Shown here: piece after piece, positions 1-64,000 of the stretch
Layout of the letters: each line of letters starts with the position of its first letter
Numbering within the stretch: the first letter of the stretch is position 1
Origin: Mucilaginibacter mali
GTDB taxonomy: Bacteria; Bacteroidota; Bacteroidia; Sphingobacteriales; Sphingobacteriaceae
Length of the DNA: 64,000 nucleotides
Reading direction: 5' to 3'
NCBI RefSeq assembly: GCF_013283875.1
Contig: NZ_CP054139.1
Span: 4,402,001 to 4,466,000 of the forward strand
The notes under the pieces: generated by a model
Databases searched by the model: none
What the model was told of the DNA's origin: nothing
Seen by the model: the letters and a program-made list of their open reading frames with translations, nothing else
Translations under genes and position numbers: made by a program

Positions 1-461
1 TCCCGGTTTGCGGTGGCTTGATCATCATCGGCCTTACCTTCCTTATCGGCAAGCCCGATTATTTAAGTCTGGGCGTAAGTCCCGAATATCCCGGCGCGGT
101 TACTATTGTATCAGCCTTTCAGCAGGGCGGCGCCGATCTTTTCAGCTGGCTCTGGAAGCTGATCTATACGGCTGTTACTTTGGGTACCGGTTTTAAAGGT
201 GGCGAGGTTACGCCCCTGTTTTACATTGGCGCCACTTTGGGCAATACACTGGCCGGCATCCTGAATGCCCCGGTAAGTCTGTTTGCGGGACTGGGCTTCA
301 TCGCCGTATTCTCGGGCGCTACCAAAACACCGTTGGCCTGCACCATTATGGGGATGGAGCTGTTTGGCGGCAGCTTTGTGTTGTATTATGCTGTGGCTTG
401 TTTTGTGGCTTATTTGTGCAGTGGGAAGGTAGGGATCTATAGCGCGCAGCGGCGCGTTTAA
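1..461 (+). CDS. ClC-family chloride channel/transporter, 3' part (5' end outside the window)
   Basis: The frame is open from the left edge of the window, so the gene starts upstream and only about 150 C-terminal residues are visible. They carry the ClC signature [13 protein letters not shown] followed by YIGATLGN, which matches the GxGxxGGxFxP anion-pathway motif, and several hydrophobic segments typical of the second half of a ClC subunit. ClC proteins are dimeric inner-membrane chloride channels or chloride/proton antiporters. No cytoplasmic CBS domains follow; the protein ends shortly after the last membrane segment. A universal stress protein gene follows on the same strand after about 130 bp. 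The exact subfamily cannot be judged from this fragment. Confidence 0.85.
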
Positions 462-593
462 GCCGAAAGACCAAAGCAGAAAGCGAAAAGCTTTTTTCCT
501 GAATACCTTTAAGCTTTAAGCTTTCTAAAAACATATCCCCGCTTGTTTGTTTTATAATAAGAAACACTTTATCACCCTAAATTATCTACCCAT

Positions 594-1067
594 ATGAAAA
601 AGATACTGATTGGCATTGATGACAGCAAATTTGCCGAACATGCCGTTGAATATGGCTTTAACCTGGCCCATCAATTAAATGCCGATATTGGCCTGGTGCA
701 TATTATGGAACCAATAACAGCCCCGATGCCTGTAGTCGATACAACTATGGGCATCCCTTTTGATAACGGTACAGACATGATAACGCCCGAACTTTACCAC
801 ATGCAAGACGAGCGGGCTAAAAATATGATTGCCGATGCTGTGAAAAAGTATGGCCACGACAAAATGAGCATCTCTAACTTTACCGAGTATGGCGATACAG
901 CCGACGGCATTATTAAATGCGCTAAAGATTTCGGCGCGGATATGATCGTTATCGGCACGCACAGCCGGACCGGGCTCGACCGTTTTTTAATGGGCAGTGT
1001 TGCCGAGCATGTGATCCGCCATTCCGAAATACCTGTTTTAGTAGTACCGATGAAGCACGAAGAATAA
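594..1067 (+). CDS. Universal stress protein (UspA family)
   Basis: A 157-residue single-domain Usp protein. The N-terminus KKILIGIDDS is the first strand with the conserved Asp, and the C-terminal half holds the ATP-binding motif G121-x5-G127...G134-S135 (GTHSRTG...MGSVAEHVI), followed by the final strand IPVLVVP. Usp proteins are cytoplasmic nucleotide-binding stress proteins that dimerise; the partner process is not visible from the sequence. The length equals one Usp domain, so this is not a tandem Usp. It follows the ClC gene in the same direction but the 130 bp gap leaves operon membership uncertain. Confidence 0.93.
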   Translation: MKKILIGIDDSKFAEHAVEYGFNLAHQLNADIGLVHIMEPITAPMPVVDTTMGIPFDNGTDMITPELYHMQDERAKNMIADAVKKYGHDKMSISNFTEYGDTADGIIKCAKDFGADMIVIGTHSRTGLDRFLMGSVAEHVIRHSEIPVLVVPMKHEE

Positions 1068-1172
1068 TTACGATTTGATAATAAGGCACTTGCGGTAATT
1101 ATAAAAATATCTGCACCCGCTGCCGAAGGAAATTTGATCTCACGGGCATCTAATGATCAAATTTCCTTAATT

Positions 1173-1964
1173 ATGAAACCGTATAAACCCCTGATTGCTA
1201 TTCTGATGCTCGGCGCCATCATTATGGCCTGCAAAAAAGACAAGCAAAGCGATACCACTACTTCCGGCTCGGCTAATGGCAGCGCTGCTACCAACGGCAC
1301 TGTTGGCACCAATGTACCGGCTGTATATAAAAAGATATACGGCGCCACCGACATCTACATTGAGGGCGATTACGTGGTGATCAAAACCAATGGCTTTCCT
1401 GATCATAAATCGCCCTACTATAGCGGCACTGCCTGGGCGTCTACCAAATACGAGGCCTACAATGGTACCAACCCGCTTTGGGGCCAAAATCCCAACAAAA
1501 TTGCCGAAGCCGACGCAACATTTAAGATCCCCCTTAACCCTAAGGCTGCTACTACACATGCCGCTACGCCACTGGGTGCTATGGGTGTGGCGGTAAACGG
1601 CGTGGATATTTTTAACCAATACGCGGCCATGTATAGTCCGCTTACTAACGAAGCCAACGGCTTCGATCAGTACGGCGGCCACCCGCAACAGCAGGGCGTT
1701 TATCATTACCATGTGGAGCCAACCTACATCACCGCTAATAAGGGTAAAGACGCGCTGGTGGGCTTCCTGCTGGACGGCTTCCCGGTTTATGGCCCCCTGG
1801 AGAATGGCAAAACCATCACCAATGCCGATTTGGACGCATATCATGGCCATACCGGCGTAACCGCCGATTATCCATCGGGCATTTATCACTATCATATCAC
1901 CGCAGCAGACCCTTACATCAATGGAAACGGATATTATGGAACGCCGGGCACAGTTTCGCAATGA
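1173..1964 (+). CDS. YHYH domain lipoprotein
   Basis: The start at 1173 gives the signal MKPYKPLIAILMLGAIIMAC with a lipobox Cys followed by KKDK, so the product is a lipoprotein of 263 residues; an upstream in-frame start would add a non-signal extension and is disfavoured. After a Ser/Thr/Gly-rich linker comes a YHYH domain with the diagnostic repeats GVYHYH and GIYHYH and many His/Tyr residues. The family is widespread in environmental bacteria and its biochemical role is unsettled; the paired HxH motifs suggest metal binding. Its 3' end overlaps the next gene, and the SCO1 gene two positions on suggests a link to copper, which is inference. Confidence 0.85.
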   Translation: MKPYKPLIAILMLGAIIMACKKDKQSDTTTSGSANGSAATNGTVGTNVPAVYKKIYGATDIYIEGDYVVIKTNGFPDHKSPYYSGTAWASTKYEAYNGTNPLWGQNPNKIAEADATFKIPLNPKAATTHAATPLGAMGVAVNGVDIFNQYAAMYSPLTNEANGFDQYGGHPQQQGVYHYHVEPTYITANKGKDALVGFLLDGFPVYGPLENGKTITNADLDAYHGHTGVTADYPSGIYHYHITAADPYINGNGYYGTPGTVSQ

Positions 1965-2520
1965 TATTGGGTTGATCGTACTCGTGCTGGTATTGCTGAG
2001 TTCGATATGGATCAACCTGCAGGCAAAAAACGATAACCAGTTGTGGGTGGTGGTCGGCGATAAGCACCTAACGCAGCTACAAGGGGTATGCTACTATAAA
2101 AGCGTACCGCTAACCGGCTGCATTTACGAGCGTTACCCCAACGGCGATTTTGCCAAACAGATACCTTATGTAGATGGAAAGCAAAATGGCACCATGCGCT
2201 GGTGGTACCCCAACCAGGTGTTACAGCAGGAGCGCTATTTTGACAAGGGCCTGAAACAAGGCATCCACAAAAGCTGGTGGCCCGATGGTAAGCCCAGGTT
2301 TGAATATACTTTTAAGGATGACGAGTACAACGGCACCGTAAAAGAATGGTATGCCAGCGGACAACTCTGCCGGGTATTTCGCTATAAAATGGGGCACGAG
2401 GACGGCCTGCAGCAAATGTGGTGGGATAACGGCACCGTGCGCGCCAACTATGTGGTGAAAGACGGGCAGCAGTATGGTTTAATCGGCAGAAAGCTTTGCC
2501 GCAATTTAATACAGCAATGA
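1921..2520 (+). CDS. MORN-like repeat protein (YwqK-type) with N-terminal membrane anchor
   Basis: A 199-residue protein with a hydrophobic N-terminal segment (IGLIVLVLVLLSSIWI) followed by at least four degenerate 20-24 residue repeats of the type Y.nG....W.y.NG (for example NGTMRWWYPNQ, QGIHKSWWPDGK, NGTVKEWYASGQ, DGLQQMWWDNGT). These are the antitoxin-like YwqK/MORN repeats common in Bacteroidota. Function of such proteins outside YwqK is not established. The gene overlaps the YHYH gene by 44 nt and is joined to the SCO1 gene by an ATGA overlap, a strong sign of one transcript. An in-frame ATG at 1936 is an alternative start. Confidence 0.72.
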   Translation: METDIMERRAQFRNDIGLIVLVLVLLSSIWINLQAKNDNQLWVVVGDKHLTQLQGVCYYKSVPLTGCIYERYPNGDFAKQIPYVDGKQNGTMRWWYPNQVLQQERYFDKGLKQGIHKSWWPDGKPRFEYTFKDDEYNGTVKEWYASGQLCRVFRYKMGHEDGLQQMWWDNGTVRANYVVKDGQQYGLIGRKLCRNLIQQ

Positions 2521-3158
2521 AGTTTAACTATTGTGTAATTGTTTTATTGTTGATGCTATCGGGCTGTTACAGTAAAAAGGCGGATGATAACCTGCCCTTT
2601 TACAACACGCCCGATTTTACCCCTGTTTGGTTAAACAGAGGAGATAATGGTTATGACAAAGTGCATACCATCGCCCCGTTTAGCTTTACCAATCAGTTAG
2701 GTCAAAGCATCAGCAACAACCAACTTAAAGGCAAAATATACGTAGCCAATTTCTTCTTCGCATCCTGCGGCAGCATCTGCCCTAAAATGATGGATAACCT
2801 GGGCGATGTGCAACAGGCATTTCTGCACGATGATAAGGTGCGCATGGTATCGCACAGCGTAACCCCGGGCAGGGATAGCGTGCCCGTACTGTTTAAATAT
2901 GCTGCCGAAAGGCAGATCAACAATAACAAATGGTGGCTGTTAACCGGTAATAAGGATGCGATATACAAGCTGGCCCGCCAATCGTACTTTGCCGATGACG
3001 AGACCGGCTACAGCAAAACCGCCAATGAATTTCTGCATACCGAAAATGTGCTGCTAATAGATGGCCATGGCCGTATCCGCGGAGTGTACAACGGCACACT
3101 GAAACTGGAGATGGTAAACCTGATCAAGCATATCAGGCAATTGGAATTGGAGGATTAG
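2517..3158 (+). CDS. SCO1/SenC family lipoprotein
   Basis: Starting at the ATG that overlaps the previous stop (ATGA), the 213-residue product begins with a short lipoprotein signal ending LMLSGC. The thioredoxin-like fold carries the SCO copper site: C84-GSI-C88 in FFFASCGSICP and a distal His in the segment EFLHTENVLLIDGHG, about residue 174. SCO proteins deliver copper to the CuA site of cytochrome c oxidase or act as thiol-disulfide reductases in the periplasm. Cotranscription with the YHYH and MORN genes is strongly suggested by the overlaps. No cytochrome oxidase genes are visible nearby, so the target is unknown. Confidence 0.9.
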   Translation: MKFNYCVIVLLLMLSGCYSKKADDNLPFYNTPDFTPVWLNRGDNGYDKVHTIAPFSFTNQLGQSISNNQLKGKIYVANFFFASCGSICPKMMDNLGDVQQAFLHDDKVRMVSHSVTPGRDSVPVLFKYAAERQINNNKWWLLTGNKDAIYKLARQSYFADDETGYSKTANEFLHTENVLLIDGHGRIRGVYNGTLKLEMVNLIKHIRQLELED

Positions 3159-3174
3159 GCGATGATAGTATGGT

Positions 3175-3314
3175 GGCAATTTAACCACAAAGGGCGCAAA
3201 GGTTTTTCACAAAGTTCACAAAGGTTTTTACTTATAATTTGAAGTAAGAAAGACTTTGTGTGCTTGGTGTTAAAGATATTGCAAATTCTTGGTGCCCTTT
3301 GTGGTTAAATTGCC
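3175..3314. repeat. Intergenic inverted repeat, family A copy 1
   Basis: A 140 bp element whose ends are a perfect 21 bp inverted repeat (3175-3195 and 3294-3314, reading GGCAATTTAACCACAAAGGGC inward), with further short A-rich CACAAAG units between. It fills the gap between the SCO1 gene and the HAD gene. Three further copies with the same architecture but different arm sequence lie at 35937-36043, 45880-46021 and 53149-53291. Confidence 0.85.
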
Positions 3315-3338
3315 CCTCAGGATGAGTAGTTTTGCCCC

Positions 3339-4049
3339 ATGGAAAACATCCTATCCAAAACATACAAGCACATCTTCTTCGATCTTGACCATACCATTTG
3401 GGATTTTGATAAAAACGCCGAGGAAACCCTGCACGAATTATTTGTGCTGCACCGGCTGAATGATATCGGCTTAACATCGGCCGATGTATTTATCGAAACT
3501 TATACCGCCAACAACCACAAACTTTGGCGCGAATATCATTTAGGGAACATCACCAAGGCTGCCCTGCGCGAAGCCCGCTTTAAACAAACCTTTTTAGATC
3601 TGGGCGTTCACCCCGATGTGATGCCGCATGGTTTTGAGGATGCCTACGTGCAGCTTTGCCCCACAAAAACCAACTTGTTCCCCCACGCGCACGAAACATT
3701 GGAATATTTGCAGGGGAAATACACACTGCACCTCATTTCCAACGGTTTCAAGGAATCGCAGGATATCAAGATCGGCAACACCGGGCTGGGCAAATACTTT
3801 ACACACATTGTGGTATCCGAAACCATCGGTATTAACAAGCCTGATAAAGCCATTTTTCAACATGCTATTGATTTAGCTGGTGCAACCATTGCCGAAAGCA
3901 TTATGATAGGCGACAGCCTGGAAGCCGATGTGCGCGGCGCGCTGAACTTTGGTATGGATGCCATTTACTTTAACCCCGCTGGACTTAAAAAGCCGGATGA
4001 TGTGCAGTTGCAAATAAGTAGTTTAAAGGAGTTAACTTTGATGTTGTGA
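3339..4049 (+). CDS. YjjG-family HAD hydrolase (noncanonical pyrimidine nucleotidase)
   Basis: A 236-residue HAD-superfamily protein. Motif I is FFDLDHTIWDFD (Asp15 nucleophile, Asp17), motif II lies in LHLISNGF, motif III Lys in GINKPDKAIF, and motif IV is MIGDSLEADVRGA. The helical cap between motif I and II and the DHTIWDF sequence are typical of the YjjG/YfnB branch, which dephosphorylates noncanonical pyrimidine nucleotides in house-cleaning. Cytoplasmic. It is a monocistronic-looking gene with an inverted-repeat element upstream and a toxin-antitoxin pair downstream. Confidence 0.88.
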   Translation: MENILSKTYKHIFFDLDHTIWDFDKNAEETLHELFVLHRLNDIGLTSADVFIETYTANNHKLWREYHLGNITKAALREARFKQTFLDLGVHPDVMPHGFEDAYVQLCPTKTNLFPHAHETLEYLQGKYTLHLISNGFKESQDIKIGNTGLGKYFTHIVVSETIGINKPDKAIFQHAIDLAGATIAESIMIGDSLEADVRGALNFGMDAIYFNPAGLKKPDDVQLQISSLKELTLML

Positions 4050-4096
4050 TGATCGAAGTGCAATAATAGCACAGAAATATTGTTTAATTTTGTATT

Positions 4097-4324
4097 ATGA
4101 CACAACGGACATATCGCATATTACTTACCCCCGAAGACGAGGGTGGTTTTAGTGTTGCTGTACCTGCATTGCCTGGGTGCTTCACCCAGGGTGAAACTAT
4201 TGACGAGGCTATAGCCATGGCTAAAGAGGCGATATCACTTTATGTAGAAAGTCTTGAAGCAGATGGCGAACCGGTGCCTGATGATAGCCGGAGCCTGGAG
4301 TACTCCTTGACGTTTGCTTCCTGA
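4097..4324 (+). CDS. hicB: HicB-family antitoxin
   Basis: A 75-residue protein that consists only of the HicB partial RNase-H-like fold: YRILLTPEDEGGFSVAVPALPGCFTQGET with the conserved GGF...PALPGC...G core, then the helix EAIAMAKEAISLYVESL. The C-terminal DNA-binding domain of longer HicB proteins is absent. It precedes hicA by 3 nt, the reversed HicBA order that is common. HicB neutralises the HicA mRNA interferase. A TAATTTTG sequence at 4085-4092 could be a -7 box, which would make the transcript nearly leaderless, but no matching -33 element is evident. Confidence 0.92.
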   Translation: MTQRTYRILLTPEDEGGFSVAVPALPGCFTQGETIDEAIAMAKEAISLYVESLEADGEPVPDDSRSLEYSLTFAS

Positions 4325-4327
4325 GCA

Positions 4328-4528
4328 ATGAAGTCTTACACCCCAAAAGAAATCATAACCATTCTTTTGGCGCATGGGCTTGAACTCACGCGTGTAAATG
4401 GCAGCCATCATATTTATGTTAACCGTGCTAACGGTAAACGGACAGTTGTCCCTATGCACGCTAAAGATTTGAAAAAGGGAACGCTCCACGGCATTTTAAA
4501 ACAAGCTGGTATAGACCTTAAAGACTAA
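4328..4528 (+). CDS. hicA: HicA-family mRNA interferase toxin
   Basis: A 66-residue double-stranded-RNA-binding-like toxin. The hallmark GSHHIYVN (Gly25-Ser26-His27-His28) holds the catalytic His, followed by the basic stretch NGKRTVVPMHAKDLKKGTL typical of HicA. HicA cleaves mRNA when free of HicB. Full length for the family and apparently intact. It directly follows hicB and ends 7 nt before the glycosyltransferase-DinB fusion gene, so that gene may share the transcript. Confidence 0.93.
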   Translation: MKSYTPKEIITILLAHGLELTRVNGSHHIYVNRANGKRTVVPMHAKDLKKGTLHGILKQAGIDLKD

Positions 4529-4535
4529 ACAGCCA

Positions 4536-5933
4536 ATGGACAACATCTATATTTTTGAAACCCGCCAATTAGATTACCTCGACGCGTATGTGGCCAAGGC
4601 TAAAACGCTGCATTATAACCCTATTATTATTGGCGATGATGTCTTAAAGGGTGACGCACGCTTGGCTGAGTTTAAAAAATATTACCAGCATCTTAGTCCC
4701 AATCCATATAACTTCGAATTTAATTGCTTCGCGCGGTACTTCGCGCTGGCTAATGTGCTTACTAACGATGATAACTTTATCGCTTCCGATTCGGATATCT
4801 TTATCACCAACCGCAAGTTAAGTCTTACCGATCCGGCGCTTAAGTCGACCTTTGTGGGCAGCGATGCTTTTTACACCGGTTCATCCGACTGGCAGATCTC
4901 GCCGCACTTCTCGTTTTGGAACCGGGAACTGGTGAACAATTTTGTTGATTATTTGGTGGCTGCTTACACACGCAACCAGGACGACCAGTTTTTGGTGAAA
5001 CACTACGAAGTGCAAAAAAGCCGCCTCGGCTATACCGCCATATCCGACATGACGCTGCTTTACCTGTGGGTAAACGATAACCAGATCCCGTTCATCAACT
5101 CCAACAGCATCACTAACGATTGGGGCATCGATCATAACATATCGGTACTGAACACCATCGAGGCGCGGTACCAGTCGGTACATAACCGTAAAAAGGTGGA
5201 GTTCGCGCCATCGGGCGATGTGTATTGCATACTGGAATCGGGGCAGCGGCAACATATGTCGTGCCTGCATTTCCAGGGGCCGTATAAGCCCATCCTGGCC
5301 GATCTGTACGCGGGTAATTATAAAAAGTTTGATGAGTTTTCGGCAAATGCCAACCTTACCCAAAAGGTGCATTATTTAGCCGGTGCCAATAAACATAAAA
5401 AATACCGCAAGCTGGCCGCCGAATATTCGGCGATAGAATCGGCAATGGATACTTACCGCAGCCAATTGGATGTGATCCCCGACGAACTGTTTGATGTAAC
5501 CCCACCTAACGGCGGCTGGAGCTATGCCGAGGTTTATTCGCACATTATGCAGGCTACCCTTGGCTCAACCATAGCGGCCGAACGCTGCACACAAAGCAAT
5601 TGCAAACCTACAACCAAAGGGGCCAACTGGCTGGGCAAGGCCGTGCTGTTTTTTGGCATGTTCCCACCGGTTAAAATTAAGGAACCTAAGGTATTGACCG
5701 AAAAAATGCGGGCGGCAAAGATCACCAAAGAGGAAGCCCGCAACCTCATCATTAAATGCCGCAAGCGAATAGATACCATAGCCGGCCTGATGCAAAATCC
5801 CGAAAATAATGGCCGCGTCGCCCATCCCCGCCTGGGCGTGCTCACGGCTAAGCAATGGTTTAAGTTTATCGGTATACATTTAAGGCATCACTTAAAGCAA
5901 TTAAAACGTATTGATAAAATGTTGGGGCAATAA
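4536..5933 (+). CDS. Glycosyltransferase-like protein fused to a DinB-like domain
   Basis: A 465-residue protein that appears to join two unrelated folds without a frame break. Residues 1 to about 285 look like a GT-A type nucleotide-sugar transferase: an N-terminal strand/helix IYIFETRQLDYLD, an acidic DxD-type motif in FIASDSDIFI (Asp85, Asp87) and a late His245 in SCLHFQGPYKP that could be a metal ligand. Residues about 295-465 resemble the DinB/YfiT four-helix family, with putative metal ligands His336 (EVYSHIMQ) and the pair around His448-His452 (IGIHLRHHLKQLKRI). Either part alone would be unremarkable; the combination is not one I recognise. It starts 7 nt after hicA. The substrate is unknown. 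Confidence 0.6.
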   Translation: MDNIYIFETRQLDYLDAYVAKAKTLHYNPIIIGDDVLKGDARLAEFKKYYQHLSPNPYNFEFNCFARYFALANVLTNDDNFIASDSDIFITNRKLSLTDPALKSTFVGSDAFYTGSSDWQISPHFSFWNRELVNNFVDYLVAAYTRNQDDQFLVKHYEVQKSRLGYTAISDMTLLYLWVNDNQIPFINSNSITNDWGIDHNISVLNTIEARYQSVHNRKKVEFAPSGDVYCILESGQRQHMSCLHFQGPYKPILADLYAGNYKKFDEFSANANLTQKVHYLAGANKHKKYRKLAAEYSAIESAMDTYRSQLDVIPDELFDVTPPNGGWSYAEVYSHIMQATLGSTIAAERCTQSNCKPTTKGANWLGKAVLFFGMFPPVKIKEPKVLTEKMRAAKITKEEARNLIIKCRKRIDTIAGLMQNPENNGRVAHPRLGVLTAKQWFKFIGIHLRHHLKQLKRIDKMLGQ

Positions 5934-5998
5934 TTGTTTAAAACAATTGTTAATATTATATGGTATATTTATATAAATAAACCTTTAATTATTAACGT

Positions 5999-6232
5999 AT
6001 GAAAAAGTTTGCGATTGGTTTTATGATAGCCGGAGCGGTTATCATGATCATCGGGCTATTGATATGGCCTAACCTTAACCATGTAAACATGGTTGATTCA
6101 AACGCGTGGACCATCAATATCAACGGCATTAAATCGTTCAGATGGCCGGTGTTTATTGGCGGTATCATTTTTGTTATCGGCGCCATGGATACCACTACCT
6201 GGAACGTACCGCGCGGACGCAGGCTTGGTTAA
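5999..6232 (+). CDS. Small two-segment membrane protein of unknown function
   Basis: A 77-residue protein with two hydrophobic helices, FAIGFMIAGAVIMIIGLLIWP near the N-terminus and WPVFIGGIIFVIGAMDTT after a short polar loop, and a basic tail (RGRRLG). The start ATG is preceded by an AT-rich leader and the codon use fits the neighbours. I do not recognise a family. It stands alone between the GT-DinB fusion and a long AT-rich gap; a weak hairpin at about 6276-6300 followed by a T-run could end its transcript. Confidence 0.6.
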   Translation: MKKFAIGFMIAGAVIMIIGLLIWPNLNHVNMVDSNAWTININGIKSFRWPVFIGGIIFVIGAMDTTTWNVPRGRRLG

Positions 6233-6505
6233 TATCTTAAAAAAAATAAAACTATAGCTGCGTTTAAAAACACAAAAAGCGGTATAAAAACCATACTGCC
6301 TGTTATTTTTTTGTGTCCTTTGCGCCAAAATTCTCATACATTTCGCAGCCGGTTTTTATCCTAAAGGAAATCGCAAACGTTTTTTATCACCTGTCTGTCA
6401 GTACGTTTAAAAATTTATTTTACACAAAATGCAACTTTTTATATTTAACTCAGTCTTAACACTATAATAATTTTGAAACCGGAATTTTGTTAAAATTTGT
6501 TAGTC

Positions 6506-6610
6506 ATGCATTTTGATTATATGCTTGTAATGTGCCTGCTGCTATTTGTAGGTATATTCTATGTAAGTCCTTATGAGTTTAATACCATCGAGGAAGAAGA
6601 CGACGAGTAG
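6506..6610 (+). CDS. Putative 34-residue single-pass microprotein
   Basis: A short reading frame in an otherwise empty gap: ATG at 6506, stop TAG at 6610. The product begins MHFDYMLVMCLLLFVGIFYV, one membrane helix, then SPYEFNTI and a strongly acidic end EEEDDE. A hydrophobic helix followed by an acidic tail is unlikely from random AT-rich DNA, but nothing else proves translation. The remaining 6233-6505 sequence holds no other candidate gene. The next gene begins 72 nt downstream. Confidence 0.4.
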   Translation: MHFDYMLVMCLLLFVGIFYVSPYEFNTIEEEDDE

Positions 6611-6682
6611 TCGGCTGCAAATTTCAATATTTTTAATATTCCGGTTTACCGAACCGGCCGGACAATTACCCCCTCAATTTTA

Positions 6683-7537
6683 ATGGCGAAACGAGAAGTA
6701 GATATCGTCATCATATCTGATGTGCACCTGGGCACTTATGGCTGCCACCCCAAAGAACTGCTTAAATACCTGAAAAGCATTAAACCAAAGATCCTGGTAC
6801 TTAACGGCGATATTATCGATATCTGGCAGTTCAGCAAATCGTACTGGCCCGAAACGCACATGAAGGTAGTGCGCCGCATCCTTAAATTTGTTACCGAGGG
6901 TGTGCCGGTGTATTACCTTACCGGCAATCACGATGAAATGCTGCGCAAGTTTGCCGATTTTAACCTGGGCACCTTCCAACTGCTTAACAAACTGGTGCTT
7001 AATGTAGATGGTAAAAAAGCCTGGATCTTCCATGGCGATGTGTTTGATGTTACCATGCAGCATTCTAAATGGCTGGCCAAGCTGGGCGCCATTGGTTACG
7101 ATACGCTGATACTCATCAATAGCTTTACCAACTGGTTCCTAACCAAAATGGGGCGCCCTAAAATGAGTTTCTCGCAAAAGGTGAAGGCCAGGTTTAAGGA
7201 TGCCGTAAAATTCATCAACCAGTTTGAACAAACAGCTGCCGACCTGGCGGTTAATAAAGGATATGACTACGTGATTTGCGGGCACATTCACCATGCCGAG
7301 ATCCGCACCATACAATCAACCGAAAACACCGGATCGGTGCTTTACCTTAACTCCGGCGATTGGGTAGAAAGCCTGAGCGCACTGGAATATCATAACAAGG
7401 AGTGGAAGATATTTAACTATCGCCCCGACGATTTTAATACCGAAGCCGACGAAGACGACAAAACCGACGCCGAAGACCTGGACGCCAAGCTTGACGTAAA
7501 CATTCTGCTGGAGCGTTTTAAGCAGGAGTCGCATTAG
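6683..7537 (+). CDS. LpxH-like UDP-2,3-diacylglucosamine diphosphatase family metallophosphoesterase
   Basis: A 284-residue calcineurin-like phosphoesterase with all metal-binding blocks: DVHLG (Asp13, His15), LNGDIIDIW, LTGNHDE, FHGDVFD and CGHIHHAE, then YLNSGDWVESLS. The order and the GDxxD...GNHD...GHxH series match the LpxH/LpxH2 group that hydrolyses UDP-2,3-diacylglucosamine to lipid X in lipid A synthesis, a membrane-peripheral cytoplasmic step. The last 40 residues are acidic. A GT-B glycosyltransferase lies two genes downstream, compatible with an envelope-glycolipid role. A different phosphodiester substrate cannot be excluded. Confidence 0.82.
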   Translation: MAKREVDIVIISDVHLGTYGCHPKELLKYLKSIKPKILVLNGDIIDIWQFSKSYWPETHMKVVRRILKFVTEGVPVYYLTGNHDEMLRKFADFNLGTFQLLNKLVLNVDGKKAWIFHGDVFDVTMQHSKWLAKLGAIGYDTLILINSFTNWFLTKMGRPKMSFSQKVKARFKDAVKFINQFEQTAADLAVNKGYDYVICGHIHHAEIRTIQSTENTGSVLYLNSGDWVESLSALEYHNKEWKIFNYRPDDFNTEADEDDKTDAEDLDAKLDVNILLERFKQESH

Positions 7538-7571
7538 GTTTTTTAGTAAATTGCATTCATATCAAAAACCA

Positions 7572-7994
7572 ATGCATCTCATCTTCCATATCACCCTGAA
7601 AACACCGCCGGCAGGTATTCTTTATGCTTTGCAAAAAGGATCGGGCAGTAGTTACCATGTAGAACAGGCGCAGCATTCATCCGGTGGCGATCTGCATTTT
7701 GAGGTACCGGTTGAAATAAAAGGCAATAAACCAGCTAACGAAGTACCCGATTTTAAAGGCCCCTATGTGCATGGCCCGCTCGGCGGTAGGTTTATTTATT
7801 TAGATATTGGCAATTACGCCGGCGAGGCAAGTTTTTTGGCATCCGGCCGGATAAAAGTGCCATTAACCGGCATTACCTGGGCTATGGTAGACGGGGCATC
7901 TGCCTTGGAAACCACGGTAGCCGGAACAGGAAAGAACGGTGGGCCGGCTTATGCTACCCCAAAGCCTTTTGCAGGCTGGAAGGTAAAAGCTTAA
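7572..7994 (+). CDS. DUF5990-like small protein
   Basis: From the ATG at 7572 the product is 140 residues; an upstream TTG in frame would add seven residues and is less likely. No signal peptide or membrane helix is visible. Conserved-looking blocks are DLHFEVPVEIKG, DFKGPYVHGPLGGRFIYLDIGN, RIKVPLTGITW and GTGKNGGPAYATPKPF, which resemble the DUF5990 pattern as I recall it. Function unknown. It follows the LpxH-like gene after 34 nt on the same strand and may share its transcript. Confidence 0.6.
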   Translation: MHLIFHITLKTPPAGILYALQKGSGSSYHVEQAQHSSGGDLHFEVPVEIKGNKPANEVPDFKGPYVHGPLGGRFIYLDIGNYAGEASFLASGRIKVPLTGITWAMVDGASALETTVAGTGKNGGPAYATPKPFAGWKVKA

Positions 7995-8197
7995 CGATTG
8001 TTTATAAAACCCCATCGGGGTTAAATATCGGTAGAAGAAAAGATCATAAATTATTTTCCGTGCCGCAGGTACGGTATATCATATGGCCTGCCTACGGCAT
8101 GCTATTACGTTTCTCATGGGATACTCTACCAATATATTGCTCCTAAAGGAGCACAATCCACCCCAAACTTTCCTATATTGGCTGCGCATATCAACCA
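7995..8197. other. Intergenic region with small palindromes
   Basis: Holds a short perfect hairpin, AACCCC/GGGGTT with a 3 nt loop at 8008-8022, then a degenerate palindrome around 8059-8100 (GTGCCGCAGGTACGG and GCCTGCCTACGGCATGC) and a GCTCCTAAAGGAGC palindrome near 8141-8154. Together these look like a decayed intergenic repeat. No coding potential is convincing. Confidence 0.4.
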
Positions 8198-9181
8198 ATG
8201 AAAATTTTATTCGGCATACAGGGTACAGGGAACGGGCATATCAGCCGGGCGAGGGAAGTTGTACCCCTGTTGCAACAATATGGCGAGGTCGATCTGCTTA
8301 TCAGTGGTACCGAGGCCGAGGTAAGCCTTTCGCAGCCGCTTAAATACCGGTACCATGGATTTAGCTTTGTTTTTGGCAGTAAGGGCGGGGTTGATAAATG
8401 GGCCACTTTTAAATTAATGAACCTGCCGCGCTTATGGCGCGATATGCACCACCTGCCGTTAAAGCAATACAATTTAATTGTTAACGATTTTGAACCAGTA
8501 AGTGCCTGGGCCTGTAAACTGCAAAAGGTGCCATCGGTATCGCTAAGTCATCAATGCTCGTTCGTATCGCCCAATACACCGCGGGTGGGCAACTCTTTTT
8601 TCTCCGAACTGATACTAAAATATTACTCGCCAACCACGCATCATATCGGCTTTCATTTCGATCGTTATGCCGATTTTATCCATACACCGGTTATCCGAAG
8701 CGAGATCCGCGCGCTGGAAACCAGTACCAAAGACCATTACACCGTTTACCTGCCCGCCTATGATGATAAGTTTTTGGCCGGATACCTGAAGCAAACCGAT
8801 GTGGAATGGCATGTATTCAGCAAAAGGCATAAAACGCCTTACCGCGATGGCAATGTGCACATTATGCCGGTAAGTAATGAAGGTTTTAACCAAAGCATGG
8901 CCAACTGCACCGGCCTGCTTACCGGCGGTGGCTTCGAGGGCCCGGCCGAGGCGCTTTTTTTGGGCAAAAAGGTAATGATGATACCCATGAAGGGCCAGTA
9001 CGAACAGCAGTGCAATGCCCTGGCCGCATCTAAGCTGGGCGTGCCCGTTGTGCACGAAATAGACGAACAGTTCGTTGGCGCGCTTGAAGCCTGGCTGAAT
9101 ACCAGGAACAACATCAAGGTAAACTTCCCTAACGAAACTGCCGATATTGTTGACCGCATGGTGAAGCAATACGCGCGGTAA
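8198..9181 (+). CDS. GT-B fold glycosyltransferase (MurG/GT28-like)
   Basis: A 327-residue protein with the N-terminal Gly-rich loop MKILFGIQGTGNGHISRA typical of MurG- and MJ1255-like GT-B enzymes, and the C-terminal nucleotide-sugar-binding block LTGGGFEGPAEALFLGKK followed by GQYEQQCNA, as in UDP-hexose GT28-type transferases. No membrane helices; such enzymes usually act at the inner face of the cytoplasmic membrane. Acceptor and donor cannot be read from the sequence. It lies downstream of the LpxH-like gene on the same strand but is separated from it by a 200 bp repeat-containing gap. Confidence 0.85.
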   Translation: MKILFGIQGTGNGHISRAREVVPLLQQYGEVDLLISGTEAEVSLSQPLKYRYHGFSFVFGSKGGVDKWATFKLMNLPRLWRDMHHLPLKQYNLIVNDFEPVSAWACKLQKVPSVSLSHQCSFVSPNTPRVGNSFFSELILKYYSPTTHHIGFHFDRYADFIHTPVIRSEIRALETSTKDHYTVYLPAYDDKFLAGYLKQTDVEWHVFSKRHKTPYRDGNVHIMPVSNEGFNQSMANCTGLLTGGGFEGPAEALFLGKKVMMIPMKGQYEQQCNALAASKLGVPVVHEIDEQFVGALEAWLNTRNNIKVNFPNETADIVDRMVKQYAR

Positions 9182-9562
9182 GCGCTAAAAGAAAATTCCC
9201 TCCCCTCCTGGGAGCTAACGTGTACCAAATTTCAACCATTTGTCATTCGATAGAGCAGCGAGGGGAAAGCGAAGTGGGGCGAAAGAGAACTATCTCTTGA
9301 CCGGAGGGAAAAAATCTTATACGCGCGATAAGCATATCGTATAAGATTTCTAATCACCCCCCCGGTCCTTTCCATGTTCGTCGAAATAACAAGCTTCTTT
9401 TTGTTCAATTCGTCTACTAATTCGCGCAACTCATCGCCAAATCTCTCCTTGTTAGCTACTATTCTCAAAATCAATCTACGATAATTTCGTAGATATACGA
9501 ATACTTCGTAGATTAGCTTCTGTCAATAGATCATTAACAATTATCAACTAAAATTTATAATC
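9182..9562. other. Gene-free region with repeat and promoter-proximal AT-rich stretch
   Basis: The first part, 9242-9390, is a degenerate GTCAT-type hairpin listed separately. The remainder to 9562 is AT-rich, includes a short direct run of CGTAGAT/TTCGTAGA units around 9475-9515, and probably holds the promoter and leader of the secreted protein at 9563. Reading frames across it are short and unconvincing. Confidence 0.5.
9242..9390. repeat. GTCAT-type hairpin element, copy B1 (degenerate)
   Basis: Begins TGTCATTCGATAGAGC and ends CGTCGAAATAACA, with an inner palindrome around AAATCTTATACG...CGTATAAGATTT (about 9311-9350). The same inner palindrome and ends occur at 48034-48164. The right terminus has ATAAC instead of ATGAC, so this copy is decaying. 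Confidence 0.7.
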
Positions 9563-10396
9563 ATGAAACTACTTTCATCACCCCTCACTTTAACCGGCGC
9601 ACTATTGCTACTTATGCATTTAAACAGCTTCGGCCAAAAGCTGCCATCCGAACAAAAAGAAGGCGTATACGCCCCCGCTAACATAAAAATAGACGGCAAG
9701 CCAATCGAATGGACCGGCAAATTCCAGGCAAAAAACAGCGCTACCCTTTTAACCTATGTAATGGCTAACGACGAGCAAAACCTGTATCTCACCATCCAGG
9801 CCGATCAGACGCCTGCCCTGGGTAAGATATTTTACGATGGGATAAGCCTGGTGATCAAAAGTCGCAAGGATAAAAAACTGAAACCGGTGAAAATGACGTA
9901 TCCGCTGGTAAGCATCACCGAACGATCGAACATAGTGATCCCACTGCGCGATAAAAACAAAAATACCGATAGCGTAGTGGCAATGGTTAACGATCAATTG
10001 AGCCGTTCGGCCAAAAAAATATTGGTGGACGGTATTGCCGACATCACCGATCCCGACGTATCGGTTTATAACGAAGTTGGCCTGAAGGCGGCCGTGATGG
10101 TTGATAATACGCGCACCATGACCTTTGAATACCTGCTACCCCTAAAATACATCCAGCATCTGATGGATGAAAACGGGTCGTTCGATTACAGCATTGTGGT
10201 AAATGGTGCAAAGTTAAATCCCGGGGATATGGTGGTTGCCGGCTCATCGGTAAGCGGCGGCGGCGGCGGCGGTGGCGCGACATTTAGCAGTGGTGGTGGA
10301 TCGCTGGGCGCGATGACTATCAGCGTATCGGCTGTCGGCGGCGATATTTTTAGTCCGACTGACTTGAAGGCTACTTATACACTGGCGAAGAAATAA
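9563..10396 (+). CDS. Secreted CBM9-like protein, tandem paralog 1
   Basis: A 277-residue exported protein: signal MKLLSSPLTLTGALLLLMHLNSFGQ, then the block KIDGKPIEWTGKF...TLLTYVMANDEQNLYLTIQAD, which resembles the start of CBM9/DOMON-like beta-sandwiches (DGk..EW...Y...ND..NLY). A Ser/Gly-rich stretch with a six- to seven-Gly run lies near residues 231-247, encoded by a GGC triplet tract. It ends TDLKATYTLAKK. Its neighbour at 10428 is a clear paralog and both end in the same tail. Ligand unknown; cytochrome- or sugar-binding are both possible for this fold. Confidence 0.65.
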   Translation: MKLLSSPLTLTGALLLLMHLNSFGQKLPSEQKEGVYAPANIKIDGKPIEWTGKFQAKNSATLLTYVMANDEQNLYLTIQADQTPALGKIFYDGISLVIKSRKDKKLKPVKMTYPLVSITERSNIVIPLRDKNKNTDSVVAMVNDQLSRSAKKILVDGIADITDPDVSVYNEVGLKAAVMVDNTRTMTFEYLLPLKYIQHLMDENGSFDYSIVVNGAKLNPGDMVVAGSSVSGGGGGGGATFSSGGGSLGAMTISVSAVGGDIFSPTDLKATYTLAKK

Positions 10397-10427
10397 TTCA
10401 GTTCACCACCTGTTAAAATAAAATATC

Positions 10428-11201
10428 ATGAACCTAAAACTCACACTACGCTATTGGCCGGCAATTTTATTGCCGGCCTTTGCAACCGCTGTTTCGGCAC
10501 AAAAGCTGCCATCGGTACAAAAAGAAGCGGTTTACGCACCCGTAATAAAAACCGACGGCAAGGCGAACGAATGGAACAATAAATTCAGTGCTCATAACAA
10601 TGCCACCGGGCTGTTTTATACCCTGGCCAACGACGATGAAAACCTTTACCTGCTAATGCGCACCGATCAGTACAGCTCCATTAAAAAAGCATTTTACGGC
10701 GGCATCACCTTATCTATAAAAAGCGCTGATAAAAAGCAGGAAGCGAAAATCACCTATCCGCTGGTAGCCATGACCGAGCATACCGAGATCGTATTACCCC
10801 TGCGTGATAAAGAAGCCCGGACCGATAGCCTTTTACCGATAGTGAACGAGTGGATAGGCAAAGCGGCTAAAAAGATAGCTATAGCCGGACTGGCAGGAAT
10901 TACCGACCCCGACATATCGGTATATAACGACCTGGGCATAAAAGCCGCCGCGCTGATAGATGCCAACCGCGACGCGACCTTCGAGATCCAGATCCCGTTA
11001 AAATACATCAGGCACTTAATGGCCGGCGGTTCTTCTTTCGATTACGTTATCACCGTGAACGGGGCGCAGTTAAAACCAAATACTATCCTGATAGGCGGAT
11101 CGAACATAGACGGCAACAGCCACGCCCCAAGCGCCGAACCGGTGAATGATATTTTTACGCCGACGTATTTGAAGGGTAGTTATACGCTGGCAAAGAAGTA
11201 G
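10428..11201 (+). CDS. Secreted CBM9-like protein, tandem paralog 2
   Basis: A 257-residue exported paralog of the preceding gene, 31 nt downstream: matching blocks are KLPSVQKEAVYAPV, KTDGKANEWNNKF, YTLANDDENLYLLMRTD, ITYPLVAMTEHTEIVLPLRD and ITDPDISVYNDLGIKAA. Signal peptide ends ...ATAVSAQ. It lacks the poly-Gly insertion of paralog 1, which accounts for most of the length difference. The tail TYLKGSYTLAKK is duplicated once more downstream at 11339-11380. Likely transcribed with paralog 1. Function unknown. Confidence 0.65.
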   Translation: MNLKLTLRYWPAILLPAFATAVSAQKLPSVQKEAVYAPVIKTDGKANEWNNKFSAHNNATGLFYTLANDDENLYLLMRTDQYSSIKKAFYGGITLSIKSADKKQEAKITYPLVAMTEHTEIVLPLRDKEARTDSLLPIVNEWIGKAAKKIAIAGLAGITDPDISVYNDLGIKAAALIDANRDATFEIQIPLKYIRHLMAGGSSFDYVITVNGAQLKPNTILIGGSNIDGNSHAPSAEPVNDIFTPTYLKGSYTLAKK

Positions 11202-11216
11202 CGTCCTATTGGTTTC

Positions 11217-11332
11217 ACTGGCTTCAGTTTGTAACTGAAGCCTGCGGATGGAATAAAGTCTGTGACTTTTCTAACGAGGCAAGTCACAGACTGGCCGGTA
11301 TCCATAAGCTTCAGTTACAAACTGAAGCCAGT
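11217..11332. repeat. Long inverted repeat with arms that are themselves palindromic
   Basis: Outer arms 11217-11241 and 11308-11332 pair perfectly over 25 bp; each contains its own mini-hairpin CTTCAGTT-TGT-AACTGAAG. A second inner stem pairs GTCTGTGACTT (11258-11268) with AAGTCACAGAC (11281-11291). The element sits between the end of the second CBM9-like gene and a second copy of that gene's last 42 bp. Confidence 0.85.
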
Positions 11333-11338
11333 TGAGGG

Positions 11339-11380
11339 CCGATGTATTTGAAGAGTAGTTATACGCTGGCGAAGAAGTAG
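11339..11380 (+). pseudogene. Relic or duplicate of the 3' end of the CBM9-like gene
   Basis: 42 bp that match the last 42 bp of the gene ending at 11201 at 39 positions; the three differences are transitions. Read in frame it encodes PMYLKSSYTLAKK and a stop, the shared C-terminal tail of the tandem paralogs. No upstream part of a third gene is visible: the palindromic element at 11217-11332 lies directly before it. It is either a remnant of a third paralog or a duplication produced when the palindrome arrived. Confidence 0.7.
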
Positions 11381-11400
11381 TGCTTTTAGAAGTAATCAAC

Positions 11401-11493
11401 GTCATGCCGAACTTGTTTCGGCATCCCACTTGCATAGTTAAACGCTCCATGCCTGACCTGTGTGATGGGGTGCTGAAACAAGTTCAGCATGAC
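11401..11493. repeat. GTCAT-type hairpin element, copy C1
   Basis: 93 bp with inverted arms GTCATGCCGAACTTGTTTCG... and ...GAAACAAGTTCAGCATGAC, separated by a variable middle. An equally long copy lies at 20478-20570 with nearly identical arms but a different middle. It sits directly downstream of the rarA stop codon and could form the terminator region. Confidence 0.85.
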
Positions 11494-11508
11494 GCCGGGT
11501 GAAATAAC

Positions 11509-12789
11509 TCAATACTTATACCTATTCCCCCAAAGCTTCCGCATCTTCTCGCGCACTTCGTTCTCCTTTGAGTTAGCGCCGGGCTGGTAGATTTGTGTCC
11601 CTTTAATCGCATCGGGCAAAAAATCCAGATCGGTGAAATTACCCTCGTAGCTGTGAGCGTATTTATAATCCTTACCATAACCAATGTTCTTCATCAATTT
11701 AGTGGGGGCATTGCGCAGGTGCAGGGGTACCGGCAGATCGCCGGCTTGCTTTACCAAAGCCATAGCCGTGCCGATAGCCGTAGTGGCCGAATTACTTTTA
11801 GCCGATGTAGCCAAATAAATAGCCGTTTGCGACATGATCAGCTGCGACTCGGGCATACCGATCACCTGCACAGCGTTGAAGCAGCTTTGGGCCAGCAGCA
11901 ACGCGTTGGGGTTGGCATTACCAATATCTTCCGAAGCCAGGATCAGCATACGGCGGCAAATAAACAGCGGGTCTTCTCCCCCGGCTATCATGCGTGCCAA
12001 CCAATAAACGGCTCCGTTAGGGTCGCTGCCACGCATGGATTTGATGAAGGCCGAAATGATATCGTAATGTTGCTCGCCCGTTTTATCGTACAAGGCCATG
12101 TTCTGTTGTACATGCTCCAGCACCACTTCGTTAGTTAATGTGATATTTTTACCAGCGAAGGCATTAACTAACAGCTCGAAGATGTTCAGCAGCTTTCGGG
12201 CATCGCCACCAGAAAGGCGCAGCAGGGCTTCATGCTCCTTTATATTGATCTTCTTGCGCTTCAGTACCTCGTCCTCCTTCATAGCCTTGTCCAGCAGGCT
12301 CAGCAGATCGCTTTCTTCCAACGGTTTCAGTATATAAACCTGGCATCGCGACAGCAAAGCCGAGATGACTTCGAATGATGGGTTCTCGGTAGTAGCGCCG
12401 ATCAGCGTAACAATGCCCCGCTCTACCGCGCCCAGCAGCGAATCTTGTTGCGATTTTGAGAAGCGGTGGATCTCGTCAATAAATAATATCGGTAATATCT
12501 CGCCTTGTTCTTTCAGCAAAGCCGCCTTTTCTATCACCTCGCGTACATCTTTAACGCCAGAATTAATGGCGCTTAATGAGAAGAACGGCCGGTAAAGGGA
12601 TTGGGAGATAATATAAGCCAGTGTAGTTTTCCCCACACCCGGCGGCCCCCAAAATATCATTGATGGTAACGAGCCCGATTCGATAGCTTTGCGCAGTACC
12701 GCGCCCTTACCCACCAAATGCTGCTGGCCCACATAATCGTTCAGCGATGCGGGCCTCATGCGTTCGGCTAATGGGGGCAGGTTATTCAT
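11509..12789 (-). CDS. rarA: Replication-associated recombination protein A (AAA+ ATPase)
   Basis: A 426-residue AAA+ clamp-loader-like ATPase: Walker A FWGPPGVGKTTLA, Walker B LFIDEIHRF, sensor 1 IGATTENPSFEV, then the MgsA/RarA C-terminal tetramerisation region (DPNGAVYWLARMIAGGEDPLFICRRMLILASEDIG). RarA acts at stalled replication forks in the cytoplasm. The start MNNLPPLAERMRP fits the family. It runs opposite to the genes on either side up to the toxin-antitoxin pair upstream and is likely its own transcription unit. Confidence 0.97.
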   Translation of the reverse strand: MNNLPPLAERMRPASLNDYVGQQHLVGKGAVLRKAIESGSLPSMIFWGPPGVGKTTLAYIISQSLYRPFFSLSAINSGVKDVREVIEKAALLKEQGEILPILFIDEIHRFSKSQQDSLLGAVERGIVTLIGATTENPSFEVISALLSRCQVYILKPLEESDLLSLLDKAMKEDEVLKRKKINIKEHEALLRLSGGDARKLLNIFELLVNAFAGKNITLTNEVVLEHVQQNMALYDKTGEQHYDIISAFIKSMRGSDPNGAVYWLARMIAGGEDPLFICRRMLILASEDIGNANPNALLLAQSCFNAVQVIGMPESQLIMSQTAIYLATSAKSNSATTAIGTAMALVKQAGDLPVPLHLRNAPTKLMKNIGYGKDYKYAHSYEGNFTDLDFLPDAIKGTQIYQPGANSKENEVREKMRKLWGNRYKY

Positions 12790-12912
12790 AAGCAGTAAAG
12801 TTGAAAAAAGAAATTGTCAATTCCTAAAAAAGTTAGCAATTTTAATAGAAATACTCTGATCAGACTAACAAGACGATACTGACTTTGTTTATAAGATGTA
12901 TGAGTTAAGATA

Positions 12913-13215
12913 TCATACCTTATTACGTTTCGGGTTCTGTCGGTTATCAATAAAAGCGATCAATTCTATCGTATGCTTTCGTGGTTTTACCCGGTAAACT
13001 AACGATACTTGTTTAATGATAACTCCAATATGGGTATGCTTAAGTCGCGCCGACTTACGGAACATTACCGGTTGGGTTTGTAATATAGTTAGATACTCAT
13101 TTACTCTTGTAGTAAAATTAAATATCTCTCTTTCGGTCCAGTGTTTTTCAAGATAAGCTATTCTATCACCAAATGTTTTAACAGCTCTTCTTGTCCAGAC
13201 TATTTCAGGCCCCAT
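12913..13215 (-). CDS. RelE/ParE-family toxin
   Basis: A 100-residue protein with the ParE-like layout: PEIVWTRRAVKTFGDRIAYLEKHW (the WT..A...F..I..yl...W pattern), then PVMFRKSARLKHTHIGVII and YRVKPRKHTIELIAFIDNRQNP, the last strand pair with conserved Arg and the terminal NRQNP. Such toxins inhibit gyrase or cleave ribosome-bound mRNA; which applies is not clear here. It overlaps the antitoxin gene upstream by 16 nt, so the pair is cotranscribed with the antitoxin first. Confidence 0.85.
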   Translation of the reverse strand: MGPEIVWTRRAVKTFGDRIAYLEKHWTEREIFNFTTRVNEYLTILQTQPVMFRKSARLKHTHIGVIIKQVSLVYRVKPRKHTIELIAFIDNRQNPKRNKV

Positions 13216-13433
13216 TTGCCAAAAAGTTTTACTACTTCTGCGTGGGGTACTGTTTCGCCGCGATCCGCTTCGGCTATGCCTTCCATCACATCCTGTTGTT
13301 GCTCGGCACTTAATTCATCAAACCAATCCGTCTTCCTGTTAAATAGCAGGGCTTTAACATCCATTATCAATCCCTCGTCATCGGTGTTGATAATAGCTTG
13401 TAAAAGATTCATTTTTTCTGCCTGGATATCCAT
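13200..13433 (-). CDS. Antitoxin of the ParE-type pair
   Basis: A 77-residue acidic protein preceding and overlapping the toxin. The N-terminal half, EKMNLLQAIINTDDEGLIMDVKALL, and the central WFDELSAEQQQDVMEGIAEADRGETVPHAEVVK match the short addiction-module antitoxins of the PF09720-like type often paired with ParE/RelE. It would bind the toxin and autorepress the operon; no operator palindrome was recognised upstream (13434-13486). Confidence 0.8.
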   Translation of the reverse strand: MDIQAEKMNLLQAIINTDDEGLIMDVKALLFNRKTDWFDELSAEQQQDVMEGIAEADRGETVPHAEVVKLFGKWGLK

Positions 13434-13486
13434 CGCACTTAATTTAATGCTAAAATAATTATTTATTTTGTCAAATACGCTAACGC

Positions 13487-14113
13487 ATGATCCAACAATT
13501 CAATTCCACCAATTTCTATTCCATTTGCGATGAACTGGCCGAACGCGATGCCGACCTGGCCCGCATTATCAAAAACCATGGTTACCCGCCCATGTGGAGC
13601 CGGCCCAACAGTTTCGAATCGCTGGTGCATATCATTTTGGAGCAGCAGGTATCGCTGGCATCGGCATTATCGGCCCTTAATAAACTGCGGGAACGGATAC
13701 AGGAGATCACGCCCGCGCGGGTATTACTGTTGACTAATGAAGAACTAAAAGCCTGCTATTTTAGCCGCCAGAAAACTGCCTACGTGCGCTACCTGGCCGA
13801 AGCGATTTTGAGCGGGCAGATAGATCTGCAAAAATTTGAGACCATGCCCGATGATGCCATCCGCGCCGCCCTGGTAGCCCTGAAAGGCATTGGCAACTGG
13901 ACGGTAGATGTTTACCTGATGTTCGTACTACAGCGCGCGGATATTTTCCCGGTGGGCGACCTGGCCGCGGTGAACGCTTTTAAAAGGCTGAAAGGTTTAG
14001 CGCCCGCTACCACACGCGAAGAGTTGGTTGATATAGCCACGCTATGGCAACCTTATCGTACCGTGGCTACCATGCTGCTGTGGCATTATTACTTATCGGC
14101 ACCTAAAAAGTAG
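13487..14113 (+). CDS. DNA-3-methyladenine glycosylase II (AlkA-like, HhH-GPD)
   Basis: A 208-residue helix-hairpin-helix glycosylase. The HhH-GPD signature is LKGIGNWTVDVYLMF followed by the catalytic Asp in DIFPVGD. The N-terminal block YPPMWSRPNSFESLVHIILEQQVS is typical of short AlkA-type enzymes that lack the N-terminal TBP-like domain of E. coli AlkA. It would remove alkylated purines in base-excision repair. Faces the toxin-antitoxin pair divergently with a 53 bp gap. Confidence 0.9.
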   Translation: MIQQFNSTNFYSICDELAERDADLARIIKNHGYPPMWSRPNSFESLVHIILEQQVSLASALSALNKLRERIQEITPARVLLLTNEELKACYFSRQKTAYVRYLAEAILSGQIDLQKFETMPDDAIRAALVALKGIGNWTVDVYLMFVLQRADIFPVGDLAAVNAFKRLKGLAPATTREELVDIATLWQPYRTVATMLLWHYYLSAPKK

Positions 14114-14158
14114 ATACAATCGACATAAAAAAGCCCGCAGAACCTTAAATTTGTGGAT

Positions 14159-14824
14159 ATGGATACCTACCCGAAAGCATTGCTGTTCGATCTGAACGGC
14201 ACCATGATCAACGATATGGATTTTCACAGCCGCGCCTGGCACCATTTGTTGAATAACGACCTTGGCGGCAATTTCAGTATGGCCGAAGTGAAGCAAAATA
14301 TGTATGGCAAAAACCAGGAACTGCTGGTGCGCATGTTCGGCTCGGAGCGCTTCTCGCAGGAGGAGATGGACTCGATATCGGTAAAAAAGGAAGAAAAATA
14401 CCAGTGCGAATTTTTACCGCATTTAACCTTGCTGCCCGGCTTACATGAACTTTTAGAACGTGCTTACCAGGCCGGCATCCCCATGGCCATTGGCTCGGCG
14501 GCTATTATGTTCAATATCGATTTTGTGCTGGATAATTTGAATATCCGCCATTATTTCAAGTCGATAGTAAGCGCTGATGATGTGATATTAAGCAAGCCCC
14601 ATCCTGAAACCTATTTAAAAAACGCCTACGAGTTAAAAGTTAACCCGGCCGATTGCCTGGTATTTGAGGATGTACCCAAAGGTGCCGAAGCCGCCCGAAA
14701 TGCCGGGATGAAATGTGTAATATTAACTACCACGCACCAGCAGCATGAGTTTGCGCATATGGATAATGTACTGCATTTCTCGGCTGATTTTAGAGGGGAT
14801 TTTTTTGAGGGGTTGTTGAGATAA
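14159..14824 (+). CDS. HAD-superfamily phosphatase (beta-phosphoglucomutase-like)
   Basis: A 221-residue HAD IA protein from the ATG at 14159; a GTG two codons upstream is an alternative. Motif I is LLFDLNGTMIND (Asp nucleophile, second acidic residue replaced by Asn: DLNGT rather than DLDGT), motif II falls in IPMAIGSAA, motif III Lys in LSKPHPETYL and motif IV in LVFEDVPKGAEAA. The Asp-to-Asn change at the general acid position of motif I is unusual for a phosphatase, though it is seen in some family members, and argues for caution about activity. Cytoplasmic, substrate unknown. Confidence 0.82.
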   Translation: MDTYPKALLFDLNGTMINDMDFHSRAWHHLLNNDLGGNFSMAEVKQNMYGKNQELLVRMFGSERFSQEEMDSISVKKEEKYQCEFLPHLTLLPGLHELLERAYQAGIPMAIGSAAIMFNIDFVLDNLNIRHYFKSIVSADDVILSKPHPETYLKNAYELKVNPADCLVFEDVPKGAEAARNAGMKCVILTTTHQQHEFAHMDNVLHFSADFRGDFFEGLLR

Positions 14825-14832
14825 CCTTATGC

Positions 14833-14927
14833 GTCATCGTGAGCGATAGCGAACGATCCCCGGCTTGCAGAGCGGCTTTGCAGGTGCCTCTGCTAATCAG
14901 GGATGCTTCGCTCGCGCTCAGCATGAC
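14833..14927. repeat. GTCAT-type hairpin element, copy D1
   Basis: 95 bp between convergent genes, with inverted arms GTCATCGTGAGCGATAGCGA... and ...TCGCTCGCGCTCAGCATGAC. The copy at 61635-61718 has the same arm type but perfectly matched. Together with the dnaN terminator it fills the gap between the HAD gene and dnaN. Confidence 0.8.
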
Positions 14928-14948
14928 GAAATAGGGAGAACATAAAAA

Positions 14949-14968
14949 AGGCCCGGCATGCCGGACCT
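14949..14968 (-). terminator. Rho-independent terminator of dnaN
   Basis: On the minus strand the stem AGGTCCGGC/GCCGGGCCT (9 bp with one wobble, loop of 2) is followed by a run of six T. It lies about 35 nt after the dnaN stop codon. Confidence 0.8.
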
Positions 14969-15001
14969 TCTTACTTTGGATCTATAATTTAAGTTTATTA
15001 C

Positions 15002-16129
15002 TTAAGCGTAGCTATTCAGCATTACCGGCATAACCAGCATCAGCACATCTTCGTTCTCATCGCCGCCTTGTGGTAACAGTAAGCCGGCGCGATTAGGGGT
15101 GCTCATGTGCAGGGCAACTTCTTCGCCGGCCAGGTTTTTTAACATCTCTATTAAAAAACGGGCGTTGAAGCCGATCTCCATATCATCACCTTCGTACTGG
15201 CAGTTCAGGCGTTCGTGTGCTTCGTTGCTGAAGTCGATATCTTCTGATGAGATATTCAACTCGCTGCCGTTTATCTTTAATCTTACCTGGTGCGTGGTTT
15301 TGTTGGCGTAAATAGCCACACGGCTTAGCGAACCAAGGAAAGCCTGGCGGTCGATAGTTAACCGGTTAGGATTATTTTGCGGGATAACCGCTTCATAATC
15401 AGGGTAACGCTCATCTATCAAACGGCACACTAAATTAATGTTACCAAATTTGAAGAACGCGCTGGTGTTGTTGTATTCAACCGATACATTCACATCGTCT
15501 GATGGCAAGGCCGATTTCAGCAGGTTCAGCGCCTTTTTAGGCAGGATGAACGATGTAGCGCTTTCGGCTTTAGCATCCTTACGGCGATAGCGCACCAGTT
15601 TATGCGCGTCGGTAGCTACAAAGGTGAACGATTGCGGGGTCAACTGGCAGAATACGCCAGTCATGGCCGGGCGCAATTCGTCGTTGCTCACTGCGAAGAT
15701 GGTTTTGTTGATCGCCTCGGCCAGTACCGATGACGGCAGGTTAACCGACGAAGCGTTCTCTACTACCGGGATCTTCGGGAAATCGTCGCCGTTCTCGCCG
15801 CTCAGTTTGTATTTACCATCGCCGGCATTGATCTCGATAGCGAAAGTTTTATCATCAACCGAAAAAGCGATCGGCTGCTCGGGCAACGACTTTAAGGTAT
15901 CCAGCAAAATGCGCGATGGAATGGCAATACGGCCATTTTCCTTAGCCTCGCTTAAGGTAAGCGATGTGGTCATGCTGGTTTGCAGATCGGTGGCCGATAT
16001 GGTGAGGTTTCCCTCCTTGATCTCGAACAAAAAGTTTTCCAGAATCGGCAATACGGTACTATTGCTAAGCGCCCCGCTTACCGACTGTAGTTGCTTTAGT
16101 AACGTAGATGTCGAAACAATAAATCTCAT
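15002..16129 (-). CDS. dnaN: DNA polymerase III subunit beta (sliding clamp)
   Basis: A 375-residue beta clamp with three similar domains, starting MRFIVSTSTLLKQLQSVSGAL and ending with the family's hydrophobic tail LVMPVMLNSYA. Blocks such as ISATDLQTSMTTSL and FVATDAHKLVRYRR are characteristic. It encircles DNA as a dimer and tethers the replicative polymerase and other partners. It is not next to dnaA here; the gldF-gldG fusion lies upstream on the same strand, separated by 35 nt, so a common transcript is possible. It has its own strong terminator. Confidence 0.98.
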   Translation of the reverse strand: MRFIVSTSTLLKQLQSVSGALSNSTVLPILENFLFEIKEGNLTISATDLQTSMTTSLTLSEAKENGRIAIPSRILLDTLKSLPEQPIAFSVDDKTFAIEINAGDGKYKLSGENGDDFPKIPVVENASSVNLPSSVLAEAINKTIFAVSNDELRPAMTGVFCQLTPQSFTFVATDAHKLVRYRRKDAKAESATSFILPKKALNLLKSALPSDDVNVSVEYNNTSAFFKFGNINLVCRLIDERYPDYEAVIPQNNPNRLTIDRQAFLGSLSRVAIYANKTTHQVRLKINGSELNISSEDIDFSNEAHERLNCQYEGDDMEIGFNARFLIEMLKNLAGEEVALHMSTPNRAGLLLPQGGDENEDVLMLVMPVMLNSYA

Positions 16130-16164
16130 AAACAGTAATTAGTCAAAATCAAAAATAGAAAAAA

Positions 16165-18564
16165 TTAGTGCGCATACTTGCGCTTCCTAAAATAATGTTG
16201 AAAAATAGCAAATATTAACACCAACAGCAAAGGCCCCGCGGTATTTATCAATTGCCAGTATAATTTCTCGTTGCGAATGCGGGCGCGGTTAAGTAAACGT
16301 AATTGTATCTCCTTATCACGCAGCGCAATCAGGCGGGCATCTCCGGTCAGGTATTCGGCCAGGTTAAGCAGTAAGTTGCGGTTGCCGTAGTTCTTGTGGG
16401 TATAATGATCGTAACCAAGCGGATAGGGCGAGCCATCGGCAGCCACCTGGTTCTTAAAGATATCGCCATCGCTTATCACTACTATTTTGGCCGGCTTGCT
16501 TGCCGCCGCTTTATTAATATGCCCGCCAATACTATCGGGCACCGGGCGATTCAGGAATACCGACTTAAAACTGCCTTCCAGCAACACGCCCGTGATTTTA
16601 GGCGCGCTTTGAAAAGTTGCCGGATCGGGTTCCTGCTCCAGGGCCTGTAACGACATCATGTATGGCGTATTGATCCTTTTATTAAACGGCGATGAAGTTA
16701 ACAGTACGGTAGTCTTTACATTTTTAATGCCCAGCGTATCAATAGTACTCGGGAACTCGCTGCGGATAGCCTCCAGGTTTTTCACCACCGGGTGTTTTGA
16801 CATGGGCAGGAATAACGGGTAAAACAGCCAGTGCAGCATCTGGATCTGCGGCGCCCCACCAATGCCCCCTGTAGTAATGGGGATCTCGGCGCAGTTCATA
16901 TCGGCTATCAGATCGTAATTGATGCGTACACCATAATTGAATAGCTGGTCATCCAAATTCAGTTTTTTGCCGAACACCATTTGCTGGTTATCCTTTATAT
17001 GGCGCAGGCTATCCATCTCTGCGGTAACCTGGTCAATGCTCCACAACAGCTTACCGCCGCCCATCAGGTACTGGTCTATCTTAAATTTCTCCAATTCGGT
17101 AAAAGGCTCAACCGGTTTGGGGATTACCAGCAAGGCCAGTTTTTTCATACTGTCCAGCGGCAGTTGTTTCAAATCCACACGACCGAAGAGGAAGCCATCG
17201 GCCAGGTTCTTATGCGCATCGTACAATTGCAGGTCGGTCAACTCGCCATGGCCTTCGGTAAAACCTATACGTGGCCGACCGTTGGCAACGGCCTTTTTTA
17301 TGGTAGAGGTAAAAGCATACTCCAGGTTTTGGATGGAGTTATTCAGCACCTCATCCTCATTGGCGCCCTCCCGGGTTTGCAGCAAGGATACCGGCACCTC
17401 AATATCGCCCGCCGTAACCATAGCGGCCGGGAAGATGATCTTTTGCATTTGCCCGTTATCGGTTTTTACGCTCAGGTTAGTGGCGTCAATGCCGCGCTCG
17501 CTCAAGGCTTTAATAATAGTATCCTGCTGATTTTCGGGTACATTCTTTAGCGGGTCGATGATATCAAACTGTAACTTGCCATGACTATAAGCCTGCAGAT
17601 CGTTCAGCATATCGCGGGTGGCATATTGCAACCGCTTCATCCCGGCAGGGAAATTATCGCCTTTTAAGAATACGGTTACGCGAACTGGTTTCGGTAGGCT
17701 GTCCATCACATTCCGGCTGATCTGCGATATGGTGTAGCGCTTCTCCTTAGTAAAATCAAAACGGGTGAACGAAAATTTTGATAATATCAGCAGCACGATC
17801 ACTCCGGCCAGGCAGGCACCGGCTGCTTTCATATTCATCGGCTTTTGCCTTTGGCGCATCAGCACAAATAAGGTCAGTGCAATAAATATGGCCGCCAGTA
17901 TGATGAAGTAGGCCAAATCACGGGTATCCAAAACACCACGGCTTACCGATTGGTAATGTTCGGTGATGCCCAGGTATTGTATCGAATAATCCTGCAGGGA
18001 TAGCAAGCCGCTCAGCGAATCGAACCCGCTGAAAATAAAGAAGCACAGGAAAACCGCCAGCGCGAAAGCGATGATCTGGTTTTTGGTGATAGCCGAAGCG
18101 AACAAGCCAATAGCCGCGAAGCCGCTGCCCAGCAAGAACAGGCCAATGTACGAACCAATGACACCACCGGTATCGATATTACCCTGCGGCGCGCCCAGCG
18201 TGCTCACCGTAAAATAATAAACAAGCGTGGGTAACAAAGCGCAAAGCAACAATAACACACTGGCCAGGTATTTTCCTAATACAATTTGCAGATCGGTTAA
18301 CGGGCGGGTAACCAGTAACTCGAACGTCCCCTCCTTACGTTCTTCGGCCAGCGAGCGCATGGTGATGGCCGGGATAAGGAACATAAATAAAAACGGGGCG
18401 ATATTAAAAAGGCTGTCAAGGCCGGCATAACCGTAATCCAGTATGCTGGTATCGGGGAAGACCCATAAAAACAGGCCCAGCACCAGCAAAAACAAGCCGA
18501 TGGTAACGTAAGCCACCAGCGAGCTTAGATAGGAAACGATCTCTTTTTTAAAAATTTGATACAC
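16165..18564 (-). CDS. gldG: GldF-GldG fusion, gliding-motility-associated ABC transporter
   Basis: A single 799-residue reading frame that contains both proteins normally encoded by gldF and gldG. Residues 1 to about 240 are the ABC-2 type permease GldF (six hydrophobic segments, with SLAEERKEGTFELLVTRPL after the second). After a linker, residues about 248-799 are GldG: a membrane helix, the diagnostic RFDFTKEKRYTIS at about 268-280, the large extracytoplasmic auxiliary domain, and a final membrane helix before the basic end RKRKYAH. The ATPase gldA is not in the window. In Flavobacterium these proteins support gliding motility; in Sphingobacteriaceae the fused form may be standard, and its role need not be gliding. 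Confidence 0.9.
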   Translation of the reverse strand: MYQIFKKEIVSYLSSLVAYVTIGLFLLVLGLFLWVFPDTSILDYGYAGLDSLFNIAPFLFMFLIPAITMRSLAEERKEGTFELLVTRPLTDLQIVLGKYLASVLLLLCALLPTLVYYFTVSTLGAPQGNIDTGGVIGSYIGLFLLGSGFAAIGLFASAITKNQIIAFALAVFLCFFIFSGFDSLSGLLSLQDYSIQYLGITEHYQSVSRGVLDTRDLAYFIILAAIFIALTLFVLMRQRQKPMNMKAAGACLAGVIVLLILSKFSFTRFDFTKEKRYTISQISRNVMDSLPKPVRVTVFLKGDNFPAGMKRLQYATRDMLNDLQAYSHGKLQFDIIDPLKNVPENQQDTIIKALSERGIDATNLSVKTDNGQMQKIIFPAAMVTAGDIEVPVSLLQTREGANEDEVLNNSIQNLEYAFTSTIKKAVANGRPRIGFTEGHGELTDLQLYDAHKNLADGFLFGRVDLKQLPLDSMKKLALLVIPKPVEPFTELEKFKIDQYLMGGGKLLWSIDQVTAEMDSLRHIKDNQQMVFGKKLNLDDQLFNYGVRINYDLIADMNCAEIPITTGGIGGAPQIQMLHWLFYPLFLPMSKHPVVKNLEAIRSEFPSTIDTLGIKNVKTTVLLTSSPFNKRINTPYMMSLQALEQEPDPATFQSAPKITGVLLEGSFKSVFLNRPVPDSIGGHINKAAASKPAKIVVISDGDIFKNQVAADGSPYPLGYDHYTHKNYGNRNLLLNLAEYLTGDARLIALRDKEIQLRLLNRARIRNEKLYWQLINTAGPLLLVLIFAIFQHYFRKRKYAH

Positions 18565-19329
18565 AGCAAAACAGGTATGGCGCCGAAATTACAAACAATA
18601 TTGGGGATGTGGAAGTATGGGTGGGGATTATTGCCACATTCCAGTTTCATCCATAGGTCAGTGCTTTATGAGAATTCGTCTGCTCATAGCCGCAGGGGCT
18701 TAGTTACTTTTGGCTTGGCCCAAAAGTAACCAAAAACCCAAGTCATAAAAAAGCTTCAGCCCGCCCTGCGTGGGCAGCTTTACGCCGGAGGCGGCTGCCC
18801 ACGGCATTCCCGCCAACGCTGGCCCGCTTTTATGACAGTCCCGCGCTCTTTTTAAAAGGCAAATCCGAGCGGAGCTTTGCTCCGCTCGGATTTGCCTTAC
18901 TCTTCTTGCTCCCGACAGCGGTTTGCTTCCGGCAAGATCAGGCAAAACGATGGTGGCCTGTGTGCAGGAAAGGGGAAGCGGATTTGCCTGAAGCGGTGGC
19001 ATAGCGGGTGCGCGAGCAGCGGCAAATTCTTGCGTACCGTGGTTTTGCCTGATGCGGGCAAAGGCCCTGTGCGGCAGAGGAAGCATTAGCGCTGTCTTGA
19101 TTTTTGGTTACTTTTTATCAAGAAAAAGTAACTAAGCCCCTGCGGCTATGAGCAGACTACCATTAATCCAAGCACAAAACCATCCCAAAAGCACCAACTC
19201 CCCCATTTGTAGTACAAATATTAAGGTAAGCACCGCAAAATACCCGCATCATTAATCCCGCTAAAATTTATAAATTGCTTCCTGTTTTAACCTCGGTTAA
19301 AACAACAGCACAATCACACATATTAACCA
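18565..19329. other. Gene-free region dominated by a nested inverted-repeat element
   Basis: Apart from the element at 18678-19157, the flanks (18565-18677 and 19158-19329) show no gene. The sequence from about 19260 to 19329 is probably the leader of the acyltransferase gene. Reading frames of up to 128 codons inside the element are GC-rich artefacts of its palindromes. Confidence 0.6.
18678..19157. repeat. 480 bp element with 34 bp perfect terminal inverted repeats and internal palindromes
   Basis: Ends are a perfect 34 bp inverted repeat (18678-18711 and 19124-19157, GTCTGCTCATAGCCGCAGGG... inward). Just inside the left end is a second palindrome (AGTTACTTTTGG-CTTGG-CCCAAAAGTAACC), and inside the right end another (GGTTACTTTTTATCAAGAAAAAGTAAC). 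Near the middle a perfect 18 bp stem with a TTT loop (18858-18896, GGCAAATCCGAGCGGAGC) stands out. There is no transposase. It resembles a non-autonomous, MITE-like element. Confidence 0.8.
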
Positions 19330-20463
19330 ATGGACCAATTAGCACCCAAACAACGCCTGCTATCGCTTGATGTGATGCGCGGCGCTACCGTAGCCGCCAT
19401 GACCCTGGTAAACAACCCCGGCGACTGGGGACATATCTACGCCCCGCTTGAACACTCGGAATGGAACGGCTGCACCCCTACCGACCTCATTTTCCCTTTC
19501 TTTGTGTTTATGGTGGGCGTTTCGACGGTTTTTGCCATGGAAACCAAAAAGGCCGATCCGGCTAATCACGGCAAAATGATATTGGGGGCATTGCGCCGAA
19601 TGGCGACCCTGATCCTGATCAGTTGGGCTATACAGTTGTTTTATCACCATACCCCATTTGTGCACAGCTTAACGCATTTGCGCTTTCCGGGCGTTTTGCA
19701 ACGCATCGCGCTGGTGTTTTTTATTGGAAGTGTGCTGTATATTAAATGTACACAACGTACCCGCGACTGGGTGATGGCCGGCGCGTTAATTGGCTATTAT
19801 ATCATTATGTGCTTTATCCCCGTTCCGGATGGCAACCCCGCCAACCTGAACCCCGAAACCAATATGGGCGCCTGGCTGGATCGGTTGATCTTTACTACCG
19901 ATCACCTTTGGAAATCATCAAAAACGTGGGACCCTGAAGGTTTGCTGGGTACCTTGCCTGCCTTGGGCACCGGCTTGTTCGGTATCCGTGTGGGCAGCTG
20001 GCTAAAACGCCCCGACCGCGAGAACAGCGTAAAGGTAACCTGGCTGTTTGTGTATGGCGTAGCCGCCGTGGTGATCTCGCTGATATGGGACCTGTTCTTC
20101 CCTATCAACAAAGCTTTGTGGACCAGCAGTTTTGTATTATACTGCGGCGGTCTGGCCACCATCGCGCTGGCCTTTACTTATTGGCTGATAGATGTACAGG
20201 GCCACCAAAAATATGCCTGGATATTGGTAGTGTTCGGCATGAACGCCATTGCCGCCTTTGTTTGGGGTGATATTTTGCAGGGCGTGGTCGATTTTATCCC
20301 GACCGGTACCGATATGAAGATGAGCACCTGGCTTTACCAGCATGGCGTAGCACCTTTCTTTACGCCATACAACGCATCGCTGGTGCGGGCTATTATTTAT
20401 GTGTTTTTAACCTGGCTGCCGATGGTGTGGCTGTATAAAAAGAAGATATATATTAAGGTGTAA
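19330..20463 (+). CDS. COG4299-family acyltransferase (heparan-alpha-glucosaminide N-acetyltransferase-like)
   Basis: A 377-residue multi-pass membrane protein with about ten hydrophobic segments. The N-terminal signature LLSLDVMRGATVAAMTLVNN with the downstream WNGCTPTDLIFPFFVFMVGVS is typical of the COG4299/DUF5009 family related to human HGSNAT and bacterial NagX. Such proteins transfer acetyl groups from cytoplasmic acetyl-CoA to aminosugars across the membrane; the acceptor here is unknown. Monocistronic in appearance, followed by two repeat elements. Confidence 0.88.
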   Translation: MDQLAPKQRLLSLDVMRGATVAAMTLVNNPGDWGHIYAPLEHSEWNGCTPTDLIFPFFVFMVGVSTVFAMETKKADPANHGKMILGALRRMATLILISWAIQLFYHHTPFVHSLTHLRFPGVLQRIALVFFIGSVLYIKCTQRTRDWVMAGALIGYYIIMCFIPVPDGNPANLNPETNMGAWLDRLIFTTDHLWKSSKTWDPEGLLGTLPALGTGLFGIRVGSWLKRPDRENSVKVTWLFVYGVAAVVISLIWDLFFPINKALWTSSFVLYCGGLATIALAFTYWLIDVQGHQKYAWILVVFGMNAIAAFVWGDILQGVVDFIPTGTDMKMSTWLYQHGVAPFFTPYNASLVRAIIYVFLTWLPMVWLYKKKIYIKV

Positions 20464-20477
20464 TGAAGAAATAGGAG

Positions 20478-20570
20478 GTCATGCCGAACTTGTTTCGGCA
20501 TCCCATTTGCATGGTTTAGATTTGCACACCCAACCTATATGATGGGGTGCTGAAACAAGTTCAGCATGAC
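20478..20570. repeat. GTCAT-type hairpin element, copy C2
   Basis: 93 bp, the same length as C1 at 11401-11493, with arms GTCATGCCGAACTTGTTTCG... and ...GAAACAAGTTCAGCATGAC; only the middle differs from C1. It abuts the long repeat at 20571-20719. Confidence 0.85.
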
Positions 20571-20719
20571 ATGTTTGTTTTTCCGCTGAAGCCTCACCCT
20601 GCCCTCTCCAGAGGAGAGGGTTCCAAAGTCTCCCCCTTTGGGGGAGATTTAGAGGGGGCTTTCATCGGCATGTCATAAAAACCATTAGAGGTCGCCGGGA
20701 TTATATTACTCAGCATGAC
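20571..20719. repeat. 149 bp dispersed repeat F, copy 1
   Basis: Nearly identical (about five mismatches by eye) to the reverse complement of 61487-61634. It contains inner palindromes CCCTCTCCAGAGGAGAGGG and TCTCCCCCTTTGGGGGAGA and ends in CTCAGCATGAC, the same terminus as the GTCAT hairpins. Its left edge joins element C2. Confidence 0.85.
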
Positions 20720-20775
20720 AATATTTTAATGTGATTAACCCTTTTTAGTTCCGCAGCCATTAAACTTATAATGAT

Positions 20776-21249
20776 ATGATGAAGGTTGGATGCCGATTGA
20801 TACTATTTACCGGAATACTGTTTTTGGGTTTGATAAATGCCAAAGCGCAAACCGGTCCGCCCACAGCCAGTGCTCTGAAAGCAGCCGAAGATATGCTGAT
20901 CGCATCGGGAGTAAATGCGCAATTTGACAAAAGCATCCCCGGCATTATCGCTCAGTATAGCATACGGGTGCCTGAAGATAAACGCGCTGGTTTTACAAAA
21001 GCCATGACACCCTTTTTAACCAAATACTGTAGCTGGGATGCCCTGAAACATGATGTATGCGTAATGTATGCCCGTGAATTTACCGAAGCCGAACTAAAGC
21101 AAATGACCACCTTTTACAAAAGCCCAGTAGGATTAAAACTTCTGCAAAAGCAGCCCATCATTAACCAAATGGCCATGAGCATAGGCCAGCAAAGTGTGCT
21201 AAACCACGAGGCGGAGTTGAAGAAGCTGGTGGAGGATGCGGTGAAGTAG
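20776..21249 (+). CDS. DUF2059-family secreted protein
   Basis: A 157-residue protein with a signal peptide (MMKVGCRLILFTGILFLGLINAKAQ) and a DUF2059 domain whose signature is visible near the C-terminus: YAREFTEAELKQMTTFYKSPVG followed by KLLQKQPIINQ. The family is mostly alpha-helical and periplasmic with no assigned function. A second ATG follows immediately after the first and would serve equally. It stands alone between repeat DNA upstream and an AT-rich patch downstream. Confidence 0.83.
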   Translation: MMKVGCRLILFTGILFLGLINAKAQTGPPTASALKAAEDMLIASGVNAQFDKSIPGIIAQYSIRVPEDKRAGFTKAMTPFLTKYCSWDALKHDVCVMYAREFTEAELKQMTTFYKSPVGLKLLQKQPIINQMAMSIGQQSVLNHEAELKKLVEDAVK

Positions 21250-21364
21250 GTAGGCATCCTGCCATTGCGAGGCACGAAGACAACCGACCAACGGGAGCTC
21301 ATTAATGCCTTTTAAAATAAACAGAATATTAATAATCTCTACGCATCTAAAGTAATTTGATAGT

Positions 21365-21610
21365 ATGGAAAGACAAATCTTTGAGACGCAAAAACAGGCT
21401 TTAATAAAATTAATAGATGAATATCTAACTCAAAAGCACAGCATAGAACATAAAGCTGGCCTTTATCATATACTTGGAATAATTAATCAACACACATACG
21501 ATAACCGGCTCCATTTAAAAGGAACTATCACTCACACGATTATTGACAGCCTTCAATTGGATTATTTGTTAGGAGAAAAGCTGATACGGTTTGATGAGAA
21601 TATAAGCTAA
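21365..21610 (+). CDS. Hypothetical 81-residue protein
   Basis: A short cytoplasmic protein without signal or membrane helix, beginning MERQIFETQKQALIKLIDEYL and probably all-helical. I do not recognise a family. The gene is visibly more AT-rich than the genes around this patch, as is the one at 21909, which suggests an acquired region. The frame is clean and starts after an AT-rich leader, so it is plausibly real. Confidence 0.5.
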   Translation: MERQIFETQKQALIKLIDEYLTQKHSIEHKAGLYHILGIINQHTYDNRLHLKGTITHTIIDSLQLDYLLGEKLIRFDENIS

Positions 21611-21696
21611 CTTATACAGATTGTAATTTGAAAGATTAAACGCCTCCTTATCATTTCAAGCGGCACGTCTGAATAAGGCGAATACAAATTTTGCAC

Positions 21697-21783
21697 ATGA
21701 ACAAGCCCTACACCCGCCAGCAACTGATAGATGATTTTTATAATGATCTGCCTGTTAAATACACTCCGCTACCGCAGGTTTAG
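21697..21783 (+). pseudogene. Possible truncated gene start (28 codons)
   Basis: A frame reading MNKPYTRQQLIDDFYNDLPV and on to a TAG at 21781. It looks like the natural beginning of a protein, but it runs into a palindromic sequence (CCGCAGGTTTAGCGCAGCGTAACCTGTGG) at 21773-21801 that supplies the stop codon. It may be a gene cut short by that repeat, or simply a short unrelated frame. Confidence 0.3.
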
Positions 21784-21908
21784 CGCAGCGTAACCTGTGG
21801 GTGTCATTTGTCGAAGTTTATAAACTTCCGCGATGGACAAGACACAAGTTAAGCAACTACTCAACCACCCCTTAAACTTGCGCCAGCTTATCAATTTAAC
21901 TATCAAAA

Positions 21909-22256
21909 ATGGACGCCATTGAATTATTAAGCAATGTATTAGAAGTTTTTAAGGCGAATCGCAACGCCACGGATACTTTAAAATATCTTTTAGAAAACAA
22001 TATTCTGCATCCGTCATTTGAGCAACGATATGTTTTAAACAATGACGCTTGGCAATTTACAATAACAGGCAAGAATGAGATAAATACCGGTTTAGTAGAA
22101 TTTTATTTAGAAGCATCAGATAGATGCCCATACCGGGCAGAAGTGCTTTTTGAAGATAAGTGGTATTTGAGATCATTTATGTTTCTATGTCCGGGTTGTT
22201 TCGGCGAAGACAGAACATGCGGGGTATGTGACGGTTCAGGCTGGGGAGTATTATAG
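21909..22256 (+). CDS. Hypothetical 115-residue protein with C-terminal zinc-knuckle
   Basis: Begins MDAIELLSNVLEVFKANRNA; the central part is beta-rich. The C-terminus has two CxxC pairs, CPGC and CGVCDGSGWG, which resemble half of a DnaJ-type zinc finger (CxxCxGxG) and would bind one zinc ion. No family recognised. AT-rich relative to the flanking conserved genes, and embedded in a patch of small unknown genes and repeats. Confidence 0.55.
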   Translation: MDAIELLSNVLEVFKANRNATDTLKYLLENNILHPSFEQRYVLNNDAWQFTITGKNEINTGLVEFYLEASDRCPYRAEVLFEDKWYLRSFMFLCPGCFGEDRTCGVCDGSGWGVL

Positions 22257-22846
22257 CTATCTATAGTTGGTACACAATCAGCGAAATCAAAATAATCATC
22301 CTCAAAAATCAGCGGTCCAGACAACCGCGATAGGGATTGCAGGGGAAAGCCCACAGCCGTAGTGGAACAAGCGCGCAGGCCTGGCGAGGACTTGGACCGT
22401 AAAGCCCGGGCCGCAGGCATCGCCATCGTTTTCATTTTTAATTCCCGCCAATTTTTCGTATATTGTATCAACACCACGCGTGTACGATCAGCCGATTGTA
22501 CGATCTTTGCAAAACCCGCTTTTTTGATGAATCCAGATCTCCAAATATAATTTGGCAAAACACCATCGTGGCAAACACCCAAAAACCAACAGTTCTTTGA
22601 TATTTCGCAATCATAAACCACGCCTATAGGCGCATCAGGAAGGTTTTCCGTGCCCACGCCCATCTATTTTACGGGATAAAACCCGGTGAAAACACCAGCC
22701 CGTAATTTGATTTTGAAGAAAGTTTTTTATGGCAAGATTCTACACGTACCGGATGTAACAATGCCACAGGAAATAAATATCCCGGCAGTCCGTTGTAACT
22801 ACCGCGTTACTTTTGCATCTTAGTAGTAAATCAGTAAAAAACATAT
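22257..22846. other. Gene-free region with a GC-rich structured repeat
   Basis: Around 22314-22430 is a GC-rich, self-complementary stretch (TTGCAGGGGAAAGCCC..., CCTGGCGAGGACTTGGACCG, AAAGCCCGGGCC) that contrasts with its AT-rich surroundings and looks like a structured repeat or RNA. On the minus strand an uninterrupted frame of 186 codons spans 22663-22103, but it overlaps the end of the zinc-knuckle gene and includes the repeat, so I do not call it. The right end holds the promoter of the M16 peptidase gene. Confidence 0.45.
22808..22815 (+). promoter_or_regulatory. Possible -7 box of the M16 peptidase gene
   Basis: TACTTTTG fits the Bacteroidota -7 consensus TAnnTTTG and lies about 32 nt before the start codon. 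No good -33 TTTG at the right distance was found, so this is tentative. Confidence 0.35.
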
Positions 22847-25711
22847 ATGAACTTTAACAGAAGAGTTTCTGTAGCCGTATTGACCCTGTTGATAGCGGCA
22901 AGCGGCGTTTTCGCGCAGGTTAAACGTAAACCGCCACAGCCCGCGCCCGACAGGCCGCTTACCGGTATCGACCAGTTGAAAAGCGATGTGCTGCCGGTTG
23001 ATAAAAATGTGATCATTGGTAAGCTGCCCAACGGATTAACCTACTACATCCGCCGCAACGTAGAGCCTAAAAACCGCGCCGAACTTTACCTGGTAAACAA
23101 AGCCGGTTCGATACTGGAAACCGATGCCCAGCGCGGCCTGGCCCACTTTACCGAGCATATGGCATTTAACGGCACCCGCGATTTCCCCAAGAACGAACTG
23201 GTGAACTACCTGCAAAAATCGGGTGTGAAATTCGGTGCCGATCTGAATGCTTATACTTCGTTTGATGAAACCGTTTACCAGCTTCCCCTGCCAACCGACA
23301 GTGTAAAGACCTTTGAAAAAGGCTTCGATATTTTGGCCAACTGGGCCGGCATGGTAACCTTCGATACTAAAGAGATCAACAGCGAACGCGGCGTAGTGCT
23401 GGAAGAAGAGCGCCTGCGTGGCAAGAATGCGCAGGAACGTATGCAACAGCAGATATTGCCGGTATTGCTAAACAACTCGCGCTACGCGCAGCGCCTGCCA
23501 ATTGGTAAAGAGGAGATCCTGAAAAACTTCAAACCCGAAACCATCAAAAGCTTCTACCACGATTGGTATCGCCCCGACCTGCAGGCTGTAATAGCCGTGG
23601 GCGACTTTGATCCGAAACGTGTGGAGCAACTGATAAAAGACCGCTTCTCGGGATTAAAGAACCCAACCGGCGAAAAGCCGCGTGCTAAATATACCGTACC
23701 TGCTACGCCGGGTACCGCTGTTAAGATAGCTACGGATAAGGAATATCCTTATACCATCGCGCAGATCGTGGTAAAACACCCGGAGACAAGCGTTCGCACC
23801 GAATCTGATTACATGCGCAGCATCCGCGTCGACCTGTTTAACCAAATGATCAACGCGCGCCTCGGCGAGTTGCTGCAGAAACCAGAGCCGCCATTCCTGT
23901 TCGCCCAGGCCAGCTATGCGGGCTTTTTAGGTAACCAGGATGCATTTACTACCGTGGCTGTAGCAAAATCAGCCGCTCAGCTACAGGGTGCCATTAAAGC
24001 TACGCTTGATGAGATAGAGCGCGCCCGCAAATTCGGCTTTACCGAAACCGAACTCGACCGTGCCAAGCAAAATGCCATGACCAGCATCGAGAATGCTTAT
24101 AAGGAAAGGGACAAAACCAAATCGGCAAGCTTTGTACAGGAATACCAGCAAAACTTTTTGCAGGATGAGGCCATCCCAGGCATCGAGTTTGAGTATAATT
24201 TTCAAAAAGACCATATCGGTGATATTAAGCTGAGCGAGATCAACGCGCTGGCCAGCAGCTTCATCAGCAACCAAAACCGTGTGGTTATTGTGCAAGCTCC
24301 CGATAAGGAGAAAGCCCAGTTGCCAACCGAACAAACATTGCTTAGCTGGATAAACGCCACCGGCAAAAACATCACCGCTTATGTAGATAACGTGAGCAAA
24401 AAGCCGCTCCTTGAAAAAGAGCCAACAGCCGGCAAAATTACCGGCGAAACTAAAGACGCGGCCATCAGTACAACAGCCTTAACCTTAAGCAACGGCGTTA
24501 AGGTGATACTTAAACCCACCGATTTTAAAAACGATCAGATCCTGATCAATGCCTGGGCCTTCGGCGGCACTTCGCTGGCTGGTGATCAGGATTATGTATC
24601 GGCCAACATCTCATCGGGCATTGTAGGCAGCAGCGGTATTGCCGATATGACCCAGATACAGCTTGATAAGATGCTGAGCGGTAAAAACCTGTCGGTATCG
24701 CCATACATCAGCGAAACTACGCAGGGGGTATCGGCCAGCAGTTCGCCCAAAGATCTGGAGACGGCTATGCAGCTGATCTACCTGTACTTTACCCAGCCAC
24801 GCAAGGATGCCGATATCTGGCAATCGCAAATAGCGCAAACCAGGGCCCTGCTGCCAAACCGCAGTCTGGACCCTGCGCAGGTTTACCAGGATACCGTAGC
24901 AGCTGTATTAGGCAACCACAACTATCGCCGCATGCCGCTTACTTTAGAGAAACTGAATATGGCCAGCCTTGACAAAGCCTTCGATTTTTACAAAGCCCGC
25001 TTTGCCGATGCCAGTGGTTTCACATTCACTTTTGTTGGCAATTTTGAGGTAGAAAAGATCAAGCCACTGCTGGAAAAATACCTGGGCGGCCTGCCATCAG
25101 CCGGACACAAGGAAAACTATAAAAACCTTGGCATCCATGCGCCTGCCGGTCAGTTGACTAAAAACGTATATAAAGGTATTGGCGATAAAAGCAATGTGCA
25201 ATTAGTCTTCAGCGGTGATTTTGATTATACCGATGATAACAAACTGCAATTGGACGCGCTGGAAGAGATCATGAACATAAAGCTTACCGAGCGCCTTCGC
25301 GAAAAGGAAAGCGGTGTGTACTCGCCAGGGGTGCGTGCAGGTTACTCCAAACTGCCGATGAGCCGCTACAGTCTTACGGTTTATTTCACCTGTGCTCCGG
25401 CCAATGTAGATAAACTGATAGCCGCTACAATGGACGAAATAACCAAGATAAAGCAAAACGGCGCCGAAGCTACCGACATTGCCAAATACCAGGCCGAAGA
25501 AAAGCGCAGCACCGAAGTACAAATGCGCGAGAATGGCTTTTGGGCCGGCACCCTGATCCGTGCATCGCAAAACCAGGAAAACCCTGATAAGGTGTTGGAG
25601 CATACTGCCGATTTGAGTAAGATTACCGTACAAAGCACTAAAGATGCCGCCAACAAATATATCAGCGGCGTAAACCTGATCAGGCTGATATCATATCCTG
25701 AAAAGAAATAA
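22847..25711 (+). CDS. M16-family zinc metallopeptidase, two-repeat secreted form
   Basis: A 954-residue exported protein (signal MNFNRRVSVAVLTLLIAASGVFAQ) with two M16 halves. The N-terminal half has the inverted zinc motif H100-F-T-E103-H104 (HFTEHMAFNG) and the downstream Glu in ERGVVLEEERL. The C-terminal half (from about 540) is the inactive-type M16 domain. The arrangement matches pitrilysin/PqqL-like enzymes that cleave peptides in the periplasm. A strong terminator follows 30 nt after the stop, so it is a single-gene unit. Confidence 0.93.
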   Translation: MNFNRRVSVAVLTLLIAASGVFAQVKRKPPQPAPDRPLTGIDQLKSDVLPVDKNVIIGKLPNGLTYYIRRNVEPKNRAELYLVNKAGSILETDAQRGLAHFTEHMAFNGTRDFPKNELVNYLQKSGVKFGADLNAYTSFDETVYQLPLPTDSVKTFEKGFDILANWAGMVTFDTKEINSERGVVLEEERLRGKNAQERMQQQILPVLLNNSRYAQRLPIGKEEILKNFKPETIKSFYHDWYRPDLQAVIAVGDFDPKRVEQLIKDRFSGLKNPTGEKPRAKYTVPATPGTAVKIATDKEYPYTIAQIVVKHPETSVRTESDYMRSIRVDLFNQMINARLGELLQKPEPPFLFAQASYAGFLGNQDAFTTVAVAKSAAQLQGAIKATLDEIERARKFGFTETELDRAKQNAMTSIENAYKERDKTKSASFVQEYQQNFLQDEAIPGIEFEYNFQKDHIGDIKLSEINALASSFISNQNRVVIVQAPDKEKAQLPTEQTLLSWINATGKNITAYVDNVSKKPLLEKEPTAGKITGETKDAAISTTALTLSNGVKVILKPTDFKNDQILINAWAFGGTSLAGDQDYVSANISSGIVGSSGIADMTQIQLDKMLSGKNLSVSPYISETTQGVSASSSPKDLETAMQLIYLYFTQPRKDADIWQSQIAQTRALLPNRSLDPAQVYQDTVAAVLGNHNYRRMPLTLEKLNMASLDKAFDFYKARFADASGFTFTFVGNFEVEKIKPLLEKYLGGLPSAGHKENYKNLGIHAPAGQLTKNVYKGIGDKSNVQLVFSGDFDYTDDNKLQLDALEEIMNIKLTERLREKESGVYSPGVRAGYSKLPMSRYSLTVYFTCAPANVDKLIAATMDEITKIKQNGAEATDIAKYQAEEKRSTEVQMRENGFWAGTLIRASQNQENPDKVLEHTADLSKITVQSTKDAANKYISGVNLIRLISYPEKK

Positions 25712-25741
25712 CAAACAGTTCTTTAAATTACTATAAAAAAT

Positions 25742-25770
25742 GAACGCCCGCAGGTAAACCGCGGGCGTTC
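25742..25770 (+). terminator. Rho-independent terminator of the M16 peptidase gene
   Basis: Perfect 10 bp stem GAACGCCCGC/GCGGGCGTTC with a 9 nt loop, preceded by A-rich and followed by T-rich sequence (TTCGTTTT). Confidence 0.85.
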
Positions 25771-25959
25771 TTCGTTTTCCATGCTTGCTGGGTGTAGCAG
25801 GCATTTGATGGTTGGGATAAGGACTAAGTACCGCAAATAACTGCAATAATCACCTGAAAAAACACCGTGTTTTCACGGTATTTTAAAATAGTTATGCGCG
25901 ATGGATCTTGCACAGTATTTCTACAGAATTGCCTTTGATATTTAAAACAAAAACACCTG

Positions 25960-26961
25960 ATGAAAAACATCGTCAAGGGGATATTAGCTGCCGCTTTAAT
26001 AAGCATTACCCCGATGCTTTCGCGCGCGCAAACTTATGTTTTAGATAAAAAAATACCACTCACCGGTGATGGCGGTTACGATTACCTAACCATCGATAAA
26101 GCCAACAACCGTCTGTATGTATCGCACGGTACCATGGTAAATGTGGTTGACCTGGCTACCGAAAAGCAAATAGGTGTAATAGACGGAATGAAAGGTGTGC
26201 ATGGTATTGCCATTGTAAACAAATGGGGCAAAGGCTTTATCAGCGATGGCAGGGCCAATGCCATGGTGGCGTTCGACCTGAATACGTTAAAAACGCTGGC
26301 CACCATCCCGTTGGACGCGAAAGGCCCCGACGCTATCATTTACGACCCTTACTCAGACAAGGTTTTCAGTTTTAACGGCGAAAGCAATAACTCGTCGGTA
26401 GTTGACCCCAAAACCATGAAGCAGGTTGCTACCGTTGATCTGGGCGGCGCGCCAGAGTTTGCCGTACCCGATGGCAAAGGCAAAATGTACAACAACCTGG
26501 AAGATAAAAGCAGCATGAATATTATCGACACCAAAACCATGAAGGTAACTAAAACCTTCAGCCTGGCCCCATGCGGAGGCCCAACCGGTGTCGCGCTCGA
26601 TTTGAAAAATAACCGCGCCTTTAGCGTTTGCCGCGAAAATAAAGGCATGAGCGTAGTAGATATCACCAGCGGAAAAGTGGTAGCCACAGTACCTATTGGC
26701 ACAGGTGTAGACGCGGTTGCCTACGATGCGGAAACCAAACTGATCTTCTGCTCAAATGGCGATGGCACAACAACTATTATCAAACAGGCATCAGCCAATG
26801 ATTATAGCGTTGTACAAACTTTAAACACACAAGTACGCGCCAAAACATTAACGCTGGATGCCGCTACCCATAAAATATACCTTAGCGTAGCCGATATGGA
26901 AAAAGGCACACGCAAAGCTATCCCCGGTACTTTTGCAGTATTGGTTTATAAAATGCAGTAA
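25960..26961 (+). CDS. YncE-family secreted beta-propeller protein
   Basis: A 333-residue protein with signal MKNIVKGILAAALISITPMLSRAQ and at least six propeller repeats of the YVTN/YncE type, each with a D-x-x-T-x-K core (for example VVDLATEKQIGVIDG, VVDPKTMKQVATVDL, IIDTKTMKVTKTF, VVDITSGKVVATVPIG). Periplasmic; YncE-like proteins bind DNA or other ligands in some species but the role here is unknown. Convergent with the following minus-strand gene and sharing a terminator hairpin with it. Confidence 0.85.
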   Translation: MKNIVKGILAAALISITPMLSRAQTYVLDKKIPLTGDGGYDYLTIDKANNRLYVSHGTMVNVVDLATEKQIGVIDGMKGVHGIAIVNKWGKGFISDGRANAMVAFDLNTLKTLATIPLDAKGPDAIIYDPYSDKVFSFNGESNNSSVVDPKTMKQVATVDLGGAPEFAVPDGKGKMYNNLEDKSSMNIIDTKTMKVTKTFSLAPCGGPTGVALDLKNNRAFSVCRENKGMSVVDITSGKVVATVPIGTGVDAVAYDAETKLIFCSNGDGTTTIIKQASANDYSVVQTLNTQVRAKTLTLDAATHKIYLSVADMEKGTRKAIPGTFAVLVYKMQ

Positions 26962-26990
26962 AAAACTTTCCCCTAATTAATAAAAGCGTG

Positions 26991-27018
26991 AAAGCGGCAG
27001 GCGAAAGCCTGTCGCTTT
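26991..27018. terminator. Shared terminator between convergent genes
   Basis: Stem AAAGCGGCAGGC/GCCTGTCGCTTT (12 bp with one wobble) and GAAA loop, with T-rich DNA on the plus-strand side (TTGTTT) and A-rich DNA on the left, so it can act in both directions. Confidence 0.8.
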
Positions 27019-27036
27019 TTGTTTGAGCAAATCTTA

Positions 27037-27696
27037 TTACTGATTACAAAAAACGATCAGTTGTTTCAGGTCTTCTGCTTTTTTAATATCAAGCCCCTTA
27101 TCCTTTATAAAGGTATTGGCTGCAGCTTCGGTTACGGTAGGGAATACCTTTAGTATTTTCTTCAGATCCGAGGCGTTAGTAAAACTTTTACCCTTCTGCA
27201 ACCAAAACATATCGTGAGGGTCTAATGTATAATCATCGCTAATGGTTAGTTCGTATTTTGAAGATTGATTAACCGCGCTGCGGAAGCCCTGGCTGGATGT
27301 AACCGTATTGTTTGATTGTTGCGCCAGGTCCGAATTTTTAACACGGCTCTTCATTTCGTTAGCGTGTTGCTGGTATAAAGCTACCTTTGTGTTGGTCAGT
27401 TTTTCATAAAACACATTATTAACCGGTATAAATTTCCTGCCCTGCAAAACCACGGTATCAATATTACCGGCGTCCAGCACAATTTTTTCGCTGCCCTGCA
27501 AAAAAAGCATTTCCTGCGATACGGTATTATAGTTAAGCATACCATCGGTAACTCCACCTCCTTTTTGCTGGACACTGCCCTGCACAAATTGCGGAAAAAC
27601 ATAAGGCGTGCCGCCGGGCTTAGACTGTGCCGATACCGAAGTTACAGCGGCAAATACAAGTAAAAAAAGTGGGGTGAGAAATCTTGACCTGATCAT
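27037..27696 (-). CDS. Secreted protein of unknown function
   Basis: A 219-residue exported protein (signal MIRSRFLTPLFLLVFAAVTSVSAQ). The mature part contains a segment typical of a Bacteroidota hypothetical family, FPQFVQGSVQQKG...LNYNTVSQEMLFLQG and VVLQGRKFIPVNNVFYEKL, and ends with a helical region including two conserved-looking DLKK/DLKQL stretches and a terminal Cys. No domain name is recognised. It follows the M1 peptidase gene on the same strand after 51 nt and could be cotranscribed with it. Confidence 0.6.
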   Translation of the reverse strand: MIRSRFLTPLFLLVFAAVTSVSAQSKPGGTPYVFPQFVQGSVQQKGGGVTDGMLNYNTVSQEMLFLQGSEKIVLDAGNIDTVVLQGRKFIPVNNVFYEKLTNTKVALYQQHANEMKSRVKNSDLAQQSNNTVTSSQGFRSAVNQSSKYELTISDDYTLDPHDMFWLQKGKSFTNASDLKKILKVFPTVTEAAANTFIKDKGLDIKKAEDLKQLIVFCNQ

Positions 27697-27747
27697 AGTT
27701 AATAATAGTTACTGTTTAGACAAATTTTTACTGCAATGGTTTATCCA

Positions 27748-29634
27748 TCATTTACCTGCAATATAAACATTATTGGTTTTATCAACATCCGGCGTATAAG
27801 TGCTGCCTAAATTTAATTGTTTAACCGTTTTTCCGGCTTCAAAATTAAGGGTGATGGATGTATTCCCTTTTTCCCAGCAGGATATATCCTTATGGATAGT
27901 TTTTGTGCTGCCATCGGCATACGCTATCACCAGATCTACAGGTACTGGCTTTGTGCCGATGCTTTTGATCAGCACCTCGTATTTGTTACCCACGTTACTT
28001 ACTTTGCCGATGGCCAGGTCGGGGACGCCGCTATCAAACCACCAGCGTTTCCAAAACCAGTTCATATTTCGACCGGCGCCAGCGTTCATACAATTAAAAA
28101 AATCGTAAGGCCCCGGGTGCTTGCCATGCCAGTTGGCAATATAATAATGCAGGGCTTTGGTAAACAGTTCATCGCCCAGCATATCTTTCACAAACAAGTA
28201 GCCCATGGCCGGCTTCGGGTACGAATCGGTAAAGCCCGATACACCGCTGATCTGCGTGGTCAGTGTAATGATCGGCTGGTCCTCTTCTGTTCCTGCCGAA
28301 GCTTCCACTCCCTCAACGCCATACGGATCTACAATTTTCGGATCGATCATGGGCGATATCAGCCACTCGCCAATGGTAGCCCAACCTTCATCCATCCAGC
28401 CGTACTTGGTTTCGTTAATCCCCATATAAAAGGGGAACATGGTGTGGAATATCTCGTGGTCGGTAAGTTCGATGGCATCGGCTACATTTTCAACCGGGTT
28501 ATCGTTCACCATCATGGGGTATTCCATTTGGTCGAGGCCGTCAAAAACAGTTTCGTGCGGATAAGGATAAGGCCATTTCGGAAATTTATAGCTCATGGCC
28601 TCCACCGTTTTGCGGGCATAATTAACCACCGCGTAATAATCTTTATGCGCCGGGTTAAATACCGCGTCAACCCGTGTGCGCCGGCCTGTTTTAGGATCAA
28701 CAACCAAACTTGCCGCCTTCCAGATATAATGATTGCTGGTGGCAAACACAAAATCAGTAACACTATCGGCCTCAAATTTCCAGGTGTGGGTACTGCCTGT
28801 GGTGGTAACGTTGCCTGCCTTAACGTCGGCTTCGGTAATGATATTGGTTACGCTGTCTGTTTTACCGGCCTCATCTATCAATCCAACAATTCTTTTAGTT
28901 AATACTTCGGCCGGATTTTGCAATGTACCGGTTGCCCAAACCACATAGTCGCCCGGCAGGGTTACCTCGGCGCTGAAGTGGCAAAAATCATTATAAAACT
29001 CCTGCGACCCTAAGTAAGGGTATTTATTCCAGCCATCAATATCATCATAAACGGCTATCCGCGGGAAAAAGTAAGCCACAAAAAACGACGACGGATCTAC
29101 CTGCCCGGTGCGGATATGCGAAGTTTTGTTAAGCGTGTAGCTATAATTAACGCTGCAATGCACGGTGTTGCCGGGTAGTATCACATCTTCTAAACGGATA
29201 GGCATGTTAGTACCCATAATACGTACCTTTTTCATATCCATATCCTTGCTGCCAATGCTTAGTTTACTGATATCCACGCCATCGGTCAGGTCTTCAGGCA
29301 CAATGTTACTATCGCGGGGTACGCCCTTTTTATACAGGTTAGGATACAGTTTAAACATCAGCTGGTTAAGCGTATCCGGGCTGTTGTTTACATAGTCGAT
29401 ATCAACTGTGCCTTTTATCAGTCGCGTTTTAGGGTCGAAGTTTACTTTGATACGATAGCTGGCCGTGTTTTGCCAATATTTTGGCCCGGGTTTGCCATTG
29501 TCGGCACGGGTGCCGTTATGATAGGCTTTGCTGATGTTTACCGCACGGGGCAATACCGTTTGTGCGAATGATGGGGCGCCGGCACAACAAAGCAAGGCAA
29601 TAACAAAGGTCTGTTTTCGAAAATTTAACACCAT
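27748..29634 (-). CDS. M1-family aminopeptidase-like metallopeptidase
   Basis: A 628-residue exported protein (signal ending ...GAPSFAQ). The catalytic zinc site is complete: H393-E394-I-F-H397 and, 19 residues later, E416 in YGWMDEGWATIGEW. The substrate-binding exopeptidase motif (GAMEN in classic M1 enzymes) corresponds to DQMEYPMM here, as in the secreted Bacteroidota M1 group. Residues 50-250 form the N-terminal beta-sandwich. It probably trims peptides in the periplasm. Divergent from the DUF4397 gene at 29745. Confidence 0.9.
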   Translation of the reverse strand: MVLNFRKQTFVIALLCCAGAPSFAQTVLPRAVNISKAYHNGTRADNGKPGPKYWQNTASYRIKVNFDPKTRLIKGTVDIDYVNNSPDTLNQLMFKLYPNLYKKGVPRDSNIVPEDLTDGVDISKLSIGSKDMDMKKVRIMGTNMPIRLEDVILPGNTVHCSVNYSYTLNKTSHIRTGQVDPSSFFVAYFFPRIAVYDDIDGWNKYPYLGSQEFYNDFCHFSAEVTLPGDYVVWATGTLQNPAEVLTKRIVGLIDEAGKTDSVTNIITEADVKAGNVTTTGSTHTWKFEADSVTDFVFATSNHYIWKAASLVVDPKTGRRTRVDAVFNPAHKDYYAVVNYARKTVEAMSYKFPKWPYPYPHETVFDGLDQMEYPMMVNDNPVENVADAIELTDHEIFHTMFPFYMGINETKYGWMDEGWATIGEWLISPMIDPKIVDPYGVEGVEASAGTEEDQPIITLTTQISGVSGFTDSYPKPAMGYLFVKDMLGDELFTKALHYYIANWHGKHPGPYDFFNCMNAGAGRNMNWFWKRWWFDSGVPDLAIGKVSNVGNKYEVLIKSIGTKPVPVDLVIAYADGSTKTIHKDISCWEKGNTSITLNFEAGKTVKQLNLGSTYTPDVDKTNNVYIAGK

Positions 29635-29683
29635 AAGATCAGTATAGCCAATAAAAGTAATTAGTAAATAGGAATAATAGAAT

Positions 29684-29691
29684 TATTTTTG
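29684..29691 (+). promoter_or_regulatory. Possible -7 box of the DUF4397 gene pair
   Basis: TATTTTTG matches TAnnTTTG and lies 53 nt before the start at 29745, in the divergent region with the M1 gene. The -33 element is not obvious. Confidence 0.35.
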
Positions 29692-29744
29692 CGTTTATTA
29701 CCTGCATGGCCAACGATATTTAACATCGCGCCGAAGAATTGATA

Positions 29745-30443
29745 ATGAGTTTAAAAAAGTATAGTTACCCGGTTATGATTTGCCTGATAGCGCTGGCAGC
29801 ATGGGGATGCAATAAAAGTGGTGATGCCGCGCCGGTAATTGGCCCCCAATCCCGTTTAAATGTAATTAACGCGGTAACCGACATCCGCGCTATCGATTTC
29901 TATTTGAACGGCACCCGGCAAAACACCAATTCGGCCATTTACCTGTATAATTCATCGGGTTACCTGAACGTGCTAACCGGCGAGCAACAATACCAGTTTA
30001 AAAGCGATACCGACCGCACCGTACTGGCCGATATTAAGTTAAACCCTGCAAAAAAAGACTCAAGCTATACCCTGGTTGCAGCCGGGCAACAAAGCAATAA
30101 CAGCTTTTCCACCATATTTTTAGGCGATGTTTTTGTAACCAACAGCAATGCCAAAAACGCGCTGGTAAGGTTTGTGCAGGCATCGCCCGGAACCCCAAGC
30201 TATGATATTTTTGTAGGCGATACGCTATCGTTTAAAAACAAAACATTTAAAGATTATACCGGTTTCCAGGGCGTAGGCGCCGGCAAAAAAAAGATAAAAG
30301 TGATGCTGGCGGGCACAACCACACCTATACTCACCGACTCGGTAATTGTGCAGGCCGGCAGCTACTATACACTGTTAACCAGGGGATCGCGTACCGGTAG
30401 CGGCAAAAATGCCTTTGGCGTAAGTATAACTTTAAGCAGATAA
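29745..30443 (+). CDS. DUF4397 lipoprotein 1
   Basis: A 232-residue lipoprotein from the ATG at 29745 (signal MSLKKYSYPVMICLIALAAWGC, then NKSGD). The mature part has the DUF4397 layout of two related beta-sandwich halves: SRLNVINAVTDIRAIDFYLNGT and LVRFVQASPGTPSYDIFVGDTLSFKNKTFKDYTGF, ending near an SxxxGS-like segment. Likely at the cell envelope; function unknown. The gene at 30449 is a paralog 5 nt downstream, so they form an operon. Confidence 0.82.
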   Translation: MSLKKYSYPVMICLIALAAWGCNKSGDAAPVIGPQSRLNVINAVTDIRAIDFYLNGTRQNTNSAIYLYNSSGYLNVLTGEQQYQFKSDTDRTVLADIKLNPAKKDSSYTLVAAGQQSNNSFSTIFLGDVFVTNSNAKNALVRFVQASPGTPSYDIFVGDTLSFKNKTFKDYTGFQGVGAGKKKIKVMLAGTTTPILTDSVIVQAGSYYTLLTRGSRTGSGKNAFGVSITLSR

Positions 30444-30448
30444 GCAAT

Positions 30449-31156
30449 ATGGGTATAAAAAACAACAACAGGGTATTATCGGCACTGGTTATATTGATGG
30501 CGGTGGTTATGGTAATCCCTATGCTTTCATCGTGCGGCAAAGAAAACGCGGCTTCGCTAACCGGGTTGAACACACAGCTAAACATTATAAATGTTGGGCC
30601 TGATACCTATCCTTTAGACCTGTTTATCGCCCTGCGACAGCAAAACACCAAACATTATACCTATGCTAACCCATCAGGGTATATTTACCTGGCTTCGTTA
30701 GCTACCCCGCTACAGATCAGGAACTATAAAAACGAAACAATTTTTTCAAAAGACACCGCACTTAGGGTTAATACCAGGTATTCGATATTTATTACGGGCC
30801 TGTTATCTGATAACACCCGCACCACCATTTTTGTAACCGATACCGATTCGGCGCCTGGCTTAGGCCGGGGTAAGCTGCGTTTTATCAATGCATCGGCCCG
30901 TACAGTAAATGTTGACATTTACGCCAACGGCACTTTAGCCTTTAAAAATCAGGGATTTAAGGCCGTTACCACCTACCAGGAACTGCCCGCCGGCATCTAC
31001 GATTTGAAAGTATGCCAGGCCAATACCACCACTGTATTAACCGACCTGCCCAAAACTACCATACAGGATGGACGATTGTACACCCTGTATACAAAGGGAG
31101 TTGTGGGACGTACGGATAGTGCGGCTTTTGGCTCGGCGATGATAATTAACAGGTAA
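30449..31156 (+). CDS. DUF4397 lipoprotein 2
   Basis: A 235-residue lipoprotein (signal ...VIPMLSSC, then GKENA). The repeat block LRFINASARTVNVDIYANGTLAFKNQGFKAVTTYQEL parallels the second half of its upstream paralog, including F-K-[NA].T.F.Y/TY. It starts 5 nt after the stop of paralog 1. A third member lies at 34786. Ligand and role unknown; the family is common in Sphingobacteriaceae. Confidence 0.82.
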   Translation: MGIKNNNRVLSALVILMAVVMVIPMLSSCGKENAASLTGLNTQLNIINVGPDTYPLDLFIALRQQNTKHYTYANPSGYIYLASLATPLQIRNYKNETIFSKDTALRVNTRYSIFITGLLSDNTRTTIFVTDTDSAPGLGRGKLRFINASARTVNVDIYANGTLAFKNQGFKAVTTYQELPAGIYDLKVCQANTTTVLTDLPKTTIQDGRLYTLYTKGVVGRTDSAAFGSAMIINR

Positions 31157-31166
31157 TTTTAAGCTT

Positions 31167-31239
31167 AAAGGTAAAAGGCGAAAGGTAAAAGATTGTTGCG
31201 GCTTTCTGCCAAACCTTTTACCTTTCGCCTTTTACCTTT
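31167..31239. repeat. Perfect 25 bp inverted repeat upstream of the DedA gene
   Basis: Arms 31167-31191 and 31215-31239 (AAAGGTAAAAGGCGAAAGGT... inward) are perfect over 25 bp around a 23 nt middle. It lies between the DUF4397 pair and the DedA gene, close enough to act as a terminator-like barrier. A similar AAAG-rich hairpin occurs at 41912-41969. Confidence 0.85.
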
Positions 31240-31279
31240 CATCTCGAAAAACTATCTTTACCATCAAAATATATTCCCC

Positions 31280-31924
31280 TTGGAGATCATTAAACACCTC
31301 ATCGATTTTATCCTGCACATTGATAAGCATTTGGCGGATATCATCAGCCAGTATCATACGCTAACCTACCTGATACTGTTCATAATTATTTTTGCCGAAA
31401 CCGGCTTTGTGGTTACCCCGTTCCTGCCCGGCGATTCCTTACTGTTCGCGGCTGGTGCATTGATCGCGGCCGGTAACACAGGTTTGAATATTTACCTGCT
31501 GGCGTTAATATTAATAGTAGCGGCCTTCGTGGGTAATACGGTTAACTATATGTTGGGCAGTTACCTTGGCCCAAAGGTATTTAAAGAAAATAACAAAGTA
31601 TTAAAACTGGATTACTACCTGCAAACCAAAGCCTTTTTTGATAAACATGGCGGTAAAGCGGTTATCTTCAGCAGGTTTGTACCTATCATCCGCACCATCG
31701 CCCCATTTGTGGCTGGTGTGGGCCGTATGCCATTTTTACGCTATAGCATTTACAACATTGTTGGCGGCGCATCGTGGATCATTATATTCCTGTTTGCGGG
31801 TTACTGGTTGGGGACAGTACCTTTCTTTAAAGAGCATTTCTCGCTGGTGGGTATCGCTATCATCCTGGTATCGGTTATACCGGCATTTATAGCGGCGTTT
31901 AAAAGCAGGAAGAAGGTGGCGTAA
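31280..31924 (+). CDS. DedA-family membrane protein
   Basis: From a TTG start at 31280 (EIIKHLIDFILHIDKHL...) the product has about 215 residues; the frame is open further upstream only because it runs through an inverted repeat, so an earlier start is disfavoured. DedA features are FAETGFVVTPFLPGDSLLFAAGAL, then GNTVNYMLGSYLG, and the block FDKHGGKAVIFSRFVPIIRTIAPFVAGVG with conserved Arg residues and the paired re-entrant helices. DedA proteins include lipid scramblases and transporters acting on undecaprenyl phosphate or phosphatidylethanolamine; which applies is unknown. Confidence 0.9.
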   Translation: MEIIKHLIDFILHIDKHLADIISQYHTLTYLILFIIIFAETGFVVTPFLPGDSLLFAAGALIAAGNTGLNIYLLALILIVAAFVGNTVNYMLGSYLGPKVFKENNKVLKLDYYLQTKAFFDKHGGKAVIFSRFVPIIRTIAPFVAGVGRMPFLRYSIYNIVGGASWIIIFLFAGYWLGTVPFFKEHFSLVGIAIILVSVIPAFIAAFKSRKKVA

Positions 31925-31996
31925 ACCCAATCGTCATTCTAAATCTATTCATTACGTCATGCTGCTTTCTATGACGAAAGCAGCATACGTTGTGTT

Positions 31997-32713
31997 CTAC
32001 TCCCCAAATAACAACCGCCCCTTTTTACCCCGGTAACTAAACCAAACCGAATAGCTGATCGGTATCAGGAAATAGAAAAAGCCTGACAGGCCATTATAGC
32101 CTTGTGGCAACATCAGGGCAATCAATATAACTACAACACCAATCAGCGCGCTGATCAGGTTGATATAAGCGATGGTATTGGTCTCAAAAGCCTCTTTAGA
32201 GGTTAACTCCAAATGTTCGGATTGCTTGCGGGCATTTAAATACATCAGGAAGAACAACAGGTAAATAACGCTATAGCCAATACTGTAGATGATCATCAGC
32301 GTGCAGGTTTGGTCGGTACCTATCATTTTGATCTTTTCGCCGTTATGCGTATAGGTGCCGCCTGTAAACAGTAGTTGCGATAAAAACTTCATGGGATAAA
32401 CGTAAATCAACACCACAAAAAGCAGGATCCCGTTTAGCGTAACCGTAACCGGATCATTTAAACCATAACGGCGGAAGAAAACGTTCTGACTATTCCATAT
32501 CAGAAAAAGCATAGCAAAGCAGGCCGCAAAGCTGAGCCCGCCCTTTAGGGTTTCAAACAACTCGTTAAAAGTACGGGGCACCTCGATAGAAACGATGATG
32601 AGCGTAAGCGCGAAAGCGAAAACCGCGTCGCTAAAGGTTTCCAGCCTGTTGGGTTCGTGGCTGCGCCATTCAATGGGTTGCTTTTTGTGCGGGCCTGGCT
32701 TTTTACGTACCAT
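31997..32713 (-). CDS. TMEM175-family (DUF1211) membrane protein
   Basis: A 238-residue protein with six hydrophobic segments. The first bears the family signature RLETFSDAVFAFALTLIIV (the FSD motif); the family includes the TMEM175 potassium channels of bacteria and lysosomes. The N-terminus is basic (MVRKKPGPHKKQPIEWR). It heads a minus-strand group, followed downstream by no gene before the DedA gene, and is separated from the next upstream gene by 12 nt, so it is likely cotranscribed with the paralog pair below. Confidence 0.85.
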   Translation of the reverse strand: MVRKKPGPHKKQPIEWRSHEPNRLETFSDAVFAFALTLIIVSIEVPRTFNELFETLKGGLSFAACFAMLFLIWNSQNVFFRRYGLNDPVTVTLNGILLFVVLIYVYPMKFLSQLLFTGGTYTHNGEKIKMIGTDQTCTLMIIYSIGYSVIYLLFFLMYLNARKQSEHLELTSKEAFETNTIAYINLISALIGVVVILIALMLPQGYNGLSGFFYFLIPISYSVWFSYRGKKGRLLFGE

Positions 32714-32725
32714 ATAATCAAATAG

Positions 32726-33181
32726 TTAATTAGTTAAAACTACTAATTTTCCATGACGATAGGTATGTGGTTTTTGCCAGCCAGATGTTTTTTTTAAGAT
32801 GCGCCATTGCTGTACCGGTATAATGGCCGAATTTGAAAAGCCCATATCATCGGCAAATACATCCCAAAAGTATACCTTAAATGTTTTAGGATCTACACAA
32901 AACCGCCCGGTTGTACGGAACTGATCGAAGCTGCTGACGCCCATTGCTACAGAATAATATTTAAATGTACTATCCGGCTCACGCTCTATCATGAGCATTG
33001 GCTTCGAACGATGGTGGCTGCGCATAGAATCCTTTACTTCCCCAATAACGTTTACCTTGGCCAATACCACACTCTCCAGTTTTTCCTTTTGAGCTTTAGA
33101 TAACAGCGGCTGACCGTATGTAGTTATAGCAAAAAGACACGTAAACAGAAAAACCAAAAAGGCAACACGCTTTATATCCAT
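32726..33181 (-). CDS. Secreted protein of unknown function, paralog a
   Basis: A 151-residue exported protein (signal MDIKRVAFLVFLFTCLFAITTYGQ). It aligns with the adjacent gene at 33191-33637: shared features are DxFr/w, FxV/I(D/Q)PKTxKVY/F, a W-R pair (QQWRILKKTSGWQK / EQWRKYRSTPGYQK) and the tail HTYRHGKLVVLTN / HTYKNGKLVLMQ. The same tail ends the upstream phospholipase-C-like protein. No family recognised. Probably cotranscribed with its neighbours (9-12 nt gaps). Confidence 0.65.
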   Translation of the reverse strand: MDIKRVAFLVFLFTCLFAITTYGQPLLSKAQKEKLESVVLAKVNVIGEVKDSMRSHHRSKPMLMIEREPDSTFKYYSVAMGVSSFDQFRTTGRFCVDPKTFKVYFWDVFADDMGFSNSAIIPVQQWRILKKTSGWQKPHTYRHGKLVVLTN

Positions 33182-33190
33182 GGTTATTAC

Positions 33191-33637
33191 CTATTGCATC
33201 AGCACCAACTTCCCGTTTTTATAAGTATGCATTTTCTGGTACCCGGGTGTGGATCGGTATTTACGCCATTGCTCTAAAGTTATAATAGAGTTTTTAGGAT
33301 CCATACTATTGGCCATCATATCCCGGTAAAACACCTTATAGGTTTTAGGCTGAATAAGAAAGTGATGGCTTGGCCAAAATTTATCGCCGCTGCTTATGCC
33401 CACCTTTACCCAATAATAGGGCAGGTCTGTAGTAGGGCCCTTAAAAAAGTATACCAGGGGGTGCAGTTCCTTGTTATCCTTCAGGTATTTTTTCACTTCG
33501 GGTAAAGCGCTTACTATACCCCTTATCTTGTCTTCGCTATCCTGTTGACCGCCCACGCGGGGCGAATTACCCTTTGTAATGATAGCCGACAATATCAAAA
33601 TAAAGATTACAGCAAAATGGGCGTATTTCCTGATCAT
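33191..33637 (-). CDS. Secreted protein of unknown function, paralog b
   Basis: A 148-residue exported or membrane-anchored protein (MIRKYAHFAVIFILILSAIIT). Clear tandem paralog of the gene at 32726-33181 (see motifs there). It begins 8 nt after the stop of the phospholipase-C-like gene at 33646, which indicates one transcript running 34608 to 31997. Function unknown. Confidence 0.65.
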   Translation of the reverse strand: MIRKYAHFAVIFILILSAIITKGNSPRVGGQQDSEDKIRGIVSALPEVKKYLKDNKELHPLVYFFKGPTTDLPYYWVKVGISSGDKFWPSHHFLIQPKTYKVFYRDMMANSMDPKNSIITLEQWRKYRSTPGYQKMHTYKNGKLVLMQ

Positions 33638-33645
33638 AATTAGCG

Positions 33646-34608
33646 TTAATGGTTAGTCAAAACTAATAATTTCCCGCTTTTATATAAAGCCATTTCCTGC
33701 ATCAACTGCTGTTTTTGTTCGGTGGTGAGCGGTTTATCTATCAATTTATTCAGATCAGGCTGACCGGCATCCACCCAGGCCGAATACCAAAAACTACCTG
33801 TCGATAATATCGCGGCCTGTATACGGCGGCGCACCATACCGTTCAGCATTTTGTGATAGGCAGCACTATACGCTTCCGAATAATCTTTAACCTTACGCTT
33901 GCCGCGCATGGTCATTTCATATTTTTTATCGGGCGGGAAGGCCGCGTTTAGTTTTCGCTCCAGTATAAGCACAGAATCGGTACAGCGGAATGATTCGCGG
34001 CAAATTTTAAAAGCTTCGGTCAGCGGGTTATCGATATACTTAGCCGGGCCCGCATACAGGTTATATTTATCGCTGAATAATTCGGGCAGGCGGCTTTCCC
34101 AAAGGGCATGCAGGCCGGTTTGATTGGTCAGTTGCCCATCGTAGTTAACAGTGAGATGCAGAGGCACATGCGCGTCGGCAATATAGTGGCCGATGTTAGC
34201 CGATGTCTTCAGGATGGCCGATGTATCGTGCGCTTTAAATGCTTTTACCAGCCAGTAATAATGATATTGAATAACCCATGGGACCGTGCCATATTTATCA
34301 AGGGTATCAACCGAGTACTTCTTCACCGCATCGTACCAGTTTTGCGGCAGGCGGGTAAATGGCTGCTTGCCGTAATGATCGGCATCAAGGAAATGGCGGG
34401 GCGCCTCCAGCGAATCTACATACCGGCGTTTATCGGGATCTACTGCGTGCTCGGTCAGGTAATCGATATTACTTTGATAAAAGCCCGTCATGCCTTTTGG
34501 TAACGTAAAAACAGCCAGCCTGTTAATACGGTGATGCGCGAAAAAGCCCCAGGATGAGCAGACCAGCAGCAGCGCTATGCAAATAAAAGTGATAAAAAAT
34601 CTATTCAT
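33646..34608 (-). CDS. Zinc-dependent phospholipase C / S1-P1 nuclease-like secreted protein
   Basis: A 320-residue exported protein. Immediately after the signal the mature chain starts at the Trp in SSWGFFAHHRINRLAVF, the pattern of the family in which the N-terminal Trp and His bind zinc. Further zinc ligands are suggested by PRHFLDADHY (Asp, His), IQYHYYWLV and NIGHYIADAHVPLHLTVNYDGQ (the HxxxDxHxPLH core). The TGLHALWES segment adds more. It may hydrolyse phospholipids or nucleic acids. Its C-terminus YKSGKLLVLTNH resembles the ends of the two small paralogs downstream, an oddity for the family. Confidence 0.85.
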   Translation of the reverse strand: MNRFFITFICIALLLVCSSWGFFAHHRINRLAVFTLPKGMTGFYQSNIDYLTEHAVDPDKRRYVDSLEAPRHFLDADHYGKQPFTRLPQNWYDAVKKYSVDTLDKYGTVPWVIQYHYYWLVKAFKAHDTSAILKTSANIGHYIADAHVPLHLTVNYDGQLTNQTGLHALWESRLPELFSDKYNLYAGPAKYIDNPLTEAFKICRESFRCTDSVLILERKLNAAFPPDKKYEMTMRGKRKVKDYSEAYSAAYHKMLNGMVRRRIQAAILSTGSFWYSAWVDAGQPDLNKLIDKPLTTEQKQQLMQEMALYKSGKLLVLTNH

Positions 34609-34785
34609 TTATAATAACCGAAAGTAGTTGTTTTTTAGTCATTTATAAAGTTAAAGGCTCAACTACAGGCCATGGCTCTTGCAGAAAAAAGCCCAATGAC
34701 ACAAACTAAAGGTTAAAAAATATCGTTAAGGTAAAAATTCATTTGCAAAACCATAGCAAACTATTGTTTAACTTAAATATCTTCT

Positions 34786-35490
34786 ATGAAACAATTCTTC
34801 AATTCACTCACAAGCAAAACGTCTAAATTTTTATTGTTGGGTATAGCCGGCGCTATGCTTACAACATCGTGCAAAAAACATGACGATTACGATTTCGGTG
34901 CAACAGTTTCAGCAAATGTCAGGCTGGTAAACACCAGTACCGATGCCGGCCCGGCCAAATTATATATGAGCGATGTATTGCGCACCACAAGCGCTGTTAG
35001 TTTTGGTAATGCATCAGGCTATAACTTAACTTATACAGGGCAGGTTGATGTTGCCGTACAATCGGCAAGCGGAACTACTTTAGCAACAACTAATACCGGT
35101 ATTGATGCCTCGGGTAATTACACGTTTTTCCTGGCGGGTACATCCGGTAATTATAGTGTGCTTACATCGCACGATGATACCACCGCTCCGTCATCCGGCA
35201 AGGCAAAGGTACGTTTTGTACAGGGTGCATCGGGCCTGGCATCGGCAAGTTTACTGGCAAACGGCGCTGCCATATTTACCGCCCAGGGCTTTAAAGCCGT
35301 TAGTGATTATATGGAAGTGAACGCGGGTACAGTTGTTTTTGCTACTACCAATGCCGGTAACGGCACGGTGCTGGCCTCAAGCGCTTCTACCACGTTGCAG
35401 GCAGGTAAAACTTATATTGTTTACACCAGTGGGGTTAGCGGCGCCGACGGCACAAACGCGCTCAGTGTAAAAGTGCTTGCCAATAATTAA
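34786..35490 (+). CDS. DUF4397 lipoprotein 3
   Basis: A 234-residue lipoprotein (signal ...LLGIAGAMLTTSC, then KKHDD). DUF4397 blocks: VRLVNTSTDAGPAKLYMSDV and KVRFVQGASGLASASLLANGAAIFTAQGFKAVSDYMEV, closely paralleling the pair at 29745-31156 but separated from it by about 3.6 kb. It is rich in Ala, Ser and Thr. Alone in its transcription unit. Function unknown. Confidence 0.82.
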   Translation: MKQFFNSLTSKTSKFLLLGIAGAMLTTSCKKHDDYDFGATVSANVRLVNTSTDAGPAKLYMSDVLRTTSAVSFGNASGYNLTYTGQVDVAVQSASGTTLATTNTGIDASGNYTFFLAGTSGNYSVLTSHDDTTAPSSGKAKVRFVQGASGLASASLLANGAAIFTAQGFKAVSDYMEVNAGTVVFATTNAGNGTVLASSASTTLQAGKTYIVYTSGVSGADGTNALSVKVLANN

Positions 35491-35543
35491 AGCATAGGCT
35501 GCTATAACACAGATTATTGCTTTACATTTTTTTTAATTTTGAA

Positions 35544-35574
35544 TTTGTTATTTAAATAAATCGCCTTATATTTG
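35544..35574 (+). promoter_or_regulatory. Promoter of rpsT
   Basis: TTTG at 35544-35547 and TATATTTG at 35567-35574, spaced 19 nt, fit the Bacteroidota -33/-7 consensus (TTTG ... TAnnTTTG). Transcription would begin near 35580, leaving a leader of about 30 nt before the rpsT start. Confidence 0.75.
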
Positions 35575-35609
35575 CAGTCCGAAAAATTAAGAAAGAATAT
35601 TAGCTAACA

Positions 35610-35864
35610 ATGGCAAATCATAAATCATCATTAAAAAGGATCAGAGCAAACGCTGCGAAGCGCTTACGCAACAGGTACCAGGCTAAAACCACCAGGAACG
35701 CGATCAAAAAATTAAGGGGTACTACTGACAAAGCAACTGCTGCGCCTCTTTTATCGAAAGTGATCTCGATGCTTGACCGTTTAGCTAAAAAGAACGTTAT
35801 TCACAAGAACAAAGCTTCGAATAACAAATCAAAACTGACTAAATTTGTAAATAACCTTAAATAA
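35610..35864 (+). CDS. rpsT: 30S ribosomal protein S20
   Basis: An 84-residue very basic protein, [21 protein letters not shown]..., with the helical Lys/Arg-rich pattern and the Asn-Lys-rich tail of S20 ([19 protein letters not shown]). It binds 16S rRNA in the 30S body. It has its own consensus promoter and a strong terminator, so it is monocistronic. Confidence 0.97.
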
Positions 35865-35888
35865 GGTTTAGTTTACTGCAATCATATT

Positions 35889-35920
35889 AAAAGGGATGGT
35901 GCGTTTGCGCTATCCCTTTT
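35889..35920 (+). terminator. Rho-independent terminator of rpsT
   Basis: Stem AAAAGGGATGGTGC/GCGCTATCCCTTTT with a GTTT loop (two G-U wobbles) and a T-run. It begins 25 nt after the rpsT stop. Confidence 0.85.
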
Positions 35921-35936
35921 TTGTTGGCGATTTTTC

Positions 35937-36043
35937 AACCACAGAGAACACGGAGGTTTCACAGAGGACACAGAGTTCTTATGCGATATCTTCAATACTA
36001 CCTCTGTGTTCTCTGTGTTTCTTTCTCTGTGACCTCTGTGGTT
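35937..36043. repeat. Intergenic inverted repeat, family A copy 2
   Basis: Ends AACCACAGAG (35937-35946) and CTCTGTGGTT (36034-36043) are inverted repeats; the interior alternates CACAGAG/CTCTGTG units. In this copy both arms carry CAGAG where copies 1, 3 and 4 have CAAAG. Confidence 0.8.
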
Positions 36044-36094
36044 AAATCTTCACTCCCGCTTTTTGTTTCCCGCGAAAATTAATACTTTAACCCT

Positions 36095-36793
36095 ATGGAA
36101 GCATACGAGAACAAGATCAGTATTAAAGCCTGGGCCGAGGAAGACCGCCCGCGCGAAAAGCTGAACGCCCAGGGCCGCCGCGCTTTGAGCGATGCCGAAC
36201 TGATAGCCATACTGATCGGCTCGGGCAGCCGTAACGAAACGGCGGTTGAACTAAGCAAGCGTATACTTCACCATTACGATAACGACCTGAATAAACTGGG
36301 CAAGGCCGGTATTGCCGAACTATCTAAATTTAAAGGCATTGGCGAGGCTAAGGCCATCTCCATCATCGCCGCGCTTGAACTGGGCCGCCGCCGGGGCGAG
36401 ACCGAGACCAAAACACCCGATACCATTACCGGCAGTAAAAGTGCTTACCACGTGCTACGTCGCCATTTGGTCGATTTGTCGCACGAGGAATTCTGGATGC
36501 TGCTACTTAGTCGCTCCAACAAGGTAATCGCTAAGGAACTCATCAGCAAGGGCGGCCTCTCAGGCACTATTGCCGACCCGAAGATCATTTTCCATATCGC
36601 CCTGCAGCACCAGGCATCCAGCGTGATACTGGCGCATAACCATCCATCAAACAACCGCAAGCCCAGCCAGGAAGACATCAGCCTTACCCGCAAACTGCAC
36701 CAGGCCGGCCAGATACTGGATATTAATGTGGTGGATCATTTGATCATTACCGATGATGGGTATTATAGCTTTGCGGATGAGGGGACACTTTAA
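36095..36793 (+). CDS. radC: DNA repair protein RadC (JAB/MPN+ domain)
   Basis: A 232-residue protein with an N-terminal helix-hairpin-helix-like part (LSDAELIAILIGSGS, ELSKFKGIGEAKAISIIAA) and a C-terminal MPN+ domain. The JAMM metal motif is seen in LAHNHPSNNRKPSQED (HxH...D) with an upstream Glu. RadC's role in repair is disputed and the domain can act as a metal-dependent protease. Usual length. The Mrr-like endonuclease gene follows 80 nt later. Confidence 0.95.
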   Translation: MEAYENKISIKAWAEEDRPREKLNAQGRRALSDAELIAILIGSGSRNETAVELSKRILHHYDNDLNKLGKAGIAELSKFKGIGEAKAISIIAALELGRRRGETETKTPDTITGSKSAYHVLRRHLVDLSHEEFWMLLLSRSNKVIAKELISKGGLSGTIADPKIIFHIALQHQASSVILAHNHPSNNRKPSQEDISLTRKLHQAGQILDINVVDHLIITDDGYYSFADEGTL

Positions 36794-36873
36794 TGAATGT
36801 GCAAATGCGGGAATTTGCAGATATGCAAATGAGATAGTTTAATGAACTAAATTAGTCGCCTAATAGAATTTAT

Positions 36874-37719
36874 ATGAAAGGACCTGAATTTTTAAAATAT
36901 ATCAACCCGGTATTAACTATACTTCAATCAAATGGTGGCGCAGGTGATTCATCAGATGTTATTGAGCAAGTAATAGATAAACTCCAGATTACTGAAGCAG
37001 AGATGGAGGAAACCACATCCAACGGACAATCACGGGTAAGAAACCAAATTCAATGGGCTAGATTTTATTTATTCAAAGCTGGTCTGATAGACAACGCTCA
37101 ACGAGGATTATGGCGACTTACAAACAAAGGGTTGGATAAGAAACTTAACAATGACGATGTTTATAAACTTTTTAAAGGTGTTCAAGATAGCGTAAAAAAA
37201 GCGTCCCCGGCAAAGCCACAAAAAGAGGAACCAAAGTTCGAGAATATTTCAACCGAAGATGAAGAGCACTCTTCAAGCTTAATCGCAATAATTCAAAACC
37301 TATCTTCCTCAGGCTTTGAAAAACTCTGTAAACGATTGTTAACGGAGATTGGCATAAACGAAATCACGATAACTGGTGGCTCGGGTGATCAGGGAATAGA
37401 TGGGAAAGGTATCGTCAAACTAAATGATGTCGTAAGTTTAAATATCGTTTTCCAATGCAAACGTTATAAAGAAACGGTTTCGCCACATCATGTTCGTGAT
37501 TTTAGGGGAGCAATGCAAGGACGAGGTGAAAAAGGGCTAATCACAACTACCGGTAGATTTACTAAAGAAGCGAGAAATGAGGCCAACAGAGATGGGGTTA
37601 CCCCCATTGAGCTAATTGATGGGGATAGATTAGTCGACCTATTCGAAAAATATCGCTTGGGTCTTAAACCGGTGACTGTGTTTGAGATTGATCAAGAGTT
37701 CTTCAAGAGTTTTAATTAA
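36874..37719 (+). CDS. mrr: Mrr-like restriction endonuclease
   Basis: A 281-residue protein with an N-terminal winged-helix Mrr_N-type domain (about 1-110: NQIQWARFYLFKAGLID, GLWRLTNKGLD) and a C-terminal PD-(D/E)XK nuclease domain. The catalytic core reads GGSGDQGIDGKGI followed by VFQCKRYK (Asp ... QxK), and DVPIELIDGDRLVDL-like TPIELIDGDRLVDLFEKY is the family's end. Mrr cleaves methylated foreign DNA. The codon use is visibly more AT-rich than radC and pheT on either side, consistent with transfer. No methyltransferase is next to it, as expected for a type IV enzyme. Confidence 0.88.
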   Translation: MKGPEFLKYINPVLTILQSNGGAGDSSDVIEQVIDKLQITEAEMEETTSNGQSRVRNQIQWARFYLFKAGLIDNAQRGLWRLTNKGLDKKLNNDDVYKLFKGVQDSVKKASPAKPQKEEPKFENISTEDEEHSSSLIAIIQNLSSSGFEKLCKRLLTEIGINEITITGGSGDQGIDGKGIVKLNDVVSLNIVFQCKRYKETVSPHHVRDFRGAMQGRGEKGLITTTGRFTKEARNEANRDGVTPIELIDGDRLVDLFEKYRLGLKPVTVFEIDQEFFKSFN

Positions 37720-37820
37720 CAATCCCTTTACTCTCGGCTGTGACGAGCGCAACCGCGCAACCTTACTTTATATCTTTCGGACTTTCCGTCTTACCGACTT
37801 CCGGACTTTCTCAAAAATCC

Positions 37821-37828
37821 TATCTTTG
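37821..37828 (+). promoter_or_regulatory. Possible -7 box of pheT
   Basis: TATCTTTG fits TAnnTTTG and ends only 7 nt before the pheT start, so transcription would start almost at the ATG. The preceding 60 bp repeat short CGGACTTTC-like units and offer no clear -33 box. Confidence 0.4.
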
Positions 37829-37835
37829 CAGTTAA

Positions 37836-40238
37836 ATGAAAATATCATATAACTGGCTTAAAGAATTTATTGCTACCGATAAAACCCCGGCCGAAATATC
37901 TACTATACTTACCGGCACCGGTTTAGAGGTGGAAAGCCTTGAAAAAGTGCAGGCTATTCCCGGCGGATTGGAAGGCCTGGTGATAGGCTATGTAAAGGAA
38001 TGTACCGATCATCCCAACTCCGACCACCTGCACCTGACCAAGGTTGATGTGGGCGGCGCGGAAGACCTTTCTATCGTTTGCGGCGCGCATAACGTCGCGG
38101 CAGGGCAAAAGGTAGTGGTGGCTACCGTTGGCACTACCGTGCACCCTACCGCCGGCGAACCTTTTAAAATCAATAAGTCGAAGATACGCGGTGAGGTGTC
38201 CGAAGGGATGATCTGTGCCGAAGATGAGATAGGTCTGGGCACCGACCATGACGGCATTATGGTACTGGATGCGGATGCTGTAGTTGGCACCCCCGCTAAA
38301 GACTATTTTAAACTAAACGACGACTACATGTACGAGATAGGCCTTACGCCTAACCGTGCCGACGCGGCATCGCACCTGGGTACAGCCCGCGATGTAGCGG
38401 CCTTTTTAAAGATAGCTGTTACCCGACCGGATGTTTCGGCATTTAAGGTTGATAACCACGATCTGAACATTGCCGTTGAGGTACAAAATACCGCATCGGC
38501 GCCAAGATATTCGGGATTGACCATGACCGGCCTTGAAGTGAAGGAATCACCTCAATGGTTAAAAGAGCGCCTGGCCGTTATCGGTGTGCGCAGCATTAAC
38601 AACGTGGTAGATGTAACCAACTATGTACTGCACGAGTTGGGCCAGCCCCTGCACGCTTTTGATGCCGATGCCATTGCCGGTGACAAAGTGATCGTAAAGA
38701 ACTGCCCCGAAGGCACACCTTTCACTACGCTTGATGAGGTGGAACGCAAACTGCATGCCGACGACCTGATGATCAGCAATGCCGATGAACCAATGTGCAT
38801 AGCGGGTGTTTTCGGCGGCACCAAATCGGGCGTTAAGGCATCAACCACCAGCATATTTTTAGAGAGCGCCTACTTCAATTCGGTAGCGGTGCGCAAAACT
38901 TCAAAAAGGTTCGGATTAAAAACAGATGCCTCTTTCCGTTTTGAGCGTGGCACCGACCCTGACATGACCGTGTTCGCCTTAAAACGTGCTGCCCTGTTAA
39001 TTCAGCAGGTGGCAGGCGGCAAGGTATCGTCGGAGATATTCGACAACTACCCAGCACCCGTTGCTCCGTTCGAGGTGGAAGTATCGTATAAAAATATCCA
39101 CCGCCTGATCGGTAAAGAGATCACGCACGATGAGATCCGCGGCATCATCACCGCTTTGGATATCCGGATAGTTAACGAGACCGAAGAAGGCCTGTCGCTT
39201 AAAGTACCTCCATACCGCGTGGATGTTACCCGCGATGTGGATGTGATTGAAGAGATACTGCGCATCTATGGTTATAACAATATCGAGATCCCTACACAGA
39301 TCCGCGCATCGCTGAACAATGCCTCGCGCCCTGAAAAGGATACCGTGCAAAATGCCATATCCGAATGGTTAACGGCCAATGGTTTTAACGAGATCATGTC
39401 TAACTCGCTCACCAAGTCATCTTATTACGATAACCTGGATAACCTGGTGAAGATACTGAACCCGCTAAGCAGCGACCTTGATGTGATGCGCGGTACTATG
39501 CTGTACTCGGGCCTGGAAGCGGTGGCTTATAACGCCAACCGCCGTAACGGCAACCTGAAACTGTACGAGTTCGGTAAGACCTACCACGTAGCCGAGGACA
39601 AATACAAAGAAGACCAGCACTTCGCCATCTTCATGACCGGCAACAACCAGGCCGAGCAATGGAATCAGCAGGTGAAACCGGTATCGTTCTACAACCTTAA
39701 AGCTGTAGTTGATGGTTTGCTGGAACGTATGAACATAAAAGACTTTGTTACCGAAGAACCGACCTGTAGCAAACTGGCTTACGGCTTGCAATATACCCGC
39801 GGCAACAAGCGCCTGGTAAAATTTGGCGCGGTAAATGGCGCATCGCTAAAAAAGGCTGACGTTGACCAGTCGGTTTTCCATGCCGATTTTAATTTCGACT
39901 ACATCCTGCAACTGGTGAAAAAGAATGTGATCACCAACCAGGATATCCCGAAATTCCCATCGGTGCGCCGCGACCTGTCGATGCTGGTAGATAAGGCCAT
40001 CACCTTTAACCAACTGAAACAAATAGCCCAAAAAACCGAGCGCAAGCTGATAAAAGAGGTGAACGTTTTCGACGTATACGAAGGCGATAAATTACCGGCC
40101 GGCAAAAAATCGTACGCATTGAGTTTCATCATCCAGGACGACGAGAAAACCCTGACCGATAAAGCCATCGAAAGCTTAATGCAAAAATTAATTTATAATC
40201 TCAGTAACCAGGCAAATGCCGAGATCAGAAATAAATAA
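37836..40238 (+). CDS. pheT: Phenylalanine--tRNA ligase subunit beta
   Basis: An 800-residue bacterial-type PheT, MKISYNWLKEFI..., with the N-terminal tRNA-binding EMAP-like domain (about 40-150), the B3/B4 editing region, the B5 domain (SYKNIHRLIGKEI), the catalytic-like core and the C-terminal FDX-ACB anticodon domain (FPSVRRDLSMLVDKAITF... NQANAEIRNK). It forms an alpha2-beta2 enzyme with PheS, which is not in the window. Two AT-rich accessory genes separate it from the coiled-coil gene and zapA that often follow it directly. Confidence 0.98.
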   Translation: MKISYNWLKEFIATDKTPAEISTILTGTGLEVESLEKVQAIPGGLEGLVIGYVKECTDHPNSDHLHLTKVDVGGAEDLSIVCGAHNVAAGQKVVVATVGTTVHPTAGEPFKINKSKIRGEVSEGMICAEDEIGLGTDHDGIMVLDADAVVGTPAKDYFKLNDDYMYEIGLTPNRADAASHLGTARDVAAFLKIAVTRPDVSAFKVDNHDLNIAVEVQNTASAPRYSGLTMTGLEVKESPQWLKERLAVIGVRSINNVVDVTNYVLHELGQPLHAFDADAIAGDKVIVKNCPEGTPFTTLDEVERKLHADDLMISNADEPMCIAGVFGGTKSGVKASTTSIFLESAYFNSVAVRKTSKRFGLKTDASFRFERGTDPDMTVFALKRAALLIQQVAGGKVSSEIFDNYPAPVAPFEVEVSYKNIHRLIGKEITHDEIRGIITALDIRIVNETEEGLSLKVPPYRVDVTRDVDVIEEILRIYGYNNIEIPTQIRASLNNASRPEKDTVQNAISEWLTANGFNEIMSNSLTKSSYYDNLDNLVKILNPLSSDLDVMRGTMLYSGLEAVAYNANRRNGNLKLYEFGKTYHVAEDKYKEDQHFAIFMTGNNQAEQWNQQVKPVSFYNLKAVVDGLLERMNIKDFVTEEPTCSKLAYGLQYTRGNKRLVKFGAVNGASLKKADVDQSVFHADFNFDYILQLVKKNVITNQDIPKFPSVRRDLSMLVDKAITFNQLKQIAQKTERKLIKEVNVFDVYEGDKLPAGKKSYALSFIIQDDEKTLTDKAIESLMQKLIYNLSNQANAEIRNK

Positions 40239-40270
40239 CTAACTTTATATTAAAAACAGATCAAATTGGT

Positions 40271-40711
40271 ATGCTCACGTTTAAAGAATTTTTAGAAAAG
40301 AAAAGCCATGATGAAAATCGTACCGATTGGACTTTGCGTAAGCAAAAATGGGTAAGTTCTGTTGATAGGTTATTTAACGATGTAAGCGACTGGCTTTCTC
40401 CATTTTTAAAAGAATCTTTACTGAAGATAGATCGTAAAAATATACATGTTTACGAATCATATATTGGTTCATATGATGTTCCACAATTAGATATTGTTAT
40501 CGGGAACGATCTTATCTCTCTTGTACCTAAAGGAACACTAATTTTAGGCGCTCATGGCCGGGTAGATATACAGGGTCCAAAAGGAGATGCGATAATTTTG
40601 GAAAAAGACTGGAATGTTTGGGAAATCGCGAATAAAACTGACAAAACAAAATTTTACAGTTTTAATAAACTGGCATTTGAAGCTTTAGTACAGCATTTGA
40701 TCAATGGCTAA
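40271..40711 (+). CDS. Unknown partner gene of a HEPN-like protein
   Basis: A 146-residue cytoplasmic protein: an N-terminal amphipathic helical part (KQKWVSSVDRLFNDVSDWLSPFL) and a beta-rich centre (YDVPQLDIVIGNDLISLVPKGTLILGAHGRVDIQGPKG). I do not recognise a family. It overlaps the following gene by 8 nt, and both are more AT-rich than pheT and zapA, which flank them. The layout, small first gene overlapping a putative HEPN ribonuclease, is like a toxin-antitoxin or defence pair, which is inference. Confidence 0.6.
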   Translation: MLTFKEFLEKKSHDENRTDWTLRKQKWVSSVDRLFNDVSDWLSPFLKESLLKIDRKNIHVYESYIGSYDVPQLDIVIGNDLISLVPKGTLILGAHGRVDIQGPKGDAIILEKDWNVWEIANKTDKTKFYSFNKLAFEALVQHLING

Positions 40712-41270
40712 ACAATCCCTTACTGCCGATGTAAAATCATTAGACGAGGTAGAAAGTTGGTATCAGGATCAAACTGAAGCTAGTTTATTATATAGGCGAC
40801 AAATTATTTCTCTTATTGTAAATCCTGCGGGCACAATTACAAATAACTTGAAATTTGCCGGGATGAGTATAGACGATGTTAATATTCATTTTAATAATAA
40901 TGAACAAGAATTAGAGCATTTAACATGTCTGTACCTGATCGCTTCGGTTGAAGGTTTTGTCATGTCTGATTTTAAAAGGAGATATAAATCCCGTGAGAAA
41001 ACAGATGTAGGCAGTGACTTCAGAAATTTGGTAAAGGCCAAAAGGAATTTAGGTGATAAGAAAATACGGGTTTCATTAGAAAAGGAAATTTTACAGATTT
41101 GGAAAGACAGAACTGCATACACCAGTTTCAGTGAGTTCATCGCTTTACTCAAATACCGGCACTGGCTTGCGCATGGGCGAAATTGGGTGCCTAAATTAGG
41201 CAGGACCTTTACTTTTGCTAACTCTTATAAGATCGCTGAGGAACTCATTGACAATATTGACAATTATTAA
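40704..41270 (+). CDS. HEPN-like protein with Rx4H motif
   Basis: A 188-residue all-helical protein. Near the C-terminus is LLKYRHWLAHGRNWVPKLG with R152-x4-H157, the Rx4-6H signature of HEPN-family ribonucleases, and an earlier helix (LEHLTCLYLIASVEGFVMS) resembles the acidic helix of that fold. HEPN proteins act as RNases or nucleotidyltransferase-linked toxins in many toxin-antitoxin and defence systems. It overlaps its upstream partner by 8 nt and ends 5 nt before the coiled-coil gene. The HEPN call rests on the motif and helix pattern only. Confidence 0.55.
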   Translation: MAKQSLTADVKSLDEVESWYQDQTEASLLYRRQIISLIVNPAGTITNNLKFAGMSIDDVNIHFNNNEQELEHLTCLYLIASVEGFVMSDFKRRYKSREKTDVGSDFRNLVKAKRNLGDKKIRVSLEKEILQIWKDRTAYTSFSEFIALLKYRHWLAHGRNWVPKLGRTFTFANSYKIAEELIDNIDNY

Positions 41271-41275
41271 TATTA

Positions 41276-41563
41276 ATGACAACAGCCGAACAGTTAAATC
41301 AAGTCATAGATAAAACGGAGCGTTTGATTCAAATCTGCAATACTTTGCAGGAGGAGAATGATATGCTGAGGCTGGAAAATCAATCGCTGATGGTGGCGTT
41401 TAATGCCAGTAAGGATAAGAGCAAAGAGCTGGAAGAAAAGCTTCGTGTACTGAAGCTGGCGAAGTCGTTTTCGGAAACAAATGAAAAAAGCCTTGACATA
41501 AAGCAAAAAATTAACGAATTTGTCCGGGAAATTGATAAGTGCATTGTGTTGTTGAAAAAATAA
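41276..41563 (+). CDS. Coiled-coil protein upstream of zapA (ZapB-like in layout)
   Basis: A 95-residue protein that is almost entirely coiled coil: EQLNQVIDKTERLIQICNTLQEEN..., with heptad hydrophobics and many Glu/Lys. It lies 22 nt before zapA, an arrangement common in Bacteroidota, where such a small coiled-coil gene precedes zapA. It may cooperate with ZapA at the divisome; that is inference from context. Confidence 0.7.
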   Translation: MTTAEQLNQVIDKTERLIQICNTLQEENDMLRLENQSLMVAFNASKDKSKELEEKLRVLKLAKSFSETNEKSLDIKQKINEFVREIDKCIVLLKK

Positions 41564-41585
41564 CGCATAAAGTGAACACGCTCAA

Positions 41586-41879
41586 ATGGGAGAAATCTCT
41601 ATAAAAATAAATATTGCTGACCGGGTTTACCCTTTAAAGGTGAACATGGAAGAGGAAGAAATTATACGCAGGGCAGCTAAATTAATAAACGACCGCATAA
41701 AAGAATATACAGAAAATTACGCGGTTAGGGACAAACAAGATCTGCTATCGATGTGTGTGCTGCATTACGCAACATCAACCATCAAGGCCGAAAAACGTGT
41801 AACGGTAGAAGATACTGCCGTAACTGAAAAAGTGTACCAGTTAGATAATTTACTGACCGATTTTTTCTCTAAGAAGTAA
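41586..41879 (+). CDS. zapA: Cell division protein ZapA
   Basis: A 97-residue protein with the ZapA pattern: an N-terminal beta region ISIKINIADRVYPLKVN, the conserved EEEIIRRAAKLINDRIKEY helix, and a C-terminal coiled coil. ZapA dimers bundle FtsZ filaments at the septum. It ends the pheT-side gene group; a candidate 6S RNA and rny follow, as in several Bacteroidota. Confidence 0.92.
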   Translation: MGEISIKINIADRVYPLKVNMEEEEIIRRAAKLINDRIKEYTENYAVRDKQDLLSMCVLHYATSTIKAEKRVTVEDTAVTEKVYQLDNLLTDFFSKK

Positions 41880-41911
41880 TACATCGTTCTTTATATCAAG
41901 CTAAAAGCGTA

Positions 41912-41969
41912 AAGCTGAAAGCACAAAGCCATAAAAAGCTTTTTGCTTTGGCCTTTAAGCTTTCAGCTT
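41912..41969. repeat. AAAG-rich inverted repeat after zapA
   Basis: Arms AAGCTGAAAGC (41912-41922) and GCTTTCAGCTT (41959-41969) are perfect over 11 bp and continue imperfectly inward with CACAAAG/CTTTGG. It may end the zapA transcript and separates it from the candidate RNA gene. Confidence 0.65.
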
Positions 41970-42021
41970 AAACAGAGCAATTAAGATTTAACCGCAGTTA
42001 AATTTTTTAGGTTTCACTATT

Positions 42022-42123
42022 AAAAACTTAACGCTTCAATATCAGCGGACAAGTAATAGGTATGCGCCATTTCCAAGTATCTGGCGGCAACCAAAGTCCA
42101 ATATCCTGAGAAAAGAAGTTTTT
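42022..42123 (+). ncRNA. ssrS: Candidate 6S RNA (6S-Flavo type) between zapA and rny
   Basis: A non-coding stretch that folds into a 6S-like rod. An outer stem pairs AAAAACTT (42022-42029) with AAGTTTTT (42116-42123); next TCAG/CTGA (42042-42045, 42106-42109) and GGAC/GTCC (42047-42050, 42096-42099); then an open bubble of 12 and 7 nt; then a terminal hairpin CGCCA/TGGCG (42065-42069, 42082-42086). The location, zapA-RNA-rny, is one where I would expect 6S RNA. The family assignment is not confirmed by a covariance model. Confidence 0.5.
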
Positions 42124-42199
42124 CAATAATGATGCTTAAAATTTAGTTGCGGTTTTTTTATTTATATACTATACATACTATTATTTACCAAACCAAATT

Positions 42200-43765
42200 A
42201 TGACCACTATATTATATGTAATTATCGGCCTGCTGATGGGCGTCCCAACGGGGATCGTCATCGGGCGCTTCCTGCTCAGGAAGCTATTTAAAGACCAGGA
42301 AGTAGCCGCGCAAACCAAGGTGAAAAAAATACTGAAAGATGCTGAGAACGATGCCGAGATACTGAAAAAGAACCGCATGCTGGAAGCCAAAGAGAAATTT
42401 TTGCAGCTGAAAGCCGAGCATGAGCAGGAGATAAACGCGAAGAACAATACCATGAACCAGCGCGAGAATACACTGAAGCAGAAAGAGCAATCGGTTAACC
42501 AGCGCATGGAGAACTTTAACCGTAAAGAGAGCGAACTGGATAATGTGCGCAAAAACCTGGAAAAACAAACCGAAGCCGCCGTTAAAAAGCAGGAAGAAGT
42601 AGAAGCGCTAAAAAATCAACACGTACAGCAACTGGAAACCATTGCCGGTATATCTGCCGAAGAAGCCAAGAACCAGCTGGTAGATAACCTGCGCGAAGAG
42701 GCCCGCACCAAAGCCATGATGCAGATAAAAGACATTGTGGACGAGGCTAAAATGACCGCTACTAAAGAGGCTAAAAAAGTAGTTATCCAAACCATACAGC
42801 GTACCGCTACCGAAAGCGCTATCGAGAATACGGTATCGATCTTCAACATCGAAAATGATGAGATAAAAGGCCGTATCATCGGTCGCGAGGGGCGTAATAT
42901 CCGCGCTTTGGAAGCCGCTACCGGTATCGAGATCATTGTGGATGACACCCCTGAGGCGATCATCCTTTCGGGCTTCGACCCGGTTAGGCGCGAGATTGCC
43001 CGCCTGGCTATGCACCGCCTGGTAACCGACGGCCGTATCCACCCGGCACGTATCGAAGAAATTGTTGCCAAAACCAAAAAGCAAATAGAGGAAGAGATTG
43101 TTGAGATAGGCGAACGTACTGTTATCGACCTGGGTATCCACGGCTTGCACCCCGAACTGATCAGGATGGTGGGGCGTATGCGTTACCGTTCATCGTACGG
43201 GCAAAATCTGCTGCAGCACTCGCGCGAGGTAGCCAACTTCTGCGCCACCATGGCTGCCGAACTGGGCTTGAACGTAAAGATGGCGAAACGCGCAGGCTTA
43301 TTACACGATATTGGTAAAGTGCCTGATGATAACCCCGAGCTGCCGCACGCTATTTTGGGTATGCAACTGGCTGAAAAATATAAGGAACACCCCGAAGTGT
43401 GCAACGCCATTGGCGCCCACCACGATGAGATAGAAATGACCAGCATGATATCGCCTATCATCCAGGCTTGCGATGCGATTTCGGGCGCACGCCCGGGTGC
43501 ACGCCGCGAGGTGGTAGAAAGCTATATCAAACGTTTGAAAGAACTGGAAGAACTGGCGATGAGCTACCCCGGTGTAGAAAAAACCTTCGCTATACAGGCT
43601 GGCCGCGAGCTGCGTGTAGTAGTAGAGAGCGAGAAGATAAGCGATGCCCAGTCTGAAGTACTGGCGGCTGATATCTCTAACCGCATCCAAACCGAAATGA
43701 CTTACCCGGGCCAGATCAAAGTAACTGTGATCAGGGAAACCCGTTCGGTGGCTTACGCTAAGTAA
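42200..43765 (+). CDS. rny: Ribonuclease Y
   Basis: A 521-residue membrane-anchored endoribonuclease. Order: N-terminal helix ([19 protein letters not shown]), long coiled coil (about 30-190), KH domain with [22 protein letters not shown], and HD domain with [13 protein letters not shown] and [12 protein letters not shown]. It initiates mRNA decay. Usual length. A strong terminator follows directly. Confidence 0.97.
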
Positions 43766-43800
43766 CACCCCTCCCATACCCTCCCCGACGGGGAGGGCTT

Positions 43801-43832
43801 AAAAGCCGGAATGTGTAAGCATCCCGGCTTTT
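43801..43832 (+). terminator. Rho-independent terminator of rny
   Basis: Stem AAAAGCCGG/CCGGCTTTT with a T-run after it, 36 nt after the stop codon. The intervening sequence holds a CCCTCC/GGAGGG palindrome. Confidence 0.8.
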
Positions 43833-43844
43833 TTATTCCGTAAC

Positions 43845-43938
43845 GTCATTGCGAGGTACGAAGCAATCTCTACACACAACTTTCAGGTTTACAATGCCAC
43901 TCTGCTTACGTTGAGATTGCTTCGTACCTCGCAATGAC
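43845..43938. repeat. GTCAT-type hairpin element, copy E
   Basis: 94 bp with perfect 26 bp arms GTCATTGCGAGGTACGAAGC... and ...GCTTCGTACCTCGCAATGAC. A half-copy of one arm (ACGAGGTACGAAGCAAT) lies at 56711-56727, and a shorter related fragment at 21263-21277. Confidence 0.85.
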
Positions 43939-43988
43939 GTGATGGAGAATATGGTGGTTTCCGAAATATTTTCACGAAATTCGCCACC

Positions 43989-45008
43989 ATGCTGCAAATC
44001 CAACAGAACGTATCCTTAAAAAACTTCAACTCTTTCGCTATCGAAGCATCGGCCCGCTATTTTGCCGAGATCAGTCACGAGGACGAGTTGGTGGAACTGT
44101 TTATGGATCCGCAATGGATGGCTATGCCGCGGCTAATAATGGGTGGCGGCAGCAATATGCTGTTGCTGAACAATTACGATGGCTTGGTGATCCGCATGAA
44201 TATCCGCGGCATCGAACACCGCATTAGCCACAACGATGTTTTTGTAGAAGCCGGCGCCGGCGAGGTATGGAACGATTTGGTGAATTATGCCGTAACCCAC
44301 GGTTATGCCGGGCTGGAAAACCTGAGCCTGATACCCGGTTCGGTAGGCGCGTCCCCAATCCAAAACATTGGCGCTTATGGTGTAGAGTTAAAAGATGTGT
44401 TTGAAAGCTGCCGTGCTTTTGAGCTAAGCACGGGCAAATTTAAAACATTCAACAAGGCCGATTGCGGCTTCGGTTATCGCGAAAGCGTTTTTAAAAGCGA
44501 ATTGAAAGGACAGTATATTATTGTATCGGTAAAATTCCATTTGTCGCTTATCCCTAACGTTAACCTGCGTTACGGCGCTATCGAACAGGAACTGATTAAC
44601 CGTGGCATTACCCAACCTACTATTAAAGATGTATCATCGGTAGTGTCGCACATCCGTGTATCTAAATTGCCTGATCCATCCACTATAGGCAACGCGGGCA
44701 GCTTCTTCAAAAACCCGGTGATAGCTGCTGATGTGTTTGCCGGCATCCAACAAAAATTCCCTGATGTGGTTAATTATCCCGCAGGCGATGGAATGGTAAA
44801 ACTGGCCGCTGGCTGGCTGATAGAACAATGCGGCTGGAAGGGCAAAACAATTGGCCATACCGGTACATGGAAGAACCAGGCATTGGTTTTAGTGAACCAT
44901 GGCGGCGCCACGGGTACAGAAATTTATGCACTGTCGTCGCAAATCATAGACAGTGTGTACACTAAATTTGGCGTTTCGCTGGAACGCGAAGTAAATATTA
45001 TTAATTAA
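43989..45008 (+). CDS. murB: UDP-N-acetylenolpyruvoylglucosamine reductase (MurB)
   Basis: A 339-residue flavoenzyme. The FAD-binding part carries MGGGSNMLLL and the block NLSLIPGSVGASPIQNIGAYG; the active-site Ser lies in GNAGSFFKNPVI, and the terminal segment SVYTKFGVSLEREVNII contains the catalytic Glu. It reduces UDP-GlcNAc-enolpyruvate to UDP-MurNAc in peptidoglycan synthesis. It is a type I MurB by length and by the C-terminal extension. Monocistronic between a repeat and a sigma-factor gene. Confidence 0.96.
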   Translation: MLQIQQNVSLKNFNSFAIEASARYFAEISHEDELVELFMDPQWMAMPRLIMGGGSNMLLLNNYDGLVIRMNIRGIEHRISHNDVFVEAGAGEVWNDLVNYAVTHGYAGLENLSLIPGSVGASPIQNIGAYGVELKDVFESCRAFELSTGKFKTFNKADCGFGYRESVFKSELKGQYIIVSVKFHLSLIPNVNLRYGAIEQELINRGITQPTIKDVSSVVSHIRVSKLPDPSTIGNAGSFFKNPVIAADVFAGIQQKFPDVVNYPAGDGMVKLAAGWLIEQCGWKGKTIGHTGTWKNQALVLVNHGGATGTEIYALSSQIIDSVYTKFGVSLEREVNIIN

Positions 45009-45158
45009 ATTTTTTTATTTATAAGTCAACAACAACGGCTTATCCGCTTTGTTTTAATAGCGGCTGCACTCTTTTTCCACATCATTTCATCTGCATTTCA
45101 TGTTCAAATAGCCTGTTTATTAGCCATTTAGAAACAACATGTAAAATTCTCCCCTGCA

Positions 45159-45166
45159 TATTTTTG
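45159..45166 (+). promoter_or_regulatory. Possible -7 box of the sigma factor gene
   Basis: TATTTTTG matches TAnnTTTG about 108 nt before the start at 45274. A long leader would follow. No clear -33 box. Confidence 0.3.
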
Positions 45167-45273
45167 CGCATATAACGGCTGTATAAAAAGTCTTACACCC
45201 GGCCCTGATTACCATACGCTGACAAAACGGTATCATGTTTGCCTTAATGTTAACATCAAAACATCTAACTGGT

Positions 45274-45813
45274 ATGACAAAGATCGAATTTAACACCTTG
45301 GTATTACGTCAGGCAAGTTCCCTACGTTCTTACGCCTTACATTTTACGCACGACGCGGATGACGCTAACGACCTTGTACAGGATACAATGTTAAAGGCGA
45401 TAACTTACTATAACAAGTTTAAAGAAGGCACCAATCTTAAAGGCTGGTTGTACACCATTATGAAAAATACGTTCATAAACAACTACCGCCGCTTTGTAAA
45501 GATGAGCACCTTTGTAACCAAATCTGAAGAGATCTCATCGGCCAACCTGGTATTCAGCTCTACTAAAAACCAGGGCGAATCGAAATTTGTAATGGACGAT
45601 ATCAAACGCTCTTTAGATAAACTTCCCGAAGATTACTACGTGCCATTTACCATGTACTTCGAGGGCCATAAATACCACGAGATAGCCGACCATCTGTCTA
45701 TCCCTATTGGCACCGTAAAAACACGCATCCACGTGGCCCGCAAAATTTTAAAGAAAAGCCTTAAAGCATACGATAACGGCATCAAAAAGCCGGTATATGC
45801 CGAAATGGATTAA
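45274..45813 (+). CDS. ECF-type RNA polymerase sigma factor
   Basis: A 179-residue sigma-70-family regulator from the ATG at 45274 (MTKIEFNTLVLRQASSLRSYA); earlier in-frame ATGs at 45235 and 45247 are possible. Region 2 is seen in DADDANDLVQDTMLKAITYYNKFKEGTNLKGWLYTIMKN and region 4 in DKLPEDYYVPFTMYFEGHKYHEIADHLSIPIGTVKTRIHVARKIL. No anti-sigma gene is adjacent, which fits the group of ECF-like factors found alone in Sphingobacteriaceae. A strong terminator follows. Confidence 0.9.
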   Translation: MTKIEFNTLVLRQASSLRSYALHFTHDADDANDLVQDTMLKAITYYNKFKEGTNLKGWLYTIMKNTFINNYRRFVKMSTFVTKSEEISSANLVFSSTKNQGESKFVMDDIKRSLDKLPEDYYVPFTMYFEGHKYHEIADHLSIPIGTVKTRIHVARKILKKSLKAYDNGIKKPVYAEMD

Positions 45814-45841
45814 TTGACAATAATTAGCTCAATTATATAAA

Positions 45842-45870
45842 AACCGCCCGTGTGATAAGCATGGGCGGTT
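45842..45870 (+). terminator. Rho-independent terminator of the sigma factor gene
   Basis: Stem AACCGCCCGTG/CATGGGCGGTT (11 bp with one wobble), 7 nt loop, then TTGTTTT. Confidence 0.85.
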
Positions 45871-45879
45871 TTGTTTTAT

Positions 45880-46021
45880 GGCAATTTAACCACAAAGGGC
45901 ACAAAGAATTATAAAATAGAGATCAGCACAAAGGGCACAAAGTTTGCCTTTTATTTTAAGTTATAAAAGCTTTGTGGCCTTTGTGTTATCCCCCCTTCGT
46001 GACCTTTGTGGTTAAATTGCC
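45880..46021. repeat. Intergenic inverted repeat, family A copy 3
   Basis: Perfect 19 bp terminal inverted repeats (45880-45898 and 46003-46021, GGCAATTTAACCACAAAGG inward), with further CACAAAG/CTTTGTG units inside. Lies between convergent genes. Confidence 0.85.
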
Positions 46022-46032
46022 AGCTTGTATAA

Positions 46033-46824
46033 CTACAACTCCTGTATCGAAATATCCGCAAAACGCAAAGTTTCATCCCTGATGTATTCCGGGCTTTTCA
46101 AACTACGGTATATACCCCATTTAGGGCGGCAAAAGGAAGTGTTGTCCCGCCACAGGTCTATATCGGCATTGCTGTATTTCAGCAACTCCTTCCCATCACT
46201 TATTCTTTTTATACTGATGCTGTATGTTCCTTTTGTGGCGTAATGCAATTGCTCGGTTACCTCTACCCAGGTACCTCTAAACGGGGCCAGGTCAACCTCA
46301 GTTAGTTTCCCCTGCGATGTTGATTTAGATGAACCGGTATGGATCACCTCCATCTTATCCGGCTTACCGAAGCGTGGTGTAAGCGTAATGATCGGTGCGC
46401 CGGCATCACCATCTCCGGCTTTTATCTGATGAATGTGGGTAAAGGTAGGCTGCGCCTTAAAATTGCTGTCGATCCTGAACTTCCATTTATAAACTACGGT
46501 TTCGTTCAGTTCGCCTTTTAGCTTCGAAGCAGATGGGCCGTAGGTTTTAATTTCCAGCCGCTGCCGGTCGAAACTTTTGCAGCGGTCATTGTCCTCTTTA
46601 GCATGGATATTAAACACAAAAACATACTCGTTCAGTTGCTTATCAAACTCCTGCCCAATGTGTTTTACCGGGTGCGCGCAATCAGGCACTTCACAGGCAT
46701 CGCCGCCAAGTGTTTTCGAGATCAGTGCGTAGGCATCGCTTTTGCCATCGGCTTTTAATAATGTTTGCGCATTAACGGTAATCGCGGCGCATAGTAGCAG
46801 GGGTATAATTACTATCTTTTTCAT
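46033..46824 (-). CDS. Polysaccharide-lyase-like secreted protein (concanavalin A-like fold)
   Basis: A 263-residue exported protein (MKKIVIIPLLLCAAITVNAQ). The mature chain resembles heparin-lyase/PL20-like jelly rolls: DRQRLEIKTYGPSASKLKGE, VVYKWKFRIDSNF, FTHIHQIKAGDGDAG with a likely catalytic His pair, and a late RPKWGIYRSLKSPEY with conserved Trp, Tyr and Arg. It probably cleaves a uronate-containing polymer, but the family number cannot be fixed by eye. It is the last gene of the minus-strand glycan cluster, with 1 nt between it and the SGNH gene. Confidence 0.65.
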   Translation of the reverse strand: MKKIVIIPLLLCAAITVNAQTLLKADGKSDAYALISKTLGGDACEVPDCAHPVKHIGQEFDKQLNEYVFVFNIHAKEDNDRCKSFDRQRLEIKTYGPSASKLKGELNETVVYKWKFRIDSNFKAQPTFTHIHQIKAGDGDAGAPIITLTPRFGKPDKMEVIHTGSSKSTSQGKLTEVDLAPFRGTWVEVTEQLHYATKGTYSISIKRISDGKELLKYSNADIDLWRDNTSFCRPKWGIYRSLKSPEYIRDETLRFADISIQEL

Positions 46825-46825
46825 T

Positions 46826-48019
46826 TTATTTATTTACAAGGAAATATACAATTCGGCAGGCTGTGCCCTTAGATTTTTCATTGTGCTGATCGCTCACTTC
46901 CAACTTCAACACATGGTTGCCCGAGCTTAAGCCATCGCCTAAAATCAAATACCAGGGCAGGTGCAGGCTTTTGCTCCATTGGGTATACAGCTCCAGTTCA
47001 GGCTGAAGTTTCCCATCGATGCTGTATTTGATACGCCCTGCATCCGGGCCTGATATTATGCTGATGCCAACGGTACGGCCTGTAAAAGGTAGTTCTAATG
47101 ATGAACCTGCCTGCGTAGCCGTTAACATGGGTACATTCACAAAACCATCGCGGGTATGGGTGCTATCTGTGGGTTTCCAGTTCTCGTTTAAGGTGAAGCC
47201 ATTTAGTTTAATGGCTTGATGAATATCCAGGTAGGTGCCGTTAACATAATTAAAATCATCCGTGGCTTTAGGCAAGGGTGCGGCTACAAGTTTTGCCGGA
47301 GCGGATTTACTTAACTCATCCTGCAATAATTGCCTCATACTGCGCAGGTATATCCCCTGACCAAATGGCGATGGGTGCAGGTTTTTAAAATCATCCTTCC
47401 AGTTAAATTCACCAGCTGCGATGCGGTCGTTTACTTCCTTTGCCAGGTTAATAAATGGCAGGTGATATTTTTCGGCGAGGTCCTGGTGCACCTGTACTTC
47501 TGGTGGAATTTTACCGGCTTTGTAGTCATCTATCTTATCGGGATCAACAAAAGCCATCAGCACAATATTGGTGTTAGGGTTAGCCGTTAACGTATGCCTT
47601 ACAATGCCCTCCAAAGCCCGCCGTTGGGTTTGCTCGTTAGTGCCGTTCACCCGGTCGTTCACGGCCGATTCGATAAACAGCAGGTCGATACGGCCTTTGC
47701 TCAGCACATCTTTATCCAGCCTGAAAGCATGCGGCAAACTACCCAATGATGGTATCCCCGCATTGATAAAGTTAAAATGCGTATCGGGGTATGTACTGCT
47801 AAGATATTTGCAAACCATATCGCGCCAACCCACCATGTTGGTTATCGATCCGCCGAAGAAAGCCACGGTGGCGTTCTTTTCGGTTTTGATGCGATAGTTG
47901 ATATTAACGAGGTTGCCAAAATGAGAGATGTAAGCTTCGCTTTTCAGACTGTCGGTGAACTTGGCATAGGATGTGGCTGCAAAGCCTATCAGTATTAAAA
48001 GCGCTATTATTTTCTTCAT
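46826..48019 (-). CDS. SGNH/GDSL-family esterase
   Basis: A 397-residue exported hydrolase. Block I is FFGGSITNMVGWRDMVC (GxSx, Ser nucleophile), block II NAGIPSLGS, block III IESAVNDRVNG, and block V LHPSPFGQGIY with the catalytic His. The last third is a beta-rich domain that may bind carbohydrate. Such enzymes usually deacetylate polysaccharides. It belongs to the glycan cluster and lies 1 nt upstream of the lyase-like gene in transcript order. Confidence 0.82.
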   Translation of the reverse strand: MKKIIALLILIGFAATSYAKFTDSLKSEAYISHFGNLVNINYRIKTEKNATVAFFGGSITNMVGWRDMVCKYLSSTYPDTHFNFINAGIPSLGSLPHAFRLDKDVLSKGRIDLLFIESAVNDRVNGTNEQTQRRALEGIVRHTLTANPNTNIVLMAFVDPDKIDDYKAGKIPPEVQVHQDLAEKYHLPFINLAKEVNDRIAAGEFNWKDDFKNLHPSPFGQGIYLRSMRQLLQDELSKSAPAKLVAAPLPKATDDFNYVNGTYLDIHQAIKLNGFTLNENWKPTDSTHTRDGFVNVPMLTATQAGSSLELPFTGRTVGISIISGPDAGRIKYSIDGKLQPELELYTQWSKSLHLPWYLILGDGLSSGNHVLKLEVSDQHNEKSKGTACRIVYFLVNK

Positions 48020-48033
48020 TTTCTAAACAGCTT

Positions 48034-48164
48034 GTCATTTCGAACTAACCCGGGACGACCGTGAGCAGGAGCGAGGAGAAATCTTATACGATACACCTAT
48101 CGCGCGTATAAGATTTCTCTTTCGCCCCACCCCGCATTTCACCCGCATGCGCTATCGAAATGAC
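48034..48164. repeat. GTCAT-type hairpin element, copy B2, inside the glycan cluster
   Basis: 131 bp, starting TTGTCATTTCGAACTA and ending GCTATCGAAATGACAA, with an inner palindrome AAATCTTATACG...CGTATAAGATTT. It lies between the GH27 and SGNH genes, so it could separate or attenuate transcription within the cluster. Its degenerate sister is at 9242-9390. Confidence 0.8.
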
Positions 48165-48188
48165 AAGATGGCGGCGGTTCGTTTATGA

Positions 48189-49736
48189 TTACTTTGCCTT
48201 CCGCAAACTCACCATCACTACACCATGCTGCGCCACATCGGTTTTAAACTCTCCATCAAAAGTGCCCAGATCTTTTTGTCGCCACAGATCGCGAACAATA
48301 TATTTACCGCTGATACCCAAATCTTTCCAGCTTAGTACCATGCTTTGCTTACCAATATCGCCGGTGTTGAACAGCCCAACAGCTTTCGAGCCATCACTCA
48401 GGTCTTTGGCCATAATGCCATTCTCGCCATCGCGATGTATCACGGTAGCTTGCTTACCCAGCGGATCCTGGTTAACGGCTATCACTTCATCATTAGTTAG
48501 CAGACTGATGGTAAAAGCATCCAGCTTAGTCAGATCGTTACCTAATAACAGTGGTACCGACATGAGGCACCATGCGCTCATGTGAGTGTATTGCTCGTCG
48601 GCGGTTAGTAAGGTTGGGTGATATTCCTTGCCCCAGCCTACAACACCCATCACCATCATATCGGGGTCGTTCCAGTGGCCCGGGCGGGCATAAGGTGCCC
48701 ATTTATCCTGCGCCAGTACGCGTGGCTTCAGGCTTTTCCAGTTATCGCGGATATCGCCGCCGGTGCGCCAGGCGTTCGATACGGTAGACAGATCGGCGAT
48801 TGACGCGAACGGCGTGCTGTTTGATAAGCTAAAAATGATATCGCGGCTACCATTGCGCAGTGCGTCGAACATTTTTTTGGTTTCGGGCATTTCGTTAGGG
48901 TTCCAGTCGTATTTAAGGTAATCCATGCCCCATTTGTCAAACTGCTTTACGTCCTGCTCCACAAAACTGTATTCGCCAATGGCGAAAGGCTTTATCTTTT
49001 TATTCCTTGGCGGGATAGTGCCTGTTACTTTGGCAAAGGTGCCCTCAGGATTATCGGCAGAGCCACCTATATGGTGCCCGTACGATTCTATCCACGGGGT
49101 TGAGTAAATACCGATATGCAAACCCATCTTGTGCACCTCATCGGCCAGCGCCTGCATGTTAGGGAATGTGGTAGAATCGGGCAATATCGCATGGAACTCG
49201 CCGCCGCGCTTACCCTGCCACACGTCATCGATATTCATATAACTCCAGCCGTGATTGATCAGGCCCGAACTTACCATGGCCTTGGCGTTAGCCAGCACCA
49301 GCGCCTGGGTGAGTTTGGTAGCGTAGATGTTCCAGCTGTTCCAGCCCATGGTTGGGGTAAGGGCAATTTCTTCGCCTACTACCAGTTTCAAGTCGCGGTT
49401 GGCTGTGCCCAATGCGTTCTTTGCCGTCAGGGCGATGATATAAGTACCTGCTTTACTCACCGAGCCGCTCAGCTGCCCGGTTGCAGCATCCAGTTTTAAA
49501 CCTGCGGGTAAACCTTTAGCCGAAAAAGCCATCGGCCTTGTACCGGTAGCAGCCACCGTAAACACTACCGGGTGACCGGGCCTTACGCCGAATACCCTTG
49601 CCCCGTTAATTTGCGGTGTGGGTTTTTCCTTTGGGGTTAGGATGTATTTGGCAAGCGTATCCTGTGCCATCACCGTATTTCCCCCGGCAATCATCGCGCA
49701 GAGCACAAATCCTTGTATAATGTATTTGAGTTTCAT
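48189..49736 (-). CDS. Glycoside hydrolase family 27, alpha-galactosidase-like
   Basis: A 515-residue exported enzyme. Residues about 30-120 form a putative Ig-like domain (PGHPVVFTVAATGTRPMAF... SGSVSKAGTYIIALTAKNALG), then the GH27 barrel: TPTMGWNSWNIYA, SYMNIDDVWQG, the nucleophile in YLKYDWNPNE and the acid/base in TGGDIRDNW, plus WNDPDMMVMG. The C-terminal beta domain is present. It removes terminal alpha-galactosyl residues in the periplasm. It follows GH29 by 16 nt. Confidence 0.92.
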   Translation of the reverse strand: MKLKYIIQGFVLCAMIAGGNTVMAQDTLAKYILTPKEKPTPQINGARVFGVRPGHPVVFTVAATGTRPMAFSAKGLPAGLKLDAATGQLSGSVSKAGTYIIALTAKNALGTANRDLKLVVGEEIALTPTMGWNSWNIYATKLTQALVLANAKAMVSSGLINHGWSYMNIDDVWQGKRGGEFHAILPDSTTFPNMQALADEVHKMGLHIGIYSTPWIESYGHHIGGSADNPEGTFAKVTGTIPPRNKKIKPFAIGEYSFVEQDVKQFDKWGMDYLKYDWNPNEMPETKKMFDALRNGSRDIIFSLSNSTPFASIADLSTVSNAWRTGGDIRDNWKSLKPRVLAQDKWAPYARPGHWNDPDMMVMGVVGWGKEYHPTLLTADEQYTHMSAWCLMSVPLLLGNDLTKLDAFTISLLTNDEVIAVNQDPLGKQATVIHRDGENGIMAKDLSDGSKAVGLFNTGDIGKQSMVLSWKDLGISGKYIVRDLWRQKDLGTFDGEFKTDVAQHGVVMVSLRKAK

Positions 49737-49752
49737 TTCAGGTTAATGCTGA

Positions 49753-51180
49753 TTAGTCTATCGATCCGGTTTTCATTTTACCATTGGCATCAGCCATTTG
49801 GCTATCTACCTTGCCTTTAAAGGTTACTTTAATTACCGAAGCGATAGCATCAGGAGCTTTAGCAGGTACGTTAATGGTTAAGGCATCAGCCGATGTTGTG
49901 GTTTTTAAAGCCGCGCCCCCATCCAGCATTTTAGCCGATATCACCTGGTTCTTCAGGCCGGGGATACTCAGTTTGCCATCTTTCGGCCAGTTAAATACCG
50001 AGAAGTACAGCGTGGTATTACCGCCGTCTTCCTTACGGGTGCAGCGGCCCCAATCCAACGGTTTCAGCGGACTGGATTTAGTAGCGTAAATAGCCTCGCT
50101 GTTTACCTTCATCCAGGCACCCATGGCCTTCAAACTTTCCACGCTTTCCTTTGGAAAATCGCCCATACCGTCCGGGCCAACATTTAACAGGTAATTGCCT
50201 CCCTTCGATGCGATATCGCACAGGTTATGGATCAGCGTTTCGGGCGTTTTCCATTTATGATCGTAACTTTTGTAGCCCCAGGTGCCGTTCATGGTCATGC
50301 AGGTTTCCCAATCCATGCCATCCAGTTCGGCCTGGGTAGGGATCTTTTGCTCGGGCGTTTTGGTATCGCCGGGGAAGTTAGGGCGTTTCAGCCTGTCGTT
50401 GGTAATAATGTTCGGTTGCAATTTCAGTACATCGTTCAGTTTGTTGGCATACTCGTCGGTCATGCCGGTTGGAGTATCCCACCATAAAACCGCTACTTCG
50501 CCGTAGTTGGTTAACAATTCTTTAACCTGTGGAACAGCCACCTGATCAATGTATTCGCCCATGGTTTTGGTAGTTTGATACGGGTCCCAATGGCCGTTAT
50601 GCGCCGCGGTATAAGCGTCGATCTTAGCCGAATCGGGATTGGCCCAACCCTCGGATGTTACTTTTCGGGCAACCGCGCCGCCTGGGTTGTTCCAGTCCTG
50701 CGCCTGCGAGTAGTAGAAGCCCAGCTTGATGCCGTATTTTTTACAGGCAGCAGCTAATGGCTTCAGCACATCTTTACCATACGGTGTAGCATCGGCAATA
50801 TTCCATTTGCTGGCATTGCTTTTAAACATGGCAAAGCCATCGTGGTGCTTGGCGGTAATAACAATGTACTTCATCCCCGCATCCTTTGCCATGCGCACCC
50901 ATTCATCAGGGTTATAATTTACCGGGTTGAATTTTTTAGCTTCGGCCTGGTATTCGGCAACGGGTATTTTACCGCGGTTCATGATCCATTCGCCGCCGCG
51001 GCCCACTTCATGGCCATGGTACATGCCTGCCCACTGCGCGTAATCGCCCCAATGGATAAACATGCCGAAGCGTGCTTCGCGCCACCATTTCATCCGCTCA
51101 TCGCGGGTAAGCGTTTTTTGTGCTGAAACTGTTTGCGCCAGGCAAGCCAGCGCTATAAATGCCATCAATAGCTTTTTCAT
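49753..51180 (-). CDS. Glycoside hydrolase family 29, alpha-L-fucosidase-like
   Basis: A 475-residue exported enzyme (signal MKKLLMAFIALACLAQTVSAQ). GH29 features: EARFGMFIHWGDYAQW, YIVITAKHHDGFAMFKS, the nucleophile Asp in VAVLWWDTPTG, and the NYLLNVGPDGMGDF segment. It would remove alpha-L-fucose and heads the minus-strand cluster with GH27, the SGNH hydrolase and the lyase-like protein. Palindromes at 51190-51216 lie just upstream of its start and may be regulatory. Confidence 0.92.
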   Translation of the reverse strand: MKKLLMAFIALACLAQTVSAQKTLTRDERMKWWREARFGMFIHWGDYAQWAGMYHGHEVGRGGEWIMNRGKIPVAEYQAEAKKFNPVNYNPDEWVRMAKDAGMKYIVITAKHHDGFAMFKSNASKWNIADATPYGKDVLKPLAAACKKYGIKLGFYYSQAQDWNNPGGAVARKVTSEGWANPDSAKIDAYTAAHNGHWDPYQTTKTMGEYIDQVAVPQVKELLTNYGEVAVLWWDTPTGMTDEYANKLNDVLKLQPNIITNDRLKRPNFPGDTKTPEQKIPTQAELDGMDWETCMTMNGTWGYKSYDHKWKTPETLIHNLCDIASKGGNYLLNVGPDGMGDFPKESVESLKAMGAWMKVNSEAIYATKSSPLKPLDWGRCTRKEDGGNTTLYFSVFNWPKDGKLSIPGLKNQVISAKMLDGGAALKTTTSADALTINVPAKAPDAIASVIKVTFKGKVDSQMADANGKMKTGSID

Positions 51181-51189
51181 ATCTTAAAT

Positions 51190-51216
51190 ATTTGCTTGCA
51201 AATGCAACCCATTTGC
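51190..51216 (-). promoter_or_regulatory. Overlapping palindromes before the fucosidase gene
   Basis: ATTTGC-TT-GCAAAT (51190-51203) is immediately overlapped by GCAAATG-CAACC-CATTTGC (51198-51204 and 51210-51216). Three half-sites of the same sequence lie within 27 bp, just 10-36 nt before the start codon. They could form an operator, or alternative hairpins in the mRNA leader. Confidence 0.5.
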
Positions 51217-51410
51217 CGGTTAATAATTGTGAATGTAAATAGGTAAATATTTAGCTGGTATTAATGCAACCGGTTGACTATTTATTAAGTTATTTTGGCC
51301 GTCAATACAGGCTATGATTACTTTTAATGTTTATCAGGCTTAATAGCGTAAATAATCTGCCCAACAGGTTCTATTTCTTCAGAAAGCTCCCTCAATATCC
51401 AATCAAAAAC

Positions 51411-51450
51411 TGTACGTACCTGTACGGCAAGTGTACGCTACCGTACGGTA
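51411..51450. promoter_or_regulatory. Helically phased TGTACG array
   Basis: TGTACG occurs at 51411, 51421 and 51432, followed by the perfect 12 bp palindrome TACCGTACGGTA at 51439-51450. The GTAC cores at 51412, 51422, 51433 and 51443 are 10, 11 and 10 bp apart, i.e. on one face of the helix. It lies about 100 bp upstream of the ECF sigma gene and 230 bp upstream of the fucosidase gene. Confidence 0.6.
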
Positions 51451-51546
51451 TCCAATAGCCTGTAAAATTTATTTCGCTGATTATCAAACATATAAATAAG
51501 TGGTTTCAATTTTGGCATAGGGTATTCAAATCAGTATAAGAATATC

Positions 51547-52104
51547 ATGACTACCGAAGATAAATTGAAAAAGATATGGGAAGGCTGCCTGAAGAACGAG
51601 CGCAAACAGGAAGAGTTGTTTTATAAAACCCTTGCCCCGCGCATGATGGCCGTTTGCATGCGCTATGCTCACGACCGCGACGAGGCTCAGGACATTTTAC
51701 AGGAAGGCTTTATCAAAGCCTTTAAAAACCGGGGCAATTACCGTAGCGAGGGCAGCCTGGAGGGATGGTTGCGCCGCATTATGGTACATGCCGCTATTTC
51801 GCGCTACCGCAAGGCCAAGCCCATTGTTTTGTGCGAAGATATGAGCGCCGAAACATTAGGCAGTGTTTATTACCATGAAGATATGGAGGCTAAGGACCTG
51901 ATGCGTATCATCCGCCAGTTACCGGATACCTACCGCGAGGTGTTTAATATGTATGCTATAGAGGGCTACTCGCACCAGGAAATTGGCAGCGCCCTGGGCA
52001 TGACCGAACTATTATCGCGTACAACCCTGCACCGTGCCCGCACCGTATTAAAAACTAAGCTAAGTCGGTTAAAAACAGCGTCCGATTACCGCATGGCAGT
52101 ATAA
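51547..52104 (+). CDS. ECF-type RNA polymerase sigma factor
   Basis: A 185-residue sigma-70-family protein. Region 2: MRYAHDRDEAQDILQEGFIKAFKNRGNYRSEGSLEGWLRRIMVHAAI; region 4: QLPDTYREVFNMYAIEGYSHQEIGSALGMTELLSRTTLHRARTVLKTKL. No anti-sigma gene is adjacent. It diverges from the glycan cluster and shares the upstream region with it, so it could regulate it or be regulated with it. It ends 1 nt before the convergent cyclo-ligase gene. Confidence 0.9.
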   Translation: MTTEDKLKKIWEGCLKNERKQEELFYKTLAPRMMAVCMRYAHDRDEAQDILQEGFIKAFKNRGNYRSEGSLEGWLRRIMVHAAISRYRKAKPIVLCEDMSAETLGSVYYHEDMEAKDLMRIIRQLPDTYREVFNMYAIEGYSHQEIGSALGMTELLSRTTLHRARTVLKTKLSRLKTASDYRMAV

Positions 52105-52105
52105 A

Positions 52106-52681
52106 TTACCGGGGCCAGTTATACAATTGCCCCGGTGTAAGGCAAACTTGCATCCGCAGATCGTGCCTGTTTACATCATCGATATTTTTCACCGGCTTAA
52201 ATAACGAGAGGCCGGTGAGTTGCACATCGGGCCTGCAAAGTTCTACAAACCTGTCGTAAAATCCTTTGCCGTAGCCAACGCGGTAGCCCCTGGTGTCAAA
52301 AATCAGCATGGGCAGCAATACCATATCTATTTCCGCGGCGGCTATTTCGTTTCCCGCCACAGGTTCGGTAATGCCGTATTTGTTAACCTCCAGTACAAGA
52401 TCATCATCATCGGCATAACTGAACATCTGCAAAGTGCGGAAATCGGTTTTGGGGAAAACGATCTTTATATCCCGATGATTTTCCTTCAACCAATCCCTTA
52501 TGAGATAGGTATCCGGTTCCCGATTTTGTACCATCGGCAAAAACAAGTGCGCACAGCGTATGGTCGACAGATCAAGCTGTTGAAATTGCGCAAGCAGCTT
52601 CAGGTTCAAACACTGGTACTCGTCGTCAGTAAGTTGCCTGCGTTTAGCGAGATATCCCTGCCGCAATTGCTGTTTATTCAC
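52106..52681 (-). CDS. 5-formyltetrahydrofolate cyclo-ligase
   Basis: A 191-residue enzyme of the MTHFS family. The N-terminal RKR-like helix MNKQQLRQGYLAKRRQL and the ATP/folate-binding segment DTRGYRVGYGKGFYDRF are diagnostic. It converts 5-formyl-THF to methenyl-THF. Full length. It lies 17 nt downstream of the OsmC-like gene in transcript order and may be cotranscribed with it. Confidence 0.9.
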   Translation of the reverse strand: MNKQQLRQGYLAKRRQLTDDEYQCLNLKLLAQFQQLDLSTIRCAHLFLPMVQNREPDTYLIRDWLKENHRDIKIVFPKTDFRTLQMFSYADDDDLVLEVNKYGITEPVAGNEIAAAEIDMVLLPMLIFDTRGYRVGYGKGFYDRFVELCRPDVQLTGLSLFKPVKNIDDVNRHDLRMQVCLTPGQLYNWPR

Positions 52682-52698
52682 GATGGACTAAGGTGAAT

Positions 52699-53100
52699 CT
52701 ACCAGCCAAAATCAACCGTCTTCACCAGGTCGGGGTGCAGGCTCAGGTAAACCGGACAGGTTAGGGCCGCGTGTTCCAATATCTTCTGTTCCTTTTCGGT
52801 ATAAGTTTTCGGGAAGGTGAAGCTGATCTGGATCTCGGCAACACGGCGGGGGTTAGCGGCCATAATTTTGGTAATGGACGCCTTAGTGCCATCGATATCG
52901 ATACCATGTGTACGGCTGGAAATACCCATAATGGTCATCATGCAGCTGCCCAGCGATGCCGACATCAGGTCGGTTGGCGAAAATGCGTCGCCCTTGCCCT
53001 GGTTATCCAGCGGCGCGTCGGTAATAATATGTGTGCCCGATTGTACGTGTACCGGCTCGGTACGCAGATCGCCCAGGTAGGTGGTTTCTATAGTAGCCAT
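52699..53100 (-). CDS. OsmC/Ohr-family protein
   Basis: A 133-residue protein with the two redox Cys of the family in SLGSCMMTIMG and ALTCPVYLSL, plus a conserved Arg-rich start. OsmC-family proteins reduce organic hydroperoxides in the cytoplasm. It has the short Bacteroidota length. Upstream is a family A repeat and then the divergent tex gene. Confidence 0.88.
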   Translation of the reverse strand: MATIETTYLGDLRTEPVHVQSGTHIITDAPLDNQGKGDAFSPTDLMSASLGSCMMTIMGISSRTHGIDIDGTKASITKIMAANPRRVAEIQISFTFPKTYTEKEQKILEHAALTCPVYLSLHPDLVKTVDFGW

Positions 53101-53148
53101 GTGTAATGTATTTTGATGTGTTCAAATCTAATAAAACATGGTGGCGAA

Positions 53149-53291
53149 TTAACCACAAAGAACACAAAGAATTTGCGTTGTGATCAGCACAAAGAACAGA
53201 AAGTTCGTTTTCCTTATTACCAAAATGAATGGCTTTGTGAACTTTGTGGCTGATCTTCAGTTAAAAAGATCTTTGTGTTCTTTGTGGTTAA
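53149..53291. repeat. Intergenic inverted repeat, family A copy 4
   Basis: Perfect 21 bp inverted ends (53149-53169 and 53271-53291, TTAACCACAAAGAACACAAAG inward). In this copy both arms carry CAAAGAACACAAAG, unlike copies 1 and 3 (CAAAGGGC). It lies in the divergent region between the osmC-like gene and tex. Confidence 0.85.
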
Positions 53292-53347
53292 ATCTTCCCG
53301 ATTTTTTGTGGTTAAATTCTAACTTCGCATCTCTATAATACGAATAC

Positions 53348-55630
53348 ATGTCAGCACACCACCATAAAATAGCTTCCGAACTTTCTGTTACCGATAAACA
53401 GGTTACCGCCACCATCGCCTTGCTTGATGAGGGCGCTACCGTACCATTCATCAGCCGTTACCGTAAGGAATTGACGGGCAGTTTGGATGAGGTGCAGGTG
53501 GCCGCCATCCGCGACCGCGTGCAGCAACTGCGTGATTTGGATAAACGCCGCGAGGCCATCCTGAAATCGCTTACCGACATGGGTAAACTTACGCCCGAAC
53601 TGGAAGAACAGATCAATGCCGCCGAAACCATGGTGCTGCTGGAAGACATTTACCTACCCTATCGCCCTAAACGCCAAACCCGCGCCACCAAGGCCCGCGA
53701 GAAAGGCCTGCAGCCTTTGGCCGATGTGATACTGACCCAAAACAAAATAGACCTTGAAGCCGAAGCCGATAAATACATAGATGCCGAAAAAGGTGTTAAC
53801 AGCATGGAGGAAGCTTTGGCCGGCGCAAGGGATATCATTGCCGAAACGATTAGCGAGAATGCCGAAGTACGCACCAAAGTGCGCGCGCTGTTTGTAGAAA
53901 AGGGCACTTTTGAATCGAAGGTAGTACCAGGCAAGGAAGAGGCCGGTATCAAGTATAAAGATTACTTTGAGTGGTGCGAACCGGTAAAGACCGCTCCATC
54001 GCACCGGGTACTGGCCATGCGCCGTGGCGAGAAGGAAGAGATTTTATACCTCGACCTGCAACCGCCCGAAGATGAAGCCATAGCGGTATTAGACCGTGAA
54101 TTTGTTACCGGCAACAACGCCTCGTCCGATCAGGTGCGTTTGGCTATTGCCGATGGTTACAAGCGCCTGCTAAAACCATCGATGGAGACCGAAGTGCGCC
54201 TGATGACCAAAAAGGCCGCCGATGAGGAGGCCATCCGCGTATTTGCCGAGAATGCCCGCCAACTATTACTGGCTGCACCACTTGGCCAAAAACGTGTAAT
54301 GGCTATCGACCCCGGCTTCCGTACGGGCTGTAAAGTGGTTTGTTTGGATGAGCAGGGTAAACTGGAAGAGTACACCGCCATTTTCCCGCATACGGGTGCC
54401 GGTCAGGCTAAAGAGGCCGAAAAGACCGTGCCTTATTTGGTAGATAAATATAAAATTGAGGCCATAGCTATCGGCAATGGTACTGCCGGCCGCGAGACTG
54501 AGGCCTTTGTGCGCAACCTGCAGATCCCAGGCGTTACTATTGTAATGGTGAACGAAAGCGGCGCTTCTATCTACTCCGCATCGGAAGTGGCGCGCGAGGA
54601 GTTCCCGGATAAGGATGTAACTGTCAGGGGCGCTGTGTCTATCGGTCGCCGGTTGATGGATCCGCTGGCCGAATTGGTGAAGATCGACCCAAAATCTATT
54701 GGCGTTGGCCAGTACCAGCACGATGTAGATCAAACCAAATTGCAAACATCGCTGGATGATACCGTGATCAGTTGCGTGAACGCTGTGGGCGTAGAACTGA
54801 ATACCGCCAGTAAGGAGATATTGGCCTACGTATCGGGCCTTGGCCCGCAGTTGGCGCAAAATATTGTGGCCTACCGCAATGAGAACGGCGCCTTTAAACG
54901 CCGCGAGCAATTGAAAAAAGTACCGCGTTTGGGCGACAAGGCATTTGAACAGGCGGCAGGGTTTCTGCGTATTCGTAATACCGATGATCCGCTGGAGGCG
55001 AGCGCCGTACACCCGGAGCGTTACGCGCTGGTACAGCAAATGGCAAAAGACAAAGGCTGCACCGTTGCCAGCCTGATGAGCGATGCCGCCCTGCGCAAAA
55101 GCATCCCGCTGCAAAAATATATTACCGATACCGTAGGCTTACCTACCCTTAATGATATTATGGCCGAGCTGGCCAAACCCGGCCGCGATCCGCGCGAGCA
55201 GTTCGAGATGTTCAGCTTTACCGAGGGGGTGAATGATATTAAAGACCTGAAGGCGGGCATGAAGCTGCCAGGCATTGTAACCAACATCACCGCCTTTGGG
55301 GCCTTTGTTGATATCGGCGTTCACCAGGATGGTTTGGTTCACCTGAGCCAGATCACCAACCGCTTTATCAAAGACCCGAACGAGGTGCTAAAGGTATCGC
55401 AACGCGTAGAGGTAACTGTTACCGGTGTTGACGAAGCCCGCAAGCGTATCTCGTTATCGATGAAGGAAAACGAACCAAAACCCGAGCGCAAGCCTAACGA
55501 CCGCCGGCCGGATGATCGACGCCCTGCTCAACAACAGCATAACAAAGCAAACAATCAGCAACGCCCAAAACCAGCCGAAGAGACGGATATGGCGATAAAA
55601 CTGGCAGCGCTGAGGAGTAAGTTTAAGTAG
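53348..55630 (+). CDS. tex: Tex-family transcription accessory protein (RNA-binding)
   Basis: A 760-residue Tex/YhgF protein: N-terminal helix-turn-helix-like part, YqgF/RNase-H-like domain with MAIDPGFRTGCKV and AIGNGTAGRETE, HhH motifs (VSGLGPQLAQNIVAYRNENG, KVPRLGDKAFEQAAGF) and a C-terminal S1 domain (GIVTNITAFGAFVDIGVHQDGLVHLSQ). An Asp/Arg/Gln-rich tail follows. It binds RNA and influences transcription and stress tolerance. Convergent with the esterase gene; palindromes lie between them. Confidence 0.96.
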   Translation: MSAHHHKIASELSVTDKQVTATIALLDEGATVPFISRYRKELTGSLDEVQVAAIRDRVQQLRDLDKRREAILKSLTDMGKLTPELEEQINAAETMVLLEDIYLPYRPKRQTRATKAREKGLQPLADVILTQNKIDLEAEADKYIDAEKGVNSMEEALAGARDIIAETISENAEVRTKVRALFVEKGTFESKVVPGKEEAGIKYKDYFEWCEPVKTAPSHRVLAMRRGEKEEILYLDLQPPEDEAIAVLDREFVTGNNASSDQVRLAIADGYKRLLKPSMETEVRLMTKKAADEEAIRVFAENARQLLLAAPLGQKRVMAIDPGFRTGCKVVCLDEQGKLEEYTAIFPHTGAGQAKEAEKTVPYLVDKYKIEAIAIGNGTAGRETEAFVRNLQIPGVTIVMVNESGASIYSASEVAREEFPDKDVTVRGAVSIGRRLMDPLAELVKIDPKSIGVGQYQHDVDQTKLQTSLDDTVISCVNAVGVELNTASKEILAYVSGLGPQLAQNIVAYRNENGAFKRREQLKKVPRLGDKAFEQAAGFLRIRNTDDPLEASAVHPERYALVQQMAKDKGCTVASLMSDAALRKSIPLQKYITDTVGLPTLNDIMAELAKPGRDPREQFEMFSFTEGVNDIKDLKAGMKLPGIVTNITAFGAFVDIGVHQDGLVHLSQITNRFIKDPNEVLKVSQRVEVTVTGVDEARKRISLSMKENEPKPERKPNDRRPDDRRPAQQQHNKANNQQRPKPAEETDMAIKLAALRSKFK

Positions 55631-55644
55631 GGCCTTTGATGCGC

Positions 55645-55760
55645 AAAAAGGTTAACATAATGTAACATAATTCGATGTTACATTATGTATTAAATAATTG
55701 AAAATCAACTAATTAAAAATAAAAAGAACAATATTTGGCGCAAATTATGTTAACCTTTTT
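55645..55760. repeat. Palindromic region after tex
   Basis: Outer arms AAAAAGGTTAACATAA (55645-55660) and TTATGTTAACCTTTTT (55745-55760) are perfect over 16 bp. Overlapping them is a second perfect stem CATAATGTAACAT/ATGTTACATTATG (55656-55668, 55675-55687) with a 6 nt loop. AT-rich, between the convergent tex and esterase genes, so a bidirectional terminator is one reading. Confidence 0.75.
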
Positions 55761-55827
55761 TTGAAAAACGCAAACACAATCATAACTAACTGAAAATAAA
55801 GACACTACATATAAACCACCGCATTAT

Positions 55828-56649
55828 CTACAGTTTCGCCACCCACCACTTATAAAAATCCGGGAACTCCAGCATCCATTGGTGCTCATTGTGTTTTTCG
55901 CCTTTTAACACCACCGGCGGCGGCATATGGGCACGTTTAACGCCTTTCTTCATCAGCAAGGTATCCATTTGGGCCACATCATGGGCTTCATTGCCCTCCT
56001 GGTCGCCGCAAAACTGGTAGAACCTTGATTTGGCAGAAACACCCGTACTATCCACAAAATGATTGATCTGCGGATTGATCCACAACGCGGGCGAGAAGAT
56101 CCCGGCCGTACCAAATACTTTAGGGTATTTAATAGTAGCGTACAGAGCGATCAACCCTCCCATTGAACTGCCCGCGATGGCGGTATTCGCGGCATCAGTT
56201 TTGGTGCGGTAATGCGCATCTATATAAGGCTTCAGCGTATTCACCATAAATTCAGTATAGGCAGGGCCATCGGCCGCGCCATAATTGCTTTTGTACGGGC
56301 TGTATTCGGCAATGCGCAATTGCGCGCCGTGGTTTATGCCTACAATAATACATTGCTTACTATCGGGCAGCGTTTTCAATACCGAATCCACACACCAGCT
56401 ATTTTTGCGGCTGCCATCTTTATTGTAGATATTTTGCGCGTCCTGCATGTATATTACCGGGTACTTTTTACCGGTTTTGTAATAATCGGCAGGCAGGTAA
56501 ATCTGGATATCGCGCTGGCGCTGTAGCTGGGAGATGCTTAGGTTGGTGGTGATATAGTGTGGCTGATCGGTTTCTTTTGGGGTGGTTTGCGCTTGTGCGG
56601 TTTGGATAAACAGGGCACAGGCGATTATTAATAGCAGAGTTTGTTTCAT
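55828..56649 (-). CDS. Alpha/beta-hydrolase esterase (enterochelin-esterase-like)
   Basis: A 273-residue exported hydrolase (signal ending ...IQTAQAQ). The nucleophile motif is AIAGSSMGGLIALYATIKYP, and the N-terminal block IQIYLPADYYKTGKKYPVIYMQDAQ is typical of the esterase D/enterochelin esterase-like group; a late His in KGEKHNEHQWMLEFP completes the triad. Substrate unknown: siderophore, feruloyl or acetyl esters are all compatible. Alone in its transcription unit. Confidence 0.85.
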   Translation of the reverse strand: MKQTLLLIIACALFIQTAQAQTTPKETDQPHYITTNLSISQLQRQRDIQIYLPADYYKTGKKYPVIYMQDAQNIYNKDGSRKNSWCVDSVLKTLPDSKQCIIVGINHGAQLRIAEYSPYKSNYGAADGPAYTEFMVNTLKPYIDAHYRTKTDAANTAIAGSSMGGLIALYATIKYPKVFGTAGIFSPALWINPQINHFVDSTGVSAKSRFYQFCGDQEGNEAHDVAQMDTLLMKKGVKRAHMPPPVVLKGEKHNEHQWMLEFPDFYKWWVAKL

Positions 56650-57216
56650 AATTGTTTATATGGTTCGGGAAATATAGGGAATGTTGATGAGAATAGTACC
56701 GCTACGTTATTACGAGGTACGAAGCAATGGCTAAGATGCCGCACACTCTCCAAATGGTAGTAGCCATTAAATAAAAAGCGTGTGGCATGTGCGATTCCCT
56801 CCCATGGGGAAATGTTATTACGTTAAGGATGATCAGCCGAATAAAGCCCCCTCTAAATCTCCCCCGATAGGGGAGACTTAGGCTGCACAAGCGTAAAATT
56901 CTTAAAGTCCTCCCCTTTGGGGAGGATTTAGGTGGGGCTTAAAAGCTTAACTTAATGACATTGCACATGGGGAGGGTGTAGGGAGGGGTTTATACAATAT
57001 CCATCATGGCTAAACCCCTCCCCGCCACTACGCAGGCAACCGCACCCCTCCCATGGGAGGGAACAGTCACCGCTATCCGAAGTCTCCGACTTCGGATAAC
57101 CTGCAATACTTTCTGTATAGCATAGAGATTACTTCGAACCTGGCAATGGATTAGTGTTATAAACGGAGAAAGGCGCTTTTAGCGCCTTTCTCCGTTTATC
57201 TATGTTGCTGATATAT
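56650..57216. other. Gene-free region packed with GC-rich palindromic repeats
   Basis: Contains a half-arm of the GTCAT-type element E at 56701-56727, then several CCCCTC/GGGGAG-type palindromes and their inverses (roughly 56845-57062, including a TCTCCCCCGATAGGGGAGA hairpin and CCCCTCCC/GGGAGGGG units), then a CCGAAGTC-TCC-GACTTCGG hairpin at 57077-57095. The related CCCTCT/AGAGGG units make up repeats F1 and F2. No coding potential. The right end is the MoxR terminator. Confidence 0.6.
57161..57197 (-). terminator. Terminator of the MoxR gene
   Basis: A perfect 17 bp stem (AAACGGAGAAAGGCGCT and its complement) with a TTT loop, 20 nt beyond the MoxR stop codon. The flanking T-run on the minus strand is weak, but the stem is very stable. 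Confidence 0.7.
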
Positions 57217-58179
57217 TTAAAACAATCCCTCAATAATCGCATCCGCTGTCAATCCCTCCGCCTCGGCGTGATAGCTGCGTACAATACGGTGGCGCAGGAT
57301 GGGTTTGGCTACGGCCTTTACATCCTCAATATCGGGCGAGTATTTGCCGCTGATGACCGCGTGGCATTTGGCGCCCAGTACCAGGAATTGCGAGGCGCGC
57401 GGACCTGCACCCCAGTTCAGCATCTTTTTTACCTGCGCGGTGGCCATATCGCCTTGCGGGCGGGTTTTGGCTACCAGTTTAACAGCATATTCGAGTACGT
57501 TATCGGCAACGGGGATATTGCGTACTAATTGCTGGAAATAAATGATCTGTTCGGCGTTCAGTATTTTATTTACCTCCTGCTTCAGGGTGCTGGTGGTGTT
57601 TTTTACTACCTGCAATTCCTCGGCAAAGGTGGGGTAATCAAGCGATACATTGAACATAAAGCGATCCAGCTGCGCTTCGGGCAGCGGGTAGGTACCTTCC
57701 TGTTCAATAGGGTTTTGGGTAGCCAGTACAAAAAATGGCTGCGCCAGTTTATGGGTAACACCGGCGGCGGTAACCGCTTTTTCCTGCATGGCCTCTAATA
57801 AGGCGGCCTGTGTTTTTGGCGGCGTACGGTTGATCTCGTCGGCCAGGATAATGTTAGAGAATATTGGCCCGCGGATAAATTTAAAGTTGCGGTCTTCGCC
57901 TAAGATCTCTGAGCCGATAATGTCCGATGGCATCAGGTCGGGCGTAAACTGTATGCGGTTAAAATCCAGGTCCAGCACCTGCGATATGGTTTGCACCAAC
58001 AAGGTTTTAGCCAGGCCGGGCACACCAACCAGCAAGCAATGCCCGTTACTGAAGATAGATATCAGCACCGATTTCACCACATCATCCTGGCCGATTATTA
58101 CTTTACCAATCTCTGTCCTGATTTGTTGAAAAGCATTTTTTAAAGCATCGGCGGCTTCTACGTCTGAGCGGTGCTGCAT
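57217..58179 (-). CDS. MoxR-family AAA+ ATPase
   Basis: A 320-residue AAA+ chaperone-like ATPase: Walker A GVPGLAKTLLVQ, Walker B ILADEINRTPPKTQAALLEAMQE, sensor 1 FVLATQNPIEQEGTYPLPEAQLDRF. MoxR proteins activate or insert partners, often together with vWA-domain proteins; no vWA gene is visible in this window. It lies 16 nt after the SurA-like gene on the same strand and probably shares its transcript. A strong terminator follows. Confidence 0.93.
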   Translation of the reverse strand: MQHRSDVEAADALKNAFQQIRTEIGKVIIGQDDVVKSVLISIFSNGHCLLVGVPGLAKTLLVQTISQVLDLDFNRIQFTPDLMPSDIIGSEILGEDRNFKFIRGPIFSNIILADEINRTPPKTQAALLEAMQEKAVTAAGVTHKLAQPFFVLATQNPIEQEGTYPLPEAQLDRFMFNVSLDYPTFAEELQVVKNTTSTLKQEVNKILNAEQIIYFQQLVRNIPVADNVLEYAVKLVAKTRPQGDMATAQVKKMLNWGAGPRASQFLVLGAKCHAVISGKYSPDIEDVKAVAKPILRHRIVRSYHAEAEGLTADAIIEGLF

Positions 58180-58195
58180 ATGGTATATCTATATT

Positions 58196-59572
58196 TTAAG
58201 GTTTTGCTTGTGCTGTTGCGTTTGCATTTACCCAACTGCTTAAAGCCGGGCAAGTCTGATATTCGGCATCTATACGGATAAAGGTTTCCTTACGTTTCTT
58301 TTCAAACCACTGGCTTACCGTACGGTTGATCTTATCTTCGTTAGCCACCTCTTTCAAACGCGGGAAATCCTGCGCCAGGTTGGCCTTATGCGCGTCGGTA
58401 ACCGATTTAAGGTACAATACCCGGTAGCTTTTTTTACCATCCTGGCCGGTGTATAATACCGGTTTTGATATTTCGCCCACTTTCATGGTATCAACCACCG
58501 ACGCGATCTGCGGATCCAGTTTATCGGTTGGGATGTAAGTGGTACGCGTTTGCACGTTTTCCAGGTTTATCATCATACCACCGTTAAACTTGGTCTCTTT
58601 ATCGTCCGAGTAAAATGAGGCGGCGCTTGAAAAATCGATCTTTTTGTTGCCGGTAAGCAGGGTGTATATACTATCGGCTTTGGCTTTGTCGCGTTTAAGG
58701 GCATCTTCTGTAACCCCCGGCATAATGAGGATGTGGCGGGCGTGAACCTGTTCGCCGCGACGCTCGATCACCTGCAAAACGTGAAAACCAAAATCGGTTT
58801 CAAACACCGGCGATATCTCCCCTGCCTTTAATTTAAAAGCCATGGCGGTAAACTCCTTTACCATCTGCCCGCGGTCGAAAAAGCCCAGGTCGCCACCCTC
58901 TAAAGCCGACTGCACGTCCTGCGAATATGAGCGGGCCAGCAAACCAAAATCGGTACCGGCTTTGGCGCGGTTACGCAGGTCTTCGGCTTTGCGGCGATAT
59001 TCTTCCTTTTCCTCTTTGCTTAGTACCGGGTTAAGCACAATTACGCCCACCTCAACCTCTTTGTTATAGGTTGGGATACTATCTTTAGGTATGGCGTCGA
59101 AATATTTTTTCACGTCCTGCGGGGTAACGTTTACCTTTTCGGTTATTTTTTGCTGCATGCGGCTAGCCACCAGCGATTCACGGATATCAGCCCTGATCTC
59201 ATCCTTATACTGGATGGTAGAGCGGCCCAAAAACTGCTCAAGCTTGTCGCGGCCACCAGCACGTTGCTCCATGTAACGCATTTTACGGTCAACTTCGTTA
59301 TCAACTTCTTCCTCCTTTACGGTAACGCTGTCGATAACCGCCTGCTGTGCCAGTAGCTTTTGGGTGATCTGCTGCTGCAGCAAGTTGCATTTAAGGGTCG
59401 GGGTAACCTGTATACCATTTAATTGGTATTGCGCGTAAAGCGATTCGATATCCGACTGTAAAATAATACTGCTGCCAACTACACCAACCACCTTATCCAG
59501 CACACGCTGTTGCGCGCCTGCAAACAATGTTGAAAATATTAAAAATAAAACGGCAATGCCAAACTTTCTCAT
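58196..59572 (-). CDS. SurA-like periplasmic peptidylprolyl isomerase (parvulin type)
   Basis: A 458-residue exported chaperone (signal MRKFGIAVLFLIFSTLFAGA). After the N-terminal helical SurA_N-like region (about 30-165) come two parvulin segments; the clearest is YSQDVQSALEGGDLGFFDRGQMVKEF... GFHVLQVIERRGEQVHARHILI. The second starts near DALKRDKAKADS. It assists outer-membrane protein folding. It is the first gene of the transcript that continues into moxR. Confidence 0.9.
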   Translation of the reverse strand: MRKFGIAVLFLIFSTLFAGAQQRVLDKVVGVVGSSIILQSDIESLYAQYQLNGIQVTPTLKCNLLQQQITQKLLAQQAVIDSVTVKEEEVDNEVDRKMRYMEQRAGGRDKLEQFLGRSTIQYKDEIRADIRESLVASRMQQKITEKVNVTPQDVKKYFDAIPKDSIPTYNKEVEVGVIVLNPVLSKEEKEEYRRKAEDLRNRAKAGTDFGLLARSYSQDVQSALEGGDLGFFDRGQMVKEFTAMAFKLKAGEISPVFETDFGFHVLQVIERRGEQVHARHILIMPGVTEDALKRDKAKADSIYTLLTGNKKIDFSSAASFYSDDKETKFNGGMMINLENVQTRTTYIPTDKLDPQIASVVDTMKVGEISKPVLYTGQDGKKSYRVLYLKSVTDAHKANLAQDFPRLKEVANEDKINRTVSQWFEKKRKETFIRIDAEYQTCPALSSWVNANATAQAKP

Positions 59573-59725
59573 GTATCTTTTTTATTATAAAACGCTTAAG
59601 CCCCGGCTTAAATTAAAAACCCCGAATTTCGGAAAATTATTTGACTATGAAGCTATAACAGAATTAAAACCTCATTATTATACTTAATAGTGCGAATATG
59701 CTGATAAAGCATCAAACCGTTTAGC

Positions 59726-59733
59726 TATTTTTG
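59726..59733 (+). promoter_or_regulatory. Possible -7 box upstream of the 59753 gene
   Basis: TATTTTTG matches TAnnTTTG, 19 nt before the start codon; the -33 element is not evident. Confidence 0.3.
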
Positions 59734-59752
59734 GTTAAAATTTGTTAAATAT

Positions 59753-60415
59753 ATGATAGCCGAAAACGCGCTTGCCTTATCGTACATTTTGCCTGCCGAT
59801 GTATACCTGCTGGCTAACGAACGCGCGCTTGTTGCCGAATTATTGCCCGTGGAAACACCCGAAGCGGCGCCTGTTCCGGAGGTTAAGGAACCGGCCGTTA
59901 CTTATACCGAACCTGCACACGAACCCATCAAACAGGAAGTTCCGGTTATTCCGGCAATCAATAGCCCGGTAGCTGCATCTGCTACCCCATCTGTTACTAT
60001 TCCGGCTATCAGCACACCTGCCCCGGCGGCCGGGTGGCCTTATAATTATATCGGCTCCTATCAAAAAAACTTTTTGATACTGGTGAACTACCCCGGTACC
60101 GATATTATGGATACGGCCCATTTAAACGCACTCGAAAAAACCATCAGGCTAAAGGGCATGAGTTTGGATGATGCCGCCATTGTAAATATCAACCAATATC
60201 CCGGGCACGATATCCGGGCCATCGGCGGGCATTTTAAACCACAAAAATTGTTGTTTTTAGGCAAGGCTGCCGTACCAGGTGGCTTTAATCCACCGCCATT
60301 TAATCAACTGGCTAAAGTGGGTAAAAGCGATGCCCTGTACACCTACAGTTTTAACGAGATGATGGGCAATAAGGACTTGACCAAGGCTTTTTGGGAACAA
60401 ATGAAAATGCTTTAA
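59753..60415 (+). CDS. Conserved-looking unknown protein with Pro/Ala-rich linker
   Basis: A 220-residue protein without a signal. Residues 1-30 are a hydrophobic/helical start (MIAENALALSYILPADVYLLA), 31-90 a low-complexity Pro/Ala/Thr/Glu linker, and 95-220 a folded domain (GWPYNYIGSYQKNFLILVNYPG, IVNINQYPG, GHFKPQKLLFLGKAAVPGG). The domain has the look of a Rossmann-like fold, but I cannot name a family. It lies 3 nt before rdgB on the same strand, so the two are likely cotranscribed. Confidence 0.6.
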   Translation: MIAENALALSYILPADVYLLANERALVAELLPVETPEAAPVPEVKEPAVTYTEPAHEPIKQEVPVIPAINSPVAASATPSVTIPAISTPAPAAGWPYNYIGSYQKNFLILVNYPGTDIMDTAHLNALEKTIRLKGMSLDDAAIVNINQYPGHDIRAIGGHFKPQKLLFLGKAAVPGGFNPPPFNQLAKVGKSDALYTYSFNEMMGNKDLTKAFWEQMKML

Positions 60416-60418
60416 ACC

Positions 60419-61030
60419 ATGCCGCACCAGTTAGTATTTGCCACCAATAACCGCCACAAGGTTGATGAGGTATCGGCCAAAATTGGCGATAGCTTTAAAC
60501 TGCTTACGCTTGATGATATTGGCTGCACTGCCGATATCGAGGAAACCGGGCTTACCTTTCGTGAGAACGCGTCGATAAAAAGCCGTTTTATTTTTGATAA
60601 TTACCACCTGGATTGCTTTGGCGATGACAGCGGACTGGAGATTGACGCGCTTGGTGGCGAGCCGGGTGTTTTTTCGGCACGATACGCGGGCGCACATGGC
60701 GATCACCCGGCAAATATTGCTAAGGTGCTGCAAAAAATGGAAAAGCACACCTTGCGTACGGCCCGTTTCCGTACTGTGATATCGTTAATATGGGAGGGGG
60801 AAGAGCATTTTTTTGAGGGCACGGTTGAGGGTACCATCCGCCACGGGGCAAGTGGCACCGGCGGCTTTGGCTACGACCCGATATTTGAACCCGCCGGCCA
60901 CCATATCACCTTTGCCGAGATGAGCATGGAACAGAAGAATAGTATGAGTCACCGCGCCCGGGCAATGGATGGGATGATCGCTTTTTTGAAGGAGACCTCT
61001 CCCAACCCTCTCCAAAGGAGAAGGCTTTAA
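60419..61030 (+). CDS. rdgB: Non-canonical purine NTP pyrophosphatase (RdgB/HAM1)
   Basis: A 203-residue ITP/XTP pyrophosphatase: N-terminal LVFATNNRHKVDEVSAKIG, the metal site in CFGDDSGLEIDALGG and PGVFSARYAG, and TGGFGYDPIFEP, followed by the NSMSHRARAMDGMIAFL end. It hydrolyses non-canonical purine nucleotides to protect DNA. The last residues (ETSPNPLQRRRL) are not family-like; they are encoded by a CTCTCC/GGAGA-type repeat at 60995-61028, so the native end appears to have been extended by a repeat. Likely still active. Confidence 0.92.
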   Translation: MPHQLVFATNNRHKVDEVSAKIGDSFKLLTLDDIGCTADIEETGLTFRENASIKSRFIFDNYHLDCFGDDSGLEIDALGGEPGVFSARYAGAHGDHPANIAKVLQKMEKHTLRTARFRTVISLIWEGEEHFFEGTVEGTIRHGASGTGGFGYDPIFEPAGHHITFAEMSMEQKNSMSHRARAMDGMIAFLKETSPNPLQRRRL

Positions 61031-61044
61031 AAACCTGAATGCTT

Positions 61045-61482
61045 ATGAAAAAAATATTGGCTATCGTATTAGCCCTAAGTGTATTTACTGTTGTCCGAAA
61101 CTATGCGCAGGTTAAACCCGTAGCGAAAATACCAGCACACATGGCAGGCAGCTTTACCGATGATTATGGTATACGGTATATTATTAGCGATACGCTATGG
61201 CTGCAATTACCACGTACCCGTTTTCACATTATCCGCTGGAATTTGGCACAGCAATACCTGATAGCCCGTAATGATGCGCATAACCCCGGCGAGGGCGGCC
61301 TGTACACCCGTATAGATTTTATGCGATTTACCGGAATGGAACCCTGGAACTGGGGCTACTGCCTTACCGCTTACAACGCCAAAAGCGATGCCGAAGCCGA
61401 AGCAACTGCCGCCGCCGACCGCGAGCATCCGAAGAAAGGTTGTAACGGGTTTCCGTTTTCGAGGATGATGGTGGTAAAATAA
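61045..61482 (+). CDS. Small secreted protein of unknown function
   Basis: A 145-residue exported protein from the ATG at 61045 (MKKILAIVLALSVFTVVRNYAQ); an ATG six bases upstream is an alternative. The mature part has a conserved-looking core DYGIRYIISDTLWLQLPRTRFHIIRWN, YLIARND and MRFTGMEPWNWGYCLTAYN, and ends with a basic Lys-Gly-Cys stretch. I do not recognise a family. It begins 14 nt after rdgB and so may be cotranscribed with it. Confidence 0.6.
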   Translation: MKKILAIVLALSVFTVVRNYAQVKPVAKIPAHMAGSFTDDYGIRYIISDTLWLQLPRTRFHIIRWNLAQQYLIARNDAHNPGEGGLYTRIDFMRFTGMEPWNWGYCLTAYNAKSDAEAEATAAADREHPKKGCNGFPFSRMMVVK

Positions 61483-61486
61483 GAAC

Positions 61487-61634
61487 GTCATGCTGAGCGA
61501 TATAATCCCGGCGGCCTCTAATGGTTGTTATGACATGCCGATGAAAGCCCCCTCTAAATCTCCCCCAAAGAGGGAGACTTTGGAACCCTCTCCTCTGGAG
61601 AGGGCAGGGTGAGGCTTCAGCGGAAAAACAAAAC
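61487..61634. repeat. 148 bp dispersed repeat F, copy 2 (inverted)
   Basis: Nearly identical to the reverse complement of 20571-20719, about 41 kb away. It begins at the GTCATGCTGAGC terminus and abuts element D2 at its right edge. Confidence 0.85.
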
Positions 61635-61718
61635 GTCATGCTGAGCGATAGCGAAGCATCCCCGATAAGCAGGTCGTAACTGCATAGTTTGGGATGCTTC
61701 GCTATCGCTCAGCATGAC
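61635..61718. repeat. GTCAT-type hairpin element, copy D2
   Basis: 84 bp with perfect 28 bp arms (GTCATGCTGAGCGATAGCGA... inward). It joins repeat F2 directly, in the same relation that C2 has to F1. Confidence 0.85.
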
Positions 61719-61732
61719 GAATTTTTGTAATA

Positions 61733-64000
61733 TTACAACCTAAACTGCATGCTTATCCTTGTCGCAAAATTGCTTGGTGGCGCGCCCAGTTCGTCCACGT
61801 GATCGCGGTGGGTAACGCGGTACAGGAAATCTACACGTAAAAACTTCAGGATATTTTCTACACCATAACCGGCCTCAACGTATGGGATACCATCCAGGCT
61901 GCGGGTTGGCCTGCGCAGGGTTGATGGACGGCCGCCATTATCGTTACGCAGGCTGCCATCAAGCACATTAAAATCGGCTACGGTGCGCACATTTAATTCC
62001 TTTATTAAAGGGATACTGTTGGTTATCAAGCCCTCCAGGTGTTGGGTGTAAGTTAATGATGCATAGCGATCGCTGGTGAACTCCAGAAAGCGCATGGTAT
62101 TAAAGTTAAAACGGTGGTTTTCCAGCAGCGGCGAAGGCAGGCTGGACGGGATATAACCGCCGGTAACCGAGTATTCGCCCTTACCGAAAATACCCATATG
62201 TATTTTTTGGGTGATATTAGCCGCATACTTATTGTACTCAAAATCGCCGCCGAAGGCTTTTACACCATGGGTATACCTAAAGGTAATTACCGGGTTATCG
62301 GCACCGTTACCTAAAGTGATACGCTTGTTGATTTTGGACGATTGCAGCAGCCTGCGGCCCGGCGTCCATTGCAGTTCGCCAATTACTTCAGATACCTGGT
62401 AGTTTTGATAGCGCTGGTTGTTAGCCGGGCTAAAATATTCGAAATTATACAGCGGATCGAACGAGCGACGGTCGGCTGTGATGGTGGCGCGCCAGTTAGG
62501 GGCTACATCGGTTTGCACATAAGTACGCAGGTCGTTCTGCTCGAACGGGCCGCGGCGGGTGATCTTGCCGTTGCGGATAGAGGCACGGAATACGGTATTG
62601 GCCTTAGCAAAATTCTCGAACTGGTAACCGGTCTGGTTCAGGTCGTGCGTGTACGATACTCCAAACTGTGACCAGGGCTTGCGCGAAAAGATATAATCGA
62701 CCGAACCATTATAATTCCAGCGATGATCGGTAAAGCCGTAGCTTGCATAGCCGCCCAGTACCAGTTTATCGCTAAAGTATTTATTGGTCATGCCGCCAAA
62801 GCGCAGTACGCTGCCCTGCACATCGTTATAGCTGTAAGTATAAGGGTATGGGCCAAGGCTTACCTTGCCCACCTTGTAATAACCGTTGATCAGCATGCCG
62901 GCAATATCGGCATAGGTTTTAACAATAGGCAGGTTTTTCACGGTGTCTATCATCTGGTAAACCTTCACATCGGCCGGGGTTAAAGCTTCGGGACGGTTTT
63001 TTGCCCAGTAACTGTCATCTTTGCGGGTAATGCTGTCGCTCATGGTAAGCGGCTCCTTAAAGTGGTCTTTAGGGAATGTTTGATCGATGCGGATATTCTT
63101 GTTAGCTACATAAAAATTACCAATAAAACCCGACCAGCTTTTGTTGATGTTAGAGATGTGCAATACAATACGCGTTTTCTCGGGTATCCAGGCTGTGGTA
63201 CCGGCGGGCTGCACCATTTCTTCCTGGATCCTTATCTTATTCAAAAAGTCCAGGTTGGCATCGGGGGCTACCGATACGTCTATGCGGTATAAAGCATAGC
63301 TATCCTTGGTGATCCATATTACGCCCACAAATGCCAGGTCGTGATCGCGCTTGGGTTTAAACTCAATGCGATAAAGTTCGCGGCCGTCTAACTTATCGTT
63401 AGCTTCGGTTAGTTCGTAATTGTAAAATGTCTTCCAGCTATCGGTTATGGGCGATATAAAATCCTTACCGGCCAGGCGCACATAGTTTTTATAAAAGTTA
63501 TATTGTTGGAAGCTGGTGCCGATGATCTGCGATATCAGCGTTTCGTCCTCTATCCCAACCCCGCTCACCTTGGTGCGCAATACATGCTCGGTTTTTTGCT
63601 CAGGGCTTTTTTGGAAGGAAAAGTCGGATACGGTTTCGGACATGAACACCGGCAGGATTGGTTTACCCTCGTCGCCGGCCATTTTTTGCAGGCTGTCCAT
63701 CAACGGTAATATCTGCTTCATTACCTTGCGCTTCTTCATCTTCTCGCTGATGTTGGTAACGGCCAGTTCCAGGCGGTTATAGCTTTGGTACTGGTAGCTT
63801 TTCAGCTTATCAAGGTTGTTATCGTCCTTGTGCTTTACCACGTTATCTAAAATTGCCCAGGCCGGGTTTACGTAGCTTTTGGGGGTTACGGTAACCATGC
63901 TCAGCATCTGGTTATCGGCCTTCATCTGGAAATCAATAACGCCTGTATGTGTTTTTGGCAAAGGCTTTTTAGCCTGTACATAACCCACGTAGGTGGCGTA
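61733..64000 (-). CDS. DUF5686-type outer-membrane protein, 5' end outside the window
   Basis: At least 755 residues; the frame is open to the right edge, so the N-terminus is missing. The visible start reads YATYVGYVQAKKPLPKTHTG, which looks like the end of a carboxypeptidase-like regulatory (CarbopepD_reg_2) domain, followed by the DUF5686 region (SYQYQSYNRLELAVTNISEK... FVSVGVIWITKDSYALYRIDV-like) and a C-terminal half rich in alternating aromatic strands that looks like an outer-membrane beta-barrel, ending GAPPSNFATRISMQFRL. Members of this family are common in Bacteroidota; function unknown. The stop codon is 14 nt after repeat D2. Confidence 0.85.
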   Translation of the reverse strand, partial: YATYVGYVQAKKPLPKTHTGVIDFQMKADNQMLSMVTVTPKSYVNPAWAILDNVVKHKDDNNLDKLKSYQYQSYNRLELAVTNISEKMKKRKVMKQILPLMDSLQKMAGDEGKPILPVFMSETVSDFSFQKSPEQKTEHVLRTKVSGVGIEDETLISQIIGTSFQQYNFYKNYVRLAGKDFISPITDSWKTFYNYELTEANDKLDGRELYRIEFKPKRDHDLAFVGVIWITKDSYALYRIDVSVAPDANLDFLNKIRIQEEMVQPAGTTAWIPEKTRIVLHISNINKSWSGFIGNFYVANKNIRIDQTFPKDHFKEPLTMSDSITRKDDSYWAKNRPEALTPADVKVYQMIDTVKNLPIVKTYADIAGMLINGYYKVGKVSLGPYPYTYSYNDVQGSVLRFGGMTNKYFSDKLVLGGYASYGFTDHRWNYNGSVDYIFSRKPWSQFGVSYTHDLNQTGYQFENFAKANTVFRASIRNGKITRRGPFEQNDLRTYVQTDVAPNWRATITADRRSFDPLYNFEYFSPANNQRYQNYQVSEVIGELQWTPGRRLLQSSKINKRITLGNGADNPVITFRYTHGVKAFGGDFEYNKYAANITQKIHMGIFGKGEYSVTGGYIPSSLPSPLLENHRFNFNTMRFLEFTSDRYASLTYTQHLEGLITNSIPLIKELNVRTVADFNVLDGSLRNDNGGRPSTLRRPTRSLDGIPYVEAGYGVENILKFLRVDFLYRVTHRDHVDELGAPPSNFATRISMQFRL

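Follow-up and report, generated by a model that had tools for sequence, protein, structure and literature searches.

Between pheT and a zapB-like gene of Mucilaginibacter mali lie two short overlapping genes, designated A and B, which probably form a mobile toxin-antitoxin-type module in which B, a predicted HEPN-fold RNase, is restrained by A. Computation supports the pairing of the two genes, which occur widely and are inherited together, as well as their overlap, the motif in B, both predicted folds and an insertion site that is empty in congeners. HEPN RNases are common to toxin-antitoxin, abortive-infection and CRISPR systems, and the central question is what keeps each of these enzymes silent. 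The A-B pair couples a HEPN protein to a partner fold for which we found no antitoxin role reported and, within toxin-antitoxin biology, it would, if true, represent a HEPN toxin joined to a protein partner of a new type. On balance, we lean toward the view that a frataxin-fold protein A controlling a HEPN RNase B constitutes a widespread and undescribed conflict module, providing a means of restraint besides MNT and RnlB and the first toxin-antitoxin or anti-phage use of the frataxin fold that we found. A description of the pair was not found in the family libraries or the literature searched, the latter being mainly open-access, and an earlier report may exist; the same literature yielded no article linking frataxin to HEPN toxins or antitoxins and none printing RHWLAHG. 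Since A and B are absent from current family libraries, annotation pipelines label both products hypothetical.

The A-B locus between pheT and zapB

The window, which is the whole stretch of 64,000 nucleotides that was analysed, contains the stop of pheT at position 40238 and the start of the zapB-like gene at 41276. The interval between them (40239-41275), which was read in 30 genomes of the genus with the window's own included, holds the entire module. Gene A (40271-40711, plus strand) encodes 146 aa and starts 33 nt past pheT, and gene B (40704-41270, plus strand) encodes 188 aa and ends 5 nt ahead of zapB; the two were characterised from their open reading frames, from alignments of 70 (A) and 73 (B) sequences, and from structural models. 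The sequence-only reading of this DNA had described two overlapping reading frames of 146 and 188 codons, and its coordinates proved exact, with an overlap of 8 nt (ATGGCTAA, 40704-40711, plus strand) that places the start codon of B within the last codons of A and may couple the translation of the two genes. B is present in a single copy in the window's single-contig 6.04 Mb genome. The two genes had also been described as AT-rich, which holds relative to pheT (GC of 0.34 for A and 0.36 for B versus 0.49) and is weak relative to zapB (0.39) and zapA (0.38); because these two genes are likewise AT-rich, composition by itself is weak evidence at this locus.

Pairing of A and B

When the loci with an intact B were counted with fragments and repeats excluded, A was found immediately upstream of B at 69 of 74, and the five unpaired cases consisted of three copies at contig ends (L018, L058 and L094), one with a truncated A (L089) and one with no A (L097). 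Of the 69 homologous pairs, 54 overlap by exactly 8 nt, with A usually ending in AAT GGC TAA and B starting with ATG GCT AA, and the pair thus has the toxin-antitoxin-like form of a small co-inherited two-gene operon with the partner first. Profiles of A and B, searched separately in 365 genomes of the phylum, retrieved the same five genomes at adjacent positions; the sequences of these genomes were part of both profiles, and the result therefore means that there were no unpaired copies, rather than an independent discovery of the pair. The co-occurrence of A and B homologues, which had been proposed as a check on the module, is borne out by both counts. In addition, the distances among A proteins and among B proteins are correlated (r = 0.79, with none of 2000 permutations above 0.22), a value to which the shared ancestry of the loci contributes.

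Exceptions occur on both sides, and the sampling is biased towards B. An intact A accompanies a broken or absent B at about six loci (L005, L009, L010, L092, L109 and L115), and an intact B accompanies a broken or absent A at three (L013, L089 and L097). Homologues without their partner had been named as an observation that would speak against the module, and to a weak degree they exist, as a lone A in L005, L009 and L010, where, moreover, the usual C-terminal end is missing from the A protein. Solitary antitoxins occur too.

Two of these loci merit separate description. In L009, the lone A (3941-4378) is carried by a Methylobacterium plasmid with transposase-like reading frames directly downstream, suggesting that an insertion removed B. 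In L013 (1486-2001, minus strand), A has one in-frame TGA next to an intact B and is either a pseudogene or the product of an assembly error.

Predicted HEPN fold of protein B

Residues R152 and H157 of B lie inside LLKYRHWLAHGRNW (codons 41157-41159 and 41172-41174), and the R-x4-H motif that they delimit, RHWLAH, occupies positions 41157-41174 on the plus strand. By our estimate, chance alone would place an R-x4-H in about one sixth of proteins as long as B, and the motif by itself proves little; the motif picked out by the sequence-only reading is nevertheless real, because R152, W154, A156 and H157 are invariant in all 73 homologues. An Rx4-6H with a polar residue after the R, together with an Ex3[KR], are features of active HEPN domains (PMC3710099). 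In the B family, the residue following the motif R is polar throughout (H in 70/73, N in 3/73), and the Ex3[KR] is represented by E83 in 72/73 and by R or K at position 87 in 69/73 sequences. The window's B deviates at two positions at which the other sequences are nearly uniform, having M87 for their R or K and N160 for their Y, and judging from these two residues this copy may be less active.

The AlphaFold2 model of B (pLDDT 92) is all-helical with seven helices, in keeping with the helical, HEPN-like layout suggested earlier. Structural realignment of Foldseek candidates placed HEPN-fold proteins at all ranks from 1 to 14 (Z 8.9-7.1 over 108-127 residues), HepT being matched with Z 8.9 over 123 residues (6m6u) and Z 8.3 (5yep); HI0074, SO_3166 and YutE were among the further HEPN-fold matches. 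These Z values are modest and, among helical bundles, such values can be incidental, and Foldseek by itself gave no match of significant E-value for the model. The assignment of B to the HEPN fold relies on the invariant motif and on the fact that HEPN-fold proteins fill the top ranks without exception; B is thus predicted to be a HEPN-fold protein and would presumably act as an endoribonuclease. Curated HEPN family models do not cover the B family: the window's B had no Pfam match, and 7 of 75 B proteins matched PF18735, all weakly (best E 2e-4).

Predicted frataxin-like fold of protein A

The model of A (pLDDT 90) consists of a long helix, antiparallel strands and a C-terminal helix; it is mostly beta-sheet, which agrees with the earlier description of A as beta-rich. 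Its best structural matches are CyaY (4lp1, Z 10.6 over 97 residues of a 104-residue chain, 2.8 A), followed by E. coli CyaY (1ew4, Z 10.3), Arabidopsis frataxin (9jb5, Z 8.9) and chain 7 of 2fug (Z 7.9). For models without relatives the best Z is usually 7-8, a level that the frataxin matches of A exceed. Foldseek's own ranking contained no significant match for A, and a library of viral folds gave no clear one. From the model, we predict that A has a frataxin-like fold, sharing with frataxin and CyaY the order of helix, antiparallel sheet and helix. The two differ in that A shows no sequence relation to frataxin/CyaY, is paired with a HEPN gene, and is mobile and patchy in distribution. Membership of A in the frataxin family by sequence is unsupported, since its alignment with CyaY by hhalign reached only E 0.24 over 27 columns, with a CyaY alignment drawn from genomes that also carry the A-B module, and no match to PF01491 was among the families listed. 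Five residues (P86, G88, R97, D99 and W117) are invariant in the 70 A homologues. Many antitoxins have a DNA-binding domain, and none was recognisable in A.

The statement that A belongs to no recognisable family held for both proteins in the libraries searched. Pfam, NCBIfam, PADLOC, PHROGs and PDB sequences gave nothing usable for A or B; in PADLOC-DB 2.0.0, the window's A and B were unmatched, and a comparison with 82 A and B proteins gave scattered single weak matches (best E 7e-4).

Distribution of the pair

The module is compact (about 1 kb), and about 70 homologous A-B loci were found in about a dozen phyla, including Pseudomonadota, Thermodesulfobacteriota, Bacillota, Planctomycetota, Acidobacteriota, Cyanobacteriota, Gemmatimonadota and Bacteroidota, as well as on small plasmids of Klebsiella/Raoultella and on viral contigs. 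A tblastn search against plasmids identified 18 Klebsiella/Raoultella records with the A-B arrangement, of which several are 3.7-4.7 kb plasmids with few other genes; the 8-nt overlap recurs here between A' and B', and FKFRHWLAHGRYWHPK is present in B'. A pair on a Cupriavidus plasmid has the B motif KRYRDWIAHR. Profiles were built from the plasmid pairs; in viral contigs they recovered 5 loci and, in a later search, 10, and in genome contigs they recovered 69. The genome scan that used the window's B alone returned zero matches. The window's member sits on a long branch of the B tree, and its divergence explains why the window's A and B, as queries, recover few relatives. No relatives of B were found in phage records, and the Klebsiella module had no match at the DNA level in E. 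coli genomes. The B tree intermixes phyla, and the GC content of the module is below that of its flanks at 43 of 46 homologous loci. A mobile and patchy distribution, as is characteristic of toxin-antitoxin-like modules, is therefore seen in the empty site of the congeners, in the plasmid and viral copies, and in the phylum-mixed tree.

A divergent second branch of B is represented by L011 (4443-4994) and L014 (2019-2540), with the motifs KRYRDWIAHR and CEYRNWVAHGK. These proteins are also paired with A, indicating that the pairing predates the strict RHWLAHGRYW motif.

Proposed mechanism and the role of A

The sequence-only reading had suggested a mobile toxin-antitoxin or anti-phage pair, and the mobility, the pairing and the empty site uphold the mobile pair. 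The toxin and immunity roles are inferred, namely that B cuts RNA and is toxic, that A neutralises it, that translation of the two genes is coupled, that a trigger exists and that the pair may serve in defence. In the scheme that we propose, A would be translated first from a shared mRNA, and translation of B would restart at the 8-nt overlap, such that B would be produced only where A has just been produced. A would then bind B and hold it inactive. Once a trigger has freed it, perhaps infection by a phage or the element being lost, B would act through R152 and H157, presumably as a dimer, as a metal-independent endoribonuclease that cuts RNA and halts growth. Type II pairs and MNT-HEPN usually have the antitoxin gene first (PMC3710099), an order that A and B would follow.

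The exceptions to pairing bear on how strictly A could be an antitoxin. If A were a strict antitoxin, its loss should not precede that of the toxin, and evidence against such a role comes from the intact B with a broken or absent A in L089 and L097 and from the stop inside A in L013, three cases that derive from draft or metagenome assemblies. The same loci would fit a scheme that makes A a sensor or an activator, switching on B upon encountering a phage product or ligand and leading to abortive infection, with B non-toxic when alone. This is the main rival explanation and, on data that fit either reading, the less likely one in our view. Abortive infection and related defence often employ HEPN effectors (PMC3710099), and prophages carry HEPN defence systems such as Tha (PMC11087260); copies of A-B occur on viral contigs. 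The gene neighbourhood points both ways. Among the 118 nearest neighbours of the module, the recognisable ones are mostly ordinary genes, and a minority match defence models (PtuA, AbiP2/DRT, DarG, DrmMI, type II methylases and PD-T4-6), a link to defence that is only suggestive. Antitoxin-first coupling, as in the toxin-antitoxin reading, fits the gene order and the 8-nt overlap equally well or better than a sensor does.

The insertion site in congeners

The gap between pheT and zapB is 1037 nt in the window versus 35-471 nt in 29/29 congeners, in all of which A and B are absent, and with the window's B as query a search of 300 further genomes from the family found no relative of B. The sequence-only reading had said that an invariant presence of the two genes in the pheT-zapA neighbourhood would count against it, and they are not invariant there; a housekeeping member of the pheT-zap operon is ruled out by the 29 congeners that lack A and B. 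A broader form of this idea is that A-B is a domesticated or housekeeping RNA-processing or RNA-binding pair, with a non-toxic B, A as its cofactor or chaperone, and no role in conflict. The neighbourhood is indeed housekeeping in character, the spacings of 33 nt and 5 nt would permit co-transcription with pheT and zap, and many homologues adjoin metabolic genes; set against the empty site in every congener, the absence of B from the family genomes, the mixing of phyla in the B tree and the copies on small plasmids and viral contigs, this explanation appears improbable. A tRNA, convincing repeats and an excess of promoters were looked for at the insertion site, and none was found.

Two further observations concern this region. 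Two congeners (L033 and L043) have about 450 nt in the pheT-zapB gap, with another small reading frame (MKAFTDLEVWKKSR...) whose product we take to resemble the 23S rRNA intervening-sequence proteins, and its presence suggests that the gap is a recurrent insertion site. On the other side of pheT, between radC and pheT, lies a gene for an Mrr-type restriction endonuclease (window 36874-37719; Mrr_N and Mrr_cat; GC 0.39). No homologue was seen at the radC-pheT position in eight congeners, and on this basis a second insertion flanks pheT, at what is possibly a variable site.

Comparison with known HEPN systems

The motifs of HEPN-MNT systems are GSX10DXD in the MNT and RX4HXY in the HEPN protein (PMC7641770). 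The A-B pair resembles these systems (HepT-MntA, type VII) in its two small genes with the partner before the HEPN gene, in the match of the B model to HepT, and in the R-x4-H of B. It differs in that A is frataxin-like and GSX10DXD occurs in 0/70 A proteins, and in that B has R-x4-H-G-R-Y in place of RX4HXY, which occurs in 0/73; HEPN-MNT was ruled out on these counts, and A, having neither the motif nor a fold match, is not an MNT nucleotidyltransferase, as the sequence-only reading had stated. That the pair is a type VII variant, in which A would be a diverged nucleotidyltransferase modifying a conserved tyrosine of B, is scarcely credible: HepT is among the best structural matches of B, the gene order is shared, and a tyrosine follows the motif (R-x4-H-x2-Y) in 70/73 B proteins, but besides the missing motifs the best structural matches of A are frataxins, and the window's own B has N160 at the position of the tyrosine.

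Other HEPN systems resemble the proposed toxin-antitoxin arrangement in part. RnlA-RnlB and LsoA-LsoB of the RNase LS family are, by description, HEPN RNase toxins held by a non-MNT protein (PMC7180214). However, RnlA has an NTD and an NRD besides its HEPN domain (PMC7180214), and since B is a single domain of 188 aa, the full RnlA architecture cannot fit. Ribo L-PSP-HEPN (PF18735) is the nearest Pfam family by weak matches, with the motif region of B aligned in register; the likeness is below firm assignment, a profile comparison with B scoring no better than a CyaY control, and this family has a ParB or L-PSP partner (PMC3710099), which A-B lacks. One of 75 B proteins matched the models of the MAE_28990 group (E 0.03). 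The pair formed by a MAE_18760-family HEPN protein and a ParA/Soj ATPase is alike in that the antitoxin position beside a predicted HEPN toxin is taken by a protein other than an MNT (PMC3710099); this partner is an ATPase there and a frataxin-like protein of 146-190 aa here.
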